64,000 bases of DNA from assembly GCA_022824365.1 (NCBI GenBank), contig JAJEAA010000028.1:310001-374000 (forward strand), in the 5' to 3' direction. The notes under the pieces were generated by a model that was not told the origin of the DNA, did no database searches, and saw only the letters and a program-made list of their open reading frames with translations. Positions 1 to 64,000 of this stretch are shown here, piece after piece. The stretch is from Anaerolineae bacterium. Its GTDB lineage: Bacteria; Chloroflexota; Anaerolineae; Aggregatilineales; Phototrophicaceae. Position 1 is the first letter of the stretch. Every line of letters begins with the position of its first letter. The position numbers and the translations under genes were made by a program.

Positions 1-89
1 ATATTGCTGAGCGCTGATCTCGTATTGGCGACAGCGATCAGGCCACCGCCGGCGTCATCGGGCTTGGGAACAGAGTTTCTACTGCTCAT
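1..89 (-). CDS. N-terminal fragment of an unidentified protein, cut by the left edge
   Basis: An ATG at 89 (reading leftward) opens a frame that stays open to the window edge and begins MSSRNSVPKPDDAGGGLIAV. A Shine-Dalgarno-like GAGGT lies about 8 nt upstream on the minus strand, which is the main support. The first 14 or so residues look like a flexible polar leader and the following LIAVAN stretch looks like the first beta strand of a folded domain. Only 29 residues are visible, so no family can be named. It is separated by 178 nt from the aminopeptidase gene, which is on the same strand and upstream of it. Confidence 0.45.
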   Translation of the reverse strand, partial: MSSRNSVPKPDDAGGGLIAVANTRSALSN

Positions 90-267
90 CGAGGCTACCT
101 CAAATCGTCAGACTATTCGCATAGTAGTACAAGTGCCGATTTTGGGCAAAGCCATCAGCCATCTTCGGCAGCGTGACACAAAAGGCCGCCTATTGGCAAC
201 AATTTGTTCACGCAATTGAAAATGGGCGGATCGAGCAGTTGGAGAGAAACGCGGCGAGTAGTCCAGC

Positions 268-1371
268 TCAGATCGTGAATGCGCCGTCCTTGTAGAATAG
301 CTCGCCATCCACGTGGATCTCGCTGTCAGTACGCATATCACAGATCATGTCCCAGTGGACCGCGCTTTTATTCATGCTGCCGGTTTCCGGATAGCCCATG
401 CCCACAGCCATATGCACCGTGCCACCGATCTTCTCGTCGTAAAGAATCATGCCGGTGAACTGATTAATGCCAAAGTTCGTGCCGATGGCAAACTCGCCAA
501 GATAACGCGCCCCGGCATCGGTATCCAACTGCGCGCGCAGCAAGTCTTCGTTCATCTCGGCGGAGGCATCGGTCACTTTGCCCTCGACGAACCTGAGTTC
601 GATACCGCTGACAGCGCGTCCGCCAACGATGGCCGGATAGCTGAAGCGGACCCAGCCGTTCACGCTGTCTTCAACGGGTCCGGTGAAAATCTCGCCGCTG
701 GGCATATTGCGCTTGCCATCGCTGTTGATGAACGTCCGGCCAGCGATGCTCAACTCGAGATCGATATTTGGACCGCGCAGCGCAATATGTTCTTTACCCG
801 CGAGGAAATCGACCTTATGCTGCTGCATCTCGCTGAGCTTGCGCCACTCGGCAGCCGGATCGTCGGTATCGCAGAAACAGGCGCCGTAGACGAAGTCTTC
901 ATATTCTTCGAGGCTCATGTTAGCTTCTTGCGCGCTGGCTTGCGTCGGATAAAGCGCGCCGACCCAGCGAAACTCGCCGCGAGCGGCGCGTTCCAGCCGG
1001 GTTTGCAAGATCTCGCTTTGGGCGGAACGCTGCTCGCGCATACGGTCGGCGCTGATGGAACTCATCGCGCGCGTGTTATCCGGCGCGCCGACGCGAATAT
1101 AGACATCGGCTTGCTCGGTGTATAACTTCAAAGCCGGGTCGATCCAATTCATCTGCTCGCCAGTCGCGTTGCGCAGAAAGTAACGTTGCATCTGACTGTC
1201 GTCGATAAGCAAGGTCGGATGTCCGCCGGCGTCGATTACGGCTGCATAAACATCGCGCAGAATGGGCAGCGATGTGAAGCCGCCCAAGATACCGACCCAA
1301 TCGCCCGGCTGGACAGTCGTCGAATAGTTAACCAGCAAATTCGCCAGTTTCTTGCGCCTAAGATCGCTCAT
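268..1371 (-). CDS. M29 family aminopeptidase (AmpS / aminopeptidase T type)
   Basis: A 367-residue protein with the full-length architecture of the M29 (thermophilic aminopeptidase) family, which removes N-terminal residues from peptides in the cytoplasm using a two-metal centre. Family landmarks are visible in order: NMPSGEIFTGPVEDS, where Glu is a metal ligand, then GEFAIGTNFGIN with a second Glu, TVHMAVGMGYPETG with a His, and SAVHWDMICDM with a His and Asp. The N-terminal part begins MSDLRRKKLANLLVNYS and contains the PGDWVGI strand typical of the family. The length matches the usual 360-410 residues. It reads away from tpx on the same strand with a 28 bp gap. Substrate preference cannot be told from sequence. 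Confidence 0.9.
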   Translation of the reverse strand: MSDLRRKKLANLLVNYSTTVQPGDWVGILGGFTSLPILRDVYAAVIDAGGHPTLLIDDSQMQRYFLRNATGEQMNWIDPALKLYTEQADVYIRVGAPDNTRAMSSISADRMREQRSAQSEILQTRLERAARGEFRWVGALYPTQASAQEANMSLEEYEDFVYGACFCDTDDPAAEWRKLSEMQQHKVDFLAGKEHIALRGPNIDLELSIAGRTFINSDGKRNMPSGEIFTGPVEDSVNGWVRFSYPAIVGGRAVSGIELRFVEGKVTDASAEMNEDLLRAQLDTDAGARYLGEFAIGTNFGINQFTGMILYDEKIGGTVHMAVGMGYPETGSMNKSAVHWDMICDMRTDSEIHVDGELFYKDGAFTI

Positions 1372-1399
1372 GGTTCAACCCCTGGTAATGTGTTGGTGT

Positions 1400-1906
1400 T
1401 TACGCCAGTTCCTTCGCTTTGGCCAGCGCCGTGTCATAATCAACTTCATCGCCGATGACCGGCACATATTCCGCGTGTCGCAGGACATTGTCTCGATCGA
1501 GGACAAAGACCGCGCGCTGGCAGATGCGCCAAGCCGTGTCGTGAACTCCGTAGTCATCGGCGAATTGCATGTCGCGCTGGGTGCTGAGAGTCTCGGAATT
1601 TTCAATCCCCTCGGCGCCGCAGAAACGTCCCAGCGCAAAAGGCATATCCGCGCTAACGGTCAGGACAACTGCGTCAGAGAGGCTTGCCGCCTCTTCGTTG
1701 AAGCGACGTGTCTGCGTCGCGCATACGCCGGTGTCAATTGAAGGAATCACACTGATGATCTTAATCTTGCCAGCATAATCCGCCAGCGACTTGCTACTGA
1801 GGTCATTGGCGATCAAGGCGAAATCCGGCGCTTGGGAACCGACCGCCAGCATATCATTTTGAATTTGGTGTTCATTATCGCCAACCATCATTCCTGCGCG
1901 GGTCAT
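1400..1906 (-). CDS. tpx: Thiol peroxidase (Tpx), atypical 2-Cys peroxiredoxin
   Basis: Reduces hydrogen peroxide and alkyl hydroperoxides using thioredoxin. The peroxidatic cysteine is in SIDTGVCATQTRRFNEEA (Cys62 with this start) and the resolving cysteine in GRFCGAEG (Cys96), the spacing of the Tpx family. The 168-residue length is normal. Two ATG codons lie six bases apart: the AAGGAG ribosome-binding sequence (1915-1920) sits only 2 nt before the ATG at 1912 but 8 nt before the one at 1906, so 1906 is preferred. A strong promoter lies upstream at 1965-1992. The next gene downstream is the M29 aminopeptidase, 28 bp away. Confidence 0.95.
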   Translation of the reverse strand: MTRAGMMVGDNEHQIQNDMLAVGSQAPDFALIANDLSSKSLADYAGKIKIISVIPSIDTGVCATQTRRFNEEAASLSDAVVLTVSADMPFALGRFCGAEGIENSETLSTQRDMQFADDYGVHDTAWRICQRAVFVLDRDNVLRHAEYVPVIGDEVDYDTALAKAKELA

Positions 1907-1964
1907 TGTCATTTCTCCTTCATACTACTCATATCGTACTGCGGTCGAATCGGATATTATGAGA

Positions 1965-1992
1965 ATTATAGGCGCATCGCTTTGTCTAGCAA
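1965..1992 (-). promoter_or_regulatory. Predicted sigma70 promoter for tpx
   Basis: On the minus strand TTGCTA (1987-1992) and a perfect TATAAT (1965-1970) are separated by 16 bp. The predicted transcript start is about 50 nt before the tpx start codon. Both elements are seen directly; activity is inferred. Confidence 0.6.
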
Positions 1993-2039
1993 GGTGGCAA
2001 TTTGATTGGCGCGCGGATGGAGTAGCACGGGAGAAACTC

Positions 2040-2675
2040 ATGTTTCGCAAAATGGTGTTGATAGTTGTGTTGGTGGCTATCGTAGTTGTCGGCTTGGCGC
2101 TCACGAAACCCTGGCTGTATTTCGTGAATCGGGAAGTCAACGAAGCCTTTCCCGGATTATCCGGCGAGCAGCGGCAAGCGATTGCTGATATGCCGGAAGT
2201 GGAAAAGCAGGCGATGATCGAGATGGCAAAAGAAAACAGCGAGATGGCCGAGCAAACTGCCAGAGCGCAACTTGGTGAAGACACGGTCGTGCCGGAGGCA
2301 GAGCAAGCCATGCCGCCTGAGATGCCGGACGAGCCGACGGTACTGGCGATGGGATCCTTCATCGACATCGACCCGATCCACGGAGCGGTTGGCACAGCAA
2401 CGGTTTACGAGTTGCCAAGTGGTGAGCGGATCTTGCGCTTCGAAGATTTCCGCTCAAAGAATGGACCCGATCTGCACGTTTACCTGTCCACCGAAGCGCC
2501 GACGAGCACATTTGCTGGCTTGGGTGAAAATGAGGCGTACCTTGGCGCGTTAAAGGGCAACGTCGGCAACCAGAATTACGAGATTCCGGCCGATGTCGAT
2601 CTGAGTCAGTATATGAGCGTGGTGATTTATTGCCGGCCCTTCCGCGTCGTTTTCAGCACAGCGGCATTCAGTTGA
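2040..2675 (+). CDS. Membrane-anchored DM13-domain protein
   Basis: A 211-residue protein starting at the ATG at 2040, preceded by GGGAG at a suitable distance; the open frame extends further upstream but has no better start. Residues 3-21 form one hydrophobic helix (VLIVVLVAIVVVGLAL) that would anchor the rest outside the membrane. A charged, glutamate- and methionine-rich linker follows, and the C-terminal 110 residues match the DM13 domain (conserved GTATVYELPSGERILRFEDF, NGPDLHVYLS, and a single Cys in VVIYCRPF). DM13 domains are proposed to have an electron-transfer role, but the biochemical function is not established. It is a single-gene unit, divergent from tpx and convergent with the amidohydrolase. 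Confidence 0.8.
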   Translation: MFRKMVLIVVLVAIVVVGLALTKPWLYFVNREVNEAFPGLSGEQRQAIADMPEVEKQAMIEMAKENSEMAEQTARAQLGEDTVVPEAEQAMPPEMPDEPTVLAMGSFIDIDPIHGAVGTATVYELPSGERILRFEDFRSKNGPDLHVYLSTEAPTSTFAGLGENEAYLGALKGNVGNQNYEIPADVDLSQYMSVVIYCRPFRVVFSTAAFS

Positions 2676-2696
2676 AGCCAGTGAAGAGCGGTTCGC

Positions 2697-4295
2697 CTAA
2701 TCGAAGTCCCGAAAGCGCCAGCGACCATCCACCATAGTGCCGCGGACTTTCAATTCGGGGATGGCAGCAGGCTCGACCTGGTTTATATCACGGTCGAGCA
2801 GGACTAAATCCGCCAGATAGCCTTCGCTTAGCTTGCCTAGGCGATTCTCCATACCGGCGGCATAGGCGGGACCCTGTGTGAAGCCGAGTAAAGACTCGTG
2901 CAGGCTCAGCCGCGCTTCAGGATACCAGCCGTCCGGGGGCTGCCCGTCGCGTTGGCGCGTGATAGCAGCATGGATACCGAGGAAGGGATTAAATGGTTCG
3001 ACGGGCGCATCCGAGCCGAAGGCGATTCGCGCGCCTTGGTCCAATTGCAGGCGCGGATTGTAAGCGTATCGGTTGCGCGCGCCCCAATACCGGTCGGCCG
3101 TCGCCATGTCTGAGGTGGCATGGATCGGCTGCATTGACGCGATGACATCCAACTCAGCCAAGCGCCCTACGTCTTGCGGGTGAATGATCTGCACATGCTC
3201 GATGCGGTGGCGGCGGCCCGCCGGTTCGGCGCGCGCCCGTTCTTCCCGGCGGACGATCTCGAAGACATCCAAAACATCGTGAACCGCCCGGTCGCCAATG
3301 GCGTGAATGCTTGATGGCAACCCAGACTTGCTTGCCCGGCTGACAAGTTCCACCATCTCTTCTTTATCGACCACCGCCATACCGAAGTTGTCCGGCTCGC
3401 CCTCATAGGCTTCGAACATCAGCGCCGTCTTCGCTCCCAGGGCGCCATCAGCGAAGAGTTTCAAAGCGCCGATGCGAATCCAGTCATCGCCAAAGTCCCG
3501 GCGGATGCCAGTATCCAGCGCCGCATCCAGCCAACGTTGATTGATCTGCTTGACAACGCGCAGGTCCAGCCGGCCGCGTTCGCGCAGGATCTGAAGCGCA
3601 ACCAAGCACGATGGCTCATCGAAATCATGGATCATGGTAATACCACACCTGAGCGCAAGCGCTTGCGCCTCTTCCATCATATCAGCCAACTGATCCGGCG
3701 TCGGACTCGGAATCCGATCCTGCACGATGTCCATCGCCGTCTCCAACAAGATGCCGGTGGCTGCTCCATTGGCAGCGCGCAGTATCTGCCCGCCGTCAGG
3801 ATCGGCGGTTGAGTCGGTGATACCGGCAGCAGCTAAAGCGGCCGAATTGACCCAGCCGGCGTGACCACTCTTCGCGCTGAGGAAGACCGGGTTAAGCGGA
3901 GCAACCAGGTCGAGATCGGTTTTATCAGGAAAGGCGCGGTCATCCCACAAGTCTTGCGCCCAGCCCTGCCCGGTAATCCACTCGCCGGGATCGCGTTGCC
4001 GCGCCCGCTCAGCAACACGTTCGACAGCCAGCGCTTTGCTAGGCGCCTCAAAGACATTCACTGATTTCAAGGCGCAGGCTTGCGCTTCCCAATGCAGATG
4101 CGCGTCCGCAAGCCCTGGCAAGACCGTCTTGCCATCAAGGTTGACAGAAGCGGTATTCGAATCGGCAAGGCGCTGAAGCTCAGCGTCCAAACCCAACGCC
4201 ACAACCCGGCCGTAACTGATCGCCAGCGCGCTGACACGCGGTCGGCGCTCGTCCAAAGTAATGATGTTGCCGTTAAACAGAATTGTCTGAATCAT
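2697..4295 (-). CDS. YtcJ-like metal-dependent amidohydrolase
   Basis: A 532-residue member of the amidohydrolase superfamily (Amidohydro_3/YtcJ type). The composite beta-sandwich opens with TILFNGNIITLD, and the first metal-binding HxH appears in LPGLADAHLHWEA. The metal-ligand aspartate is in FGSDAPVEPFNPF, and histidines occur in SSIHAIGDRAVHD and HRIEHVQIIH. YtcJ-type enzymes hydrolyse amide or related bonds, but substrates are mostly unknown. The start codon directly abuts the stop of the upstream PfkB gene with no gap, so the two are probably translationally coupled and may handle related small molecules. That functional link is inference. Confidence 0.85.
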   Translation of the reverse strand: MIQTILFNGNIITLDERRPRVSALAISYGRVVALGLDAELQRLADSNTASVNLDGKTVLPGLADAHLHWEAQACALKSVNVFEAPSKALAVERVAERARQRDPGEWITGQGWAQDLWDDRAFPDKTDLDLVAPLNPVFLSAKSGHAGWVNSAALAAAGITDSTADPDGGQILRAANGAATGILLETAMDIVQDRIPSPTPDQLADMMEEAQALALRCGITMIHDFDEPSCLVALQILRERGRLDLRVVKQINQRWLDAALDTGIRRDFGDDWIRIGALKLFADGALGAKTALMFEAYEGEPDNFGMAVVDKEEMVELVSRASKSGLPSSIHAIGDRAVHDVLDVFEIVRREERARAEPAGRRHRIEHVQIIHPQDVGRLAELDVIASMQPIHATSDMATADRYWGARNRYAYNPRLQLDQGARIAFGSDAPVEPFNPFLGIHAAITRQRDGQPPDGWYPEARLSLHESLLGFTQGPAYAAGMENRLGKLSEGYLADLVLLDRDINQVEPAAIPELKVRGTMVDGRWRFRDFD

Positions 4296-5147
4296 CTAGT
4301 TATCCCGGGATAGCTGCTCTAGCTCTCTATCGACTTCAACCGTGGTTGGCGCGCTGTCGATTCCTGCTCGCGTCACCGAATAAGCGGCGAGCTTGCCGGC
4401 CGCCTGGACTGCTTTTGCGACATCGCCATTGAGCCGAGGCAGCGCCCCCAAGAGCGACGCGGCGAAGACATCGCCAGCGCCAGTCAGGTCATAGGGCTCA
4501 ACGGGAAGGCTGTCATAATGAAGCGCGCCGCCATCATTATAATAGGTTCCGCCATTGCGACCGTTGGTGACAATGAGATGCTTGCAAACTGAGCGCAACT
4601 CGTCGGTCAACTGCGGATACTCCACAATGTCTTCCTGACTGTATACGATAATGTCAATCAACTCCAAAGCGCGTCGATCGAACCAGGGCCGAAACTTCAC
4701 CAGGCCGTCTGTGCCCCAGCGCCGCATCATACCTTGTAAAGTCAGCATGATCGTCGCGTTAGGGAGATTTTCAGCAAACTCTCGCGGATTGATCTCCGCA
4801 GCCAAGGGACCCAAATGCGCGTACGGGGCGTCGCGCCATTCCACCGGTATATCTTTATGGCGCAAAGCCTGCGCCGTCGCGCGGACAAACTGCTGCCTGC
4901 CGCCATCGCTATATACGTTTTCGTAAGTCAGCGATTCGACCGATGGAACGACGGCGGGCTGGCCATAAGGCTCCAATTGGCGCAAGAGAGGCTCCTCAGA
5001 AGCGGCGCTTGTGACAATGCCTACGCGATGCCCAAACGCGGAATACGTCGGCGCGGCGTAGGAAATCGTCCCGCCCAGCATTCTCCCGCCGGGCACGAGA
5101 TCGACGGTCATGTGACCTATGAGGAGGTAATCTATTGCCTTGGACAT
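4296..5147 (-). CDS. PfkB (ribokinase-like) family carbohydrate/nucleoside kinase
   Basis: A 283-residue kinase of the ribokinase/PfkB superfamily, which phosphorylates sugars, nucleosides or related metabolites with ATP. The N-terminal GHMTVDLVPGGRMLGGT corresponds to the substrate-binding start of the fold. The signature DLTGAGDVFAASLLGAL near residues 235-250 carries the anion hole and the catalytic Asp (GAGD). Length is slightly short of the usual 300. It is the first gene of a coupled pair with the YtcJ-like amidohydrolase and lies 60 bp downstream of khpB. The substrate cannot be assigned. Pseudouridine kinase (PsuK) is a possibility because psuG elsewhere in the window has no adjacent kinase, but nothing in the motif decides this. 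Confidence 0.85.
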   Translation of the reverse strand: MSKAIDYLLIGHMTVDLVPGGRMLGGTISYAAPTYSAFGHRVGIVTSAASEEPLLRQLEPYGQPAVVPSVESLTYENVYSDGGRQQFVRATAQALRHKDIPVEWRDAPYAHLGPLAAEINPREFAENLPNATIMLTLQGMMRRWGTDGLVKFRPWFDRRALELIDIIVYSQEDIVEYPQLTDELRSVCKHLIVTNGRNGGTYYNDGGALHYDSLPVEPYDLTGAGDVFAASLLGALPRLNGDVAKAVQAAGKLAAYSVTRAGIDSAPTTVEVDRELEQLSRDN

Positions 5148-5207
5148 CTAAGCGCCGAGCCAGCCCAATGTCAATTGCCGCGAACTCAAAGACATGAGGT
5201 ATCGCGG

Positions 5208-5948
5208 TTACTTGGGAACAATCGTAACTTTTCGCGTTCGGCCTTCGCCGACGCTGCGTGTCATCACGTCATTGCGGCCGCGTAGCGTTAAGTGGATGAT
5301 ACGCCGCTCATTTGGATGCATTGGCTCCAGAGTGATGGTCCGGCCCTGCTGAACAGCCTGCTTCGCCATCCGCTTTGCCAAGCCCCGCAAGCGCTTTGAC
5401 CGCCCCAATTTATAGCCATCGGCATCAATGATGATATTGGCGCGGCGCTCAAGACGCCGACTGCAAATCAAGCGCACAACATGCTGCAAGGCGGACAGGG
5501 TCTCGCCGCGGCGGCCGATCAAGCGATTGACGCGATTGCCAGTGACGTTCAGCATCCAGTGCGGATTCTCGCCCTCTTCGTCATCGTCCGTCAAACGCAC
5601 ATCAATGCGCGCGTCGACACGCATCTTGGCGAGCAATTCCTCGAGGACTTGTTTGCCGACGCGGGCGTCTTCGTCCAAGTCCTCGTCGGCTAGGGGCGCG
5701 GGCTGTTGAATGTCATGCGCCTCATCGGGGATGCCATCGTCCGTTTCAAATTCTGCCTGCCGTTCTTCGCGTCGTCGGCTGATCAGTACGAGACGCACAC
5801 GCGCCTCGCGCGCGCCAAAGCCAAACAAGCCGGTGTTCGGCTCTTCCAATACCTCGACCACGACCTCGCCGGGCCGCGCGTTGAGCTGCGCCAAGCCTTT
5901 GTCAATCGCCGCCTGCACCGAATTCGCGGTTACTTCAATCATTTCCAT
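5208..5948 (-). CDS. khpB: KhpB/Jag (EloR) RNA-binding protein, KH and R3H domains
   Basis: A 246-residue single-stranded RNA-binding protein. The Jag N-terminal domain spans about residues 1-50 (IEVTANSVQAAIDKGLAQL, then GLFGFGAREARV). An acidic linker follows. The type-II KH domain carries the GxxG-like loop in VNRLIGRRGETLSALQ, and the C-terminal R3H domain has the Arg-x3-His motif in NERRIIHLTLRGR. KhpB partners with KhpA in Gram-positive bacteria and influences cell elongation and division. Its place directly after yidC is the classical arrangement of the rpmH-rnpA-yidD-yidC-jag operon. The acidic linker is longer than the minimal form. Confidence 0.93.
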   Translation of the reverse strand: MEMIEVTANSVQAAIDKGLAQLNARPGEVVVEVLEEPNTGLFGFGAREARVRLVLISRRREERQAEFETDDGIPDEAHDIQQPAPLADEDLDEDARVGKQVLEELLAKMRVDARIDVRLTDDDEEGENPHWMLNVTGNRVNRLIGRRGETLSALQHVVRLICSRRLERRANIIIDADGYKLGRSKRLRGLAKRMAKQAVQQGRTITLEPMHPNERRIIHLTLRGRNDVMTRSVGEGRTRKVTIVPK

Positions 5949-5990
5949 GGTTATATCACCTGTTGTTCATCCGGTAGCTGTGGCAACGAT

Positions 5991-6893
5991 TTACTTTTTG
6001 CGCGCTTTCTTCTTGCGCGTTTTGCGCGTCTTCTTGACCGGCTCATCGTCTTCAAAGACTACTTCCACCGGCGCCTCGTCCATATTCTTGCGGCCAAATA
6101 CCCGGCTCAATACCCGCTTGCCTTGCGGGCTATACTGCACGACTCCGATAAGATTGGACGTGACAAAATAGATGGACAGACCGACAGAAAATGAAAGCGA
6201 GAAGAATCCGAACATTATTGGCATGATGGTCGTCATGCTCTTCGTCATCGCAGCCGCCTGCCCGCCGCCACCGCCGCTATCATCATCGTCATCGTCATCT
6301 TTCTTCGACGCGTTCTGGCCAGTGGAGGACATCGTCAGCTTTTGCTGCCCCCAAGTGGTCACCAATACCAGAAGCGGCAATGCCAGCGCGTAAGTCGGGT
6401 TCTCCGTCGGCGCCAATGTAAGGTCGAGCTCCGGGAGCAGCGAAGCAAGTTGTGGAATGGGCGTCCACATCCGCTGCAGCGGGATAAGCGAATCTAAGCC
6501 GGGAATCAAGAGCCGCTCGGACAGGTCCACCAGTTGAAAAGGCGTCGCCGCCAGCGCGAAGAAAATCGCCTGGTACAAACCGATCAAGATTGGAAACTGA
6601 ATAAGCATGGGGAAACAGCCGCCGACAGGATTGACCTTGTTTTCTCGGTACAGCTTCATCTGCGCCTGCGACATTTTCTCCTTATCGCCCTTGTACTTTT
6701 CTTGCAGCTTTTTCAATTGAGGCTGTATCTGCTGCATTTTCTTCTGCGATTCTTGCTGCTTGGCAAAGAGCGGAAAGGTCAAGATACGGATGATGACGGT
6801 CAAAACAACGATCGCCAAAACGATGTCCTGGTTAAGCGCCGCGTACAGCCAGGCGAGTATCGTCACAAAGGGGTTAAGGATTAAGTCCCACAT
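5991..6893 (-). CDS. yidC: Membrane protein insertase YidC/Oxa1
   Basis: A 300-residue YidC of the short Gram-positive/Oxa1 type, without the large periplasmic domain. It inserts and folds membrane proteins. The first conserved helix contains the essential hydrophilic-groove arginine (Arg36 in VLTVIIRILTFPLF). The cytoplasmic coiled-coil hairpin follows (QQIQPQLKKLQEKYKGDKEK), and further helices include NPVGGCFPMLIQFPIL and SVGLSIYFVTSNLIGVVQY. Unusually, a low-complexity loop with seven aspartates followed by five glycines (KKDDDDDDDSGGGGG) lies between the third and fourth conserved helices. The C-terminus is Lys/Arg-rich (KKTRKTRKKKARKK), suited to ribosome contact. It is co-directional with khpB downstream. 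Confidence 0.95.
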   Translation of the reverse strand: MWDLILNPFVTILAWLYAALNQDIVLAIVVLTVIIRILTFPLFAKQQESQKKMQQIQPQLKKLQEKYKGDKEKMSQAQMKLYRENKVNPVGGCFPMLIQFPILIGLYQAIFFALAATPFQLVDLSERLLIPGLDSLIPLQRMWTPIPQLASLLPELDLTLAPTENPTYALALPLLVLVTTWGQQKLTMSSTGQNASKKDDDDDDDSGGGGGQAAAMTKSMTTIMPIMFGFFSLSFSVGLSIYFVTSNLIGVVQYSPQGKRVLSRVFGRKNMDEAPVEVVFEDDEPVKKTRKTRKKKARKK

Positions 6894-6916
6894 TCAATCA
6901 TGCTCCAGTCGACGGA

Positions 6917-8092
6917 CTAGCGTGGATACACCCAAGTTTGGCGTCCATCGACTCCAAACGCGATCAACAACCGGCTGTCATGCACTGAGCTTACCAGCAA
7001 GAGCGGTTCATCAATTGCCAGATTCTCGCTCGGTTCCAGCAACATCATATCACCGAGCAATTCCGGGCGGTCATCAATTTCCCGAGCGTTGATCAATTGA
7101 CCATCGCGCTTGTCCAGCCAATAGACCTTGCCATCGCGCGACGCCGCGATGACGCGCTCGCCAAATACTAGCGGACCGGCGCGAATGCCGCGCTCGGCAA
7201 TCTGCACCGACCAGCGTTCTCGCAAGCCATTTTCACTGTCTAGAGCATGCACATATCCGCTTAAATCGGCGACGTATATGATGCCATTCTCGTCAACAGC
7301 CGGCGTACCCCAAACCCAATTCTGAGTGCCATACTCATTAAGAATCTCGCCATCGAGCGAGATTTCGAAGAAGCTCTTATCGAAGCTGCCGACATACAGG
7401 CGTCCATTTGCCAGCAAGGGCGTTGACGCGACCGCGCCACCCAAATCCACCGACCAAAAACGCTCGCCGGTCGAGCGGTCAACCGCGTAAAGGAAATGGT
7501 CAATCGACGGCACAATCAGCATATCGTCAACAAGCAGCGGCTGCGCCCAGATGCCAGCCTCCGTGGTCAAGGTCCATTTCTCCTGGAAATCTTCCAGCGC
7601 TACCGCGCTAAGACCGCCATTTTGGAACGGCAGGTAAAGCATGTCGCCGGCCAAGAGCATATTGGTTAAAACCTTGTCCGCCAGCGGGTAGGCGCGCTGC
7701 ACTTCGACAACTACAGAATCGACTCGTAACAGCCGCTTGTTGTTGTCCGCAATCAAGACTGTGTCTTCATCAATTCGGATGGGAACGGAGAAAAACTGCG
7801 AACCTTCATTCTCCGAGCCGCGCAATATCCAGGTTCGCGGATTGTTTTCATTGTCGCGCATGGCTTCGCCGTTGAGCGGGTTTATCAAACGGGCGGGCGC
7901 GCCATTCGTTGGGCTGAGAATCGCAACATCGTTGTTATAAGCGATTGCGATATGCGTCTCGCCATAGAGTTCGATCAAGCCAACCGCGGGCCAACTGACG
8001 CCAATGCGCCCACCGACACAGCCGGTCAAGACGAATACGCCAAGAATCAGGAGCGACATCAAGAGCAGAGAATTGCGAATTGCCAAATTCAA
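6917..8092 (-). CDS. PQQ-like beta-propeller lipoprotein (BamB-like fold)
   Basis: A 391-residue protein with a signal peptide ending in the lipobox VLTGC, so it is probably lipid-anchored outside the membrane. The rest is made of repeated blades with the pattern of PQQ/BamB propellers (for example VYWLDKRDGQLINA, LYAVDRSTGERFWSVDLGG, VHALDSENGLRERWSV). The start is TTG: the SD sequence AAGGAG overlaps the last codons of yidD and lies 6 nt before it, which decides the start and suggests coupling. It is inserted between yidD and yidC in an otherwise canonical operon, so a role in envelope protein insertion or folding is plausible but inferred. BamB itself works at an outer membrane, which this organism may not have. 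Confidence 0.8.
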   Translation of the reverse strand: MNLAIRNSLLLMSLLILGVFVLTGCVGGRIGVSWPAVGLIELYGETHIAIAYNNDVAILSPTNGAPARLINPLNGEAMRDNENNPRTWILRGSENEGSQFFSVPIRIDEDTVLIADNNKRLLRVDSVVVEVQRAYPLADKVLTNMLLAGDMLYLPFQNGGLSAVALEDFQEKWTLTTEAGIWAQPLLVDDMLIVPSIDHFLYAVDRSTGERFWSVDLGGAVASTPLLANGRLYVGSFDKSFFEISLDGEILNEYGTQNWVWGTPAVDENGIIYVADLSGYVHALDSENGLRERWSVQIAERGIRAGPLVFGERVIAASRDGKVYWLDKRDGQLINAREIDDRPELLGDMMLLEPSENLAIDEPLLLVSSVHDSRLLIAFGVDGRQTWVYPR

Positions 8093-8095
8093 GTA

Positions 8096-8317
8096 TTACT
8101 CCTTGGGAGGGACGGGATCAAACCCGCCCGGGTGCAAAGGATGACAGCGCATGAGCCGCCGGAAGCCCATCCAGGTCCCCTTCACAGGACCGTAGGTTTC
8201 AATAGCTTCGTAAGTATACACGGAACATGTTGGCGTGAAGCGGCAGGCTGACGGCAATAACGGCGATAAAAATCGCTTGTAGATTCTGATTGCGTTTAGC
8301 AAGGTCCACTTGACCAT
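8096..8317 (-). CDS. yidD: Membrane protein insertion efficiency factor YidD
   Basis: A 73-residue YidD. The family signature is intact: [34 protein letters not shown], with three conserved cysteines, followed by [18 protein letters not shown]. YidD is a small amphipathic protein at the inner face of the membrane that assists YidC-dependent insertion. The gene starts 1 bp after the rnpA stop (TGA-A-ATG), and its last codons contain the SD of the downstream propeller gene. Confidence 0.95.
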
Positions 8318-8318
8318 T

Positions 8319-8660
8319 TCAGGTAGTCTCGATCAATTGCGCCCGCCGGAATAGCTGATACAGAATACGACACAATTCGCTGAATGGTTGCGCAGTCACG
8401 CCACGTCGCACAATAACAACTATGTCATATCCTTGCCGAAGTCGCAGGTGCATATTCCCCAGAACAGCGCGCACACGGCGCTTGATCCGATTACGAATTA
8501 CAGCAATACCAATATGCTTACCGACAACAATTCCGTATCGATTGCGCGGAAGCTCGTTGGCGCAATAGCTAATCAACATGGATGGATGTCGCTGCGCTTT
8601 GCCTTGTCGCTTTGCGCGGGCGAAGTCTGCCGGGCGGCATAACCTAAGGGCGGACTTCAT
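8319..8660 (-). CDS. rnpA: Ribonuclease P protein component
   Basis: A 113-residue RnpA, the protein subunit that helps the RNase P RNA bind and cleave pre-tRNA 5' leaders. The RNR signature is present as [16 protein letters not shown], and the N-terminal [17 protein letters not shown] matches the family start. It lies 3 bp after rpmH and 1 bp before yidD in the conserved operon. No rnpB RNA gene was recognised in this window. Confidence 0.95.
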
Positions 8661-8663
8661 AGA

Positions 8664-8843
8664 TTAGCTGGCGTTCCAATTGACCTTTTTGACGTGATTT
8701 GGAGTCACAGCAAGCTTATGGCGCCCACGGAGACGACGCGCTTTCAAAACACGTCTGCCTCCACGCGTACTCATACGCTTGCGGAATCCGTGCACGCGCT
8801 TACGCCGGCGAACCTTGGGCTGCCAGGTGCGTTTGGTTGACAT
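8664..8843 (-). CDS. rpmH: 50S ribosomal protein L34
   Basis: A 59-residue ORF beginning [20 protein letters not shown] and continuing [20 protein letters not shown], which is the L34 family signature. It carries an N-terminal extension of a few residues and a slightly longer C-terminus ([14 protein letters not shown]) than the usual 44-46 residues. The start ATG follows a GAGG ribosome-binding sequence with 9 nt spacing. It is the first gene of the rpmH-rnpA-yidD-propeller-yidC-khpB operon, with a strong promoter about 45 bp upstream. No dnaA gene or DnaA boxes were seen beside it, unlike the ancestral origin arrangement. Confidence 0.96.
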
Positions 8844-8886
8844 TAATCAGCCTCAATTTACCCATGCCGTCAAGTCACAAGCGCGC

Positions 8887-8915
8887 AGTATAGCCGAGCT
8901 TTTGCCGCTGGTCAA
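8887..8915 (-). promoter_or_regulatory. Predicted sigma70 promoter of the rpmH operon
   Basis: On the minus strand TTGACC (8910-8915) and TATACT (8887-8892) are separated by exactly 17 bp. The predicted start of transcription gives a leader of roughly 35 nt before rpmH. Both hexamers match five of six consensus bases. Confidence 0.7.
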
Positions 8916-9034
8916 CAGCGGCTTGCCGTCGCCGCGAGTTGCCAATATGGGAACTGCTGCTGACGTTTCCGGGGCGAAGAAAACGGCGCTGACGCGGATC
9001 TGGCTAAATTGGCTGGATTTGGCCGAAGTTGCGC

Positions 9035-9064
9035 TTGACTAGGTATCCCGCGTTACAGTAGGAT
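9035..9064 (+). promoter_or_regulatory. Possible promoter of the three-gene unknown cassette
   Basis: TTGACT (9035-9040) and TAGGAT (9059-9064) are 18 bp apart on the plus strand, about 90 bp before the GTG start at 9153. The -10 element is weak, so this is a tentative call. Confidence 0.35.
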
Positions 9065-9152
9065 TGCAAAGGCGTTGCGCCACTAAATCCATGATGCAAG
9101 TTTCGGCATCGATTTGAAATCCATAATCTGCATTTCCGGGGGATGTCATACC

Positions 9153-10730
9153 GTGCTGCCGGCACAACATTGGGCATACAGCTTCTCTATCAGCGCTGAC
9201 GACATTGATAACATCACCAACCTTCTGCTAGACAAAGAGACGCCGTTATCCTCCGTTGAACTCGCTACCGAAATTGTCAAAAAGAGAGAAGACGAAGAAC
9301 GCCGGCGTTTTGCGCAACAGTACAGCGGCACCAAAGTATATAAGCCGTCTGATAGTTACCAGGTCGGTGACCGGCTGACATTCTCTTTTCTTGATTACGC
9401 CACTGGTCGCGTCGTCAATATTCGTGAGGGCAGAAGCACTGATCTGAGCCCGATAACCGTGGCCGCAGTCGAATTCGACGACATGCGCCAACAATCTCGT
9501 ATTGAGATGCGTGAATTCGTCACCGCTTACGACAACCAACACCCACTCAACGACAACACGCTGAACAAGCATCCCAGCCAAATCGAAGCCGAATATACAT
9601 TCACCGATGTCCTCAATGACCCCGATATCCATATCGTCGACCAAGTCAACGACGCCTTGGAGCGCAATCCTGACCTCGTGCGGCTAGCTGGAACCTGGTT
9701 CGTCCGAGAGTTGTTGCTGGAAGTGGATATCGGGCATCTGCATCTGGCTGAAGCTGTGCTGGATATGCACGAAGGCGGTCCTCTAAGAACGGAGCAAATC
9801 CTGCGCGAGATAGGCGGCTTGGGCGATGCGCCCCTGCCCTTGCAAGTGTTCTCATTGAACTATCAGATGAATCAGGATGAGCGCTTCGACGAAGTGGGAC
9901 CCGCCGGCACTGTTCTCTGGCATCTTACTCGCTTGCTGCCGCGGTTGGTGCGGGAAGTTCCCGACATTTTGCGCTACAAGATGGTGGAGTTTGACCGTGG
10001 CCAGCTCTCGCGCGAAATGCTGCAATTGGAATACGATCTCGATGATGAGCATTCGCCGGTGTCTTCGCCACGGCCGGAAGACGAAGTCAGTCTCACCTTG
10101 ATTTATCCGCATCGCCGCGTTGGCACATTGCCGATCAATTCCGAGACGAAATATGTTTTCCCCGCCGCCAAGACGCCGCGGATCGCGATTACTATCATTG
10201 ACGCTCTGGACAAGCAGGAGTTTCCCTGCTGGGTCGTGCATGAATTCAAGTACGTCGTCGGGCTGGCGCCGCTTTACCAGAAGCACCATTTGCCGGTTGG
10301 CGCATACGTGTATTTGAATCCCACAAATGACAAGAGCCGAATTGAGATCGAGTTTGACACCTATCGTCCCCGAACAGAGTGGATACCGGTGGTGGAGCGA
10401 CTTGATGGCAACCAATTGCGCTGCCAAACAGCCAAACGCGCCATCGGCGCCGATTATGATGAAATGATCATCGTCGGCGTGACCAACCTGCCCGAGGTCG
10501 ACAACCTGGGCAAGGAGCTTGAGGCGAAGCGTGTGCCGCTGACGGAGTTGCTTCGTGGGCTGGTTCGCGAGTTGAGCAAGCAGAATCCGCAGGGCACAGT
10601 CCATTCCAAGGTGCTGTATAGCACGCTAAATGTCTTGCGCCGCTGCCCGCCGGGACCCATGTTTGCGACATTACTGAAGAATCCGGAATTCGATTATGTC
10701 GGCGGCAACTACTGGAAGATGAGCAATTAG
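9153..10730 (+). CDS. Conserved-looking hypothetical protein, first gene of a three-gene cassette
   Basis: A 525-residue soluble protein that I do not recognise as any named enzyme. The GTG at 9153 is preferred over an earlier TTG at 9114 because GGGGGA lies 9 nt before it. Residues about 18-45 (IDNITNLL, then PLSSVELATEIV) read like a small helix-turn-helix module. Residues 60-120 form a beta-rich domain (VYKPSDSYQVGDRLTFSFLD). A helical segment has the ordered motif DERFDEVGPAGTVLWHL near residue 245. A further beta-rich C-terminal domain begins around DEVSLTLIYPHRRVGTLPIN. There is no signal peptide, membrane segment or visible catalytic triad. Gene B follows after 16 bp and gene C 3 bp after that. 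A nucleic-acid-related role is only a guess from the HTH-like part. Confidence 0.75.
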   Translation: MLPAQHWAYSFSISADDIDNITNLLLDKETPLSSVELATEIVKKREDEERRRFAQQYSGTKVYKPSDSYQVGDRLTFSFLDYATGRVVNIREGRSTDLSPITVAAVEFDDMRQQSRIEMREFVTAYDNQHPLNDNTLNKHPSQIEAEYTFTDVLNDPDIHIVDQVNDALERNPDLVRLAGTWFVRELLLEVDIGHLHLAEAVLDMHEGGPLRTEQILREIGGLGDAPLPLQVFSLNYQMNQDERFDEVGPAGTVLWHLTRLLPRLVREVPDILRYKMVEFDRGQLSREMLQLEYDLDDEHSPVSSPRPEDEVSLTLIYPHRRVGTLPINSETKYVFPAAKTPRIAITIIDALDKQEFPCWVVHEFKYVVGLAPLYQKHHLPVGAYVYLNPTNDKSRIEIEFDTYRPRTEWIPVVERLDGNQLRCQTAKRAIGADYDEMIIVGVTNLPEVDNLGKELEAKRVPLTELLRGLVRELSKQNPQGTVHSKVLYSTLNVLRRCPPGPMFATLLKNPEFDYVGGNYWKMSN

Positions 10731-10746
10731 CCAAAGGGAATGATCG

Positions 10747-11187
10747 ATGTCCCTGAGTTACCTGATAAAGCCAAGCATTGAGACGAAATTCTACATAGAC
10801 TACGACTGGTGGGAACATAGCCGCGATGACTTGCAGGTCTATTTGTTGACTCATCTGTCGCAGGAGCAACAGCAAGCGCTGCAGCACCGCGATCTGCGCG
10901 AAGTATTTGACTACGTGCATCCTGAAACCGGCGAAGTCTTTCAACTGGACACGCTCGGCCTGGCGATAAAGGAGTCTTCCCAAAGCGAGAACTTTATAGG
11001 AGAACGCATCGGCCTGATCGACAGCGTGTTTCGCGCCTTACTCGTCAACGGAAACCAGCCGCTTAGCGCGCTTGAGCTAGGAGAGATTACTGGGCGCGAT
11101 TCTGAAACAATATTGAAGACGATCGGCGGGGTGCGCATATATCGCGGCATCCGACCCCACCATCCTAGTTTAGAAGCGAATGTGTAG
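10747..11187 (+). CDS. Hypothetical protein with C-terminal HTH-like segment, second gene of the cassette
   Basis: A 146-residue soluble protein of unknown function. The N-terminal half is acidic and aromatic (KFYIDYDWWEHSRDDLQVYL). The C-terminal half has the shape of a winged-helix domain: IDSVFRALLVNGNQPLSALE, then LGEITGRDSETILKTIGG and a short basic tail VRIYRGIRPHH. The PLSALELGEI stretch resembles PLSSVELATEI near the N-terminus of the preceding gene product, hinting at a shared module. The start follows an AAGGGAATG sequence at usable distance. It lies between genes A and C with gaps of 16 and 3 bp, so the three are almost certainly co-transcribed. Confidence 0.7.
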   Translation: MSLSYLIKPSIETKFYIDYDWWEHSRDDLQVYLLTHLSQEQQQALQHRDLREVFDYVHPETGEVFQLDTLGLAIKESSQSENFIGERIGLIDSVFRALLVNGNQPLSALELGEITGRDSETILKTIGGVRIYRGIRPHHPSLEANV

Positions 11188-11190
11188 CTG

Positions 11191-11613
11191 ATGGCGCGGG
11201 TGATCAATACAAATAGTCCGGGAAAACGCCGTAGCGCCTATATGCGGACCATCGCCGAGATCCTCCGCCACCTAAGCCAACAGAAAGAAATCACCCGGGA
11301 AACGAAAGACTCGGTCGCCTGGCTGGTCTATTGCCTTCGCGGGATCGACAGCACGGTAGAAGAGTCGATGCGAGCTTGGGAAAAGCGCGGCTACTGGAAG
11401 AAATCCGACGACTTTCAGCAAAAGTGGTGGTGGGCTTCCCTCATGGCAAAGTCGATAGAAGAACTGGTCAAGACAAATAGTTGGGACAAGTTGCCGGATG
11501 CCATGGCGCGTCTCTTCCCACACGTATCCGATATTCAGATTAGCCGCATGACGCGAGACCCCAAGATCTGGCGAGGCGCCTACGGCAAACTGATGCAAGA
11601 GCCTCAGAACTGA
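11191..11613 (+). CDS. Hypothetical helical protein, third gene of the cassette
   Basis: A 140-residue basic, tryptophan-rich and mainly helical protein of unknown function. Visible segments include MRTIAEILRHLSQQKEITRE, SVAWLVYCLRGIDSTVEESM, and an aromatic run DDFQQKWWWASLMAKSIEEL. No signal peptide or membrane helix is visible. The start ATG lies 3 bp after the stop of gene B, so translation is likely coupled. I do not recognise the family; the length and composition would suit a small partner or adaptor of the two upstream proteins, but that is inference. Confidence 0.65.
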   Translation: MARVINTNSPGKRRSAYMRTIAEILRHLSQQKEITRETKDSVAWLVYCLRGIDSTVEESMRAWEKRGYWKKSDDFQQKWWWASLMAKSIEELVKTNSWDKLPDAMARLFPHVSDIQISRMTRDPKIWRGAYGKLMQEPQN

Positions 11614-11923
11614 AACAACTCAGACCGCATACATCCGCCTGCGCTTCGCATCACTCGCCCGCCTTCGGCAAGGCTACCTCTGTCAACCAGGTACAGGCGC
11701 TCGTATGCTATCCGCCCCAGCCTATCTACCCTCTGCTCATCACGATGACCAAAGAAATCTGGGCAAATTGCATAAGGTGCTGTACAATCTGTCTAGTGGT
11801 TCCTCGGACATGAGTACATAGGGGCTCAAATCTTTCAGTTGGTCCGACCTGAATATATCGCTCGTGGTGATTATGATCGCGCTGAATATATTTGGCCACA
11901 AAAGCTAAGCAGGATTTAACGGC
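11614..11923 (+). other. Intergenic region upstream of the first PucR-type regulator
   Basis: This 310-nt stretch has no convincing ORF or RNA gene. It holds a -10-like TACAAT around 11777 with a poor -35 partner (TGGGCA at 17 bp). Nearer the regulator gene there are two exact copies of CTGAATATAT at 11849-11858 and 11882-11891, 33 bp start to start. They could be sites for the adjacent regulator. No clear terminator follows the upstream cassette. Confidence 0.4.
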
Positions 11924-13582
11924 ATGAAAGCAGACGCGACTATGACACGCGCCCCCGACCTTACGGTCGAAGAAATTCGGAAACTGGCGCTGCCGCTGAG
12001 CACTCACATTCTCTCTGGCGAAGGCTTGTTGGATCGCTCAATCACCTGGACCACCGTCATCCACCCGGAAGACGACATTGCCTCCAAGAGTGTGCAGCGA
12101 CGTGAATTAATCTTGATCGCGCCACTGAGCAATCCACCAAAGGCGCATAGTGACACTGAGCTCGTTCAGTGGTCGGCGAGAGTCGACGCCTCCGCTGTCG
12201 TTTTTTGCGGTCTCGTGAGCACAACCGCGTTGGCGGAAGCCAAGTCATGTAATATGCCGGTGCTGTCTCTTTCCGACGATGTTCGAATACGCGAAGTAGA
12301 GAAGACAATCATCAGTCTGCTCGTCAACCGCAAGAGCCAGATCGAGCGGCGGGGCACACAGATATATCGTCAACTGACGCAGATATCATCGCGCAACGAA
12401 GGGATGAACGAACTGATCGCGGCGATGGCTCGCGTGACCAAGAAGACCGTCATTATCCAGGACAAGCGGCTACACGCGATTTCCCACAAACTTCAGCCCA
12501 ATCTGATAGGTATCTGGGACGATGTCGAATACTTCCTCAAGAAGCAAGACAACTTGCCCGTGGAACTGCATGACCGCCACCGCGTCGTAGAAGTCGATCC
12601 CCCGGTGCTGATGCAGGCCTTGCCGGTCTCTGGCGTTGCCCGCTTAGTCGCCCCAATCGTCACGAAGAATGTAGGGCGCGGCTATTTATCAATCGTCGGG
12701 CGAGAGAGCGATCTGGACGAAGTTGACCAACTGGTTTGTGAGCACGGCGCGGCCGCCTGCGCGTTGGAAATGGCGAAACAGAAGGCGGTAAATGAAACGG
12801 AAAAGAGGCTTCGCGGCACCTTCCTGGATCGACTTCTGCTCGGTGATGTGACCCAACAAGAGGCGATACGGCAAGGAGAACGCTTTAATCACAACATGAC
12901 GGAGACCCACGTTGCCTTCGTCTTGTCCTGGAGCGGCGCTGATCAACCTTCTCTCCGACGGCTGGAAACCTTGGTCAATTCCATCATCGTCGCGCAAGAA
13001 GCATCCGCTCTCGTTTGGACACGCGAAAAAGAAGGCGAGGTGGTCGTATTCCACGCCACTGATGCCAGCGACCCTATCGATAACAGTTTGATGCTTTCCA
13101 ACGCGTTCAGCCAAGAGCTACGGCGGCAATATCCGCAGAATCGCGTCTCCATCGGCTTGGGCCAGGTAGCGCGCGATGTAAACGCTTGGCGCTCAAGTTA
13201 TCGCGATGCTGTGCAGGCGATGGAATTGGCGGAGCGTCTGCAAACCGATATTCCGCTATTCATTGGAGACCTCGGCGTATATCAATTGATTCTGAACCTG
13301 TCCGATCGTGAAAGGCTGAGCGATTTTTGCGAGAACACCCTGGGCTTGCTCACCGAATATGACCTGCGGCAAAATGCCGACCTGATCAAGACCCTTGAAG
13401 CCTTCTTCAACTGCCACGGCAATTTATCGCAAACGGCCGAATCGCTAATCGTTCATCGCAACACCTTGCTGTATCGGATGAATCGCATCAATGAAATCGC
13501 CGGTATCGATTTGAGCCGACCCGAAACCAGGCTCGCCCTGCATCTGGCTCTGACGATACGCCGACTACTAGCCGTCGCCTAG
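11924..13582 (+). CDS. PucR/CdaR-type transcriptional regulator
   Basis: A 552-residue regulator with the PucR architecture: an N-terminal PucR-type domain (about residues 1-130, ILSGEGLLDRSITWTTVIHP), a GAF-like middle (about 155-290), a degenerate GGDEF-like CdaR domain (about 300-450), and a C-terminal HTH_30 domain (ECNGHGNLSQT-like FFNCHGNLSQTAESLIVHRN followed by TLLYRMNRINEIAGIDL). Family members respond to nitrogen-related or other small metabolites and usually act locally. It lies directly upstream of, and codirectional with, a giant glutamate synthase gene, so control of glutamate synthesis is a reasonable inference. An in-frame ATG at 11942 is an alternative start. A paralogue of the same architecture lies beyond the glutamate synthase gene. 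Confidence 0.85.
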   Translation: MKADATMTRAPDLTVEEIRKLALPLSTHILSGEGLLDRSITWTTVIHPEDDIASKSVQRRELILIAPLSNPPKAHSDTELVQWSARVDASAVVFCGLVSTTALAEAKSCNMPVLSLSDDVRIREVEKTIISLLVNRKSQIERRGTQIYRQLTQISSRNEGMNELIAAMARVTKKTVIIQDKRLHAISHKLQPNLIGIWDDVEYFLKKQDNLPVELHDRHRVVEVDPPVLMQALPVSGVARLVAPIVTKNVGRGYLSIVGRESDLDEVDQLVCEHGAAACALEMAKQKAVNETEKRLRGTFLDRLLLGDVTQQEAIRQGERFNHNMTETHVAFVLSWSGADQPSLRRLETLVNSIIVAQEASALVWTREKEGEVVVFHATDASDPIDNSLMLSNAFSQELRRQYPQNRVSIGLGQVARDVNAWRSSYRDAVQAMELAERLQTDIPLFIGDLGVYQLILNLSDRERLSDFCENTLGLLTEYDLRQNADLIKTLEAFFNCHGNLSQTAESLIVHRNTLLYRMNRINEIAGIDLSRPETRLALHLALTIRRLLAVA

Positions 13583-13725
13583 CCTGCGACCGGACCGCGC
13601 GCGCTACCATTGTCGGGATCGGTAACAGCGTCAGACGCGCGAATGGTGACATGCAATAATGATTATGCCATGCCTTTGTATAAAATGCCCAAACATACAC
13701 ACTTTATATCCATGACTTCTAGCAA

Positions 13726-13753
13726 TTGAGACGTTTTGTATGCTTGGTACAAT
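13726..13753 (+). promoter_or_regulatory. Predicted sigma70 promoter of the glutamate synthase gene
   Basis: TTGAGA (13726-13731) and TACAAT (13748-13753) are 16 bp apart, giving a leader of about 100 nt before the ATG at 13860. Upstream, ATAATGATTAT (13656-13666) is a perfect 11-bp palindrome that might be an operator, though it is short enough to arise by chance. Confidence 0.6.
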
Positions 13754-13859
13754 AGTGTATAAGATTCGTTTAATAGCTATGAAGGCATCGGCGCATTCGA
13801 TTTCAATGGCGTCAGATAATCTTATTGCCGGGACCGTTACGTTTGAAAGAGGATGAGAT

Positions 13860-16800
13860 ATGACTGCCTTGCCAAATCCTTCCTACTACGACCCCTTTGA
13901 CGATCTTCATCCCATTGATCGCGAGCATCGCGATGCCTGCGCTCTCATCTGCTCCGTTCGCAAGGGCGGGCAAGCCACACACGGCAACGTCAAGCGCACA
14001 ATTGAAGCGCTCACCCGTATGGGTCATCGAACCGGCTACATCAATGGCGAGGGCGATGGCGTCGGCGTCTTGACCGACATACCGCGTCAACTTTGGACGA
14101 AATGGTTGGCTGAAGCTGGCCTGCGTTCATCGCTGGCGACAGACCGTAGTTTCTGGGTCGCGCATGTTATGATTCCGGCGCACGATCGCGCGCGGTCGCA
14201 TAATGTCGTTGATCAGATTTGCCGTCAAATCAGCGAGGCCGGTCTGCACATTCTTGTCGACCGAGCGGGCAAGGTCAATCGACAGATATTGGGACCCAAC
14301 GCCGAGAAGAACGAGCCTGTGTTTTGGCAGATAGCCGGTATCAACGGGCAAGTCCCAGCCGGCGACCTCGACCGGACCCTCTTTGAACTGCAGGTTCAAT
14401 TGGAGCGAGAGTTGGAAGTTCACTTTCCTTCTTTCTCCTCCCATAGCGTCGTGTATAAGGTACAAGGCACTATCGAAATACTGCGGCGCTACTACCCGGA
14501 ATTGCGCGACCCTGATTACGCCTCGGCAATCACAATGGGACATGCGCGTTACAGCACGAATACCAATCCCATATTTGAGCGCGCCCAGCCCTTCAATTTG
14601 ATTGGTCACAACGGCGAGTTCAATACGATTTCCCGTTTTCGTTTGGAATCGGAAATGCTTGATTTTCCGATGATCGACAGCGGCTCCGATTCGCAAGATG
14701 TTGACCGCACCATTTACGCTCTGTGCATGCGCTATGGGCTGGATCTCGTGGAGGCGATGGAGCTCATCTTCCCGCCATTCGAACACGACCTGATTCAGAA
14801 TGCGCCAGAGATTCACGCGATGTACGACGAGATGCGCCAATCTTTCGGGCCCTTTGCGCAGGGTCCGGCGGCGGTTGTCGCGCGGCTTGGAAACCAGACC
14901 GTTTTCAGCGTCGACGCCTTGGGACTGCGCCCGCTTTGGTATGGTGAAACGGAGAAAGAACACTTCATCACATCAGAACGGGGCGTTTATGCCCTGGATT
15001 CGATGTCGATCAGCCCCAAGCCGATGGCGCCAGGCGAGAAGATTGCGATGACAGTCAACACTGGGCAAGCCATTGAGGTGATGGATTACCCGGCGATTCA
15101 GCAGTACGTCTACAGCAAATACCGTGATCGCAAACCCTATGACTCCGCCGCCGGCGGCATCTGGCTTGCGGACTCCACAACGGGTTCACCCACGACTGGA
15201 AATGGCTACCCCATGCGCAATGGCGGCAATGGCGGCCAGCAAGCGCAAGCTCAACCGGCGCCTGTTGCCGTGCTTGAGCGCGTCGCTGAGCCAGTGAAAA
15301 CCGCGACGAAACTGCCCTGGTCTGATTCGCCGGTTAAAGTCAACGCTGCTGTTATGTCGGGCTTCGGTTGGGAACGTTATCATGTAGAGATCGTCTCAAG
15401 TTTATCGCAGAACGGAAAAGAACAGATCGGCTCGCTCGGCTGGGATGGTCCGCTCGCCGCTTTGAGCAATACACGCGCAAACCTGGCCGATTTCTTCAAA
15501 GAGACCATCGCTGTGGTCACCAATCCCAGTATTGATCGTGAACGAGAGCAAGCGCAATTCTCGTCGCAAACCTTGATTGGTTGCCGGCCCGAGATCGCCG
15601 CCGGGCGTGACGATGACGCCACGCTAATCCGGTTGCAGATCCCTCTGCTTTTGGGCACAATCCCGGAATTCGACGATGTAGAAACCGTTCGAGAAATTGC
15701 TGCAAAACATGGCACCATGCTGCTTGAAGACCTGGTTGACATCTTTGACGAAAAGACCGCCTTCCTTTCAATGGGTTGCCCGATGGATACCACTGTCGAT
15801 TTGGCGGTGGAAACCTTGCAGAAGCGAGCGGTGGACGCCGTCGCCAATGGGGCGCAGTGCATCGTTCTTGACGACAGCCACATCGCGACCGGGGAGGAAC
15901 TGTACATCGACCCGCTGCTCGTAGTAGCGGCGATCGACAAAGCTTTGCGTCAGTCGGATACGACGCCGAACCTGCGCCGCCGCGCCGGAATCGTGGTGCG
16001 CTCGGGCGCGCTTCGTGACCTGCACGATCTGGCCATCTGCCTCAGCCTTGGCGCGAACGCCGTCCTGCCCTATGCGATGTACGCAGTCGGCTTGGGCACA
16101 GCGCCGCGCGGCAGCAAACGACCGCTTGACGAAGCGCATGTGAAGACTGCCCTCGACAATACCTTGAAGGCGGTACACGGCGGCCTGCAGAAAATCACAT
16201 CGACAGTAGGCTGCCACGAATTGCGCGGCTATGGCCATAGCTTCAGTTCTATCGGCTTGTCACGAAACATCGCAAACATACTCGGCACACCTAATTACTT
16301 CGGCTCCACCGGACGCGGCTTAACCTGGACTTCCGTCTACGAGGACGCGCAAGAACGGGCGGGTGAATTTCGTGGCGAAACGCGCGCGCGACTAAAGAAC
16401 CCCGAACGCTTCTATCCCAAGATGTGGAAGAAGGCCGAAGCGGTCGCACACGGTGAAATGCAGTTTGATGACTACACGGAAACCTTGCTCGGCCTGGAAG
16501 ACAAGATGCCGGTCTCGCTGCGCCATATCCTTGGACTGAGAGAATGTGACGCGCCCATCCAAGCGGAAGAAGTCGATATCAGCATCAAGGGCTACGATAT
16601 GCCCGTCTTGATCAGCGCGATGTCCTTCGGCTCTCAAGGCGAGTTGGCATACCGGTCGTATGCGGAAGCCGCGCATCTGCTCAACATAATCTGTATGAAC
16701 GGCGAAGGTGGGGAGATTCACGACATCCTCGGCCGGCACCCGCGCAACCGCGGGCAACAAGTCGCCTCTGGTCGCTTCGGCGTGAACATCGCTTTTCTAA

Positions 16801-18563
16801 ACGCGGCCGACTATATCGAAATCAAGATCGGTCAAGGCGCTAAGCCGGGCGAAGGCGGGCACCTGCCCGGCTACAAAGTCACCGAGCAGATCGCGGCCGT
16901 CCGCAGCACGACGCCGGGCGTCGGCTTGATCTCGCCGAGCAACAATCACGATCTTTATTCGATTGAGGATCTGGCTCAGTTGATCGACGAGCTAAAGACA
17001 GCCAATCCTCATGCCAAAGTCTCAGTTAAATTGCCAGTTGTGCCGGGCATCGGCATCATCGCTGTTGGCGTCGCCAAGGCGGGCGCCGATATCATCACCA
17101 TCACCGGTTATACCGGCGGCACTGGCGCGGCGCGGGCGCATGCCTTGCGTCACGTGGGTTTGCCCGCCGAAATAGGGGTCTGGCTTGCGCATCGCCATTT
17201 GATAGAAAGTGGCTTGCGCGACGATGTGGAAATTTGGGTCGATGGCGGCATGAAGAGCGGCCGCGATGTCATCAAGATGGTATGTCTGGGCGCCAACCGC
17301 GTCGGCTTTGCTACGCTGGCAATGGTCGCCTTGGGCTGCACGATTTGCCGCGGCTGCCAGGATGGCACCTGCCATGTCGGCATCACGACGCATGTTAAGA
17401 CCAAAGAAGAGGCGGAGAAGCGCAATTTCAAGGCATTCCGGCCTTTCGAGGAGCGCGGATCACCACACAGCATCGTGCACATGTTTGACGCGCTTGCCGA
17501 TGACCTCCGCAAGTGGCTGGCGAAAATGGGCATCAGCAACCTTCAGGAAATTGTCGGCCGCGCTGATCTCCTGTTTCAGCGTTCGCATCACGACCGTATC
17601 GATCTGAGCTACCTGCTGAAACCGGTCCCGCGCGCGCAAAAGACTCCCGCGCAGCCGGGCGGCCGGCGCGTCACTCGTCCGCGCAATACCGTGAGTAAAC
17701 AGATCACCGATATCGTCTCAGAATATGTCGAGAGAGGCGAATACGAGTTGACCTACGATGATGAGCAGGTTATGGCGATGGATAGAGCCTTGGGCACGCA
17801 TCTGGCGGGCGCCATCAAGCGCAAAGCCGTTCCACAGACGAATCGTATCCGCGCTATCAACCTGAGCTTCAGCAATTCTGCTATCCCGGGCAACGGACTC
17901 GCCGCCTTCATTGATGATCCTGTCAACGTGCTGGTGGAAGGCGGCGCCCAAGACGGCGTTGGCAAATGCGCCGCTGGCAGCAAGGTTGCCATCCTCAAGG
18001 GCCTCAATCACAATGGGCGGCGGCTTGACGGCTCCGTGGGCAAGAGCTTCGCCTATGGCGCGCAAGGCGGTCTGTTCATGGTGCAAGGCGATGCCGACAC
18101 GCGCGCATGTATCAGAATGAGTGGCGCGGATGTCATCTTCGGCGGCCAAATCAGCGAACCGCTCAACGACAGCTTGGGCGGCTTGGGCGCGCGGGCGAAC
18201 CTCAAGGGCTACGCCTTCGAATACATGACCTCCGGTCGCGCGGTGGTTTTAGGCGATCCCGGTCCCTGGATGTGCGCCGGCATGACCGGCGGCGTCGTTT
18301 ACCAGCGCGTCCAGCCGGAGATGGGCTTGACGCTTGACGGCATCCGCAATCGTATCGCCTCCGGCTCCGTCGTCGAAATCCAGCCGCTGGACGAGGACGG
18401 GCAGGATGATGTGCACGAATTGCTGAACGCCTACATTCGCACTCTGGAAGAAAACCACCAGTCGGAAGCGGCGGAACCACTCTACGCCTTGCTGCGGCGG
18501 CCCGGCGATCACTTCGTCAAGATAGCCCCGCCAATGGCGCACAAAATCGTCAACGAAAGCTGA
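13860..18563 (+). CDS. gltB: Glutamate synthase, large (alpha) subunit type
   Basis: A 1567-residue glutamate synthase that makes glutamate from glutamine and 2-oxoglutarate. The class II glutaminase domain starts after a 26-residue propeptide-like segment; Cys27 (RDAC) is the expected N-terminal nucleophile after processing. A Gly/Gln/Pro-rich linker lies near residues 430-480. The central and FMN domains follow, with the conserved GQGAKPGEGGHLPG. Cys1160, Cys1166 and Cys1171 give the C-x5-C-x4-C pattern of the 3Fe-4S cluster, with an extra Cys1163. The C-terminal GXGXG helix domain is intact (GARANLKGYAFEYMTSGRAV). No gltD small subunit is nearby, so the electron donor may be ferredoxin or a distant GltD. 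A PucR-type regulator gene lies on each side. Confidence 0.93.
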   Translation: MTALPNPSYYDPFDDLHPIDREHRDACALICSVRKGGQATHGNVKRTIEALTRMGHRTGYINGEGDGVGVLTDIPRQLWTKWLAEAGLRSSLATDRSFWVAHVMIPAHDRARSHNVVDQICRQISEAGLHILVDRAGKVNRQILGPNAEKNEPVFWQIAGINGQVPAGDLDRTLFELQVQLERELEVHFPSFSSHSVVYKVQGTIEILRRYYPELRDPDYASAITMGHARYSTNTNPIFERAQPFNLIGHNGEFNTISRFRLESEMLDFPMIDSGSDSQDVDRTIYALCMRYGLDLVEAMELIFPPFEHDLIQNAPEIHAMYDEMRQSFGPFAQGPAAVVARLGNQTVFSVDALGLRPLWYGETEKEHFITSERGVYALDSMSISPKPMAPGEKIAMTVNTGQAIEVMDYPAIQQYVYSKYRDRKPYDSAAGGIWLADSTTGSPTTGNGYPMRNGGNGGQQAQAQPAPVAVLERVAEPVKTATKLPWSDSPVKVNAAVMSGFGWERYHVEIVSSLSQNGKEQIGSLGWDGPLAALSNTRANLADFFKETIAVVTNPSIDREREQAQFSSQTLIGCRPEIAAGRDDDATLIRLQIPLLLGTIPEFDDVETVREIAAKHGTMLLEDLVDIFDEKTAFLSMGCPMDTTVDLAVETLQKRAVDAVANGAQCIVLDDSHIATGEELYIDPLLVVAAIDKALRQSDTTPNLRRRAGIVVRSGALRDLHDLAICLSLGANAVLPYAMYAVGLGTAPRGSKRPLDEAHVKTALDNTLKAVHGGLQKITSTVGCHELRGYGHSFSSIGLSRNIANILGTPNYFGSTGRGLTWTSVYEDAQERAGEFRGETRARLKNPERFYPKMWKKAEAVAHGEMQFDDYTETLLGLEDKMPVSLRHILGLRECDAPIQAEEVDISIKGYDMPVLISAMSFGSQGELAYRSYAEAAHLLNIICMNGEGGEIHDILGRHPRNRGQQVASGRFGVNIAFLNAADYIEIKIGQGAKPGEGGHLPGYKVTEQIAAVRSTTPGVGLISPSNNHDLYSIEDLAQLIDELKTANPHAKVSVKLPVVPGIGIIAVGVAKAGADIITITGYTGGTGAARAHALRHVGLPAEIGVWLAHRHLIESGLRDDVEIWVDGGMKSGRDVIKMVCLGANRVGFATLAMVALGCTICRGCQDGTCHVGITTHVKTKEEAEKRNFKAFRPFEERGSPHSIVHMFDALADDLRKWLAKMGISNLQEIVGRADLLFQRSHHDRIDLSYLLKPVPRAQKTPAQPGGRRVTRPRNTVSKQITDIVSEYVERGEYELTYDDEQVMAMDRALGTHLAGAIKRKAVPQTNRIRAINLSFSNSAIPGNGLAAFIDDPVNVLVEGGAQDGVGKCAAGSKVAILKGLNHNGRRLDGSVGKSFAYGAQGGLFMVQGDADTRACIRMSGADVIFGGQISEPLNDSLGGLGARANLKGYAFEYMTSGRAVVLGDPGPWMCAGMTGGVVYQRVQPEMGLTLDGIRNRIASGSVVEIQPLDEDGQDDVHELLNAYIRTLEENHQSEAAEPLYALLRRPGDHFVKIAPPMAHKIVNES

Positions 18564-18585
18564 GCCTCGAAAGATCCACAAAACC

Positions 18586-18619
18586 AAAAGCTGCTGAGTT
18601 AGAGTTCAGCAGCTTTTTC
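18586..18619 (+). terminator. Rho-independent terminator after glutamate synthase
   Basis: A 12-bp stem (AAAAGCTGCTGA at 18586-18597 pairing with TCAGCAGCTTTT at 18606-18617) with an 8-nt loop runs into a T tract. Because the left arm starts with AAAA, it could also end transcripts of the convergent regulator gene from the other side. Confidence 0.9.
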
Positions 18620-18643
18620 TTATGCCAATACCGGGCATACCGT

Positions 18644-20299
18644 TTAGACCGGCGATGTCTCGCTCGGGAGCGTCGCCAGGACTCGCTGCGTCTTCAGCGC
18701 CAAATGCAGTATCAACCGGTTATCGGAATCATCTAGGTCCAGTTCGGTCAAATCGGAGATGCGCTCCAGCCGGTATACTAGCGTGTTGCGATGCACGTCA
18801 AGGTCTTGCGCCGCTTTCGCCAGGTTCCCATTGGCGGCGAAGAAACCGCTCAAGGTGCGAATCAGGTCGCTCTGTTTACGCTTGTCATGCGCCAGCAAGG
18901 GACCCAGCGCGTCCTGATGAAAATGCTGCAAGTGCTCCAGGTTGCGTTCTTTTAATGCCAGCAACAACTGATACAACTTAAGGTCGCCATAATACGTCGT
19001 CGAATCACAATCGCTCAACTCATCGGCTATGCCAACCGCGTCTTTCGCCTCGCGATAAGCATCGCGCAAACTGGATAGACCCGTCGCGGGGCGGCTTATA
19101 CCCGCCGCCACCACCATATCCGGACTGCGCTGGGCAAGCTGCGCCCGCACCGTTTCAATAGCAGATCGCGCCCGCCCCAAAGCGTTTCCATCTTCACTAT
19201 CTAGCGGATAGAGAGCCACAACTACATCGACATATTGCCCTACCGCGCCATTAATTCCGCGGCGTGAGATATCGTCGCGCACCAATGAGATCACCGATTC
19301 GAGGCGCATTGATTGCCGCGCCTGGGTAATGGCGCGATAAACCGCCACGATGTATTGCGATCCCGGTTCAAAGCCGGCTTGCTGCGCGCGTGTCCGCAAG
19401 AGATCATCATCCGCGGGTGTTCCGCTCAGCCACATCTGGATCCAGTCGCCCCGTGTCTGTTCGACGGCGGAGGCAATCGCGCGGTTCTTGGCCATTTCGA
19501 TCGCGCAGACATCGGCGCCATAGGTCAAGACCAGCCGGTCAAATTCGTTTAATCTGTCATCCCCGTCAATCAAGGACAAGTACCCGGCAACGCGCTTCTC
19601 CACTTTCAGGACGATCGTATAGCCGAGAGGGCTGGAACTGATTACCCCAAACGCCGAAGGGGCATAATTCTCAATCCAATCTCTAAAACTTTCGGCGCCG
19701 GCCAGGATTGCCGGGCTACGCCCATTCGAGGCGCGGCGGCCAACAAAAGGCATAATCTGCGTGATCAGAGTGCCCGTGTCATTGTGGATTGCCAGCGGCT
19801 TGCCGGTTGAGCGGGACATCACTTGCAAGAGGCTGTTGAGATCACGATTTTCCGCGGCCAGGCGCGCCAACTGTCGCTGAATCTCAATCGCGCGTTCTGT
19901 TAAGCGCGCCGTCTGATTGAGAATGAGCGCATTCACCGCGCGCTCAATCGAGGTCAAGCTCGCTTCCTCCGGCACAGACAGGAGAGCCACCCCGCATTCG
20001 TTCGCCGCGTCGACAGCCTCCTGGCTGGCTGGTCCAGTGCTCAATACAGCGCTTACCTTGAAACCCGCCAACTGGCGCAAGACGCTGGACAAAGTCAGCC
20101 GGCTGTCGAAACTGCGCAAGACATCCATAGATACAAGCGCCAATTCACCGCCATAGATATCGGGAAACACCGGTGGCTGCGCTCGAATGGTTACCGACCA
20201 GTTGACTTTCTTCTCGGGATCGCCAGCCACAATGCTCGCTCCCAAAGGCAAAGAGTAACGAAGCAAGGACTGTAAGGAGGCTACATTCTTATCTGACAT
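18644..20299 (-). CDS. PucR/CdaR-type transcriptional regulator (second paralogue)
   Basis: A 551-residue paralogue of the regulator at 11924-13582, with the same order of parts: N-terminal PucR-like domain (LRYSLPLGASIVAGDPEKKV), a GAF-like middle, a degenerate GGDEF-like CdaR domain (about residues 300-440), and a C-terminal HTH_30 domain (LSGFFAANGNLAKAAQDLDV, then HRNTLVYRLERISDLTELDL). Sequence between the two has diverged strongly outside the C-terminus. It converges on the glutamate synthase gene and shares the terminator between them. Being next to gltB suggests a role in nitrogen control; the effector is unknown. Confidence 0.85.
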   Translation of the reverse strand: MSDKNVASLQSLLRYSLPLGASIVAGDPEKKVNWSVTIRAQPPVFPDIYGGELALVSMDVLRSFDSRLTLSSVLRQLAGFKVSAVLSTGPASQEAVDAANECGVALLSVPEEASLTSIERAVNALILNQTARLTERAIEIQRQLARLAAENRDLNSLLQVMSRSTGKPLAIHNDTGTLITQIMPFVGRRASNGRSPAILAGAESFRDWIENYAPSAFGVISSSPLGYTIVLKVEKRVAGYLSLIDGDDRLNEFDRLVLTYGADVCAIEMAKNRAIASAVEQTRGDWIQMWLSGTPADDDLLRTRAQQAGFEPGSQYIVAVYRAITQARQSMRLESVISLVRDDISRRGINGAVGQYVDVVVALYPLDSEDGNALGRARSAIETVRAQLAQRSPDMVVAAGISRPATGLSSLRDAYREAKDAVGIADELSDCDSTTYYGDLKLYQLLLALKERNLEHLQHFHQDALGPLLAHDKRKQSDLIRTLSGFFAANGNLAKAAQDLDVHRNTLVYRLERISDLTELDLDDSDNRLILHLALKTQRVLATLPSETSPV

Positions 20300-20399
20300 A
20301 ACTAGATTTCACTCTGGCCTTCATTCAATTTTCAGGTTGAAAGAGCACATTTTCTGTGAAATAACCAAGGTGACTCACGGTTTTTGTATGATATCACCA

Positions 20400-20405
20400 A
20401 TTATA
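20400..20405 (-). promoter_or_regulatory. Possible -10 element for the second PucR-type gene
   Basis: A perfect TATAAT on the minus strand lies about 95 bp before the start at 20299. No good -35 hexamer is present; the expected position overlaps the T tract of the ileS terminator. This is a weak prediction. Confidence 0.25.
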
Positions 20406-20420
20406 GGGCAAACGCAATAT

Positions 20421-20458
20421 AAAAAAACAGGGCAAATTAAATCTGACAATCTGCCCTG
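20421..20458 (-). terminator. Rho-independent terminator after ileS
   Basis: On the minus strand CAGGGCA (20452-20458) pairs with TGCCCTG (20428-20434) across a 17-nt loop and is followed by seven T residues (20421-20427). It lies about 30 bp after the ileS stop codon. Confidence 0.88.
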
Positions 20459-20485
20459 CCAAAGTTCTTGGTCAACTTTTACAAG

Positions 20486-23400
20486 CTAGTTGACGCGTTT
20501 TACACCCACTCTTAGCGATTCGCCCTTCAGATCCAAGTCTTCGCTGACGAATTCCAATGTCAAATCACCGGGCTCAAGGCTGTCGGCCAGGGTTTCCTCG
20601 CTGATGTATCCGCTGAAGAGCTGCATCACTGCATCAACGGTGCTTGACGCATCAGAATAGACAATCTCTATGCGATCATCCAAGGCGAAATCGGCCTTTT
20701 TGCGCAGGTTCTGAATCCGACGAATCAATTCCCGCGCTAGCCCCTCTTCGACCAGGTCCGAAGTCAATTGCAGATTCAACGCGACAACATATCCGTTGTC
20801 TTCGACGGAGCCTTCCGGCGTCTCTACACTGACCTTGACCTCACATTCCTCGCTGAGAATCTCGAAGCTGGAGCCGTTTAACTCAAGGGTGATGTTGTCG
20901 CCAGCCAGCAGGCGCTCTGCAAGCGGACGCACAAAGTCTTGCTCGCCATCGCGCAATGCCGCTTGAATTGCCTTGAAGTCCTTGCCAAACTTCCTGCCCA
21001 GGAAACGCGGCAGCGGATTCAAGGTATAGATAGTCGTGCTTTCAAAGGCGCTCGCTTCGTCCGCCCCCATGACGCTGATGCTCTTGAGATTCAGTTCGCT
21101 CTTGATCAAATCCGCGTGCCGCTCAACGACGGCCGATTCGGAAATATCCCGCAAGGCGAATTGCGCGTCGGCCAGCGGCTGCCTTACTCCTATTTGCGCG
21201 GCATTCCGCGCCGACAACCCCAAGCTCACCAGCCGCCGCACCAGAGACATCTCCGCAATCAGCCCATCGTTCAGCATAGCCTCATCGACCTCGGGCCACT
21301 GCGAGAGGTGCACGCTTTCGGCCTGCGCGCGATCCTGATCAGCCACCAAATTGCGATACAGCGCTTCGCTAAGGAAGGGCATGGTTGGCGCCAAGAGTTT
21401 CGCCAGAGTCGTTAAGGTTTCGTATAGTGTCGCGTAGGCTGATAATTTGCTGTCGTCGATCTGACTCTTCCAGAAGCGATCGCGACTTAGTCTCACGTAC
21501 CAATTGCTGAGCCGCTCCACAAAGTCCTCGATTGGGCGGGTCGCGTTTACCGCGTCATAATCTTCGAAGGCGGCGGTCACGTCCTTGACAAGGGTGTTTA
21601 ATTCTGCGAGTAGCCACTGATCCAGCAACTCTCTGTCCGCCGGCGCCAGCAAGCCCGATGGCGGTGTCCAGTTGTCAATGTTGGCATAGGTTACAAAGAA
21701 GCTGTAGGTATTCCACAACGTGGACCAGAACTTCTTGATCACATCGCCAACCGCATTGAGCGAGAAACGCCGTGAATCCCCTGCCGGACCCGATGTATAC
21801 ATGTACCAACGGAAGGCATCGGCGCCATATTGCTCAAGGACCAGCCAGGGATCGATCGCGTTCCCCTTGCTCTTGGACATTTTCTGCCCCTGCTCATCAA
21901 GAATATGCCCGAGACAAATCACATTCTCAAAGGCGACCGTCTCAAAGAGCATAGCCGCGATCGCATGCAAACTGTAAAACCAGCCGCGCGTCTGATCCAC
22001 CGCCTCACAGATATAATCCGCCGGATGCTGTTCTTCCAGAATGTCGCTGTTGTGCCGGGGATACGCCCACTGCGCCACCTGCATCGCCCCGCTGTCGAAC
22101 CAGACATCTATGACCTCAGGCACACGGCGCATCGTGCCGCCCTCGCCGTTCGGGTTCTCAAATGTCACCTCATCGACATAAGGCCTATGCAAATCCAGCT
22201 CGCTTAGATCGCGCCCGGAGAGCTCGCTCAATTCCTCGACGCTGCCAACGCACAACATCTCGCCGGTCTTGTCATCCACCCAAACCGGCAGCGGCGTACC
22301 CCAATAACGCTCCCGACCTAGCGACCATTCCTTGAGGTCTTCCAGCCAATTGCCGAAGCGACCATCGCGAACATGTTCCGGCACCCATTTGATCGTCTTG
22401 TTGAGATCAATCATCTTCTGCTTGTATTTCAGCGTGTCGATGAACCAGGTCTCGCGCGCGAAATACATCAACGGCGAACCATCGCGCCAGTTGTGCGGGT
22501 AGGTGTGCTCGTAGGTTTCATGTCGATACATCAAACCCCGCTTGCTCAGATCGTCGATGATATGCCTGTCCGCATCCTTGAACCACATGCCGCGGAAGCT
22601 CGAAACCGCATCGACGAAGCAGCCTGTCTCGTCGACCGTGATCAGAACCGGCAAGTCGTGCTTTCGACCGGTGGCCAGGTCGTCAACGCCGTAGGCCGGC
22701 GCCGTATGCACGATCCCGGTGCCGTCGCTTACGCTGACGTAATCCGCAGCCACGACATAAGCGTAGTCCTGCTCCACGGGCAAAAAGGTATAGAGCGGCT
22801 TGTAACGCCAACCCACCAGTTCGCTGCCCTTCATGCGCGCAACCACCTTGTAAGCCTCCGGATCGGTTAATACCTTGTCTATTAAGGCTTCCGCCAGGAT
22901 GAGCTGCTCCACGTCTTCGCCCTCAGTCGAAGAACCCTCGACCTGGACATAACTCACATCCGCGCCTACCGCCAGCGCCGCATTAGCTGGCAGAGTCCAG
23001 GGCGTGGTCGTCCAAGCGAGAAAATAAACGCCCGGCTGCCCCTGCACCGGGAAGCGCACATAGATGCTGGGATCGACAATAGTCTTGTATCCCTGCGCCA
23101 CCTCGTGACTGCTTAGGGGCGTGCCGGAAGAGGGACTGTATGGCACGACCTTATAGCCGCGGTACAGCAATCCCTTGTTCCAAAACTGCTTGAGGATCCA
23201 CCATACGCTCTCTATATAATCATTTGAGAACGTGACATAGGCATCATCGAGGTTGACCCAGAACGCGGTGCGTTCCGTCAACTTTTCCCATTCATTGATA
23301 TGGCGGAAGACGTTGGCGCGGCACATCTCGTTGAACCGCGCGACGCCATATTCTTCGATCTGAGCCTTGCTCTCGAAGCCGAGTTCCTTCTGCACCTCTA

Positions 23401-23689
23401 TTTCGACCGGCAGACCATGAGTATCCCAGCCGCCGCGCCGCAAGCAGTAATGACCGCGCATCACCTTGTAACGCGGGAACATATCCTTAAAGGCGCGCGA
23501 CATGACGTGATGGCTGCCGGGTGTGCCATTGGCCGTCGGCGGTCCCTCGTAAAATACGAAGCGGGGCGCCTCTTCTCGGCCCTCGGTTGTGCGTTCAAAT
23601 ATACGGTTGAAGCGCCAAAAGTCTAGCTGCTGCTGTTCCAACCGATTGATAACTTCACTGTTGACCTTAGAGTCTACTTCTCGAAACAT
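20486..23689 (-). CDS. ileS: Isoleucine--tRNA ligase
   Basis: A 1067-residue class I aminoacyl-tRNA synthetase that charges tRNA-Ile. The ATP-site HIGH equivalent is GPPTANGTPGSHHV near residue 50 and the KMSKS loop is intact (GQKMSKSKGNAIDPW). The editing domain includes the TTPWTLPANAAL motif. The HIGH variant and the length above 1030 residues resemble the eukaryote-like type 2 IleRS rather than the 930-residue E. coli type, and no C-terminal zinc-binding cysteine cluster is seen. Type 2 enzymes are generally insensitive to mupirocin; that is family knowledge, not shown here. The ATG at 23689 follows GGAGAAG at 9 nt. A leader ORF with a strong SD overlaps the ileS start. Confidence 0.95.
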   Translation of the reverse strand: MFREVDSKVNSEVINRLEQQQLDFWRFNRIFERTTEGREEAPRFVFYEGPPTANGTPGSHHVMSRAFKDMFPRYKVMRGHYCLRRGGWDTHGLPVEIEVQKELGFESKAQIEEYGVARFNEMCRANVFRHINEWEKLTERTAFWVNLDDAYVTFSNDYIESVWWILKQFWNKGLLYRGYKVVPYSPSSGTPLSSHEVAQGYKTIVDPSIYVRFPVQGQPGVYFLAWTTTPWTLPANAALAVGADVSYVQVEGSSTEGEDVEQLILAEALIDKVLTDPEAYKVVARMKGSELVGWRYKPLYTFLPVEQDYAYVVAADYVSVSDGTGIVHTAPAYGVDDLATGRKHDLPVLITVDETGCFVDAVSSFRGMWFKDADRHIIDDLSKRGLMYRHETYEHTYPHNWRDGSPLMYFARETWFIDTLKYKQKMIDLNKTIKWVPEHVRDGRFGNWLEDLKEWSLGRERYWGTPLPVWVDDKTGEMLCVGSVEELSELSGRDLSELDLHRPYVDEVTFENPNGEGGTMRRVPEVIDVWFDSGAMQVAQWAYPRHNSDILEEQHPADYICEAVDQTRGWFYSLHAIAAMLFETVAFENVICLGHILDEQGQKMSKSKGNAIDPWLVLEQYGADAFRWYMYTSGPAGDSRRFSLNAVGDVIKKFWSTLWNTYSFFVTYANIDNWTPPSGLLAPADRELLDQWLLAELNTLVKDVTAAFEDYDAVNATRPIEDFVERLSNWYVRLSRDRFWKSQIDDSKLSAYATLYETLTTLAKLLAPTMPFLSEALYRNLVADQDRAQAESVHLSQWPEVDEAMLNDGLIAEMSLVRRLVSLGLSARNAAQIGVRQPLADAQFALRDISESAVVERHADLIKSELNLKSISVMGADEASAFESTTIYTLNPLPRFLGRKFGKDFKAIQAALRDGEQDFVRPLAERLLAGDNITLELNGSSFEILSEECEVKVSVETPEGSVEDNGYVVALNLQLTSDLVEEGLARELIRRIQNLRKKADFALDDRIEIVYSDASSTVDAVMQLFSGYISEETLADSLEPGDLTLEFVSEDLDLKGESLRVGVKRVN

Positions 23690-23811
23690 GGGTCAAAACT
23701 TCTCCACTGCCTTGATACGATTGCGCTATTATCGGATTCCGTCAGGTTCCTGTCTGATCGTATCAAAACAACAATGACCCGCGGCGTGTACACATGCGCA
23801 TGCGACACCAC
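23674..23811 (-). CDS. Putative ileS leader peptide (45 codons, GTG start)
   Basis: A short ORF lies in the leader of ileS and ends 16 nt inside it. Its GTG start (23811-23809) is preceded by GAGGAGGTG with ideal spacing of about 7 nt from the GGAGG core, a better ribosome site than that of ileS itself. Codons 12-17 read Val-Ile-Val-Val-Leu-Ile, a run of six branched-chain residues immediately followed by Arg, reminiscent of ilv leader peptides. The codons for Leu16-Ile17-Arg18 form the 5' arm of an inverted repeat (23712-23766). Translation is supported by the SD only; a regulatory role is inference. Confidence 0.4.
   Translation of the reverse strand: MVSHAHVYTPRVIVVLIRSDRNLTESDNSAIVSRQWRSFDPCFEK
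23712..23766 (-). promoter_or_regulatory. Inverted repeat in the ileS leader
   Basis: TTGATACGAT and its perfect complement ATCGTATCAA (10 bp each, at 23757-23766 and 23712-23721) are 35 nt apart, inside the leader ORF and about 10 nt before the ileS ribosome-binding site. A smaller TCAG/CTGA hairpin lies inside the loop. No T tract follows, so it is not a terminator. The T-box consensus was not found. Confidence 0.5.
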
Positions 23812-23901
23812 GTAAACACCTCCTCATTTGTAGCCCCGTCAAGGGCGCAAATCCGCCGGAATTATGACGTAATTCGCATTATAGCGAAAGGGTAAAATCA
23901 A

Positions 23902-24720
23902 CTATTGGCTGCGGTCAACAAGCAGATTGCCCAACTCAGAGACGACGCGACTTATCGACTCGCCATAAGGCGTCGACTCATATTTGTTCGCTTCTTCACG
24001 CCAGTGATCGATACCAGCGCGCGTCATTGCTTCGCCAGGCATTTCAGACTCACCCATCCCATACAGGTAGAATCGACTCAAGAGCGTCAGCGGCGGATCG
24101 TCTGGCTTGTCCGCAAGAACAGATTTAAGCTGATGTGTCGCTTCTTTGTAGTCGCCACTGTAAAAGTAGGCTTGGCCCAACTCAAAACGGACGATGTCGG
24201 GCGCGCCGGCAGCCAGCGCTTTCTGTATCATGTCCGCGGCGTTCGCGTAATCGCCCAAGACAAGGCTGAGCTTTCCCCGGCTGAAGAGCGCCAGATGATG
24301 GCGCGGCTTGATTTGCAAGGCGCGCCCAAGCGCAGCGCCGCTCTGCTCAAAAAGGCTGAGATGGCGGTAACAGTTGCCCAGCAGCACCAAGGCATCAACC
24401 GAAACTCGCGACGACTCCGGAATGCCTTCGAGCGTCGATCGCGCCGCCTGATAGTCTCCGGCGACAAAGTGGGACTGTGCTTGATGATAAGGTGAGATAT
24501 CGCGCCGGTTCGCCCAGATAAAGAGAATCTGCAAGGTTGCCAACAGACCAAAGGCGCCGATCCGCGCCGGCAATTGAATTTCTTGCGGACCGCCGAATCC
24601 CAGCGCGAGCAGAAAAATCAGCAATACAACTGCCAGCGCCAGCGCAAGTTTGACGGACGCGTCCCATTCGGGCAGGCGCCGCGCCAAATCCCGCAGGATA
24701 ATCATGCGCCGTTCTTTCAC
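23902..24720 (-). CDS. Membrane-anchored TPR protein (third of three in tandem)
   Basis: A 272-residue protein with two N-terminal membrane helices (about residues 22-44 and 52-72) joined by a short loop, then at least four tetratricopeptide-like repeats (SVDALVLLGNCYRHLSLFEQ; HLALFSRGKLSLVLGDYANA; VRFELGQAYFYSGDYKEATH). TPRs mediate protein-protein contacts; here they would face the cytoplasm or exterior depending on topology. The start overlaps the end of the preceding TPR gene by 4 bp (ATGA-type), so the three TPR genes form one translationally linked set. No enzymatic domain is visible and the partner is unknown. Confidence 0.75.
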   Translation of the reverse strand: MKERRMIILRDLARRLPEWDASVKLALALAVVLLIFLLALGFGGPQEIQLPARIGAFGLLATLQILFIWANRRDISPYHQAQSHFVAGDYQAARSTLEGIPESSRVSVDALVLLGNCYRHLSLFEQSGAALGRALQIKPRHHLALFSRGKLSLVLGDYANAADMIQKALAAGAPDIVRFELGQAYFYSGDYKEATHQLKSVLADKPDDPPLTLLSRFYLYGMGESEMPGEAMTRAGIDHWREEANKYESTPYGESISRVVSELGNLLVDRSQ

Positions 24721-25589
24721 TTTACCTGCGCCTCGGCGATTACGTCTTCAATCTTTTCGATCTCATAGTTGAGTTGGCTGCCGTAAGCCGTGCCTTCCAG
24801 AGCGCGCAAGGTCGATTTCCAAGCCTGCAATCCGTTCTGCGAAGCCACCATCCGCTCGCTAGCGCGCCGCCCGCTTTCCTGATCGCCAACCTTATGATAG
24901 TGACGCGACAGGTAGTAATTGACGCGCACCGCATACATCGAAGGCATCGAGTAAAGCGCCGCGTGCTTGAATGATTCAATGGCGGAGTCATGCTCGCCGG
25001 ACAATTGCTGCACGAAGCCCAGTTCCGCCCAAATGATCGGCTGAGTCGGCGAGAGCTGCGCCGCCGTCTGCAAAGCTATGGCAGCCTCGCCGTAACTCGC
25101 TTGCATACGGTAACCGTTCGCCAGCGTCATATAGGCGCCGGCATCGCCCGGGAACATTTGCACTGCCCGATCAGCCGTCTCCTGCGCCTTGGCCAACTGT
25201 CCATTGTAAGCATAAGCGCTCGTGAGCAGCATCAGCAAGTCCGGCGTGACTTTGCCACCGGCCAAAACGCGCTCCAGCAATTGAATCGCCTGGGGGAATT
25301 GCATGCGCTGCATCAACCGATAAGCTTCGCCGTAACCCGCGCCATAGTGCCTTGACTGCCGCGCCAGCAGAATCCCGACGAGCAAGAATCCGAGCAGTAT
25401 CATCGTTGCCGACAGGCACAAGCCCGCCAGCGACATCTGCATTACCGGTGAAATGTAGGGATCAAGGGGCTGTGTGATGCCGTCAGCCAATTCAATGAGC
25501 ACACCAAGAACGAAGACGATGAAACCCAAGGCTCCAACCGCAACGGAAAAAAAGACAGCGATCCAGGCTATACGCCGGCGAATTGACAC
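24717..25589 (-). CDS. Membrane-anchored TPR protein (second of three)
   Basis: A 290-residue protein with the same plan as its neighbours: two N-terminal membrane helices (IAWIAVFFSVAVGALGFIVF and about residues 50-72) and then TPR-like repeats (LMLLTSAYAYNGQLAKAQET; AYMTLANGYRMQASYGEAAI; IWAELGFVQQLSGEHDSAIE). It overlaps the next gene by 4 bp and lies 9 bp after the preceding one. Similarity in layout but not in obvious sequence suggests old duplication within the operon. Function unknown. Confidence 0.75.
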   Translation of the reverse strand: MSIRRRIAWIAVFFSVAVGALGFIVFVLGVLIELADGITQPLDPYISPVMQMSLAGLCLSATMILLGFLLVGILLARQSRHYGAGYGEAYRLMQRMQFPQAIQLLERVLAGGKVTPDLLMLLTSAYAYNGQLAKAQETADRAVQMFPGDAGAYMTLANGYRMQASYGEAAIALQTAAQLSPTQPIIWAELGFVQQLSGEHDSAIESFKHAALYSMPSMYAVRVNYYLSRHYHKVGDQESGRRASERMVASQNGLQAWKSTLRALEGTAYGSQLNYEIEKIEDVIAEAQVK

Positions 25590-25598
25590 CGCAGCACC

Positions 25599-26591
25599 TT
25601 AAGTCACTCTCGCTTCTGCTGACTCATTCTCGATGAGTTTCCGCGCCTGCTCGACGTCATCGGCAAGGACTTCGCGCAAGGCTTGCGCCTCATCCGCGGT
25701 CATAATCACTTCCCATTCTTCCAGACCGGCTCGTTCTTTCCTCAGCCTTGCCAAAGCATTTTCCGCCGCGCCGCTATCCTCCTGCTGCCGATAGGCGCGC
25801 CACAAGTATAAATGCGTCAATAGCCGGTGTCGAGAATCAGGTATCTTCAGCGCAAGCGCCTTCTGTAAATGCTGGACCACAGCCTCACTATCTTGCAACC
25901 TGTCTTCGATCATGCCGAGATTATAAGCGGCCACCCATTCATCCGGCGCCAACTCGCGCGCTTGCTGCGCCGCCCGCCGCGCTTCCGGATACCGCCCCGC
26001 CTGCAGTTCAACCTCGGCTAAGCCATTATGCGCGATAGCCGAATCGGCATCCAATTCGATCATCCGACGGTAATCGCGCCGCGCCGATTTTAGGTCGCCC
26101 GATAGTCGTTGCAGCTCCGCGCGAAAGCGATAATGTTCCGCTCGCGCTGGCTCTTCCTTGATCTGCGCCGTCATCGCCGCGATCGCCCGCTTGTGCTCGC
26201 CCTTGCGCATCGCCTTGACCGCGGTCTTGTAATTCCTCGGTCCCCCGATCCGGCGGAAAATGAAGATGCCAGCTACGATCCAGCCGAGACCGGCGCCGAC
26301 AAATGCGCCAGAGAAAGCCGGCACAGCCAGCGACCCTATGGTCATGACTAGAAGCGATGGCGCGATCACAGCCAGCCAGCGTTTCTGTTCCTCACCCGGC
26401 AAACGACTCAAGATCAAGTAAGTAGCGCCGACGACGAATACGAGAAGCAAAGTCATCTGTAACGCGGTGACGATCTCGGAACTGCCGGAGACGGTATTAA
26501 GCACAAGACTGCCCAAGCCAGTTAGAGCCAACAAGGCAATAAAGGCTCGAAAGCGCCTCGGACCCAGAAATATCTCAAATCGCTTGAGCAT
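25599..26591 (-). CDS. Membrane-anchored TPR protein (first of three)
   Basis: A 330-residue protein with four predicted N-terminal membrane helices (for example FIALLALTGLGSLVL, MTLLLVFVVGATYLIL, and two around residues 72-110) followed by TPR-like repeats (AEHYRFRAELQRLSGDLKSA; AIAHNGLAEVELQAGRYPEA; WVAAYNLGMIEDRLQDSEAV). It begins 56 bp after the upstream unknown gene, and that gap carries the near-palindrome AAATCC-cgcatgc-GGATTT. It may be driven from the GNAT operon promoter or an internal one. No catalytic motif is visible. Confidence 0.75.
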   Translation of the reverse strand: MLKRFEIFLGPRRFRAFIALLALTGLGSLVLNTVSGSSEIVTALQMTLLLVFVVGATYLILSRLPGEEQKRWLAVIAPSLLVMTIGSLAVPAFSGAFVGAGLGWIVAGIFIFRRIGGPRNYKTAVKAMRKGEHKRAIAAMTAQIKEEPARAEHYRFRAELQRLSGDLKSARRDYRRMIELDADSAIAHNGLAEVELQAGRYPEARRAAQQARELAPDEWVAAYNLGMIEDRLQDSEAVVQHLQKALALKIPDSRHRLLTHLYLWRAYRQQEDSGAAENALARLRKERAGLEEWEVIMTADEAQALREVLADDVEQARKLIENESAEARVT

Positions 26592-26647
26592 TTTCGATTA
26601 CTCTAATAGGCGCGGCATAAATCCGCATGCGGGATTTCAATGCCCTG

Positions 26648-27352
26648 TCAATGGCAAGGCGGCGCATAATTGCTGATCTTCACGACGATTTCCCGCTGCT
26701 TGAAAGCGTTAGTGCGTTTGATGATCACGTCGTGCTGGTCTATCCAATACGCAACCGCCTGATCGCGATACCTGTAGCGTCGCGCCGGCAACTGTCGCTT
26801 GCCTAGCGCTAAAGTATCCTCACCGGCGTATTCAACCGATGGGTCAACCAACTTCAGTGTACCGGGAAACAGCTGCGCATGTTCGTACATTGGCACAAAG
26901 ATATGGCGCGCCTGCCCGCCATGTTGCGACATTATCCGTATTGTCCGTCCTCGAAATATCAGCAAGGGGATGTCAACTAGCGCATCCGTCGGCAGCTCGG
27001 TTTCCATGTATTGACGCTCGGCGCCATTCAAATTAAATCCAACTTGCAGCAAGGTTTCATCTAATTGATAGCTTGCGCGCAACTCTTTGACGCCACCTTC
27101 AAACTGTGCATTCTCGTAGCGGATGTCGAGCCGCTCCAAGCCGCCATCGCAGTTCTCCAGCGTCTCGACCAAAATCGATTTGTCTTCACTGCGCCGCGCA
27201 TCGACATCCACCCGCGTCATGCGTCCGCCATCGGGATGCTCGTGGATCGTCCAGGTCTCGGTTTTGTCCAGTGCCTGACCGTCTTTGAAGAAGTGGTAAC
27301 GGCCGCTTGCCACAAAAGTCTCATGCGCTTGTACAGGATGCAAATAACGCAT
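26648..27352 (-). CDS. Hypothetical protein in the GNAT-alaX operon
   Basis: A 234-residue protein I cannot assign to a family. It is beta-rich (GRYHFFKDGQALDKTETWTI; REIVVKISNYAPPCH at the C-terminus) with no signal peptide or membrane helix. The repeated alternation of charged and aromatic strands suggests a lipocalin-like or beta-sandwich fold, but this is impressionistic. The ATG at 27352 shares its A with the alaX stop codon (TGATG), and a GTG one codon earlier is an alternative start. Tight coupling to alaX suggests co-expression, not necessarily shared function. Confidence 0.65.
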   Translation of the reverse strand: MRYLHPVQAHETFVASGRYHFFKDGQALDKTETWTIHEHPDGGRMTRVDVDARRSEDKSILVETLENCDGGLERLDIRYENAQFEGGVKELRASYQLDETLLQVGFNLNGAERQYMETELPTDALVDIPLLIFRGRTIRIMSQHGGQARHIFVPMYEHAQLFPGTLKLVDPSVEYAGEDTLALGKRQLPARRYRYRDQAVAYWIDQHDVIIKRTNAFKQREIVVKISNYAPPCH

Positions 27353-28059
27353 CACTCGGGGAGCTCCACATAAAGTCTTTTGTTGATGCCGCCTTTGCTC
27401 TTGTATTTACTAATCTTGATCGCGCCGACCTCGCGCGTATTCGCCACGTGTGTGCCGCCGTCCGCTTGCAGGTCCAAACCAACAATCTCGACCGTCCGCA
27501 CTTCCTTTATGCTTTCTGGCAAGAGATTGATCTTCGTCCGAATCAGATCCGGGATCTCGAAGGCATTTTTACGCGGGAGGATTTCCGTCCGCACATCACG
27601 CGCCGCCGCCACTTCAAGGTTGATTCGTTCTTCAATTATGCTGACTACCTCCGGCGCCAATCGCTCAAACTCAAAGTCCATGCGTCCGGCGAGAATATCC
27701 ATATTGCCTCCCGTGACGCTCGCTTGATAATCGCGCCAAATGACGCCGCAGAGTATGTGCATCGCCGTATGCGTGCGCATGATCTTGTAGCGCCTCTCCC
27801 AGTCCAAAGATCCGCGCGCTAGGCTGCCCACCGGCGGCAAATCCCCGGCGATTATGTGCAGGCTCCCGCGCCGTACTGTCGTCACCGGATACTCTGACTC
27901 GCTGACAATTAGCGCGCCCTGATCCGGCTGCTGCCCGCCGCCACCGGGATAGAAAGCCGTGCGATCCAGAACGACGCCGTTCTGATCCCTGTCATGCCCG
28001 ATAACCATAGCTTCGAATTCCTGCAGGTAGCTGTCTTCAAGGTACAACAACTCAGTCAT
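27352..28059 (-). CDS. Alanyl-tRNA editing protein AlaX
   Basis: A 235-residue stand-alone editing protein that hydrolyses mischarged Ser- or Gly-tRNA-Ala. The zinc-binding motifs of the AlaX/ThrRS second additional domain are present: HTAMH in MRTHTAMHILCGV and the second site around GGTHVANTREVG. The N-terminal FYPGGGGQQPDQG is the family glycine motif, and the length fits the AlaX-M group. The start MTELLYLED follows GGGGAGAG and overlaps the upstream GNAT stop (ATGA). A longer upstream in-frame extension is ignored because it lies inside the GNAT gene. Confidence 0.92.
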   Translation of the reverse strand: MTELLYLEDSYLQEFEAMVIGHDRDQNGVVLDRTAFYPGGGGQQPDQGALIVSESEYPVTTVRRGSLHIIAGDLPPVGSLARGSLDWERRYKIMRTHTAMHILCGVIWRDYQASVTGGNMDILAGRMDFEFERLAPEVVSIIEERINLEVAAARDVRTEILPRKNAFEIPDLIRTKINLLPESIKEVRTVEIVGLDLQADGGTHVANTREVGAIKISKYKSKGGINKRLYVELPE

Positions 28060-28538
28060 AAATCTCTCCCCGGTACTTGCGCGCGCATACGCAACATGGT
28101 CGTCTCGCCGCCGATTGCTTTCCAGAAGGCAAAGGCCGGCTCGTTGCCCGCGCTCACGTGCCATTCGAAATGCCTAATCTCTCTATCGCGAAACCAGAGA
28201 CACAGCCGCTCAACCAGTTGCTTTCCCCAGCCTTGCCGCCGATAAGCGGGCGAGACATAGATATCGGCGATCAGGCCGCAGCGCAGCGGCTCGAACATCT
28301 CGGTCGTGATGTCGGCAATCATTCCGCTGACGTAGCCCACTGCCTCGCCTTCAAGCTCCACCACCAGGATTCGCGCTCGCGGATCATGAAGACGATCTCG
28401 GATACTATGCGAATACAGAGCAGCGCCATTCGCAGCCGCGCGGAAAGTAGCGGCGTCAAATTGCGCATGATAACGCACCATCTCCGCCCACAGTTCGCCG
28501 ATGCGCTCGGTGTCGTCCTCGACCGCCAATCTTATCAC
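28056..28538 (-). CDS. GNAT family N-acetyltransferase
   Basis: A 160-residue acetyl-CoA-dependent N-acetyltransferase. The acetyl-CoA pyrophosphate loop is YRRQGWGKQLVERL (R/Q-x-x-G-x-G), preceded by the beta4 strand LIADIYVSPA. The C-terminal FEWHVSAGNEPAFAFWKAIG is the typical motif B. The start is taken as the GTG overlapping the preceding GNAT stop (GTGA at 28538-28535); the longer frame to 28589 would duplicate coding of the upstream gene. The acceptor substrate is unknown. Linkage to alaX resembles loci that handle aminoacyl or amino-acid derivatives, but that is inference. Confidence 0.85.
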   Translation of the reverse strand: MIRLAVEDDTERIGELWAEMVRYHAQFDAATFRAAANGAALYSHSIRDRLHDPRARILVVELEGEAVGYVSGMIADITTEMFEPLRCGLIADIYVSPAYRRQGWGKQLVERLCLWFRDREIRHFEWHVSAGNEPAFAFWKAIGGETTMLRMRAQVPGRDL

Positions 28539-28999
28539 AGCTTCAGCCAAAATCTCCGCGACCGCAACCTGCCGCCTTGCGCGCGCCAAAAGGCATCTTC
28601 AACCGGATAATAGGCATTCGGCTCAACTTCCAAGACCTCTATATTCTGCGACCGCAGCCAGGCGGCAACTCGTTCCAGCAGCGCGCTGCTCAATCCGCGA
28701 TAAGGACGATGCAGGTCCAGGACCATCTCTACTATTTCACCGACTCGCGGTGGATGCAGCCAAGCCCGGTTTTCCTTCGTCTGAACAACCACGAAACCCG
28801 CAAGCTCTCCGTCGGATTCCGCCACAAAAAACGCGCAATCACTCTCGTCAATCCAGTGCTGGGCCTGCTTCCGCCATAAACGGCTAGCATCGGGCGCGAG
28901 CAGGATGTTCGCGTCCGACTCGCGCAAGAAAGCGATGCGCTCGAACCAAAGCCGAGCGACGCCCGGCAGGTCCGTTTGCTTGACTCTTCGTATGCGCAT
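28535..28999 (-). CDS. GNAT family N-acetyltransferase
   Basis: A 154-residue GNAT-fold protein, first gene of a four-gene overlapping set (GNAT, GNAT, alaX, unknown). Domain features are the N-terminal IRRVKQTDLPGVARLW, the strand VGEIVEMVLDLHRPYRG, and LSSALLERVAAWLRSQNIEV. The acetyl-CoA loop is degenerate (HRPYRGLSSALL instead of R-x-x-G-x-G/A), so activity is less certain than for its neighbour. It ends VEDAFWRAQGGRLRSRRFW, a normal GNAT motif B. A weak promoter lies upstream at 29032-29060. Confidence 0.78.
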   Translation of the reverse strand: MRIRRVKQTDLPGVARLWFERIAFLRESDANILLAPDASRLWRKQAQHWIDESDCAFFVAESDGELAGFVVVQTKENRAWLHPPRVGEIVEMVLDLHRPYRGLSSALLERVAAWLRSQNIEVLEVEPNAYYPVEDAFWRAQGGRLRSRRFWLKL

Positions 29000-29031
29000 A
29001 GAGACTAGAAAGTAGTCCGGATCCTAGTGGA

Positions 29032-29060
29032 AGCATAGCATTCGCATTCGGCGGCGGCAA
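29032..29060 (-). promoter_or_regulatory. Possible promoter of the GNAT-GNAT-alaX operon
   Basis: On the minus strand TTGCCG (29055-29060) and TATGCT (29032-29037) are 17 bp apart, some 33 bp before the start codon. Each hexamer matches four of six consensus bases, so the call is tentative. Confidence 0.35.
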
Positions 29061-29213
29061 GATACGATAGACCCAGACCAACGCTTGCCATACGACCGCT
29101 CCCAAGCAGTCGCAGTCTGGCGACTTTGCGGTACAATAACCCTAATGTCGCGCAGGCGAAACGGCATTGCATTATAGCTTCACAAAGCGTCCAGTGCGGG
29201 CGAAGGAGTAATC

Positions 29214-29573
29214 ATGTCTTCCATGACATCGGTAGAACGAGTCGGACAAGCGTGGCGTCTGCATCGTGAAGGTGATAACGATGGCGCAATTCAAATGTTT
29301 GAGGGCATCATTTCAAGCAATCCCGATAATGTTGACGCCCTCTATGGCCTGGGCTTGGCGCAGAAAGCGAAAGGCGACCTCAGCGCGGCGGCTGACGCTT
29401 TCCGGCAGGCGCTTGACAAAGCTGAGAGCGCCCTTTCCGCCGTCAAGACAACCTCTCAGGCTGAAGGCAATCTCGGCGACAATGACCTCGAGACCAACTT
29501 CGACGACCGATATATGATGCTGACGCGCATGTTGTCCCAACGTCTCCAGGATGTGGGCGCGACAGAATCGTAA
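29214..29573 (+). CDS. Small TPR protein
   Basis: A 119-residue soluble protein made of two or three tetratricopeptide repeats: VGQAWRLHREGDNDGAIQMF and VDALYGLGLAQKAKGDLSAA with the expected small/large residue pattern, then a helical tail. A strong GAAGGAG lies before the ATG at 29214. It is followed 8 bp later by a UroD-family gene and then rsmD on the same strand, forming a probable three-gene operon. It may be an adaptor for one of them; no evidence selects which. Confidence 0.8.
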   Translation: MSSMTSVERVGQAWRLHREGDNDGAIQMFEGIISSNPDNVDALYGLGLAQKAKGDLSAAADAFRQALDKAESALSAVKTTSQAEGNLGDNDLETNFDDRYMMLTRMLSQRLQDVGATES

Positions 29574-29581
29574 CCAGCATT

Positions 29582-30574
29582 ATGCGCAAGCGTGAACGCC
29601 TCGAGCGCGCCATCGCTGGCGAGCCGGTTGATCGCGTGCCGGTTGCCCTATGGCGGCACTGGCCCGGCGATGACCAGCGATTTGCCGACCTTGCCCGCTC
29701 CATCATCGATTTCCAGCACGACTATAACTGGGATTTCGTCCGTGTCATGCCATCGCGAAATTACCAGGTCGTCGACTACGGCCTGCAGGACGAATGGGGA
29801 GGCAACGCGCAAGGCAGCCGCGACATCAAGAAACGAGTCATAAGTCGCTCCCTCGCCTGGACTGAACTTCGTCCGCTGTCGCCGACCCGCGGCGCTCTGT
29901 CGCAGCAGATTCAATGCCTGAGGCTGGTCGGCCAAGCGCTGGAAGCCGATTCCGCGCCGATCCTGCAAACTGTCTACTGCCCCTTCATCCAGGCAGCGCA
30001 GCTGGCCGGACGCCAGAAATTGCTGCGCGATATGCGTGTCCGCCCGGACCGTTTGCGCACTGGCTTGAATCAGCTCACGGAAAGCACAAATCGTTTTCTT
30101 GAAGCGCTGCGGAAAACACCCGGCATCGCCGGCATATTCCTAGTTACCGAATTTGCCAGCCATGATGTCATGTCCGAAGCCGAATACATCACCCACGTCC
30201 TGCCGCACATCCAGGACATTCTTGCTGCCTTGCCCGAACAATGGTGGCTGAATATCGTGCAGGTGGGCGGTCCATCGCCGATGCTTTCGATCTTCGCAGA
30301 CTTGCCAATCCAGGCGCTAAACTGGGATACGCGCGCCGGCGCTGACGAACTGGGCAAGTCTAAGAGTCTGTTCAATTTCGCTGCGTGCGGGGGCTTAAAT
30401 GAACGCGACGATCTGCTGTCTGGCACGCCAGCTCTCTTGAGCTCGATCGTCCGAGAAGCCGTCAATCAGAGCGAATCGCGGAGATTCATTCTAGCTGGCA
30501 ACGGCAGTGGCTTCGTCAATTCGCCAATCTCGAACATCCGCGCCGTCCGCAGCATTGTGGAAAGTCTGGCCTAG
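29582..30574 (+). CDS. Uroporphyrinogen decarboxylase (UroD/HemE)-family protein
   Basis: A 330-residue TIM-barrel protein of the URO-D superfamily, which includes HemE and corrinoid methyltransferases. It starts with the family pattern RERLERAIAGEPVDRVPVALWRHW; in true HemE this region has a catalytic Arg motif (RQAGRYLPEY) that is missing here. The later ILQTVYCPFIQAAQLAG and LNWDTRAGADELGKS correspond to barrel segments of the family. Loss of the HemE arginine motif suggests a different substrate, so I do not name it hemE. It lies 8 bp after the TPR gene and 2 bp before rsmD. Confidence 0.75.
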   Translation: MRKRERLERAIAGEPVDRVPVALWRHWPGDDQRFADLARSIIDFQHDYNWDFVRVMPSRNYQVVDYGLQDEWGGNAQGSRDIKKRVISRSLAWTELRPLSPTRGALSQQIQCLRLVGQALEADSAPILQTVYCPFIQAAQLAGRQKLLRDMRVRPDRLRTGLNQLTESTNRFLEALRKTPGIAGIFLVTEFASHDVMSEAEYITHVLPHIQDILAALPEQWWLNIVQVGGPSPMLSIFADLPIQALNWDTRAGADELGKSKSLFNFAACGGLNERDDLLSGTPALLSSIVREAVNQSESRRFILAGNGSGFVNSPISNIRAVRSIVESLA

Positions 30575-30576
30575 AC

Positions 30577-31134
30577 GTGTCGCTGCGTGTCATCGCCGGC
30601 AAAGCGCGCGGCATGAAGCTCAAAGCCGTGCCGGGCGATCGGACGCGTCCCATTATGGATCGTGTCAAGGAGGCGCTCTTCAGCATTATCGGCAGCGATA
30701 TCCAAGGCGCCAATTTCCTGGATCTCTTCGCCGGCACCGGCAGCGTGGGGATAGAAGCGCTGAGCCGTGGCGCCGACTTCGCCTTGTTCGTCGAATTAAA
30801 CGCTGACGCCCGCAAAGTTGTCCAGGCGAATCTCGCCCATACGCGGCTGAAAGAACGGGCAAAAGTGTTACGGCGCGACGCCTTTCAGATCCTCGCCAAA
30901 TCTCCTGATCGGGACTATGACTTTGTCTTTGTCGCCCCTCCGCAATACCAAGGTCTGTGGTTGAAGACACTCCTGGCGCTTGATTCAAATGCGGATTGGC
31001 ATCAAGCCGACTGCCGAATCATCGTGCAGATCGACCCGAAAGAATTTGAGCTCGCCCATAACTTCAAACATCTTGAGATGCAGGACAAGCGTCTCTACGG
31101 CCGCACGATGTTGCTGTTCTATCGCTTTGTCTGA
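30577..31134 (+). CDS. rsmD: 16S rRNA (guanine-N2)-methyltransferase RsmD family
   Basis: A 185-residue Rossmann methyltransferase, expected to modify G966 of 16S rRNA with S-adenosylmethionine. The start LRVIAGKARGMKLKAVPGDR and TRPIMDRVKEALFSII match RsmD, and the SAM-binding motif I is FLDLFAGTGSVGIEALSRGA. The catalytic motif, usually D/N-PP-Y, reads VAPPQY (Ala120 to Tyr124): the acidic residue is replaced and a glutamine inserted. The rest of the family pattern is intact, so the change may be a lineage variant. The GTG start lies 2 bp after the UroD-family stop. Confidence 0.87.
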   Translation: MSLRVIAGKARGMKLKAVPGDRTRPIMDRVKEALFSIIGSDIQGANFLDLFAGTGSVGIEALSRGADFALFVELNADARKVVQANLAHTRLKERAKVLRRDAFQILAKSPDRDYDFVFVAPPQYQGLWLKTLLALDSNADWHQADCRIIVQIDPKEFELAHNFKHLEMQDKRLYGRTMLLFYRFV

Positions 31135-31174
31135 ATCGCATTCGGATCGGCGCGCGATCGCGCAACGACCCAGA

Positions 31175-32578
31175 TCATTTGCGCCGCGATTCCACCTGCC
31201 GCGCGATAAAATGCCGCGCCTCGCTTGTTGAAGCGACTTCGCCAGTCACTTGCGCTTCTCGCAGAGCCTTCAGCAACTTGCCGACCAGCGGTCCCGGATT
31301 TATCTGCAGTTGCTGCTGAATGTCGCGGCCGTTGAGCAACAAGGGTGGATCGACAATTTCGTCGTATCGATGAAAGTAGACATTCAGCAAGTCGGTCGCA
31401 ATCTCGACCTTGTCCAGCCAATCTCGCTGTCGCAATTCATTGCCCTGCGCCGCCAGGTACTCGGCCAAGGCGAGCAGAATCACATCAATGCCGCTTTCCC
31501 GCAGCCCATGCCAGAAGCGATGCTGATCGAGAACCGACCAGCCCTCTCTCTCCGAAAACAGCCCAAGGTTCTTGACGGCTCGCGTTACGTTACGCGCTTC
31601 CTCCGCGCTTAGCTTTAAGGCCGAAACATCGACGTCGTCCCGGTCAGGCAGCAATGCCGCAAGCGCCAGCAATTCGCCGTGGCTGCGAGCGCCGCCGTAT
31701 TCCCGCCCAATATGCGCTTGCAGCGCCGCGCGAAAGCGATCCAACTGGATCGTCAGCATACCCAGGTCGAAAGCGGCCGCCGTATTATCAGTGCGCCCGC
31801 TGCTGATCGCCTTCAATATCGAGACCGTGCGCTCCACAATGGCCAGGCGCCCCGTCCAACCTTCGCTTTCACTTACCCCCACAAATGCCGAACGCGGCAG
31901 TATCTCTTGCAGCAGGCTCAAATGAAGCAGGACGCGCAACCCCCGCGCCGCCCGATCCAAACTCAGGAGCTTGAAAAACTCGTCCCGAATGCGCTCGCCC
32001 GAACACTGACGCAATGCGCCCGCCTGCGCGTGAATGTCAGCTGCCGTATCCGGTTGAATTTTCAAGCGAAACTGCGTACTCAAACGAACAGCCCGCAAGG
32101 CGCGTATCGGATCGTTCTTGATCGCCTCGGCCGAACAGCGTCGCAGGATCTTCTTCTGCAGGTCAGCGCTGCCGCCAAGCGGGTCAATGAGTCGGTCAAT
32201 GTCGCCGAGCAAATCAGTCGCCATCGCATTCATGGTAAAGTCGCGATCGCGCAAGTCCTCATCCAGCGTTGCCCCGCGCAGCCGAGCAAAGTCGACGCAG
32301 ACCCGTTCCCCGCCCCGATTGAGCAAGACGCGCGCCACGCCTCGCTCGCGATCCATGACATAAATGTCAGCATCCAACCAATCGGCCGCCTGCCGCGCCA
32401 AAGCCACCGCATCGCCATCAACAGCGATATCCACATCCGTTATCGCGCCATGCAAATACGCATCGCGCACTGCCCCGCCTACGAGGAAGAGCGGCGTATC
32501 GATTTCTTGATTCTTGAGCAAAGTGGACAAATCTTGGACGAGATTAGACCAGGACAACCGGGGCGCCGCATCATTCAT
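31175..32578 (-). CDS. CCA tRNA nucleotidyltransferase / poly(A) polymerase family
   Basis: A 467-residue class II nucleotidyltransferase that adds or repairs the tRNA CCA end, or polyadenylates RNA. The catalytic head has FLVGGAVRDAYLHG followed by the metal-binding DVDIAVDG (Asp-x-Asp), then DLRDRDFTMNAMA and the RNA-binding DPIRALRAVRLSTQF. The C-terminal half is long and looks like a degenerate HD-type helical domain without a clear HD pair. It is the last gene of the arg-car-hpt operon and overlaps hpt by 8 bp. CCA-adding versus poly(A) activity cannot be decided from sequence alone. Confidence 0.88.
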   Translation of the reverse strand: MNDAAPRLSWSNLVQDLSTLLKNQEIDTPLFLVGGAVRDAYLHGAITDVDIAVDGDAVALARQAADWLDADIYVMDRERGVARVLLNRGGERVCVDFARLRGATLDEDLRDRDFTMNAMATDLLGDIDRLIDPLGGSADLQKKILRRCSAEAIKNDPIRALRAVRLSTQFRLKIQPDTAADIHAQAGALRQCSGERIRDEFFKLLSLDRAARGLRVLLHLSLLQEILPRSAFVGVSESEGWTGRLAIVERTVSILKAISSGRTDNTAAAFDLGMLTIQLDRFRAALQAHIGREYGGARSHGELLALAALLPDRDDVDVSALKLSAEEARNVTRAVKNLGLFSEREGWSVLDQHRFWHGLRESGIDVILLALAEYLAAQGNELRQRDWLDKVEIATDLLNVYFHRYDEIVDPPLLLNGRDIQQQLQINPGPLVGKLLKALREAQVTGEVASTSEARHFIARQVESRRK

Positions 32579-33131
32579 CGGTCAAGGCATCCAGCCGCGC
32601 CACGCCGACGAATGGCAAATTGCGAAAGCGCTCGTCCAGGTCCAACCCATAGCCGAAAACGTATTTGTTCTCGATATCGAAGCCGATGTAATCCACCTCG
32701 ATATCGACTTCGCGCCGGGACTGCTTGTTCAGCAAAGCGCACAATTTCAAGCTGGCCGGCTCACGGTTTTTCAGCGTCTTGATCACGAAGGACAGGGTGT
32801 AGCCGCTATCAATGATGTCTTCGACAACCAGCACATGCTTGCCCTTCACATCCATGCGCAGATCCATATCGATGCGGACGGAGCCCGAGGATTGACGCGC
32901 GCCTGCGCCGTAGCTGCTCGCCGCCATGAAGTCGATCATGTGCGGGACGTGAATATGTCTCGAAAGATCGCTCAAGAACATAACGCCGCCTTTGAGAATG
33001 CAAAGCAATAGCAGATCCTCGCAATCGCTATAATCGCTGCTAATCTGAGCGCCCAATTCCGCTATTCTCGCCTGCAAGCTTGCTTCATTGATGAGGACTT
33101 CACTGAGGTATTTTTCATATGCTTTCATCAT
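32571..33131 (-). CDS. hpt: Hypoxanthine(-guanine) phosphoribosyltransferase
   Basis: A 186-residue type I phosphoribosyltransferase for purine salvage. The PRPP-binding loop is VLVVEDIIDSGYTL, the flexible loop carries the SSYG motif (AASSYGAGARQSSG), and KGGVMFLSDLSRHI is the PPi-binding loop. The C-terminal FVFGYGLD-like VFGYGLDLDERFRNLPFVG matches Hpt rather than other PRTases. It overlaps the downstream nucleotidyltransferase gene by 8 bp and starts 21 bp after carB. Confidence 0.94.
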   Translation of the reverse strand: MMKAYEKYLSEVLINEASLQARIAELGAQISSDYSDCEDLLLLCILKGGVMFLSDLSRHIHVPHMIDFMAASSYGAGARQSSGSVRIDMDLRMDVKGKHVLVVEDIIDSGYTLSFVIKTLKNREPASLKLCALLNKQSRREVDIEVDYIGFDIENKYVFGYGLDLDERFRNLPFVGVARLDALTDE

Positions 33132-33152
33132 GTATCCGTCCTCAATACCTGA

Positions 33153-36100
33153 TCACTCGGCTGCGGCGTAATGCGCCTGCAAACTGCGTACGCTCAGCGG
33201 TTTTTCACTCATCCTTTTGATGCCCTGCACAGTGGCCGCTGCCGCGCTCATCGTCGTCACGATAGGAATCGACAGTGCATAAGCCTTGCTGCGGATTGCA
33301 GCGCCGTCCGCGTGCGCCTGGCTGCCGCGCGGCGTGTTGATGATGAGATCAATCTCGCCTCTGCCCATCGCATCTATGATGTGCGGGCTGCCTTCCGACA
33401 GCTTGTTGATTCTAGCCGCCTCAATCCCCATCCGGTTCAACCAACGCGCCGTGCCATCCGTAGCGACCAATTGGAAGCCTTGCCGGGACAGGTCGCGCGC
33501 GATCTTCGCCACGACCGGCTTATCGAAGTCATTAACACTGATGAAGATAGACCCGCTTTCCGGCAGAGGCGAACCAGCCGACGCCTGCGATTTGACGAAA
33601 GCATGCCCAAAGCTCGACGCATGACCCATAACCTCGCCCGTCGACCGCATCTCTGGTCCCAACCGCGTATCAACGCCGGGGAACTTCTGAAACGGAAAGA
33701 CCGCCTCCTTAATGAAAAAGCCGTCAACCGCTGGCTCTTCCACAAATCCCAACTCGCTCAAGCTCTTGCCGGCTGCGATCTGGGCGGCATAACGCGCCAA
33801 GGGATGCCCGGTCGCCTTGCTGATAAATGGCGCCGTTCGGCTCGCGCGCGGGTTCACCTCCAAAACAAACACTTCATCATCTTTGACCGCGAACTGAATA
33901 TTAAACAGGCCCCTGACGTCTAAAGCCAAGCCGATGCGGCGCGTGTACTCTCGGATGATATCCAGGTGAAAATAACTTATTTTGTACGGTGGCGCCACGC
34001 AAGCCGAATCCCCGCTATGCACTCCCGCTTCTTCAATATGTTGCATGATGCCGCCAATGGTCACCAACTCTCCATCGCAAAGCGCGTCCACATCAACCTC
34101 GTAGGCGTCATCGAGAAATTGATCAATCAATACGGGGTGGCCCCGCCATTCGACATTATCGTCCAGCCAGGCGAGCAATTGCGACTCGTCAAACACGATC
34201 GCCATGCCACGCCCGCCCAGCACATAACTTGGACGAATCAATACCGGATAACCGATGGCCTCGGCAGCGGCGACCGCCTCGGCGCGCGCGCGCGCAGTTG
34301 CGCCGGCCGGCTGCAAGATGTCCAACCTCCGCATCAAGTCGTTGAAACGCTCGCGATCCTCGGCCAAGTCAATTGTATCCACCGATGTGCCCCAGATTGG
34401 CGCGCCCATACGCTCCAGATCATGCGCAATGTTCAGAGGCGTCTGCCCGCCGAATTGCACCAGCACCCCGTCGGGCTGCTCGCGATCGACGATGTTCATA
34501 ACATCTTCGGCCGTCATAGGCTCGAAATAGAGCCGATCCGCCGTGTCATAATCGGTGCTGACCGTTTCCGGATTGCAATTGACCATGATGGTTTCATAAC
34601 CCAGATCCTTCAGCGCGTAACAGGCGTGTACGCAGCAGTAGTCAAATTCGATGCCTTGGCCGATCCGGTTCGGGCCCCCACCGAGAATCATCACCTTCGC
34701 CCGGTCCGTTGGCGCTGCCTCGCACTCCATTTCATAGGTCGAGTACAGGTAGGGTGTCAGCGCTTCGAATTCCGCCGCGCACGTGTCGACGCGATAGAAG
34801 TTTGCTGTCACGCCCCGCGCCTTGCGATACTCGCGTACAGCCAAAGGGTCCTCGCCGACCAGGCGCGCAATGACATTATCGCTGAAGCCGAATTGCTTTA
34901 GCTTCAAAAGATCGCCCGCGTCGAGATCGTGGAGACACAATTCCTTGTCCGTAACCTTGCGATGAATCGTGATGAGATCGCTCATCTGCTGGACGAACCA
35001 AGGATCAAAATGCGTCTGCTCGACGATTTCCCTGAAGTCGACGCCTTCCGCGATGACATCGGCAACCTGAAACAGACGCTGCGCCGTCGGGACACTTAAT
35101 GCTTCCGCTGGCAAGCGCGAGCCAATGTGGTCGCCAAAGCCATCAATACCTATATCAAGCGAGCGCACGCCTTTCTGCAAGGCCTCGGGGAAGGTTCGCC
35201 CCATGGCCATCACCTCGCCAACTGCCTTCATTTGCGGTCCCAATACCGGATCGGCGCCGACAAATTTCTTGAAATCCCAACGCGGTATTTTCACCACAAT
35301 ATAATCCAGCGATGGCTCAAAACTGGCGGGAGTCTTCAAGGTGATATCGTTCGGGATCTCATCCAACGAGAAGCCCACTGCAACCAGCGCCGCGATCTTC
35401 GCGATGGGAAAGCCGGTCGCTTTGCTGGCCAAAGCCGATGAGCGCGAAACCCGCGGATTCATCTCAATGACATAAACTTCGCCATCGTCAGGATTGATGG
35501 CGAATTGCACATTCGCCCCGCCCGTCGTTATGCCTATCCGATCAAATATCATTCGCGACATATTGCGCAGGCGCTGCAACTCTTTGTCAGTCAAGGTTTG
35601 CGCCGGCGCGATCGTAATGCTGTCGCCCGTATGCACACCCATGGGATCAAGATTCTCAATCGAGCAGACGACGACAAAATTGCCACGGCCATCACGCATC
35701 AACTCAAGTTCGTACTCCTTCCAGCCGAGCAAGCTCTTATCCACCAATACTTGCCCGACCGGACTTTGATGCAGCCCATTTGCCGCGACTCGCCGCAGAT
35801 CTTCCTCGTCGTAGGCCACGCCGCCGCCCGCCCCGCCCATCGTGAACGAAGGCCGGATTAGTATCGGATAGCCGATTTGCGCGGCGAACTCAAGCGCGCC
35901 TCCGACGCTATCGACCACTTTGCTATTGGGCACCTTGAGGCCGATTTCCCGCATCGTCTCGTTGAAAAGCTGCCTGTCTTCCGCCAGTTGAATACTGTTC
36001 AAGCTCGCGCCGATCAGTTCGACGCCGTGCCGTTCCAAGACGCCGCATTCTTGTAGTTGCACCGCCAGATTCAGCGCCGTCTGCCCGCCGACCGTAGGCA

Positions 36101-36359
36101 ACAGAGCATCGGGCTTTTCTTCAGCGATGATCTTCTCGCAGATTTCTGCGGTCAAAGGCTCAATGTAGGTCGCGTCAGCGAATTGCGGGTCAGTCATTAT
36201 CGTGGCCGGATTGGAGTTGACCAATACGACGCGGTAACCTTGTCCCCGCAGTGCCTTGCAGGCTTGCACACCGCTATAATCAAACTCGCAGGCTTGGCCA
36301 ATCACGATTGGTCCCGAGCCAATGATCATGATGCTATGGATGTCGCTGCGTTTTGGCAT
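33153..36359 (-). CDS. carB: Carbamoyl-phosphate synthase large subunit
   Basis: A 1068-residue CarB that makes carbamoyl phosphate from bicarbonate, ammonia and two ATP, feeding arginine and pyrimidine synthesis. Both ATP-grasp halves are complete: [20 protein letters not shown] near the start and [20 protein letters not shown] at the second half, each followed by metal-binding [16 protein letters not shown] loops. The C-terminal allosteric (MGS-like) domain ends at [20 protein letters not shown]. Length is normal. It is cotranscribed with carA (24 bp gap) inside the arginine operon. Confidence 0.97.
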
Positions 36360-36383
36360 GGAATGCTTTCACCTGCGAGCCTA

Positions 36384-37517
36384 TCAGATTGTGACCTTCG
36401 CCCGGCCGCGTACTGTGGAGACGAATTCGTCGAAGAGGTAGAAGGAGTCATGCGGGCCCGGTGATGCTTCCGGATGATACTGCACGCTGAATGCCTGCAA
36501 CTGCCGATGACGCAGACCCGCGACCGTATTGTCGTTGAGATTGAGATGCGTTATCTCTCCGCCACCGAGCTCGCTCTCGGCCGAAACAGCGAATCCGTGA
36601 TTGTGCGCGGCAATTTCAACCTCGCCGGTCTCAAGATTCTTCACCGGCTGATTGCCGCCACGATGACCGAACCGCATCTTCTCGGTCCGGCCGCCCAGCG
36701 CCAAGGCCAAAATTTGATGCCCGAGACAGATGCCAAATATCGGCGCCTGCCCCAAAAGACTTTGCACGTTGGCGATAGCGTAATCCACCGCCGCCGGATC
36801 ACCCGGCCCATTACTCAGGAAGACGCCCGCTGGTCTCATGTCCATGATCTCGCCCGCTGGCGTCCAGGCCGGCGCCACCTTGACTCTTAATCCGCGGTCC
36901 GTCATCATCCGCAAGATATTCCGCTTGATTCCGAAATCATAAGCGACGATCAGCGGACGGTCGGCGAATGCCTCCCTGTCGCCGTACCAGTTCGCGTCGC
37001 TGGTCTCATGCCAATCGTAGGCCAGCTTAGCGCTGACCTCATCCACCAGGTTCGCGCCCGACATATCCGGCGCCCCCCGCGCGATAGCCGTCAAACGATC
37101 AGTATCCGCGGCTCCCTCGCCACTGGCAATTGCCGCTTTCATGACGCCCTTCTCACGGATATGCCGCACCAGCGCCCGTGTGGCCACGCCGGCCACGCCG
37201 ACGATGCCTTGCCCTTTCAGATAGCTGGCAAGATCGCCACGACCACGCCAATTGCTGACGATTGGGCTAAGCGCGCGCACGACAAAACCGGTCGCCCACA
37301 CCTTGGCCGACTCGGGATCTTCCAAGTTGACGCCCGTATTGCCAACATGCGGCACGGTCATTGTCACAATCTGCCTGTGATAAGACGGATCCGTGAGAAT
37401 CTCCTGATATCCGGTCATCGACGTATTAAAGACGATCTCGCCGGTTGAAACGCCTTCCGCGCCAAAGCCAAAGCCCGGGAATACCCGACCATCTTCAAGC
37501 ACCAGCGCCGCTTCCAT
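36384..37517 (-). CDS. carA: Carbamoyl-phosphate synthase small subunit
   Basis: A 377-residue CarA that hydrolyses glutamine and channels ammonia to CarB. The N-terminal domain (MEAALVLEDGRVFPGFGFGA) and class I glutaminase are intact; the nucleophile Cys is in PIFGICLGHQILALALGG and the catalytic His/Glu in FSVQYHPEASPGPHD. The ATG at 37517 is chosen over an upstream TTG because GAGGGG lies 6-7 nt before it. It begins 14 bp after argJ and is followed by carB. Confidence 0.96.
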   Translation of the reverse strand: MEAALVLEDGRVFPGFGFGAEGVSTGEIVFNTSMTGYQEILTDPSYHRQIVTMTVPHVGNTGVNLEDPESAKVWATGFVVRALSPIVSNWRGRGDLASYLKGQGIVGVAGVATRALVRHIREKGVMKAAIASGEGAADTDRLTAIARGAPDMSGANLVDEVSAKLAYDWHETSDANWYGDREAFADRPLIVAYDFGIKRNILRMMTDRGLRVKVAPAWTPAGEIMDMRPAGVFLSNGPGDPAAVDYAIANVQSLLGQAPIFGICLGHQILALALGGRTEKMRFGHRGGNQPVKNLETGEVEIAAHNHGFAVSAESELGGGEITHLNLNDNTVAGLRHRQLQAFSVQYHPEASPGPHDSFYLFDEFVSTVRGRAKVTI

Positions 37518-37531
37518 ACTGCGCCCCTCAA

Positions 37532-38761
37532 TCAAGAACGGTAATCGCCATTAATCGAAATATACTCGTGGCTGATGTCACAAGTCCAAATGGTCGCGCA
37601 ACCAGCGCCGATGCCGCAATCCAGCGTGAATGTCATCGAGGGCTGCGCCATGATGGCGGCCGCATCCGCTTCCTCATAGTCTGTCGGCATGCCTCCGCTG
37701 AATATCTTCAGTCCGCCAACCGCGCCTGAAGCCGCCTCGCCGGCCGCCACTGACAAGGACGTTCGATCAGGATCAAAAGCCGTGCCGGCCCGGCCCGCCG
37801 CCGCAACGATCCGGCCCCAATTCGCATCGCTGCCGTAAAACGCCGACTTGGTCAGCACCGAGGCGCCAATCGTCTGCCCGATTCGCTCGGCATCCGCTTC
37901 CGTTGCCGCATTGACGACATCCAGGGTGACAAACTTCGTGACGCCTTCGCCATCGCGCACGACTTCCTGCGCCAGGAATCGGGTCAAGGCGTCCAAGGCG
38001 TTCTGAAACTCGCCCAACTCGTCTCCAGTCGAGAGCGATACGCCGCTCATCCCATTCGACAGCAAGAGCACGGTATCGTTTGTGCTTGTGTCGCCATCGA
38101 CCACAATTCGATTGAAGCTCTGCTGCGCCGATTGCCGCAGGCTGTCTTGAGCGTCAGACACCGTCAATCCCGCATCGGTGACGATCACGCTGAGCATAGT
38201 CGCCATATTCGGCGCGATCATGCCAGCGCCCTTGACAATGCCCGCAATGGTATAGCCTCCATCCGCGGTTTCCACCTTGATGGATCCGAGTTTCGGGCGC
38301 GTGTCAGTCGTCATGATTGCGGCGGCTGTCGCCCGCCAATCCGAACCCAGATTTGCACTGGCCAGCTCAATGCCGCGCGCAATCTTCTCCATTGGCAGAT
38401 GCGTGCCGATGACGCCAGTCGACATAACCAGCACCTGCTCCGCTGCAACACCCGCAGTCGCCGCCACCATCGCCGCCGACGCTCGCGCGTTCTCCAAGCC
38501 GATTGCCCCAGTGCAGGCATTCGCGCTGACGGTGTTTGTCGCGACCGCGCGGATGCCCTCGGAATTACGAGCCAACCGCTCCGTGTCCAGCAGCACCGGC
38601 GCCGCTTTCACCTTGTTGCGCGTGAAAACGCCAGCTGCCGCGCAATCAACCTCGCTGAGCACCAGCGAAAAGTCCAGCGCGCCGTCTTTCTTCAAGCCGG
38701 CGTGGACGCCAGCAACTTGAAAACCGGCGACCGATTCAATCCTTGGGCTAATCTCCGTCAT
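37532..38761 (-). CDS. argJ: Glutamate N-acetyltransferase / amino-acid N-acetyltransferase (ArgJ)
   Basis: A 409-residue ornithine acetyltransferase that recycles the acetyl group from N-acetylornithine to glutamate. The self-processing site is present: KGAGMIAPNMATMLSVIVTD, where cleavage before Thr in MATML produces alpha and beta chains. TTDTRPK and the C-terminal DCGIGAGCATIWTCDISHEY match the family. The ATG at 38761 overlaps the end of argD by 14 bp. With argJ present, the organism uses the cyclic acetyl pathway for ornithine synthesis. Whether it is mono- or bifunctional is not decidable. Confidence 0.96.
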   Translation of the reverse strand: MTEISPRIESVAGFQVAGVHAGLKKDGALDFSLVLSEVDCAAAGVFTRNKVKAAPVLLDTERLARNSEGIRAVATNTVSANACTGAIGLENARASAAMVAATAGVAAEQVLVMSTGVIGTHLPMEKIARGIELASANLGSDWRATAAAIMTTDTRPKLGSIKVETADGGYTIAGIVKGAGMIAPNMATMLSVIVTDAGLTVSDAQDSLRQSAQQSFNRIVVDGDTSTNDTVLLLSNGMSGVSLSTGDELGEFQNALDALTRFLAQEVVRDGEGVTKFVTLDVVNAATEADAERIGQTIGASVLTKSAFYGSDANWGRIVAAAGRAGTAFDPDRTSLSVAAGEAASGAVGGLKIFSGGMPTDYEEADAAAIMAQPSMTFTLDCGIGAGCATIWTCDISHEYISINGDYRS

Positions 38762-39950
38762 CAATATCCTCCAGGATCGCGGTCAGTTTTTCGATTAGCT
38801 CGTCCACATGCTTTTTCTCCACGATCAGCGGCGGCACGAAGCGAATCACATTACTGCCCGAGCTCACCAGCAAAAGACCGTGTTCATAACCCGCATTCAC
38901 AATGCCGGCCGGCGCCACGTCCAGTTCGATGCCCGCTATGAGTCCGCGCCCCCGCACATCCTTGATATGCGGACTATTGATCTCGGATAAGCGCTCAATC
39001 AGATATTCGCCAACTTCCTTGACATGCTCCATAAAGCCCGGGCTCAACACCCGATTGACCACGACTCCCGCCGCCCGCATCACCACCGCGCCGCCGGAAA
39101 ATGTCGAGCCGTGGTCGCCGGGGCTCATCGCGCCCGCCACCTCGTCCGTGGTGAGGATCGCGCCAATCGGCAGGCCGCCAGCCAATGGCTTCGCCAGCGT
39201 CATGATATCCGGCGAAACCCCGGCGAAGCTATGCGCCCAAAGTTCGCCCGTGCGCCCCAAGCCACACTGAATTTCATCGAAGATCAACGTAGCCCCATGT
39301 TCGTCGCATAGTTGTCGCAGCGCTTGCAGGAATTCCGCCGTCGCCACGTTGATGCCGCCTTCGCCTTGAATCGGCTCGATTATCACCGCCACCGTGTCCT
39401 CGTCGATGACTTCTCTTGCGCTTTCCACGCTGTTGAATTCACCCACGACAGCGCCGGGCACCATCGGCTTGAATGGCGCCTGATACTTGTCCTTTGGCGT
39501 GATCGCCAATGCGCCCATCGTTCGTCCGTGAAAGGCTTCAGTAAAACTGACCACCTTCGTCTTATTGAGGTTTTCGTTGACATAGGCCAGTTTCCGCGCG
39601 AACTTCAGCGCGCCCTCGTTCGCCTCAGCGCCGCTATTGCAGAAGTAAGCTTTGTCGGCGAAGGAATTCGTACAAAGCAATTCCGCCAGTTCGACCATCG
39701 CTTGCGTGTGATACAAGCCGCTGACGTGGATCAAGCCGGTGCCCATCTGCATGCCGACTACGTCCATCAGTTCCTTGTCGCCGTAACCCAAGGCGTTGAC
39801 GGCGATGCCAGCCACCCAATCGGTATAAGCTTTGCCATCGGCGTCATAGACGGTGACGCCCTCTCCGCGCGCCAACACGAAATCTGGCCGGGCCGCGACC
39901 GGAACACTGTACTGCTGATCTTTCTGAATCACTTCCGCTGTTATTGACAT
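38748..39950 (-). CDS. argD: Acetylornithine aminotransferase
   Basis: A 400-residue PLP-dependent class III aminotransferase that converts N-acetylglutamate semialdehyde to N-acetylornithine. Conserved segments include FCNSGAEANEGALKFARK, SFTEAFHGRTMGALAITP, LIFDEIQCGLGRTGELWA, and the PLP lysine in TLAKPLAGGLPIGAIL. Length and arrangement are normal. It lies 21 bp after argB and overlaps argJ by 14 bp, consistent with coordinated translation. Confidence 0.95.
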   Translation of the reverse strand: MSITAEVIQKDQQYSVPVAARPDFVLARGEGVTVYDADGKAYTDWVAGIAVNALGYGDKELMDVVGMQMGTGLIHVSGLYHTQAMVELAELLCTNSFADKAYFCNSGAEANEGALKFARKLAYVNENLNKTKVVSFTEAFHGRTMGALAITPKDKYQAPFKPMVPGAVVGEFNSVESAREVIDEDTVAVIIEPIQGEGGINVATAEFLQALRQLCDEHGATLIFDEIQCGLGRTGELWAHSFAGVSPDIMTLAKPLAGGLPIGAILTTDEVAGAMSPGDHGSTFSGGAVVMRAAGVVVNRVLSPGFMEHVKEVGEYLIERLSEINSPHIKDVRGRGLIAGIELDVAPAGIVNAGYEHGLLLVSSGSNVIRFVPPLIVEKKHVDELIEKLTAILEDIDDGD

Positions 39951-39971
39951 GCTTTTCCTCTTGCTTCCCTT

Positions 39972-40718
39972 TCAAACAAATGTTGTGCCGCCATTGCCAT
40001 CCCAACCATCAAGATCCGATATCACTACCTGCTTTGCCCCAGCCGAAAGGACGTCCAAAGCGGTTCTCACTTTTGGTATCATCCCGCCGCTGATTACGCC
40101 AGCGGCAATCAAGTTTTCCGCCTCAGAACGCGTCATCTCTGCGACGCGCTCGCCAGCGACCAGGACACCAGCGACATTCGAAATGAATATCACCTTGTCG
40201 GCCGAAATCGCCGCCGCCAACGCTCCCGTCACGGGATCGGCATTCAGATTGAAATTGCTGCTGGCGCCACCGCCCACGGGCGCAATCACTGGCGTCGCCC
40301 CGAGCGAAAGCAGATCGCAAATCACCTCGCCCCGCACCGACTCCACTTCGCCCGTATAGCCCATGTCCAGCGTGTCGTGCCGCATCTGCCGCGCCCGCAC
40401 CAATCCTCGATCCACGCCCGACAAGCCCGCCGCGTCGACCCCCGCGTTCAAAAGATGGCGCACCAGCCGCTTGTTGACCAAACCACAGAGCGCCATCTCC
40501 ACCAGCGCCAAGGAATCGGCATCGGTCATGCGCAAGCCATCAACATAGCGCGATTCAATCCCAAGTTTCTCCTGCAGCCGCGTAATCTCTTTGCCTCCGC
40601 CATGTACGATGACCAGACGCTCCTCGCTCTCCGCCACGATGCGCGCGAATTTCCGCAGCAAAGCCTCATCATCAAGGCAATGCCCGGAAATCTTGACGAC
40701 GGTTATCTTCTCTCTCAC
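39972..40718 (-). CDS. argB: Acetylglutamate kinase
   Basis: A 248-residue amino-acid kinase that phosphorylates N-acetylglutamate. The substrate and ATP motifs are visible: VVKISGHCLDD at the N-terminus, IVHGGGKEITRLQEKLGI, NLNADPVTGALAAAI and GVISGGMIPKVRTALD. The usual K-x-GG start is KISG here, a conservative variant. The GTG start shares one base with the argC stop (TAGTG), so the two are coupled. The N-terminal extension found in arginine-inhibited hexameric ArgB is absent, hinting at a form that is not feedback-inhibited; that is inference. Confidence 0.93.
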   Translation of the reverse strand: MREKITVVKISGHCLDDEALLRKFARIVAESEERLVIVHGGGKEITRLQEKLGIESRYVDGLRMTDADSLALVEMALCGLVNKRLVRHLLNAGVDAAGLSGVDRGLVRARQMRHDTLDMGYTGEVESVRGEVICDLLSLGATPVIAPVGGGASSNFNLNADPVTGALAAAISADKVIFISNVAGVLVAGERVAEMTRSEAENLIAAGVISGGMIPKVRTALDVLSAGAKQVVISDLDGWDGNGGTTFV

Positions 40719-41719
40719 TAGATTAACCCTAGCGTCTCATCGATGCCAAACATCAAGTTCATGTTCTGCACCGCCTGGCTGGCCGCGCCTTTGCGCAGAT
40801 TGTCCGTAACGCTCGTAATATGAGCGTAGCGCTCCAACACCGGCGTGATGCTGATCACGCACTTGTTAGTCTTGACAGCATGCTTAAGCGTCGCCTGCTC
40901 GCCCAAAGGCAAGACATCCACCAGCGCTTCGCCATCAAACACTTCGGCATAGGCCTCATGCAGCTCATCGCTCGCCATCGAATTCTTGAGCTGTACATAA
41001 ATACTCGCCATCAATCCCCGGTCCACCGGCAGGAGGTGCGGACAAAAGATTACAGGTCCCATACCCTCGTCAAGCTTATGCGCTTCCTGCTCCAACTCAC
41101 CCACATGGCGATGCGAGCGCCCCGTCTTATAGGGAATCAGATTGCCATATACCTCGGCGAAATGCGTCGTTAAAGATGGCTTTCGTCCCGCGCCGGTCAC
41201 ACCCGATTTGGCGTCGACAATGATAGGCGCATCGCGCTCCAGAGCCGAAAATCGCAGCAGCGGATACAAGCCCAGCAAGGTCGTCGTCGGATAACATCCC
41301 GGCGTCGCCACTATATCAGCATGGCGGATCCGCGCGCGATTGATCTCCGGCAAGCCATAAGGCGTCGGCAGCAACTCCGGGTGCGGATGCGGCGTGTCAT
41401 AAGAGCGCTCGTAGGCTTCGGGCGTATCCAAGCGCAGATCCGCTGACAAATCCACCACCTTGATGCCCGCCTCACCGCCCCTCTTGGCCACCTCAGCCGA
41501 AGCCTTGTGGGGCAAAGCGAGGAATATCACAGCGACATCCGCCAGCGAAACTTCGGCGGGCGACACATAGCGCAGGTCCGTTTCCGGCGCCGGTTCGCCA
41601 ACGTAGCTATTGGATGTAGCGAAAACCAAATCGACCTGCGGGTGCCCGGCAAGAATCTCAACCAGATCAAGCCCGGCATAACCGGAACCGCCAAACACGC
41701 CCGCTCGTATTCTTTTCAT
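40718..41719 (-). CDS. argC: N-acetyl-gamma-glutamyl-phosphate reductase
   Basis: A 333-residue NADPH-dependent reductase. The Rossmann start is AGVFGGSGYAGLDLVEIL and the catalytic Cys is in VATPGCYPTTTLLGLYPLL; VPFCPHL-like VIFCPHLLPVDRGLM carries the active-site His. The ATG at 41719 is selected because GGAGGT lies 7 nt upstream; an in-frame extension of seven codons back to a TTG is less likely. It is the first gene of the arginine operon and sits directly behind an attenuator-type terminator (41739-41770) and leader peptide. Confidence 0.96.
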   Translation of the reverse strand: MKRIRAGVFGGSGYAGLDLVEILAGHPQVDLVFATSNSYVGEPAPETDLRYVSPAEVSLADVAVIFLALPHKASAEVAKRGGEAGIKVVDLSADLRLDTPEAYERSYDTPHPHPELLPTPYGLPEINRARIRHADIVATPGCYPTTTLLGLYPLLRFSALERDAPIIVDAKSGVTGAGRKPSLTTHFAEVYGNLIPYKTGRSHRHVGELEQEAHKLDEGMGPVIFCPHLLPVDRGLMASIYVQLKNSMASDELHEAYAEVFDGEALVDVLPLGEQATLKHAVKTNKCVISITPVLERYAHITSVTDNLRKGAASQAVQNMNLMFGIDETLGLI

Positions 41720-41738
41720 CAGCATCACCTCCACCAAC

Positions 41739-41770
41739 AAAAAACCCTGACCGCTTTGTCGAGATCAGGG
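41739..41770 (-). terminator. Rho-independent attenuator terminator in the arg operon leader
   Basis: On the minus strand CCCTGATC (41763-41770) pairs with GGTCAGGG (41745-41752), eight base pairs including one G-U, with a 10-nt loop and six T residues (41739-41744). It ends only 20 bp before the argC ATG and after the promoter at 41918-41946, so it must be read through for the operon to be expressed. Confidence 0.85.
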
Positions 41771-41771
41771 C

Positions 41772-41847
41772 GCATTTACCAGTTTGAGTCAAACGTCATA
41801 TCAGCAACACAAAAATGCCACACTGAACTCGAATCGTGTTAGCCGGC
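41772..41847 (-). promoter_or_regulatory. Mutually exclusive leader hairpins of the arg attenuator
   Basis: Segment 2 of the leader (GTGTGGCATTT, 41823 down to 41813) can pair in two ways. With segment 1, ACAC (41839-41836) and GCC (41847-41845) inside the Arg codons, it forms an early hairpin. With segment 3, AAATGCGCC (41777-41769), it forms an antiterminator of six contiguous pairs (GCATTT/AAATGC) extending into the first bases of the terminator stem. The layout mirrors classical 1:2, 2:3 and 3:4 attenuation. Pairing is read by eye; energies were not computed. Confidence 0.55.
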
Positions 41848-41887
41848 GACGCCTGACTTCCAAGATAGCTGATAAGGCTTGAGACAT
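41801..41887 (-). CDS. Arginine operon leader peptide (28 aa)
   Basis: An ATG at 41887 opens a 28-codon frame ending in TGA at 41801. Residues 11-18 are Val-Arg-Arg-Arg-Arg-Leu-Thr-Arg, so five of seven consecutive codons from residue 12 are arginine, using AGG, CGT, CGC, CGG and CGA. AGGAG lies 12 nt upstream, a somewhat long spacing. The stop codon lies about 10 nt before segment 2 of the competing hairpins, so a ribosome that finishes the peptide would cover segment 2 and favour termination, while one stalled on the Arg codons would free it. The position between the promoter and the attenuator before argC supports a regulatory role. Confidence 0.75.
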   Translation of the reverse strand: MSQALSAILEVRRRRLTRFEFSVAFLCC

Positions 41888-41917
41888 AATTCTATGTTTC
41901 TCCTATGCGACACAGGC

Positions 41918-41946
41918 ATTCTAGATAAAGCGGCGCATTAAGTCAA
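41918..41946 (-). promoter_or_regulatory. Predicted sigma70 promoter of the arginine operon
   Basis: On the minus strand TTGACT (41941-41946) and TAGAAT (41918-41923) are 17 bp apart, each five of six to consensus. Transcription would begin near 41911, giving a leader of about 190 nt with a leader peptide and attenuator. Confidence 0.75.
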
Positions 41947-41963
41947 CTGACCGCCAAGACCTT

Positions 41964-41977
41964 ATGCAAAATTGCAT
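41964..41977. promoter_or_regulatory. Near-perfect palindrome upstream of the arg promoter
   Basis: ATGCAAAATTGCAT has six paired bases on each side of a central AA, about 20 bp upstream of the arg -35 element. It is AT-rich and could be an operator or activator site. It differs from the ArgR (ARG box) consensus, so a regulator cannot be named. Confidence 0.35.
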
Positions 41978-42212
41978 TTTCATTGTGCAATCTATACGAC
42001 GGTTCGCGCCAGATTTATAGCCATGATCGTATACAGTTTAAGCTGTGCCGACTTTCCTCCGCTAACGAGCATCACGTGCTCATTTCGATAGATGACGGCC
42101 TTATCATGATTCATAATGCGGCGATTCACTTGTTTCCACCAAGCAAAATCGAGGGAAATCAAAGCGCTTTGGGAGCGATCTCAGTGGCGCTATATCAATG
42201 TTTGTGAAAAAC
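41978..42212. other. Gap between the arg and sigma factor promoters, no gene recognised
   Basis: Together with the arg leader and the rpoD leader this makes a 737-nt stretch without a long gene. The part between the divergent promoters has only one 74-codon frame (GTG at 41983) with no ribosome-binding site and no family resemblance. A short GAGCA/TGCTC inverted repeat with a central CACGTG lies near 42065. Nothing else is evident. Confidence 0.4.
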
Positions 42213-42241
42213 TTGACAAGTAATTGAATAGGCGTTAAATT
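42213..42241 (+). promoter_or_regulatory. Predicted promoter of the sigma factor gene
   Basis: A perfect TTGACA (42213-42218) and TAAATT (42236-42241) are 17 bp apart. Transcription from here gives a leader of about 230 nt before the GTG at 42478, unusually long and without a recognised RNA element. Confidence 0.55.
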
Positions 42242-42477
42242 GTTTCTTGGAGCGTACTAGGCTGATAAACTAATAGTGCGCGAATGCGTTTCGCGGGGTC
42301 ATATGATGAGTCCCGCAAGGTGCAAGACCATTGCTGCCGACTGCTGTATAACGTTGAGAATGGCTACTAATGGCTAGTTGACGCAATAGTAAGGAGGTTT
42401 CATTTCTTCGCGGATGAGACCTTTGTCAGATTGCGTTAATTTCGCAGTGTTATTTTCATAATCAGAAAGGCATATCA

Positions 42478-43782
42478 GTGGTAGCAGTTTTGGAAAACGT
42501 AACGGATTTAACCCAGCGAGAAGCAATTCTAAAGCGGTTAACTGAAAAGTCTCGCGTCAACGGTTTCGTCACCTATAGCGACATTCTCGAGTTGCTGCCA
42601 GATGTCGAGGGCGATGTAGATCTGCTCGACGACCTCATGGACAGCTTGCTGGAAGCCGGCATCGAAGTGATTCCAGCGCCCGCGAAAGTCGACGGGGAAG
42701 ACGTTGACGACGCTAAAGACGAGAAGCCGCACACCGATACGTTGTCCGCCGAACCTGCCGAAGACGAGGAAGAAGAGCAAGAGGAGCGCGACGCCCTTCT
42801 CAAGGTCCTCAAGAAAGACCTCACCGCTGATGCCGGCTATCAAGCCGCTCTCGATACCGATGATGTCGTCGGTCTCTATTTGAAGGAAGCCGGCCGCGTC
42901 CCCCTCTTGACTGCCGAAGAAGAGGTGATGCTGGCAAAACGCATGGAAGCCGCGGAATTCGCCCGCGAGCGTTTGGAAGTCGCTGAAACTACGCGTATCG
43001 AAGTTCTGACCTGGAGCGAGGAGCAGGGCTTGCGGGAGACGCTCATGGACGGCGAACGCGCGCAGGAGCATCTCATTCGCGCCAACGCCCGTCTGGTCAT
43101 CAGCGTCGCCAAGAAATATATCGGTCGCGGCGTGCCTTTCCTTGACCTGATTCAGGAAGGCAATATCGGGCTTATCCGCGCCACCAACAAATTCGAATAC
43201 CAGCGCGGACATAAATTCAGCACCTACGCCACCTGGTGGATCCGGCAAGCCGTGAGCCGCGCCGTCGCCGATCAAGGACGAACCATTCGCGTGCCTGTCC
43301 ACATGGGCGATCAGCTAAATCGTATGCGCCGCGTTCAACTGCAATTGCTGCAAGAACTCGGGCGCGAGCCTAAGATTGACGAATTGGCGCACGGCATGGA
43401 TACCACACCGGACAAGGTGGAGAACTTGCTTGAAATCTCCCGCCGGCCGGTAAGCCTGGAAACGCCAATAGATGACGAAGGCGATTCCACATTCGGCGAC
43501 TTCGTCGAAGATAGCAATAGCCCGGCGCCATCGGAAGAAGTGGCCACCCATCTGCTGCATACTCAGTTGCAGCAGGCTCTCGACAAACTGCCCGATCGCG
43601 AGGCGCAAATTCTGCGGCTTCGCTATGGCTTGGCTGATGGCCGGGTCTATACGCTGGAAGAGGTCGGCCAGACAATCGGCGTCACTCGTGAACGCGTGCG
43701 TCAGTTGGAAGCGCAAGCGCTCAACCGCCTGCGCCAATCCTCAGCCCACGTGATTCTCAAGGATTATCTCTACGAAGTATAA
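42478..43782 (+). CDS. rpoD: RNA polymerase sigma factor, primary type (RpoD/SigA)
   Basis: A 434-residue sigma70 factor. An N-terminal region 1.1-like segment is followed by a very acidic linker ([14 protein letters not shown]), region 1.2 ([20 protein letters not shown]), the complete region 2 with the -10-binding helix ([20 protein letters not shown]), region 3 ([20 protein letters not shown]) and region 4 with the -35-binding HTH ([20 protein letters not shown]). Region 2.3/2.4 sequence is that of group 1 or 2 sigmas. The GTG start follows GAAAGG at 7 nt. Whether it is the sole primary sigma cannot be known from one window. Confidence 0.92.
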
Positions 43783-43830
43783 CTGTAGAGGCTTGCTGAC
43801 CTTGGCAATTCCTTACATCGTGACAAGCAC

Positions 43831-43854
43831 AGGGCTCCGCGCGCCCTCTCTTTT
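43831..43854 (+). terminator. Probable Rho-independent terminator after the sigma factor gene
   Basis: AGGGC (43831-43835) pairs with GCCCT (43843-43847) across a 7-nt GC-rich loop, followed by CTCTTTT. The stem is short and the T tract imperfect, so this is moderately supported. It lies 48 bp after the stop codon. Confidence 0.5.
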
Positions 43855-44015
43855 GTCAAACCGACATTTGCTGTAGTCGAGCGCGTTCGATATTTTCTGT
43901 GAGCGCGATAACGATTTTCGCTGCCGCCGAGCGGCTGTGTCCGGAGCCTTTGTTTTGCCCGTGAGCCCGGGCGCGAATACCGGCAAGTTCCTACCGCTCG
44001 CCGAGGAGTCATCGG

Positions 44016-44579
44016 ATGAAAAACATGATGCTTGACCCCGCGCAACTCACATTTCGAGACGCCGTCGAAGCCGACATACCTTATTGCCTGGCGCTCGATA
44101 GCGACTTCCAAACCGAGCACGTCTGGCAAATGACCGTGCAGGACGGCGGCGACGAAATCCAAATTAGCTGCCGCCGGCAGCGCCTGCCCCGCCGTCTCGA
44201 TTCGCGCCATGTCGTCTCGCCGGAACAGCTTCAGTTAGCTCTGCGCAACGACTTCTGCTTTGTCGTGATCCAGGACAATGCGAGCAATCATTTGCTTGGT
44301 TACATTACCTTGCGTGTAGATGAGGCGAGCCAGGTCGCTTATCTGCAGGATATCGTCATCGACCGCGCTTATCGCCGCCGCAGTCTGGGGGCGCGCCTAG
44401 TGCATGTGGCGCGAATATGGGCCAGCGAGTTCAACCTGCGCCAAATCATTTTTGAGATCCCCACCACCAATTATCCCTCTATTCTTTTTGCCCAAGCGCT
44501 GGGCTTTAACTTCTGCGGCTTTAATGATCATCATTTTGCCAATCGCGAGATCGCCGTCTTCTTCAGCTTATCTATCTGA
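44016..44579 (+). CDS. GNAT family N-acetyltransferase
   Basis: A 187-residue protein with a GNAT domain. The N-terminal LTFRDAVEADIPYCLALDSD is the usual substrate-side helix. The beta4 strand and acetyl-CoA loop are AYLQDIVIDRAYRRRSLGAR (R-x-x-G-x-A type), and motif B follows in IIFEIPTTNYPSILFAQALG. An insertion near residues 45-65 ([17 protein letters not shown]) is unusually basic. GAGGAG before the ATG supports the start. It stands alone between the sigma gene and a membrane regulator, and its substrate is unknown. Confidence 0.85.
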   Translation: MKNMMLDPAQLTFRDAVEADIPYCLALDSDFQTEHVWQMTVQDGGDEIQISCRRQRLPRRLDSRHVVSPEQLQLALRNDFCFVVIQDNASNHLLGYITLRVDEASQVAYLQDIVIDRAYRRRSLGARLVHVARIWASEFNLRQIIFEIPTTNYPSILFAQALGFNFCGFNDHHFANREIAVFFSLSI

Positions 44580-44652
44580 TATCAATACAGCTTCCATTTT
44601 TTGCTAAACTAGAATTGGAAAATCGGTACATCGTCGTGTCACGGGTACTCAG

Positions 44653-46572
44653 TTGATTCTGCTCACCGCCCTACTACTGACTGTCAATGAAACGTTGACC
44701 GCGGGCAATGCTATCATCGCGGTCTCGCTGCTGCTCTTTAATCTCACACGTAATCTCAACAACCGCGTCGCCAAGACATCGGCGATCGTCCTCGCATGCG
44801 TCACCTCCGCTTACGTCTCTGACGCTTTCATTGCGCTTGGGCCAGAGAATACCGAACACGAGATCGCGTCACGCTTGCAATGGCTCGGCATCGCCTTCAT
44901 TCCTGCCGCAATTTACCATCTCTCTGATGCCCTGCTCGCCACGACGGGCTTGCCCTCGCGCGGAAGGCGCCGGCGTGTCATTCGCCTGCTCTACCTCATC
45001 GGCGCGGCTTTCCTGCTTTCAGCCGCCTTTTCCGATTCTCTTGTGCAATTCGTAACCGCCCAGGCTTCACTGAGCATTCAAGCTGGCGCAGTTTTCTATG
45101 TTTACCTGCTCTACTTCGCCCTCGCCAACGGCTTTGCCTTGTACAACGTGCAACGGGCGCGGAAACGCTGCCGGACGCGCGCCACCGCCCGCCGCATGGG
45201 CTACCTGCAGATCGCCTTCTTGACGCCCGCGCTGGGCATCTTCCCCTACTCAGTGCTTCTGAACCCCGGCGACGAATTCTCAGTCTTCGGTCTTCTAGTC
45301 ATTAACACCGCCAATATCATCATCATCTTGATGCTCTTCTTCCTCTCCTACCCGCTCTACTTCTTTGGCTCCGATATCCCTGACCGTCTGGTCAAAAAAC
45401 AGCTTCTTGACTTCCTTCTGCGCGGACCCGCCACCGGGCTAATCGCCCTAGCCGTGCTCAACTTCACCGCGCAGGCCACGCGCATCCTGGGCCTCTCCAG
45501 CGTAACCTTCACGCCACCCGCCGTCGTCGCCGCCGTGCTGCTTTGGCAGTGGTTCGTGTCCCTGGCTCTGCCCTACTTTGAGAAATTCTTCATCTACCGC
45601 GATGAGGACGAAGCGCAGATCACCAAACTGCAAACACTGAGCGATCGAGTCCTTACACATAACGACCTGACTCAGTTCACGCTTGCCACGACCGAATCCA
45701 TCTGCGATCACTTGCGTATTGACCGCGCCTTCGTCATCGGCTTTGAGCGAACCCAGCCTGAGTTCATCTGCAAGGTCGGCGCGGTCGCCTTTGCCGACGA
45801 AGATCTCTTGGGAAATACCGAACTGCTCCAGCAAATCTCCCAACTCCCGCAAGAGCCGGGCGCATCATCCTTCGTCTCATGGCAAGACTACTCGCTATTC
45901 CCGCTTTTGAGCGGCCGCGTAAGCGACAACGGCGCAAAGGCGCTCACAATCGGCCTGCTTGGCTTGCTCAATGAAAGTGACGCCGTCTCCGAAGCAGTCG
46001 CGGATCCAACCGGTCACTTCCAATCCCTGGTCGGCCGGCTTGAAACCAGCCTGGACGATATGCGCTTGCAAGCTGAGATCTACAATCTGCTGGAAGGTTT
46101 GCTGCCGCAATTTCAATTGACCCGCTCACGCGCGGAACAAGTCGAATACCGGCAATTGGTCGCCTTGACTCCTAATATAGACCTGTTGCCGGATCGGGTG
46201 GAACTCTTCGAGCAAGTGCGCGCCGCCCTCCGTCATTATTGGGGCGGCTCCGGCATTTCGCAAAGCAACCTGCTCAACCTGCAAATCGTCAGACAGCGCA
46301 TGCGCAAAGACGAAGACACGCCGGTTAATGCCCTGCGCAAACAACTCGCCGACGCCATCAACGAACTGAAGCCTCATGGCGAGCGCAATTTGATTAGCCC
46401 GGAATGGACCCTGTTTAACATTCTTCAACTTCGCTTCCTGGAAAACCGGCGCGTTCGCGAGGTCGCGCAGCGCCTCAGCATGAGCGAAGCCGACCTTTAC
46501 CGCAAGCAGCGCGTCGCTATTGAAGCCGTTACTGACCTCTTGCTCAAACAGGAGCGCGAAATCCGGAGCTAG
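44653..46572 (+). CDS. Multi-pass membrane sensor with GAF-like domain and C-terminal HTH
   Basis: A 639-residue protein. Seven or more membrane helices fill residues 1-315, like the 7TM region that precedes some histidine kinases. A cytoplasmic GAF-like domain follows (TTESICDHLRIDRAFVIGFE). There is no kinase, GGDEF or phosphatase domain. The C-terminal 120 residues are helical and end in a sigma-region-4-like HTH (FLENRRVREVAQRLSMSEAD followed by LYRKQRVAIEAVTDLLLKQE). It therefore looks like a one-component membrane-bound transcription regulator. The TTG start has no strong ribosome site; TAGAAT lies about 40 bp upstream. Signal and target genes are unknown. Confidence 0.75.
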   Translation: MILLTALLLTVNETLTAGNAIIAVSLLLFNLTRNLNNRVAKTSAIVLACVTSAYVSDAFIALGPENTEHEIASRLQWLGIAFIPAAIYHLSDALLATTGLPSRGRRRRVIRLLYLIGAAFLLSAAFSDSLVQFVTAQASLSIQAGAVFYVYLLYFALANGFALYNVQRARKRCRTRATARRMGYLQIAFLTPALGIFPYSVLLNPGDEFSVFGLLVINTANIIIILMLFFLSYPLYFFGSDIPDRLVKKQLLDFLLRGPATGLIALAVLNFTAQATRILGLSSVTFTPPAVVAAVLLWQWFVSLALPYFEKFFIYRDEDEAQITKLQTLSDRVLTHNDLTQFTLATTESICDHLRIDRAFVIGFERTQPEFICKVGAVAFADEDLLGNTELLQQISQLPQEPGASSFVSWQDYSLFPLLSGRVSDNGAKALTIGLLGLLNESDAVSEAVADPTGHFQSLVGRLETSLDDMRLQAEIYNLLEGLLPQFQLTRSRAEQVEYRQLVALTPNIDLLPDRVELFEQVRAALRHYWGGSGISQSNLLNLQIVRQRMRKDEDTPVNALRKQLADAINELKPHGERNLISPEWTLFNILQLRFLENRRVREVAQRLSMSEADLYRKQRVAIEAVTDLLLKQEREIRS

Positions 46573-46592
46573 CGTACGTCAATTGTCCCCAA

Positions 46593-46624
46593 CGCTGGCT
46601 GCCGACCAATATCCATAGCCAGCG
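46593..46624. repeat. Inverted repeat between the sensor and ftsK genes
   Basis: CGCTGGCT (46593-46600) and AGCCAGCG (46617-46624) are perfect 8-bp arms around a 16-nt loop. No T tract follows. The left arm belongs to CCCCAACGCTGGCT (46587-46600), which recurs exactly at 60744-60757 after ddl. Confidence 0.5.
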
Positions 46625-46732
46625 CAATCGCGTCATCCCCCGCTGGCATTTGCCGTCGTTTTTGCCCTCGCCCTTTTCTATTCTGACTATACTTGAAAGA
46701 GCAAATCCAATAGATAGTTCGCGAAAGAACAA

Positions 46733-49252
46733 GTGAAAGAGCAGACGCTAGAGTCACAGCAATCGATTTCCGCCGACATCGAATACGAATCGACCGGTCC
46801 GTCGGCGGAAGATATCATCAAACCGCTGGACGAGGGGACCTACGATTTCGACTTTTGGGAAGATCTAAGGGAAAGCTTGCCCCCTTGGATCAATGAAATC
46901 GTCGGTTTCGCGGCTGTCGTTTTTGGTATCCTTTCCTTCATTTCCCTTTATGTCGCCTCGGATGCCCTGGTCGCGGTCACCTGGGCCGACATGCTCACCA
47001 CCCTGTTCGGCGATGGCGCTATACTGGTCGCCGCAACCTTGTTCATGCTCGGTGTCTTGCTTTGGCTTCCCAAAGCCGGTATCCCTGTGCCCTTTACGCC
47101 ATCACGCCTGCTGGCTTTGGAAATCGCTTTCCTTTCGATACTGGCTATCTTGCATCTTACACATAGCGACGCCGAATTGCGCGCTCTGGCCAGAGCGGGT
47201 CAAGGTGGCGGATTGATCGGCTGGGGCTTGAGTTATCCCTTCTTTGAGATCATTGGGCGGACGCCTGCGCTGGCGCTCTTCGGCGCGCTTATCGCCGTCT
47301 GCCTTGTTTTTGCCATCGGATTGCGGCGCCGACACCTGGTGACTGTCTTTTCGCGCTTCGGCATCAAGCTGCAACTTTTCAGCGAAGCCACAAAAAAGCA
47401 GTCGCAAAAGGCGAGCCAGGATGGTTCGCAGGACCTTTACAAACAGCTCGCTGAACAGCCAGGCTACCGCACCCAGATTATGCGGATTCGCCCGAATCCG
47501 GACCACCTGCGCGACGACCTCAAGTCAAGCTTCCAAAGCGAATCGCCGCCGGCGCAAACGGTCAAACGTGTCCGCCCATCCACATCGGAACGCGATGAGA
47601 ACCCGATTGTCGAATCCGATATATCGGCGCCCGTAGACGAAACAGCTGCCGATGCCTCGAATAATGGACATCGCGAATCTATCACATCGCAGGACAATGA
47701 CCTATCTCCATCTGGCAAAAAACCCTCTGCGGTTCCCCAAGATATCTGGTCAGCCTCCCTCCCCGGCTTGGACTGTCTAACAGCCGCCGAGCTTACGATG
47801 CCAGACGAAGAAGAGATCAAGCACAACGTCATGCTCATTCAAAACACCCTGCTTGAATTCGACCTCGAGACCACCGTTGTGGATGTACAGGTGGGACCCA
47901 CCGTGACGCGCTATGCCTTGCACCCGCATAAAGCCGATGGCAGCGATCGCATTCGCATGAGCAAGATCGCTTCATACTCGCGCGACCTGTCCCTGGCGCT
48001 CGCGGCCAAACGTCTTCGCATGGAAACGCCGGTGCCCGGCACCAACTATATGGGCATCGAAGTGCCTAACAAAGAACCGGCCCTGGTCGCCCTTCGCAAC
48101 GTATTGGAAAGCGAAACTTATCAAGAGCATAAGCGCGGCAAACGCGCGCCCTTGTTGATTCCGCTCGGGCGCAATGTTACCGGCGCGCCCGTATCGATCG
48201 ACTTGTCGCAGATGCCTCATCTGTTGATCGCTGGCGCCACCGGCTCGGGCAAGTCCGTCTGTATGGCGGCTATCGCCACAGCGTTACTCATGCAATACAC
48301 GCCGGAGCGCCTCCAACTCGTCATGCTCGATCCCAAAATGGTGGAACTGTCCCGCTTTGACGGCATCCCACACCTGATCGGACCCGTTGAGATCGAGCAC
48401 GATCGCATCATTGGCGTGCTCGCCTGGTGCACACAGGAGATGGATCGACGCTACAAGCTGCTCGAAGATCAAGGCGCGCGCAATATCAAAATGTATAACG
48501 AAGACCAAGCCGCCCTTGGCGCCGCCGCTACGCCCCTGCCCTACCTCGTCATTATGATCGACGAAATCGGCGACCTCATGCTCAATAACGCCGATGAGAC
48601 TGAACGCGCCATCACCCGCCTGGCGCAGATGGCGCGCGCCGTCGGCATGCACCTGGTCATCGCGACCCAACGCCCGAGCGTCGACGTGATCACCGGCCTT
48701 ATCAAAGCCAACTTCCCCTCGCGTATCGCCTTCTCCGTCGCCTCCGGGGGCGACTCGCGCGTGATTATCGACCGGGCCGGCGCCGAGGATTTGCTCGGCA
48801 AAGGCGACATGCTCTTCCTTTCCGCCGATGCCGCCGCGCCGCAACGCATACAAGGCTGCTTCGTCTCCGAAGACGACTCGCGCGCCGTCGTGGCGCATTG
48901 GCGCCGACAATTGGAGGGGCGTCAAGGCGCTTCCGCGCAGGACGCGCCAAATCCCGGACCCTGGGAAAAGGACTTGCTGCTGCGCAAATTCCTCGCCGAC
49001 ACCGACCCAATGCTTATAGATGTCCTGAAATCGATCATACAAGATGGTGAAGCTTCCGCGTCCCTGATCCAGCGACGCCTGGGTTTGGGCTATCCGCGCG
49101 CGGCCCGCATTATGGATCTCCTGGAGGAATTGGGCGTCGTAGGCGAGGAGACACCCGGCGGACGCAGCCGCAAAATCATCATCCTGCCTGGACAAGATCC
49201 GCTCGAATTTGTTCTGGAGCAATATCGCAAGCGCGCCGCGCCTGCCTCATAA
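46733..49252 (+). CDS. ftsK: DNA translocase FtsK/SpoIIIE
   Basis: An 839-residue DNA pump that clears the chromosome from the division septum. Four membrane helices occupy residues 55-200, followed by a variable polar linker (200-350). The alpha/beta motor has Walker A GATGSGKS (Lys507) and Walker B LVIMIDEIGDLM, with the conserved RPSVDVITGLIKANFPSRIA. The C-terminal gamma domain that reads DNA polarity sequences is present (ASLIQRRLGLGYPRAARIMD). The GTG start has a weak ribosome site and a -10-like TATACT lies about 35 bp upstream. An XseA-like gene starts 7 bp after its stop. Confidence 0.95.
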   Translation: MKEQTLESQQSISADIEYESTGPSAEDIIKPLDEGTYDFDFWEDLRESLPPWINEIVGFAAVVFGILSFISLYVASDALVAVTWADMLTTLFGDGAILVAATLFMLGVLLWLPKAGIPVPFTPSRLLALEIAFLSILAILHLTHSDAELRALARAGQGGGLIGWGLSYPFFEIIGRTPALALFGALIAVCLVFAIGLRRRHLVTVFSRFGIKLQLFSEATKKQSQKASQDGSQDLYKQLAEQPGYRTQIMRIRPNPDHLRDDLKSSFQSESPPAQTVKRVRPSTSERDENPIVESDISAPVDETAADASNNGHRESITSQDNDLSPSGKKPSAVPQDIWSASLPGLDCLTAAELTMPDEEEIKHNVMLIQNTLLEFDLETTVVDVQVGPTVTRYALHPHKADGSDRIRMSKIASYSRDLSLALAAKRLRMETPVPGTNYMGIEVPNKEPALVALRNVLESETYQEHKRGKRAPLLIPLGRNVTGAPVSIDLSQMPHLLIAGATGSGKSVCMAAIATALLMQYTPERLQLVMLDPKMVELSRFDGIPHLIGPVEIEHDRIIGVLAWCTQEMDRRYKLLEDQGARNIKMYNEDQAALGAAATPLPYLVIMIDEIGDLMLNNADETERAITRLAQMARAVGMHLVIATQRPSVDVITGLIKANFPSRIAFSVASGGDSRVIIDRAGAEDLLGKGDMLFLSADAAAPQRIQGCFVSEDDSRAVVAHWRRQLEGRQGASAQDAPNPGPWEKDLLLRKFLADTDPMLIDVLKSIIQDGEASASLIQRRLGLGYPRAARIMDLLEELGVVGEETPGGRSRKIIILPGQDPLEFVLEQYRKRAAPAS

Positions 49253-49259
49253 GCTTGCC

Positions 49260-50288
49260 ATGACAAAGTCGGATCAACAGCGCAGCATCGCCCAGGTCAG
49301 CCGAATGCTTCGCAGCATCCTTGAAGCGGAGACACTGGAGCATTTCTTTTGGGTCTCTGGCAAAATCGATCGCTTCTACAAGTCGGACTTGGGACATATA
49401 TATTTTGATCTTGTCGATGACCACTCCAGCATCCGCTGCATGCTGCGCGAACGACAGACCGGCGACCTTGACTTTGACCTCAAGAACCACCTCGATGTCG
49501 AAGTCTATGGCGACATTCACTTCTATGAAAGACGTGCCGAGGCGCAGATCAACGTACTCAATGTTCGCGCCCTGGATCCCTCAACCGGCAGCATCGGCGC
49601 AGTCGATGCCTTGCGCGCGGAAGGGCTGTATCCGCCCCGGCGAAAATCAGCGCCAGCCCGCATTCGGCGCATCGGCCTCATCACTAGCCGCAGCAGCCGC
49701 GCCATCGGCGATTTTGAAACGACTTATCAAGGCGCCGGCCAACGCGCCGTTCTCGCGCCATTGACCTGGCAATATGTCCACCTTGAAGGCAACCGCGCTC
49801 AGCAATCCATTATTGATGGCATCACAATGCTCGAAAATACTCCCGACATCGACGTCATAGCCATCATCAGGGGCGGTGGAAGATATGAAAATCTTGCGAT
49901 CTTCGATGATACTGATGTCGTACGCGCCATCGCTCGCAGCCCGAAATATATCGTCACAGGCATCGGTCATCAACGCGATCACACCCTGTCTGACGATCTC
50001 GCCGACCACATCGCCGCGACGCCCACCGCCGCCGCCACATATCTGGCTGATCTATGTCTGAGCAAGCTTCGGCCTGAAGCTCCGGCGCCGAAACTCAAGC
50101 AATATGCAAGTCAATTCTCCAAGGCTAAATCAAGCCTGAAGACGGAACCAAAGGCGCATCAGCCTACATCGCCGATTCATCCCGAACCTCAACCCTCGCG
50201 CGGATATAATCTGATCGTCCTTGCGCTTACGGCGCTCGCAATTGCCGCAGTGATGTTTCTGGGATACGCGATTTTGCAGACTGCCTGA
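49260..50288 (+). CDS. Shortened exonuclease VII large-subunit-like protein with C-terminal membrane helix
   Basis: A 342-residue protein related to XseA, which with XseB degrades single-stranded DNA. The N-terminal OB-fold (FFWVSGKIDRFYKSDLGHIY) is intact, and the catalytic domain retains IAIIRGGGRYENLAIFDDTD and VTGIGHQRDHTLSDDLADHI. After PTAAATYLADL the protein departs from the family: the long coiled-coil region that binds XseB is missing and is replaced by a Pro-rich, basic linker (residues about 275-312) and one membrane helix near the C-terminus (LIVLALTALAIAAVMFLGYA). No xseB is nearby. The ATG at 49260, 7 bp after the ftsK stop, is chosen; the frame is open further into ftsK. Confidence 0.8.
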   Translation: MTKSDQQRSIAQVSRMLRSILEAETLEHFFWVSGKIDRFYKSDLGHIYFDLVDDHSSIRCMLRERQTGDLDFDLKNHLDVEVYGDIHFYERRAEAQINVLNVRALDPSTGSIGAVDALRAEGLYPPRRKSAPARIRRIGLITSRSSRAIGDFETTYQGAGQRAVLAPLTWQYVHLEGNRAQQSIIDGITMLENTPDIDVIAIIRGGGRYENLAIFDDTDVVRAIARSPKYIVTGIGHQRDHTLSDDLADHIAATPTAAATYLADLCLSKLRPEAPAPKLKQYASQFSKAKSSLKTEPKAHQPTSPIHPEPQPSRGYNLIVLALTALAIAAVMFLGYAILQTA

Positions 50289-50292
50289 ACTC

Positions 50293-50979
50293 TCACAGCA
50301 GCATTTGTTGTTGCGCATCTACTGGCATCGTCAGTACCGGATTGTCATTCGCCGGGCTATTGACCTGAGTTGAAACTTCATGGAACTTCAATTGATCCGG
50401 CCGCGGTCCGGACAGCAAAGGCAGCCACTCTCCCTGCTCTAACTCCCGGGGCGACAGCCAAAGCGCGTAATCCGCCGGCTCGAGGATAACGGCCATACGC
50501 TGATGAATCGGCTTGATGCGCTCGTTCGCCTCGGTCGTCAATACCGCGCAGGTGTCGAGCCAGTCGCCATCAGGCTGCTTCCAGCGCTCCCACAATCCCG
50601 CGAAGGCGAAAACCTCGTGCTCCGCATGTTGGATGTACATCGGCTTCTTTTGCTTGCCTTCCTTGATCCATTCATAATAGCCATCGGCCGGGATCAAGCA
50701 GCGTCGCCGCTTGAAGGGGCTGCGGAAAGACGGCTTTTCCGCCGCTGTTTCCGAGCGGGCGTTAATCATGCGATTGCCGATCTTTGGATCCGTCGCCCAA
50801 TATGGCACAAGCCCCCACTTCATCAACGAGAGTTTGCCCGGATCGCGGTTGCTGATCACCGGAACCTGCTGTGCCGGCGCTATGTTGTAGCGCGGCTCCA
50901 GCCAGCCATCAACGCCATCTAGGTTGAAGGCAAGCTGAATTAATTCGGCCTCCGCCGTCAAAGTATATCGGCCGCACAT
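50293..50979 (-). CDS. SRAP domain protein (HMCES/YedK type)
   Basis: A 228-residue protein that caps abasic sites in single-stranded DNA by a covalent link through Cys2. The start MCGRYTLTAE puts the catalytic Cys directly after the initiator Met, which decides the start over a longer in-frame extension. Conserved elements include YNIAPAQQVPVI, MINARSETAAEKPSFR with the Asn and Glu of the site, RCLIPADGYYEW and the His in IHQRMAVIL. It is the last gene of a three-gene minus-strand set with two small membrane proteins and is convergent with the XseA-like gene (4 bp gap). Confidence 0.94.
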   Translation of the reverse strand: MCGRYTLTAEAELIQLAFNLDGVDGWLEPRYNIAPAQQVPVISNRDPGKLSLMKWGLVPYWATDPKIGNRMINARSETAAEKPSFRSPFKRRRCLIPADGYYEWIKEGKQKKPMYIQHAEHEVFAFAGLWERWKQPDGDWLDTCAVLTTEANERIKPIHQRMAVILEPADYALWLSPRELEQGEWLPLLSGPRPDQLKFHEVSTQVNSPANDNPVLTMPVDAQQQMLL

Positions 50980-50983
50980 AAAC

Positions 50984-51259
50984 CTATTTCTTCTCCTGCT
51001 TCTCGCTTTTCTTGGGCTTGCCCAGTTCAGCGATCTGCCGCACAAGTCCAATGACCGCAACCAATACCGCCAACACCTGCGTACTGGATACCGATCCGGC
51101 AGTCCCCGCATCGCCTTCGCCATGCTCTTCTGCCGCCCGCGTGTAGAGATAGCCGGAAATCAAGCCCAGCAACGCGCCCAGTCCGGCGCCCATGACGATG
51201 ATCCGCGCTCGGCGCTCCTGCATACTTTCCTTGGTATTGCCACCGCGTGAACTGCTCAT
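50984..51259 (-). CDS. Small two-helix membrane protein, unknown
   Basis: A 91-residue protein with two hydrophobic helices (IIVMGAGLGALLGLISGYLY and VLAVLVAVIGLVRQIAEL) separated by an acidic/glycine-rich loop and ending in a lysine-rich tail (GKPKKSEKQEKK). The first helix has GxxxG spacing that favours helix packing. Its ATG overlaps the stop of the upstream membrane gene by 4 bp, and the SRAP gene starts 4 bp after its own stop. The family is not recognised. Confidence 0.65.
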   Translation of the reverse strand: MSSSRGGNTKESMQERRARIIVMGAGLGALLGLISGYLYTRAAEEHGEGDAGTAGSVSSTQVLAVLVAVIGLVRQIAELGKPKKSEKQEKK

Positions 51260-51720
51260 TCCTCTCCCTCATCAGCTATTGAATCCTCAGGCGGGTCAAA
51301 CGCGCCCAGCAACTGCCGCATCGGCGCCAGCCGCACCGCCCAATTTAATACTTCCTCATCTATCCGCCCAAGCCAGGTCTCGCTCTTCGCTTCCAACATC
51401 GCCGTCCACCCTTCTATACGCCGCAGCGGCGAGCGAGTTCTATCCGGCCAGCGACTCATCAGCGCCACCAAGGCAATGCACAAGACGACGATCGGGAACA
51501 TCACAATCACTGACGGGCACAATACCAGCAGCGTCAATAGCGAATTTGACATGATCGCTACCTGCGCCGGCGAACGCAGCGACAACGCAATCCCGATGAA
51601 GGCCGCGACCACAATCAGCGCCAAGCCGAAGGGCAACACAACGCTCAGCCACAACCGGCGGCGCTGCCCGCGCTCCAGCATTCGATAACTCTCCTCACGC
51701 CTCTCGAATTCTTGACTCAT
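51256..51720 (-). CDS. Two-helix membrane protein, unknown
   Basis: A 154-residue protein with an N-terminal charged helix, two long membrane segments (SVVLPFGLALIVVAAFIGIA and LLVLCPSVIVMFPIVVLCIA), and a C-terminal amphipathic, acidic cytoplasmic tail (LEAKSETWLGRIDEEVLNWA). No named family was recognised. First gene of the minus-strand set that ends with the SRAP gene. It diverges from the DUF2344 gene across a 79-bp gap. Confidence 0.65.
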   Translation of the reverse strand: MSQEFERREESYRMLERGQRRRLWLSVVLPFGLALIVVAAFIGIALSLRSPAQVAIMSNSLLTLLVLCPSVIVMFPIVVLCIALVALMSRWPDRTRSPLRRIEGWTAMLEAKSETWLGRIDEEVLNWAVRLAPMRQLLGAFDPPEDSIADEGEE

Positions 51721-51799
51721 TCACCTTCCATCATACAGCGTCGACGCGTAGAATATTTTACCTTGGCCGCCCATCAGAATCCAGTGAGCCTTCGAACAA

Positions 51800-52462
51800 A
51801 TGAGCCATATCTCTCCCGTCGCGCAGCGACTGCGCATCACATTCGGCAAATCCGGCTCACTGAAGTACACCAGCAATTTGGACGTCGCCAAAATCTGGGA
51901 ACGAGTGCTGCGCCGGGCGGACCTCCCGATTTTATATACGCAAGGATTCAACACTCGGCCCCGCATTCAACTGGCTATGCCCCTGCCATTGGGCATCTCC
52001 AGCGAATGCGAAATACTGGATATTTCCCTGCGCCAACACATCGACTTCGATGAATCCAACTTGCGCGAGCAATTGCTGGCTGTATCGCCGCCCGGCCTGT
52101 CGATTCAGGCAATCGCCGAAGTTGATCCCCGCGCCGCTACCCTGCATTCGCTTGTCGATAGCGCCGAATATCGCATCCGCTTCTTCGATGCGATCAATCC
52201 AGCTTGCCTGCGGGAAAAAATAGACGACATCATGAACCGCGACGCGATAATCATCGACCGAGTCCGACGGCGCAAACGCAGCGTCATGGACATCCGCCCT
52301 CTCATCATCGACCTTTACCTTGATCCCTCCGACGACCTTATCGCTCATCTCTCTGTCGGCGACCGCGGCAATCTCCGTCCCGATCAAATACTCGAGTTGA
52401 TGGATCTGCAGCGCCTTCATCACAGCGTGCATCGTTACCAGCTGCACACCCGGCCCGAGTAG
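51800..52462 (+). CDS. DUF2344 / TIGR03936-type radical SAM-linked protein
   Basis: A 220-residue protein of the TIGR03936 family. Typical features are RLRITFGKSGSLKYTSNLDV, the LPILYTQGFNTRPRIQLAMP segment, and the LPLGISSECEILDI strand. In many bacteria this domain is fused to, or encoded directly next to, a TIGR03960 radical SAM enzyme. Here that partner (55045-56967) lies 2.6 kb away on the same strand with three genes between. The function of the pair is not established. Confidence 0.9.
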   Translation: MSHISPVAQRLRITFGKSGSLKYTSNLDVAKIWERVLRRADLPILYTQGFNTRPRIQLAMPLPLGISSECEILDISLRQHIDFDESNLREQLLAVSPPGLSIQAIAEVDPRAATLHSLVDSAEYRIRFFDAINPACLREKIDDIMNRDAIIIDRVRRRKRSVMDIRPLIIDLYLDPSDDLIAHLSVGDRGNLRPDQILELMDLQRLHHSVHRYQLHTRPE

Positions 52463-52516
52463 CGCCAACCCTCATGACAATCAGCCAGGCTTTTTAGACC
52501 AACGAAAGTTGAAACC

Positions 52517-53428
52517 ATGATTGCAAAGCCAAAAGTATCCGCCGCGGTTCAAAACGCCCTCGACAGCAAAAACCCGGTCGTCGCGCTTGAATCGACCTTG
52601 ATCACACACGGCTTGCCTTATCCGCTGAATGTTGAAACCGCGCTAGCGATGGAAGCCGCCGTGCGTGAAGCGGGCGCCACCCCCGCCACCATCGCCATTC
52701 TCAAAGGCGAGATTACCGTTGGGCTAACATCCGCTCAAATCGAAGCGCTCGCCCAGGCCCCCTCCAACAGCGTCCGCAAATGCAGCCGGCGGGACCTGCC
52801 CATCGCCATCGCGCTCGGCCAGGATGGCGCAACCACCGTCGCCGGCACCATGATCGTCGCCGCCATGACCGGCATCAAAGTCTTCGCCACCGGCGGCATC
52901 GGCGGGGTCCATCGCGGCCAGCCTCACGATGTCTCCGCTGACCTGCTCGAATTCGGTCGCGCGCCGGTCGCGGTTGTCTCATCCGGCGCCAAGTCCATAC
53001 TCGATCTGCCCCTGACGCTCGAAGTTCTCGAAACCCAAGGCGTGCCTGTCATCGGCTATCGCACGGACGTATTGCCCGCCTTCTACGCGGCCAAGACTGA
53101 TCTTCCCGTCGACCAGCGCGTCGACTCAGCCACCGAGGCCGCCGCCATCATCCGCGCCGCCGACGCTATCGGCGCGAAGCATGGCCTGCTGATCACAGCG
53201 CCCGTGCCAACTGATAAAGAACTCGAAACCGACATCGCGGAAGAGGCGATCCTGCAAGCCACGCATGAAGCGGAATCGAGCGGCATCGCCGGCAAGGACA
53301 TCACGCCCTTCCTGTTGAGCCGCGTCAGCGAGTTGACCAATGGCGCTTCAATGAGGGCGAATATCGCCTTGCTCATCAACAACGCCCGCGTCGCCGGCCA
53401 GATTGCCCAAGCCTACTGCCAGGGCTAA
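52517..53428 (+). CDS. psuG: Pseudouridine-5'-phosphate glycosidase
   Basis: A 303-residue PsuG, which reversibly splits pseudouridine 5'-phosphate into uracil and ribose 5-phosphate using Mn2+. The family motifs are intact: NPVVALESTLITHGLPYP with the catalytic Glu, TVAGTMIVAAMTGIKVFATG, GGIGGVHRGQPHDVSADLLE with the metal ligands, and VSSGAKSILDLPLTLEVLET with the catalytic Lys. The pseudouridine kinase PsuK, usually next to it, is absent; a PfkB-family kinase of unknown specificity lies far away at 4296-5147. It is convergent with the DinB gene (1-bp gap). Confidence 0.95.
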   Translation: MIAKPKVSAAVQNALDSKNPVVALESTLITHGLPYPLNVETALAMEAAVREAGATPATIAILKGEITVGLTSAQIEALAQAPSNSVRKCSRRDLPIAIALGQDGATTVAGTMIVAAMTGIKVFATGGIGGVHRGQPHDVSADLLEFGRAPVAVVSSGAKSILDLPLTLEVLETQGVPVIGYRTDVLPAFYAAKTDLPVDQRVDSATEAAAIIRAADAIGAKHGLLITAPVPTDKELETDIAEEAILQATHEAESSGIAGKDITPFLLSRVSELTNGASMRANIALLINNARVAGQIAQAYCQG

Positions 53429-53429
53429 T

Positions 53430-53930
53430 TCACTCCTGCGCCCACAAATGCAGAATCAGGTCTTGCTCCAGCGTTGGCGCGCCCAATTCATGCAAACGCG
53501 CCAAGATCTGCGCGCGATGGTCCGTGCCATGGTTGACCACATGCAGCAGGATGTCCCGCCGCATAGTCGGCTGCGGCTCACTGAACCGCCCATGTATCAC
53601 AATGGGAACAAACTCCTCCAACTGAGAATCTGTCAAGCCGTTGACATAAGCCAGCACGCGCTCGCGAATTGGGTCCCATTCCGCCCGTACTGATACTTGG
53701 TCTGGAAACGCATACTCATCCAGGACGTCCGGCAGTGTAAGCTCTTGAATCCGCGCCAACCAGCGATCATCGACATTCATGCAATGCGCCAAGTGATTCC
53801 GCACCGAACCCAGGGAATAGCCGTTCTCCTCTACGAATTGATCCACTGTCAATTGATCCACGCTAGCCCAAATGCTGTCAAACAGCCCATAGTGATAATC
53901 GAAAAGCATCTTGAATCCGTCTACATTCAT
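53430..53930 (-). CDS. DinB-like four-helix protein
   Basis: A 166-residue protein of the DinB/YfiT superfamily of four-helix bundles with a three-histidine metal site. The first His is in VRNHLAHCMNVDDRWLAR and the pair is in HVVNHGTDHRAQILARLHEL. Members include thiol transferases using bacillithiol or mycothiol, but the substrate here is unknown. The start at 53930 is preferred over 53936 because GGAGG lies 7 nt before it inside the end of the upstream gene, indicating coupling with the propeller-like gene. Confidence 0.85.
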   Translation of the reverse strand: MNVDGFKMLFDYHYGLFDSIWASVDQLTVDQFVEENGYSLGSVRNHLAHCMNVDDRWLARIQELTLPDVLDEYAFPDQVSVRAEWDPIRERVLAYVNGLTDSQLEEFVPIVIHGRFSEPQPTMRRDILLHVVNHGTDHRAQILARLHELGAPTLEQDLILHLWAQE

Positions 53931-53932
53931 CC

Positions 53933-54982
53933 TCATTCCTCCTTCATTTCCGCCACGCGCCAAATCTCCAGCCCGGTGTCGCATCCGATGATCAGCGCCT
54001 TGCCATCGCCGCTAATCGCAACCTTGTCCGGTATCCGCTCGCACTCCCGATACGCGCCCAAATCGTAGCGCTCGCCGGTCGCGACATCCCAGGCGAATAC
54101 CTCCGGCTTGAAGTCCATATTCACGGCCAGGATCGCGCTGGCGTCAGCCGTCAAGAGATGATACTGCGCGTACGCCCCGTCCAGTTCCGCGACCACCGCA
54201 TTCCCGCCGCTCGCAATATCCAACAGATTCAGCCGCGCCGATGCCGGGTCGCTCCAGGCAAAATGACTGCCTTCGCCATTTATTGCGCCAGCCACCGCCG
54301 GACCTCCATCCAATTCGTAAACGCGTCCGGACTCGCTGGAAAATGCCTCAGGATACCGATACGCCGTGAGCGCGCTATCGACCAAACTCGACAGCAAAAC
54401 AGACGGAAAATCGATGCGCCCGATCAGCATTCCAATAAACTCAGAGTCGCTTCCGGGCAGATCGATAATGCTGACCGCGCTTATTGTCTCCCCCTCTGTC
54501 TCCAGCGCAACCTCATGATAGGCGGTAGCGCCTCTGTCGGTTATGGCTTCGACAAAGAGCGATTGGTCCACCCTGTGGATGGCGACAGGAAAATCATCCG
54601 TCCAAAGCTGACGATCATTGATAAAGTAGGCGTCATCCAGCAGATACAATGCAAAGGGATCCTCATCCGCATACACCGCATCAATTAGAGAGAAGACCTG
54701 CGCCTCATCGACGCGGTATGTCACGCTGTCAATAATCCCGGCTACCCCCACGCGATAAATGCGCCCCGCGCCGTCAAACACCATGAATTCGCTGGCGTCG
54801 CTTTTGGCTTCAAACCAGCCGATCTGTAATTCTTCCGGGAAATCCGCAAAGTCGATTCTGGCCGCCGGACGCAGCCGCTCGAGATTGCCCGCCCGGATTA
54901 CCGCCCCGCCTTGCGCAGCCGACAACAGGCAAAAGTTTAATGCGCAGACTATGGCAAAGAGGCGCAACCGGGAACCCGTCAT
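53933..54982 (-). CDS. Secreted beta-propeller-like protein, unknown
   Basis: A 349-residue protein with a signal peptide (hydrophobic LFAIVCALNFCLLSA, probable cleavage after AQG) but no clear lipobox at the mature start. The rest has short beta-rich repeats ending in aromatic or acidic residues, including FAWDVATGERYDLGA and VAISGDGKALIIGCDTGLEI at the C-terminus, which resemble WD40/propeller blades. Function unknown. It is the first gene of a two-gene unit with the DinB gene and diverges from the radical SAM gene. Confidence 0.7.
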   Translation of the reverse strand: MTGSRLRLFAIVCALNFCLLSAAQGGAVIRAGNLERLRPAARIDFADFPEELQIGWFEAKSDASEFMVFDGAGRIYRVGVAGIIDSVTYRVDEAQVFSLIDAVYADEDPFALYLLDDAYFINDRQLWTDDFPVAIHRVDQSLFVEAITDRGATAYHEVALETEGETISAVSIIDLPGSDSEFIGMLIGRIDFPSVLLSSLVDSALTAYRYPEAFSSESGRVYELDGGPAVAGAINGEGSHFAWSDPASARLNLLDIASGGNAVVAELDGAYAQYHLLTADASAILAVNMDFKPEVFAWDVATGERYDLGAYRECERIPDKVAISGDGKALIIGCDTGLEIWRVAEMKEE

Positions 54983-55044
54983 AGCTATACAGGAATTTGC
55001 TCGTCGGTTATAATCCTCGGCGAGTTAGCTTTGCGGAGCGAAGC

Positions 55045-56967
55045 ATGTCATCGCCATCGATCGAGGCTAGATTAGATCGCCACCTTCTGCAAGTGGAAAA
55101 ACCCGGGCGCTACGTCGGCGGGGAATACAACAGCGTCAGCAAAGATTGGGCGAAGACTGATATCAAGGTCGCCCTCGCCTTTCCCGATATCTACGACCTG
55201 GGTATGTCCAATCTAGGCATCATGAACCTCTACAATCAGGTCAACCTCCAGCCGGACATGCTCGCCGAACGCGTCTTCTCGCCCTGGCTTGATATGGAAA
55301 AAGTCATGCGCGAGCAGGCCATTCCGCTATATTCGCTGGAATCCAAGCGGCCCCTTCGCGATTTTGACCTGCTCGGCATCAGCCTCCCCTACGAGCAGCT
55401 CTACACCAACGCGCTCAACTTGCTTGACCTGGCTCGCCTGCCCGTCCTCAGCCGCGAACGCGATGAACGCTATCCTCTTGTCATCGCCGGCGGACATGCC
55501 TGCTTCAATCCCGAACCGATGGCCGATTTTATCGACGCCTTCGTCATCGGCGAAGGTGAAGAGATCATCGTTGAAATCGCGCGCGTCGTCGGCGAATTGC
55601 GTGGCAAGCCGCGCGAAGAGCAACTCCGGGAAATCGCCAAGATCCAAGGCATGTACGTGCCGCGCTTCTATGACGTGGAATACTATGACGACGGCACGGT
55701 GCGCTCCATCCAACCCAACCAGCCGGGCATACCCGCCCGCGTCCTGAAACGCATCGTCATCACCCTGCCCAAGCCCTTCACTAAGTTCATCGTGCCCAAT
55801 ATCGACACCGTGCACAACCGCGCGCCGATCGAGATTATGCGCGGCTGCACCCGCGGCTGCCGCTTCTGCCACGCCGGCATGGTGACTCGCCCTGTGCGCG
55901 AGCGCCCTGTGCCAGAAATCATGGCTGCCATCGCCGAAATCGTGCAATACACTGGCTTCGAAGAAATCAGCCTGCTCAGCCTTTCTTCGTCGGATTATGT
56001 CTGGGTGGAAGAATTGGCGGAGGAAGTCAATCGCGTATACGCCGATGCCGGCCTCAGCCTCAGCTTGCCCAGCCTGCGTATCGAAAGCGCCAGCGCCGAT
56101 CTGCTGGAGAAAATCGGCGGGACGCGCCGCAGCGGCTTCACCTTCGCCCCTGAAGCCGCCACCGAAAAAATGCGCGATCTCATCAACAAGTACGTCCCCG
56201 ATGATCAAGTCATTCAAACCGCTCGCGATGTCTATTCCCGCGGCTGGCGCACAATCAAGTTCTACTTCATGATCGGCCATCCCGAAGAGACCCTGGAAGA
56301 TGTGCAGGCCATCATCGATCTCTGCCTGCGTACCTTAAACGAAGGCACTAAGATTCTCGGCAAGAAAGCCACTCTCAATGTCGGCGTCAGCACCTTCATC
56401 CCCAAACCGCATACGCCCTTCCAATGGGTGCCGCAAGACAACCGCCAAAGCGTGATCGAAAAGCAGGCTTTGCTCAAACAGCAACTGCGCCGCGGCGGCA
56501 TGCACCTACGCTGGAACAACATTGACGACAGCGAATTTGAAGGTTGGCTCAGCCGTGGTGATCGCCGTCTCGGCCGCGTTATCCGCCGCGCTTGGGAAAA
56601 AGGCTGCAAATTCGACGCCTGGCAAGACCAACACAAACACGACGCCTGGCTGCAAGCCTTGGCCGAATGCGGCATTGATCCCGACTTTTACAATCATCGG
56701 GAACGGGGCTTGGACGAAGTCTTTCCCTGGGACCATATCGATGTCGGCCTCCACAAGAAATTCCTGCGCGAGGATTACCTGATGAGCCTTCAGGGAGAAA
56801 CACGCGTCGATTGTCGCGACAAATGCTTCGCCTGCGGCATCTTGCCCAAATTCGCCAAAGCCCGCTCCACTACCGATGACATGGCTTGGGAATGTCCGCC
56901 GGTCAAGCCCATAAGCGAACGCCAGCGCGCCCGCCGGGCCGCCATTCCGCTGAGCGCCATCGGCTAG
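55045..56967 (+). CDS. TIGR03960-type radical SAM protein
   Basis: A 640-residue radical SAM enzyme. The N-terminal part (KVALAFPDIYDLGMSNLGIM, and VIAGGHACFNPEPMADFIDA) resembles a B12-binding-type domain. The 4Fe-4S motif is C-x3-C-x2-C at Cys268, Cys272 and Cys275 (GCTRGCRFCHAG). The C-terminal region carries further cysteines in DCRDKCFACGILP. The ATG at 55045 follows GGAG with 6 nt spacing. The cognate DUF2344 protein is encoded at 51800-52462. The reaction is not established. Confidence 0.92.
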   Translation: MSSPSIEARLDRHLLQVEKPGRYVGGEYNSVSKDWAKTDIKVALAFPDIYDLGMSNLGIMNLYNQVNLQPDMLAERVFSPWLDMEKVMREQAIPLYSLESKRPLRDFDLLGISLPYEQLYTNALNLLDLARLPVLSRERDERYPLVIAGGHACFNPEPMADFIDAFVIGEGEEIIVEIARVVGELRGKPREEQLREIAKIQGMYVPRFYDVEYYDDGTVRSIQPNQPGIPARVLKRIVITLPKPFTKFIVPNIDTVHNRAPIEIMRGCTRGCRFCHAGMVTRPVRERPVPEIMAAIAEIVQYTGFEEISLLSLSSSDYVWVEELAEEVNRVYADAGLSLSLPSLRIESASADLLEKIGGTRRSGFTFAPEAATEKMRDLINKYVPDDQVIQTARDVYSRGWRTIKFYFMIGHPEETLEDVQAIIDLCLRTLNEGTKILGKKATLNVGVSTFIPKPHTPFQWVPQDNRQSVIEKQALLKQQLRRGGMHLRWNNIDDSEFEGWLSRGDRRLGRVIRRAWEKGCKFDAWQDQHKHDAWLQALAECGIDPDFYNHRERGLDEVFPWDHIDVGLHKKFLREDYLMSLQGETRVDCRDKCFACGILPKFAKARSTTDDMAWECPPVKPISERQRARRAAIPLSAIG

Positions 56968-56973
56968 CGACCA

Positions 56974-57750
56974 GTGACCGACAACTCAATAATCCAAATC
57001 AATGGCATCGACATACGCGAACGAATCATCGGCGACGGCGCGCCCGTCTTGATGGTCCACGGCTGGGGCGCGGACATCGACTTGCTGCAGCCGCTCGCTC
57101 TCCGTTTAAGCCGGCTGGGCTTTCGCTGTTTCCTGATCGATCTGCCCGGCTTCGGCCAAAGCGCCGAGCCAGCAAACCCCTTCTCCATCTTCGATTACGC
57201 CGCCTTCTGCCTCGCCTATCTTGACCATCACAACCTGCACTCCCTTCACTATTTTGGTCACTCGCTCGGCGGGCGGATCGGCCTCATCCTGGGCGCCGAC
57301 CACCCCGACCGCATCGAGAAAATGGCGCTGTCCAATAGTGCCGGCATCAGAACCCAGTCCGTCCCGCAGGCGCAACTCCGGCTCAAACTTTACCAAAATA
57401 TCCGCGACAGCCTGAACGCCCTGGGCGCGAAAGCCTTATCCGACCGCCTTCGCCATGCCTATAACCAGCGCTACGGCTCAGCCGACTTCCTCAACGCCAG
57501 CCCCGTCATGCGCCGGACGCTCATCAATGTGGTCAATCAAGACTTGCTGGATTACGCCGAGCGCGTCGCCGTGCCGACCATCCTCATCTGGGGCGATGAA
57601 GACCAGGACACCCCGCTCTGGATGGGCAACAAACTCGAACGCGCCATTCCCGACGCCGCCCTTATCGTCCACGAATCAGCCGGCCACTACGCCTACCTCG
57701 ACTATCCGGACAAAACCGCCTCGATAATCCACGCCCTCTTCCGCGGCTAA
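56974..57750 (+). CDS. Alpha/beta hydrolase
   Basis: A 258-residue alpha/beta-hydrolase with a complete triad: nucleophile Ser97 in YFGHSLGGRIG, Asp in WGDEDQDTPL and His in HESAGHYAYLD. The oxyanion strand is VLMVHGWGADIDLLQPL. The GTG start lies 6 bp after the radical SAM gene. The substrate is unknown. It is followed by a Mur ligase and ddl, a neighbourhood that could point to cell-wall or peptide metabolism. Confidence 0.88.
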   Translation: MTDNSIIQINGIDIRERIIGDGAPVLMVHGWGADIDLLQPLALRLSRLGFRCFLIDLPGFGQSAEPANPFSIFDYAAFCLAYLDHHNLHSLHYFGHSLGGRIGLILGADHPDRIEKMALSNSAGIRTQSVPQAQLRLKLYQNIRDSLNALGAKALSDRLRHAYNQRYGSADFLNASPVMRRTLINVVNQDLLDYAERVAVPTILIWGDEDQDTPLWMGNKLERAIPDAALIVHESAGHYAYLDYPDKTASIIHALFRG

Positions 57751-57757
57751 CACGCTT

Positions 57758-57786
57758 TTGCTGTCGATTTGCATCTGCCCTATAAT
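57758..57786 (+). promoter_or_regulatory. Predicted promoter of the Mur ligase gene
   Basis: TTGCTG (57758-57763) and a perfect TATAAT (57781-57786) are 17 bp apart. The implied transcript starts near 57793, which excludes the TTG at 57792 as a start codon and favours the ATG at 57816. Confidence 0.6.
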
Positions 57787-57815
57787 GCCGATTGAAAGCG
57801 GCAAAGAGACGCGAA

Positions 57816-59450
57816 ATGCTCCATCCCGTCCTTATTTCAATCTGGCTCATCGGCGTCTGGCTGCGCATCTATCAACAGGCGCAGTTCTACCAGATCGAAG
57901 AATACATGAGCGGGCGTTACCTGCGCTGGCTCCTGGCTGAGCGCGCCCGCGCCCTGCCCGCGCGACCGCTGCTCGCCTGGCTCTTCGGCATCGTCCTTTG
58001 CATCCTGCTCAGCGAAGAAACCGCCATCCAACGATCCCACCTTGTTTTGAGCATCGCGGCTATCATCGCCATCCTGCCGCCACCGAGACGAGAGACGAAG
58101 AAGCCGCTAATTATCACCAGCCGCGTCAAACGACTCCTTGTCAGTTCGGGGCTGATCGCGCTTCTTGTATTAACTGCCGCGCAAACATGGCTGATCGTTA
58201 GCGCGCCTGCCGATAACATCGTCACAATCTCGGCCAGCGCCGCCATCGGATTCGTCTGTTTCTTGCTGGCGCCGCTCTGGCTTGTCGCCGGCAACGCGCT
58301 TGTACAGCCGCTCGAAGCCGCGATCCGCCGCCGCTATTTGACGCAAGCCGCCGCCGTCCTGCAGCAGATCAATCCCAAAGTGATCGGCATCACCGGCAGC
58401 TACGGCAAAACCACAACCAAGCAATTTCTGCGCGACATCCTGAGCGCCCGCTACCATACATACGCCACGCCCAAGAGCTACAACACCTTGATGGGCATCT
58501 CCCTGGCGATCAACCGCGATCTCGCTGACGACTTCCGCGCCGAGTACTTCATCAGCGAGATGGGCGCTTATGTCGAGGGCGAAATTGAACGCATCTGCCA
58601 ATTAACCCCGCCCGATATCGCCATCATCACCGAGATCGGTCCCCAGCATCTCGAGCGATTCGGCAGCCTGGAAAACATCAAGAACGCCAAATACGAACTC
58701 ATCAAGAATCTCCCGCCCGCTGGCGTCGCCGTCTTCAACTGGGATAATCCCTACATCCGCGAAATGGCTGACCTGGGCTATCCCGCGACCCGACTCACCG
58801 TCAGCCGCGAGCTTACTATCGACCAGGCGAAAGCGCGCGATCTGACCTGGATCGCCAGCGATATCGAAGAAAGCCTCAGCGGAATTGCCTTCCGCGCCAC
58901 CCGCGTCAGCTCAGGCGAAAATACAAGTATCAGCGCCAACATCGTCGGCGCCCACAACATCACCAACCTGCTGCTTTGCATTGCCCTCGCTTATCACGAA
59001 GGCATGCCCCTGCGCGATATCGCCCTGCGCGTCCGCAGCCTGCGACCTGCCGAAAGCCGACTGGCGCCCAGGACCACCCCCGCCGGCATCACCATCATCA
59101 ACGATGCCTACAGCGCTAATCCAGCCGGCGTCGTCAGCGCCCTCAAGGTGCTCGGCATGCACGACGCTGGTCGCCGCCTATTAATCACGCCCGGCATGAT
59201 CGAGCTCGGCGAACTGCAGGAAAGCGAAAATCGCAAACTTGGCTTGCTCGCGGCAAAGCAGGCCACCGACATCATCCTCATAGGCCGATCGCAGACCGCG
59301 CCCATCCTCGCCGCCCTCCAATCCACGACTTTCGACCAGGACCGCGTCCAGGTCCTCGACTCGCTGCAAGACGCCGTCTCCTGGTATCAACACAACCTCC
59401 AGGCTGGCGACGCCGTCCTCTTTCTGAACGACCTGCCCGATACCTACTAA
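57816..59450 (+). CDS. Membrane-fused Mur ligase family protein (MurF-like)
   Basis: A 544-residue protein. Residues 1-165 contain several membrane helices (MLHPVLISIWLIGVWLRIYQ, and around residues 50-90 and 105-165). The rest is an ATP-dependent Mur ligase core: P-loop GITGSYGKTTTKQF (Lys198), the TEIGPQHLERFGS metal-site segment, VGAHNITNLLLCIALAYHEG, and INDAYSANPAGVVSALKVLG typical of MurF. Classic MurF is soluble and about 450 residues, so the N-terminal membrane part is unusual. It probably joins D-Ala-D-Ala or another peptide to a cell-wall precursor because ddl follows 96 bp later, but this pairing is inference. Confidence 0.85.
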   Translation: MLHPVLISIWLIGVWLRIYQQAQFYQIEEYMSGRYLRWLLAERARALPARPLLAWLFGIVLCILLSEETAIQRSHLVLSIAAIIAILPPPRRETKKPLIITSRVKRLLVSSGLIALLVLTAAQTWLIVSAPADNIVTISASAAIGFVCFLLAPLWLVAGNALVQPLEAAIRRRYLTQAAAVLQQINPKVIGITGSYGKTTTKQFLRDILSARYHTYATPKSYNTLMGISLAINRDLADDFRAEYFISEMGAYVEGEIERICQLTPPDIAIITEIGPQHLERFGSLENIKNAKYELIKNLPPAGVAVFNWDNPYIREMADLGYPATRLTVSRELTIDQAKARDLTWIASDIEESLSGIAFRATRVSSGENTSISANIVGAHNITNLLLCIALAYHEGMPLRDIALRVRSLRPAESRLAPRTTPAGITIINDAYSANPAGVVSALKVLGMHDAGRRLLITPGMIELGELQESENRKLGLLAAKQATDIILIGRSQTAPILAALQSTTFDQDRVQVLDSLQDAVSWYQHNLQAGDAVLFLNDLPDTY

Positions 59451-59546
59451 GCCCGCGCAACGTCACGACGGACACGCCATAATTGACAGGCGCGCGCTTT
59501 ACGCGCATAGTACGCGAGATGCCATCTTGCTCGAAAGGGTCCCGCA

Positions 59547-60740
59547 ATGAGCAGTCGCCGCCGCCAAACAGTCGCCGTTATCTTCGGCGGCAGAAGCGTC
59601 GAACACGATGTCTCCATCGTCACCGGGCATCAGATTATGCAAGCCTTCCCCGCCGCCAGCTACGAAGTCCTGCCGGTCTTTATCGCGCGCGATGGCCGCT
59701 GGTTCACCGGCGAGCCCCTGCTCAATCTTCAGAACTTTCAGGACACCGATCTCATACAACGCGACGGCGTCCAGGCTTGCCTGCTCTCGCCGGATACCCG
59801 CCATCACGGTTTGATCATCAATCCCCTGGCTCCCCGCTTTAGCAAAAGCGTCATCAAACGCATTGATGTTGTCTTCCCCGCCCTCCACGGTTCCCACGGC
59901 GAAGACGGCAGCCTGCAAGGCCTCCTGGAACTGGCGGATATCCCCTACGTCGGCTGCGCCACCCTCGGCTCTGCCCTCGCCAATGACAAGATCATGACAA
60001 AAATGATACTCCGCCAGGCCGGCCTGCCCGTCCTCGATGACTATGCTTTTACTCGCGATCAATGGCTTGAAGAACCCGATGCCATAATCGCGGCAATATG
60101 CGAAGAATTTGAGTTTCCCCTCTTCATCAAACCAGCCACACTGGGCTCCAGCATCGGCATCGGCCGCGCCGATTCAGCGGAACTCCTCCGCGCCAGCATC
60201 GATATCGCCGCCAACTTCGACCGTCGCATCCTCGTCGAACCCGCTATCACCGGCGGTATCGAAATCAATTGTTCGGTCATCGGCTATGGCCAGCGCTACG
60301 AAGCCTCTACGCTTGAGCAGCCCCTATCCTGGGACGATTTCCTCTCCTACGAAGACAAATACCTCCGCGGCAGCGAAGGCATGAAAAGCGCCGAGCGGCT
60401 CATCCCCGCTCCCCTCAACCCCGAACTGACGGAACATATCAAGCAGATCACCGTCAGCGCCTTCAAAGCCGTTGACGGGCGCGGCATCGCCCGCATCGAC
60501 TACCTCGTTCGTCCGGATGAGGACGAAGTCTATCTCAACGAGATCAACACCATGCCCGGGTCCCTCGCCTTTTATCTCTGGCGGGAAGACGGCTATTCCC
60601 GCTCGGACCTCGTCGAGAAACTGGTCGCCCTCGCCCTGGAGGCCTACGCGGTCAAGCGCCGCAATATATACGACTATCAGACCAATCTCGTTGAGCTCGC
60701 CAGCCAGCGCGGCCTTAAAGGCGGCAAAGGCAAACGCTAG
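59547..60740 (+). CDS. ddl: D-alanine--D-alanine ligase
   Basis: A 397-residue ATP-grasp enzyme that makes D-Ala-D-Ala for peptidoglycan. The start VAVIFGGRSVEHDVSIVTGH is the family signature; FPALHGSHGEDGSLQGLLEL, FIKPATLGSSIGIGRADSAE and VYLNEINTMPGSLAFYLWRE carry substrate and metal contacts. Length is on the long side because of a C-terminal tail after ALALEAYAVKRRNIYDYQTN. D-Ala-D-Lac activity, as in VanA-type ligases, cannot be excluded. It lies 96 bp after the Mur ligase. Confidence 0.93.
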   Translation: MSSRRRQTVAVIFGGRSVEHDVSIVTGHQIMQAFPAASYEVLPVFIARDGRWFTGEPLLNLQNFQDTDLIQRDGVQACLLSPDTRHHGLIINPLAPRFSKSVIKRIDVVFPALHGSHGEDGSLQGLLELADIPYVGCATLGSALANDKIMTKMILRQAGLPVLDDYAFTRDQWLEEPDAIIAAICEEFEFPLFIKPATLGSSIGIGRADSAELLRASIDIAANFDRRILVEPAITGGIEINCSVIGYGQRYEASTLEQPLSWDDFLSYEDKYLRGSEGMKSAERLIPAPLNPELTEHIKQITVSAFKAVDGRGIARIDYLVRPDEDEVYLNEINTMPGSLAFYLWREDGYSRSDLVEKLVALALEAYAVKRRNIYDYQTNLVELASQRGLKGGKGKR

Positions 60741-60770
60741 CGCCCCCAACGCTGGCTCAGCGCTTTCGGC

Positions 60771-60798
60771 TTGCTAGTCGCATCCCCTATGTTATGAT
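60771..60798 (+). promoter_or_regulatory. Predicted promoter of the membrane glycosyltransferase gene
   Basis: TTGCTA (60771-60776) and TATGAT (60793-60798) are 16 bp apart. Downstream, AAAATCG/CGATTTT (60831-60856) forms a 7-bp hairpin and CGCC-TTGG-GGCG a second small one before the GTG start, so the roughly 110-nt leader is probably structured. Confidence 0.45.
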
Positions 60799-60916
60799 AA
60801 CCGCGATTGCCTTGGTCCAGGGACGTAGCAAAAATCGTTCCGACCTTAGCGATTTTCTGCTTTAACCAAAGGGCAGGTCTTTCGCCTTGGGGCGGTGCCT
60901 GTAGCGAAACTGTACA

Positions 60917-62542
60917 GTGCCCTATACATCAAATAATCCAAGACCACCCCGCCCCTCCGATGTCGGTCGCTCGATTTGGGGCGGCGCGCCTCTTCCGCCT
61001 ATCCCCGAACGCGTGCTGGATGGCATTCCCGGCTTCATAGCCTGGCTCGCCTTGCTCGTATCCATTGCCAGCGCCATCGCCTTCCCTCTGACGCTTATGC
61101 TCACCGCCGCCTTGATCGCCACCTACTCAGCCTTTCGCTTCTTCCTGGCCGGCATCGCCAACGGCATGGGCATCCGTCGCATTAAAGAATGGGAAGCTAT
61201 CGACTGGTACCAAAAATATCTCGACGATGAAAATCCGAATGCCCTCGACTGGCATAGCGTGCATCACCTCGTCATCATCCCTAATTACCGCGAATCCATG
61301 AAAATCCTCAGCCGAACGCTCGACCAGCTCAGCTTGCAGCACAACGCCAAAACCCAAATATCAGTCCTGCTGGCGATGGAAGCGGCCGAGCCGCAAAGCT
61401 ACAAAAAGGCTCAAAGCCTGCACCGCCAATATGCCGACAACTTCGCCAACGTCTACTTCACCGTTCACCCGCGCGGCCGCATCGGCGAAATGCAGTGCAA
61501 ATCCGCCAATCTATCCTGGGCGGTCAACCGCTTCCTGGAAAATGTCGTCGACGAATTCCTTCTGGATACCGACCACGTCGTCCTCACCACCATGGATGCC
61601 GATACCCGCTGGCACGAAAATCACTTCGCCGCCCTCACCTACCACTTCGCCACCAATGAAGACCGTCATCGCACATTCTGGCAAGCGCCCATTCGCTACC
61701 ACGGCAATATCTGGCAGGTCAATCCGCTTATGCGCATCATCAATACCTACGCCACCGCCTTTGAACTGGCCTACCTGGCCGCGCCCTGGTGGATGGCTAT
61801 GCCGATGTCTTCTTATTCCCTCAGCCTGAATCTGCTTGAGCAAAGCGGCAACTGGGATACCGATGTCATCGCCGATGAATGGCACATGCTCATCAAAGCC
61901 TACTTCGCCACCGGCGGCCAAGTATCGATTCAGCATATTTTCCTGCCTTTCCTGGCCGATTCCACCACCGGCTCCAATATCCTCCAGTCCATCAAGAACC
62001 GCTATAGCCAGACCCTCCGCCACGCCTGGGGCAGCAAGGAAGTCGGCTATATGCTCGCCAAACTCATCGAGAACCCGCAGGTCTTTTCGCTGAAATCGCT
62101 TAAACTCCTCCTGCGCATCGCCCACGACATTCTGCTGGCCGGCGCCGGCTGGGTGATCCTGACCGTCGGCTCGCAGCTGCCCGTCTTCTTCCACCCCGAT
62201 ATCGCGCCTGTCAAAGTCGACCAACTCATGAACTCCAGCGACAAGCTGGCGCATGTCGTCGACGGCTTAGCCTCCAGCAATCCCGCCTGGATTCTGCTCA
62301 CCATCTCCGGCTTGCTCATGCTCGTCCTGGTCGTCGTCTTCCAAATCCAGGATTACCGCGTTCGTCCCCCGCGCATCGCGCCTTACACCTTCGCCGAGTC
62401 TATCCTTGAGTTGCTCAGCATCCCTTTCATGATCGTTCTGACGCTGCTCGTGGTCGCCCTGCCGACCCTTGTCGCGCAGACGCGCCTGCTCCTCGGCATC
62501 CCCCTGCAATTCATCGTCACCGACAAATCAGCCGATCGCTGA
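60917..62542 (+). CDS. Membrane-bound family 2 glycosyltransferase
   Basis: A 541-residue protein with an N-terminal membrane pair (residues about 40-75), a cytoplasmic GT-A domain and three or four C-terminal helices. The nucleotide-sugar site is TTMDADTRWHENH (DxD type), and the general-base motif is in ADEWHMLIKAYF. The domain begins HHLVIIPNYRESMKILSRTL, as in GT2 enzymes. The product is unknown; a lipid-linked or envelope glycan is a reasonable inference. The GTG start has no strong ribosome site and an alternative start cannot be excluded. Confidence 0.85.
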   Translation: MPYTSNNPRPPRPSDVGRSIWGGAPLPPIPERVLDGIPGFIAWLALLVSIASAIAFPLTLMLTAALIATYSAFRFFLAGIANGMGIRRIKEWEAIDWYQKYLDDENPNALDWHSVHHLVIIPNYRESMKILSRTLDQLSLQHNAKTQISVLLAMEAAEPQSYKKAQSLHRQYADNFANVYFTVHPRGRIGEMQCKSANLSWAVNRFLENVVDEFLLDTDHVVLTTMDADTRWHENHFAALTYHFATNEDRHRTFWQAPIRYHGNIWQVNPLMRIINTYATAFELAYLAAPWWMAMPMSSYSLSLNLLEQSGNWDTDVIADEWHMLIKAYFATGGQVSIQHIFLPFLADSTTGSNILQSIKNRYSQTLRHAWGSKEVGYMLAKLIENPQVFSLKSLKLLLRIAHDILLAGAGWVILTVGSQLPVFFHPDIAPVKVDQLMNSSDKLAHVVDGLASSNPAWILLTISGLLMLVLVVVFQIQDYRVRPPRIAPYTFAESILELLSIPFMIVLTLLVVALPTLVAQTRLLLGIPLQFIVTDKSADR

Positions 62543-62562
62543 GCCGGCAACCGAGGCGCCCC

Positions 62563-63531
62563 ATGCTCATCCCATTCCCCGACATCCAAGCCGCCGCCGA
62601 ACGCATCACAGATCTGTCGCCGCCCACGCCCCTCGTTCGTTCCGATTATTTCAGCCGGGCGCTGGGCGCGAACATCTTCCTCAAGCTGGAAATTCTTAAT
62701 CCCACCCACTCATTCAAAACGCGCGGCGCGTCCAATGCCATGCTTCAGCTCAGCGAAGCGCAGCGCGCCAAAGGCGTCGTTACGGCCTCCGGCGGCAATC
62801 ACGGCCTCGGAGTGGCTTACGCCGCCCAAGCGCTCAATATCCCCGCCCGCATTTACCTGCCCGAGAACACGCCACAATCCAAAGTCGACGACTTCAACAG
62901 CTTCCAGGCGGAGACTATCCTGACCGGCGAAAATTGGAACGAGGCAAATCAAAGCGCGCTGACCGCCGTCGAGAGCGACGGCTTGACCTACATCCACCCC
63001 TTCGACGATGCCGCGGTCATGGCCGGCCAAGCCACCATCGGCTTGGAGCTGCTGCAAGAACTGCCGCGGATTGACGCGCTGGTCGCCTCCATCGGCGGCG
63101 GCGGCCTCATCGCCGGCATCACCTCAGCCCTCGCACTCAAGTCTCCCACGACGCGAATCTACGGCGTCGAAACCATCGGGGCCGACTCGATGACCCAGAG
63201 CTTCCACAATGGACGCGTCACGACCCTGCCCGCAATTACCTCCATCGCCAATACGCTTGGCTCGCGCGCGCCGGGCAAGCGACACTTCGAAATCATGCGG
63301 CAATACGCTCAAGACATCGTCGCCGTCTCCGACGCGGCTGCGGTCGCCGCCCTGCTGGGCATACTCGAAAATGAAAAGCTGCTCGTCGAGCCGGCTATGT
63401 CCTGCTGCGTCGCCGCCCTCACAACCGACCGGATTCCGATAACGCCGGGCGAAAATATCGTCGTCATCGTCTGCGGCGGCAACCTAAGCCTTGCCGATGT
63501 GGCCCGTTGGCGTCGCGCATTCGGCATTTAG
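62563..63531 (+). CDS. PLP-dependent threonine/serine dehydratase-like enzyme
   Basis: A 322-residue fold-type II PLP enzyme. The PLP lysine is Lys52 in PTHSFKTRGASNAM, the substrate loop is TASGGNHGLGVAYAAQ, and the phosphate-binding glycine loop is ASIGGGGLIAGI. It lacks the C-terminal ACT domains of biosynthetic IlvA and resembles catabolic threonine dehydratase or serine racemase in size. Which reaction it catalyses cannot be decided. It starts 20 bp after the glycosyltransferase stop. Confidence 0.85.
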   Translation: MLIPFPDIQAAAERITDLSPPTPLVRSDYFSRALGANIFLKLEILNPTHSFKTRGASNAMLQLSEAQRAKGVVTASGGNHGLGVAYAAQALNIPARIYLPENTPQSKVDDFNSFQAETILTGENWNEANQSALTAVESDGLTYIHPFDDAAVMAGQATIGLELLQELPRIDALVASIGGGGLIAGITSALALKSPTTRIYGVETIGADSMTQSFHNGRVTTLPAITSIANTLGSRAPGKRHFEIMRQYAQDIVAVSDAAAVAALLGILENEKLLVEPAMSCCVAALTTDRIPITPGENIVVIVCGGNLSLADVARWRRAFGI

Positions 63532-63702
63532 CGTTTGAATCTCCCACTATGAGAATATATAGTCGCCCATTCGAATCCAACCTCTGCTACGCTAACCTCA
63601 GCGCGCGTCATAAACCGCATTGCCAGGCTATCGGATTGGGAACCATATCCGACGCTAGCCCAGGAGCATTGGCGCAAACACGGATGCTTATTGCCTAAAT
63701 CC

Positions 63703-63730
63703 TGCCAATCTGTGCCAATAACCCTGCCAA
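63703..63730 (+). repeat. Three TGCCAA repeats upstream of the pseudouridine synthase gene
   Basis: TGCCAA occurs at 63703, 63713 and 63725, spaced 10 and 12 bp (about one helical turn each) and 40-70 bp before the start codon. It may be a cluster of regulator half-sites. The rest of the 240-nt gap (63532-63771) shows no gene or RNA. Confidence 0.3.
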
Positions 63731-63771
63731 GCCCTCAATTCCGCTGATTGCGCAAGCCAAAAGAGTTTGAT

Positions 63772-64000
63772 ATGTTGAATGAGAGCCGCCGCGAAAGCAA
63801 TGTGGCGCCAACGCCGAAAGGACAGACCGTGCCAACCGAGCGCGTACAGAAGCTTATGGCGCAAGCCGATATCGGTTCCCGCCGCCATTGCGAAGCTATC
63901 ATCAGCCAGGGCCGTGTGCAAGTGAACGGCAAAATCATCGCGCTCGGCGCCAAAGCCGACCCGCGCAAAGATGTCATCCTGGTCGACGGCGTCCGCATCA
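63772..64000 (+). CDS. Pseudouridine synthase (RsuA/RluB family), N-terminal part, cut by the right edge
   Basis: An ATG at 63772 opens a frame that runs off the end of the window, 76 residues visible. After a 24-residue polar leader, the S4 RNA-binding domain is unmistakable: RVQKLMAQADIGSRRHCEAI followed by ISQGRVQVNGKIIALGAKAD and VILVDGVRI. This is the N-terminus of RsuA/RluB/RluE/RluF-type pseudouridine synthases, which modify 16S or 23S rRNA. The catalytic domain lies beyond the window, so the target rRNA cannot be assigned. Confidence 0.88.
   Translation, partial: MLNESRRESNVAPTPKGQTVPTERVQKLMAQADIGSRRHCEAIISQGRVQVNGKIIALGAKADPRKDVILVDGVRI

Follow-up and report, generated by a model that had tools for sequence, protein, structure and literature searches.

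A candidate arginine-codon attenuator in the argC leader of an Anaerolineae bacterium and its relatives

This study focused on the control of arginine synthesis in an Anaerolineae bacterium (Chloroflexota), and on the question of whether the short leader in front of its argC gene is a transcription attenuator that responds to arginine. Attenuation by way of a leader peptide has been described for several amino acids, whereas arginine biosynthesis is normally assigned to the repressor ArgR. The stretch of DNA analysed, 64,000 nt in length and referred to here as the window, carries argC on the minus strand (40718..41719, ATG at 41719; over the cut-off of TIGR01850), and this gene is followed on the same strand by argB, argD, argJ, carA, carB, hpt and a CCA-transferase-like gene (31175..40718). 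Since the genes downstream of argC either overlap or are separated by gaps of at most about 25 nt, a single operon that begins with argC and ends with the CCA-transferase-like gene can be inferred. Of the gene names argCBDJ-carAB-hpt-cca given in a first-pass annotation of the same sequence, those from argC to hpt are backed by scores above the curated NCBIfam cut-offs, but for the last gene the best family, CCA tRNA nucleotidyltransferase, scored below its cut-off. A divergent gene for an RpoD-like sigma factor starts at 42478, with scores below the equivalog cut-offs shown. Outside the window, the same genome has a second argC-like gene (L002; G000:C32:387243-388244) that is 35% identical, has a counterpart in all 34 genomes of the genus that were searched, and is possibly a lysine-pathway homologue.

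All features of the leader lie on the minus strand. A sigma-70-like promoter, TTGACT-17-TAGAAT, is found in the sequence at 41918..41946 (-35 at 41946-41941, -10 at 41923-41918), with 10 of 12 positions matching and a spacer of 17 nt. It had been described as a good promoter and can indeed be read in that way, but two such sites were found in 1 kb where 1.4 are expected, so that the promoter by itself is weak evidence; the corresponding regular expression was satisfied at 20 of the 31 genus loci. Further downstream is a leader peptide ORF of 28 codons, MSQALSAILEVRRRRLTRFEFSVAFLCC (41801..41887; ATG at 41887, TGA at 41801). Direct reading of the sequence bears out the earlier description of this upstream ORF (uORF): five arginines fall within seven positions (residues 12-15 and 18), so that the ORF, itself short, carries a cluster of codons specifying the end product of the pathway. 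Four of them are tandem codons, AGG CGT CGC CGG (residues 12-15; 41843..41854), which would be the regulatory ones, and the fifth, CGA (residue 18; 41836-41834), lies past the switch point predicted by ribosome-mask folding.

The uORF is separated from argC, the first structural gene, by an intrinsic terminator (41739..41770), recognised by folding and by covariation of its helix (3:4) in relatives. Its arms, CCCTGATC (41770-41763) and GGTCAGGG (41752-41745), form 8 bp around a 10-nt loop with a predicted energy of -15.1 kcal/mol, and are followed by six U's (TTTTTT, 41744-41739). An 8-bp terminator with six T's had been reported just before argC, and it was found there, 19 nt from the ATG at 41719; the automated terminator scan, whose loop limit of 8 is exceeded here, did not return it. 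The remaining segments provide alternative partners. Segment 1, the Arg-codon region (41834..41858), is predicted to form a helix with 41812-41787 when the RNA is free, and this helix would enclose segment 2 (TCGAGTTCAG, 41823..41832), which lies within the uORF and would be the 5' strand of an antiterminator. Segment 3 (CTGATCTCGA, 41759..41768) can pair either with segment 2 or as part of the 5' arm of the terminator, so that the 2:3 and 3:4 helices are mutually exclusive. The alternative pairings proposed in the first-pass annotation thus exist, but the competitor of the antiterminator is a different one, namely the long helix 41858-41834/41812-41787 that traps segment 2.

A single genome is insufficient to establish such an element. 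When the 300-nt leader was shuffled with its dinucleotides preserved, only 8 of 3000 sequences reached five arginines in seven positions, but 17 short ORFs in the 64-kb window (the leader ORF included) have the same property, and the folding energy of the leader is only modestly better than that of shuffled sequences (z -1.55; 12/200). As far as sequence can tell, the leader becomes convincing through conservation alone, and 144 argC loci were compared for this feature. They consist of 31 loci from the genus (of 32 orthologues, from 34 genomes), 61 from the rest of the order (of 71 matches in 121 order genomes, the ten lowest-scoring being left out), 29 from the rest of the class (mostly the best-scoring of the 65 found beyond the order at an E-value under 1e-50) and 23 from the rest of the phylum (mostly the best-scoring of 86 matches outside the class).

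An automatic test for a terminator with an upstream uORF carrying at least three arginines in seven positions was passed by 120 of the 144 loci; the 24 that failed include some close relatives, and automatic selection picked an incorrect uORF in a few cases (e.g., L098, L105 and L113). In the genus, a uORF with at least three arginines in seven was present at all 31 loci, 74-124 nt before the matched argC start, so the conserved Arg-rich uORF that had been put forward as a check was recovered. At the stricter level of at least four arginines in seven within a short ORF, the counts were 23/31 in the genus (2.8 expected from shuffles), 54/61 in the rest of the order (6.1 expected), 14/29 in the rest of the class (4.1 expected) and 10/23 in the rest of the phylum (2.6 expected). 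Loci that were read as having no leader occur in the order (L120 and L143-L145), elsewhere in the class (L192, L197 and L222) and elsewhere in the phylum (L216-L221 and L223-L232). Codon choice within the run also varies: most families use CGT/CGC, but at three loci of family f29 (L183, L185 and L186) the run is mostly AGG (5/9) and lies in a repeated CCTAGGAGCCCTAGGAGG. A scan for Arg-rich uORFs beyond Chloroflexota covered 66 argC loci, including 62 of 64 non-Chloroflexota loci (L037 and L038 were left out), and gave 13 non-Chloroflexota matches with at least four arginines in seven. Seven of these share tails like one 20-residue sequence, which we take to be that of ribosomal protein S9, and the other six were left aside; no claim of Arg leaders in other phyla is made.

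Most leaders have, within the uORF, a segment that can base-pair with the 5' arm of the terminator, and the two strands change together between groups. Examples are GAGTTCAG/CTGATCTC from the genus itself, GAGGTCAG/CTGACCTC from genera elsewhere in the family, and, from different families, GAGGTTCG/CGAACCTC, GGGTCCGG/CCGGACCC, GGTCTGG/CCAGACC and GTGTCTGG/CCAGACAC. For 77 of 120 leaders, this pairing was equalled by no more than 5 of 100 dinucleotide shuffles of the segment in the uORF. When partners were swapped between 21 families, a test that used 113 of the 144 argC loci, the mean 2:3 pairing score fell from 19.30 (own partner) to 15.41, and none of 30 draws of one locus per family gave a permutation p above 0.0005. 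Within the family, an alignment of 25 leaders gave a covariation score for the 1:2 and 3:4 helices of 0.167, compared to 0.093 after shuffling (reached in 0/500), with 28 doubly changed cells against 11.4. The 2:3 helix showed no covariation within the family (f1), its score being reached by 108/500 shuffles, and its core is nearly invariant. In the genus alignment it is formed in 86.6% of cells, versus 15-57% when the strands are slid against each other, with one position unpaired in 23/29 sequences (U.U in the window) and another in 11/29. The covarying hairpins anticipated earlier are therefore seen for 2:3 between families and for 1:2 and 3:4 within the family, but not for 2:3 within f1, and the mutually exclusive 2:3 and 3:4 helices are kept by covariation in this sense.

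Folding of the leader with a mask in place of the ribosome gave a prediction of how these helices might be switched. With no ribosome on the window leader, 41858-41834 is predicted to pair with 41812-41787, so that segment 2 is trapped, the 2:3 pairing is 0.00 and the terminator forms. Placing the mask on each of the four tandem codons (12-15) in turn is predicted to free segment 2 and raises the 2:3 pairing to 0.95, 0.96, 0.96 and 0.76; it drops to 0.01 at codon 16 and stays near zero until the last codons. The predicted switch thus lies at the four tandem codons, as the attenuation reading would have it, and with the mask on the fifth Arg codon (residue 18) the folding does not favour the antiterminator (0.00). 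The run of five arginines, seen earlier as a unit, is accordingly better divided: residues 12-15 fit the part of regulatory codons, but residue 18 is beyond the switch point in the folding model.

Relatives behave similarly in the same calculation, which used 111 of the 144 argC loci. The mean 2:3 pairing was 0.61 for a ribosome positioned on the Arg codons, 0.07 for one past the run and 0.31 when there was none, and pairing was higher on the Arg codons than after them in 94/111 leaders (96/111 with a larger footprint). Part of this contrast is automatic, since a ribosome that is further on covers segment 2; the informative part, within the folding model, is that the Arg run is placed just before the switch point. 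The drop in pairing came after the last arginine of the 7-residue stretch in 67/111 leaders and before it in 41/111. Some relatives are predicted to favour 2:3 even without a ribosome (e.g., L095, 0.99; L133, 0.96). A ribosome on the stop codon is again predicted to give antitermination (0.96 in the window leader; mean of 0.37 over leaders), and since the mask at this position frees segment 2, termination at high arginine would need prompt release of the ribosome.

From the conservation of the uORF, the covariation and the ribosome-mask folding, all of which support the attenuator interpretation of the first-pass annotation, we consider the element to be a trp/his-type attenuator of transcription, mediated by the ribosome and with arginine as its signal, at a probability of roughly 88%. 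In this model, a ribosome would translate the uORF as RNA polymerase proceeds through the leader. Given an ample supply of charged Arg-tRNA, the ribosome would pass the Arg run and segment 2 would be covered or trapped again; with segment 2 unavailable, segment 3 would pair with segment 4 and transcription would stop before argC. Under Arg-tRNA shortage, it is the ribosome waiting on the Arg codons that would hold open the helix that traps segment 2, which could then pair with segment 3; no terminator would form, and argCBDJ-carAB-hpt-cca would be transcribed.

A covariance model (R1) was built from the 25 family leaders with the window excluded. Searched against the window, its sole match up to an E-value of 10 was the leader (41873-41737; 26.7 bits), and with stricter filters nothing in this genome besides the same leader (E 0.0024) matched at E<=0.1. 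Matches were found in 63 of 121 order genomes, some of them in places other than the known argC orthologues. Ten extra matches were inspected, several weak ones (E above 0.02) being left aside; they include three more argC leaders (L255, L256 and L258) and, in four genomes (G034, G122, G064 and G045), Arg-rich uORFs upstream of argG. Three others (L260-L262) look like chance and were rejected. The regions upstream of 50 argG genes (30 + 20) were then read for at least five arginines in seven together with a terminator. This added seven genomes (L270, L281, L283, L290, L301, L302 and L307), and L279, also positive, is G064 again, so an Arg-rich uORF with a terminator stands upstream of argG in 11 other genomes in total, the terminators having been judged by eye. 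The count excludes three loci with four arginines in seven (L303, L304 and L308) and three loci with no nearby terminator (L275-L277). The latter, from family f3, carry a short ORF rich in arginine (MTIRTRxRRR...) some 155-215 nt ahead of argG, which may represent another type of leader or have no connection with it. No argG leader was found in the genus (L282 and L293-L300, of which L298 is mis-anchored). Within the order, Arg leaders are thus present at two distinct arginine operons, that of argC and that of argG. In Rfam, the window gave no match over the gathering thresholds, and a permissive scan of 501 bases returned only a sub-threshold NsiR1 over the terminator and no T-box match.

A second, possible layer of control is found upstream of the promoter, where the motif TGCACAA-N14-TGCATAA forms a 21-bp repeat (41962..41989, minus strand) and is a candidate transcription-factor site. 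The second copy starts 22 nt before the -35 element. Both copies were detected by regular expression at 19/31 genus loci, compared to 2/620 mononucleotide shuffles. Exactly one exact match to the full motif occurs in each of 20 of the 34 genus genomes, and all 20 lie 245-268 nt before the matched argC start. The tandem motif looks like the putative site of a dedicated regulator, and it could be part of argC control beside the leader. If that regulator bound to TGCACAA/TGCATAA were mainly responsible for control, the contribution of the leader would be minor. The fixed geometry speaks for this, with TGCACAA starting exactly 43 nt ahead of the start of TTGAC at 28/31 genus loci, as do its single-target character and the family loci that have no leader: L120 has both copies 21 nt apart and L144 a variant pair at the same distance, with looser traces in L143 and L145. 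Nevertheless, the two-copy motif was found at only 1 of 90 other leader-carrying loci, the leader being far more widespread, and promoter control leaves the Arg run and the co-varying helices unexplained. As both layers can coexist, promoter control as the main mechanism is judged unlikely. Repression of the operon by ArgR, the usual control of arginine genes elsewhere, is highly improbable and already contradicted by the domain searches. The C-terminal domain of ArgR (PF02863) was present in 72 of 301 phylum genomes, all of them labelled as outside the class, but in 0/34 genus genomes and 0/120 class genomes, by a search that was positive in 8 of 14 named control genomes. Of the 121 order genomes, 11 matched the N-terminal domain (PF01316) at E<=0.001 and six passed its cut-off, all of family f8, in frames of 106-112 aa; two such frames of about 112 aa (L313 and L314) come from this family. 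PF01316 had no match in the genome studied here (G000, about 94% complete), and neither ArgR domain was found to be encoded by it. The first-pass remark that arginine operons are usually controlled by ArgR fits with this, given that PF02863 was not found in the class, and the attenuator has probably replaced ArgR.

The uORF could also act through its peptide. The fungal arginine attenuator peptide is an example of arginine-induced nascent-peptide arrest, and a comparable arrest by free arginine would stall the ribosome near the stop codon when arginine is high. An Arg-rich uORF ahead of an operon for arginine and carbamoyl phosphate would suit such a mechanism, as would the retention of part of the peptide C-terminus in some families (GFLR/GVLR). 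Those conserved C-terminal codons, however, coincide with RNA that pairs in the antiterminator, the peptide outside the Arg run differs greatly between families, and a ribosome at the stop codon is predicted to favour the antiterminator in the window leader, the wrong sign for control by an end product, all of which makes peptide arrest very unlikely. A chance occurrence of an Arg-rich ORF ahead of an ordinary terminator might be suspected from the number of similar ORFs in the window and from the weak fold z-score, but it has a negligible probability, being already contradicted by the conservation, the covariation and the argG leaders. Attenuation at the Arg codons is the reading that we retain.

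Leader-peptide attenuators are classically represented by the trp, his, leu, thr, phe and ilv operons of enterobacteria. The present leader shares with the trp/his type a run of end-product codons in a uORF, competing hairpins, and a terminator before the first biosynthetic gene, but differs in that the signal is arginine, that the phylum is Chloroflexota, and that, in most of the leaders, segment 2 is inside the uORF, upstream of its stop codon. T-boxes bind uncharged tRNA directly. An arginine T-box would resemble the present leader in sensing tRNA charging at the RNA level, although no T-box match was found in the window. The available part of one study mentions T-boxes for arginine, and describes leader-peptide attenuators of amino-acid operons in Actinobacteria but no conserved RNA structure upstream of the arginine operons of that phylum (PMC1262725). 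The nearest arginine case in print that was found is the Salmonella speF leader, as described in the accessible portion of PMC6386406: two consecutive Arg codons in orf34 sense arginine and alter the structure of the leader RNA, replacement of the Arg codons by Lys codons abolishes the response, and the leader acts via Rho-dependent termination, masking of the ribosome-binding site, and RNase G. The likeness to the present case is in the consecutive Arg codons of a bacterial uORF. The differences, as far as that account goes, are that the speF leader controls ornithine decarboxylase and not arginine synthesis (the gene downstream here being argC), that it does not act through an intrinsic terminator/antiterminator, and that its peptide has a conserved domain of its own (PF10940). 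In Pseudomonas aeruginosa, carA has a leader peptide and pyrimidine control by attenuation, with arginine acting transcriptionally (PMC4997734, in part); common to both cases are a leader peptide and suspected attenuation before a gene for carbamoyl-phosphate synthase. Arginine genes such as argC and argG are controlled elsewhere by ArgR/ARG-box repression (PMC3293853, in part), a protein-DNA control, whereas the ArgR C-domain was not found in the present class. The available parts of PMC2965389 and PMC3766115 make no mention of arginine, and that of PMC8632094 describes no leader peptide for arginine synthesis. In this literature, no case of attenuation in arginine biosynthesis was found; the directly relevant survey of Lopatovskaya et al. 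(2010) was outside its scope, and priority is not certain.

Taken more widely, we lean, with some caution, towards the view that Arg-codon attenuation is an old, class-wide form of arginine control in Anaerolineae-type Chloroflexota, which stands in the place of ArgR and covers both argC and argG, and to which the genus has added a single-target promoter site at argC. If true, this would explain how arginine is regulated in a group of mostly uncultured bacteria in which the ArgR C-domain is undetected, and would extend classical attenuation to another amino acid and another phylum. It would also make available a collection of leaders in which the evolution of attenuators can be studied.
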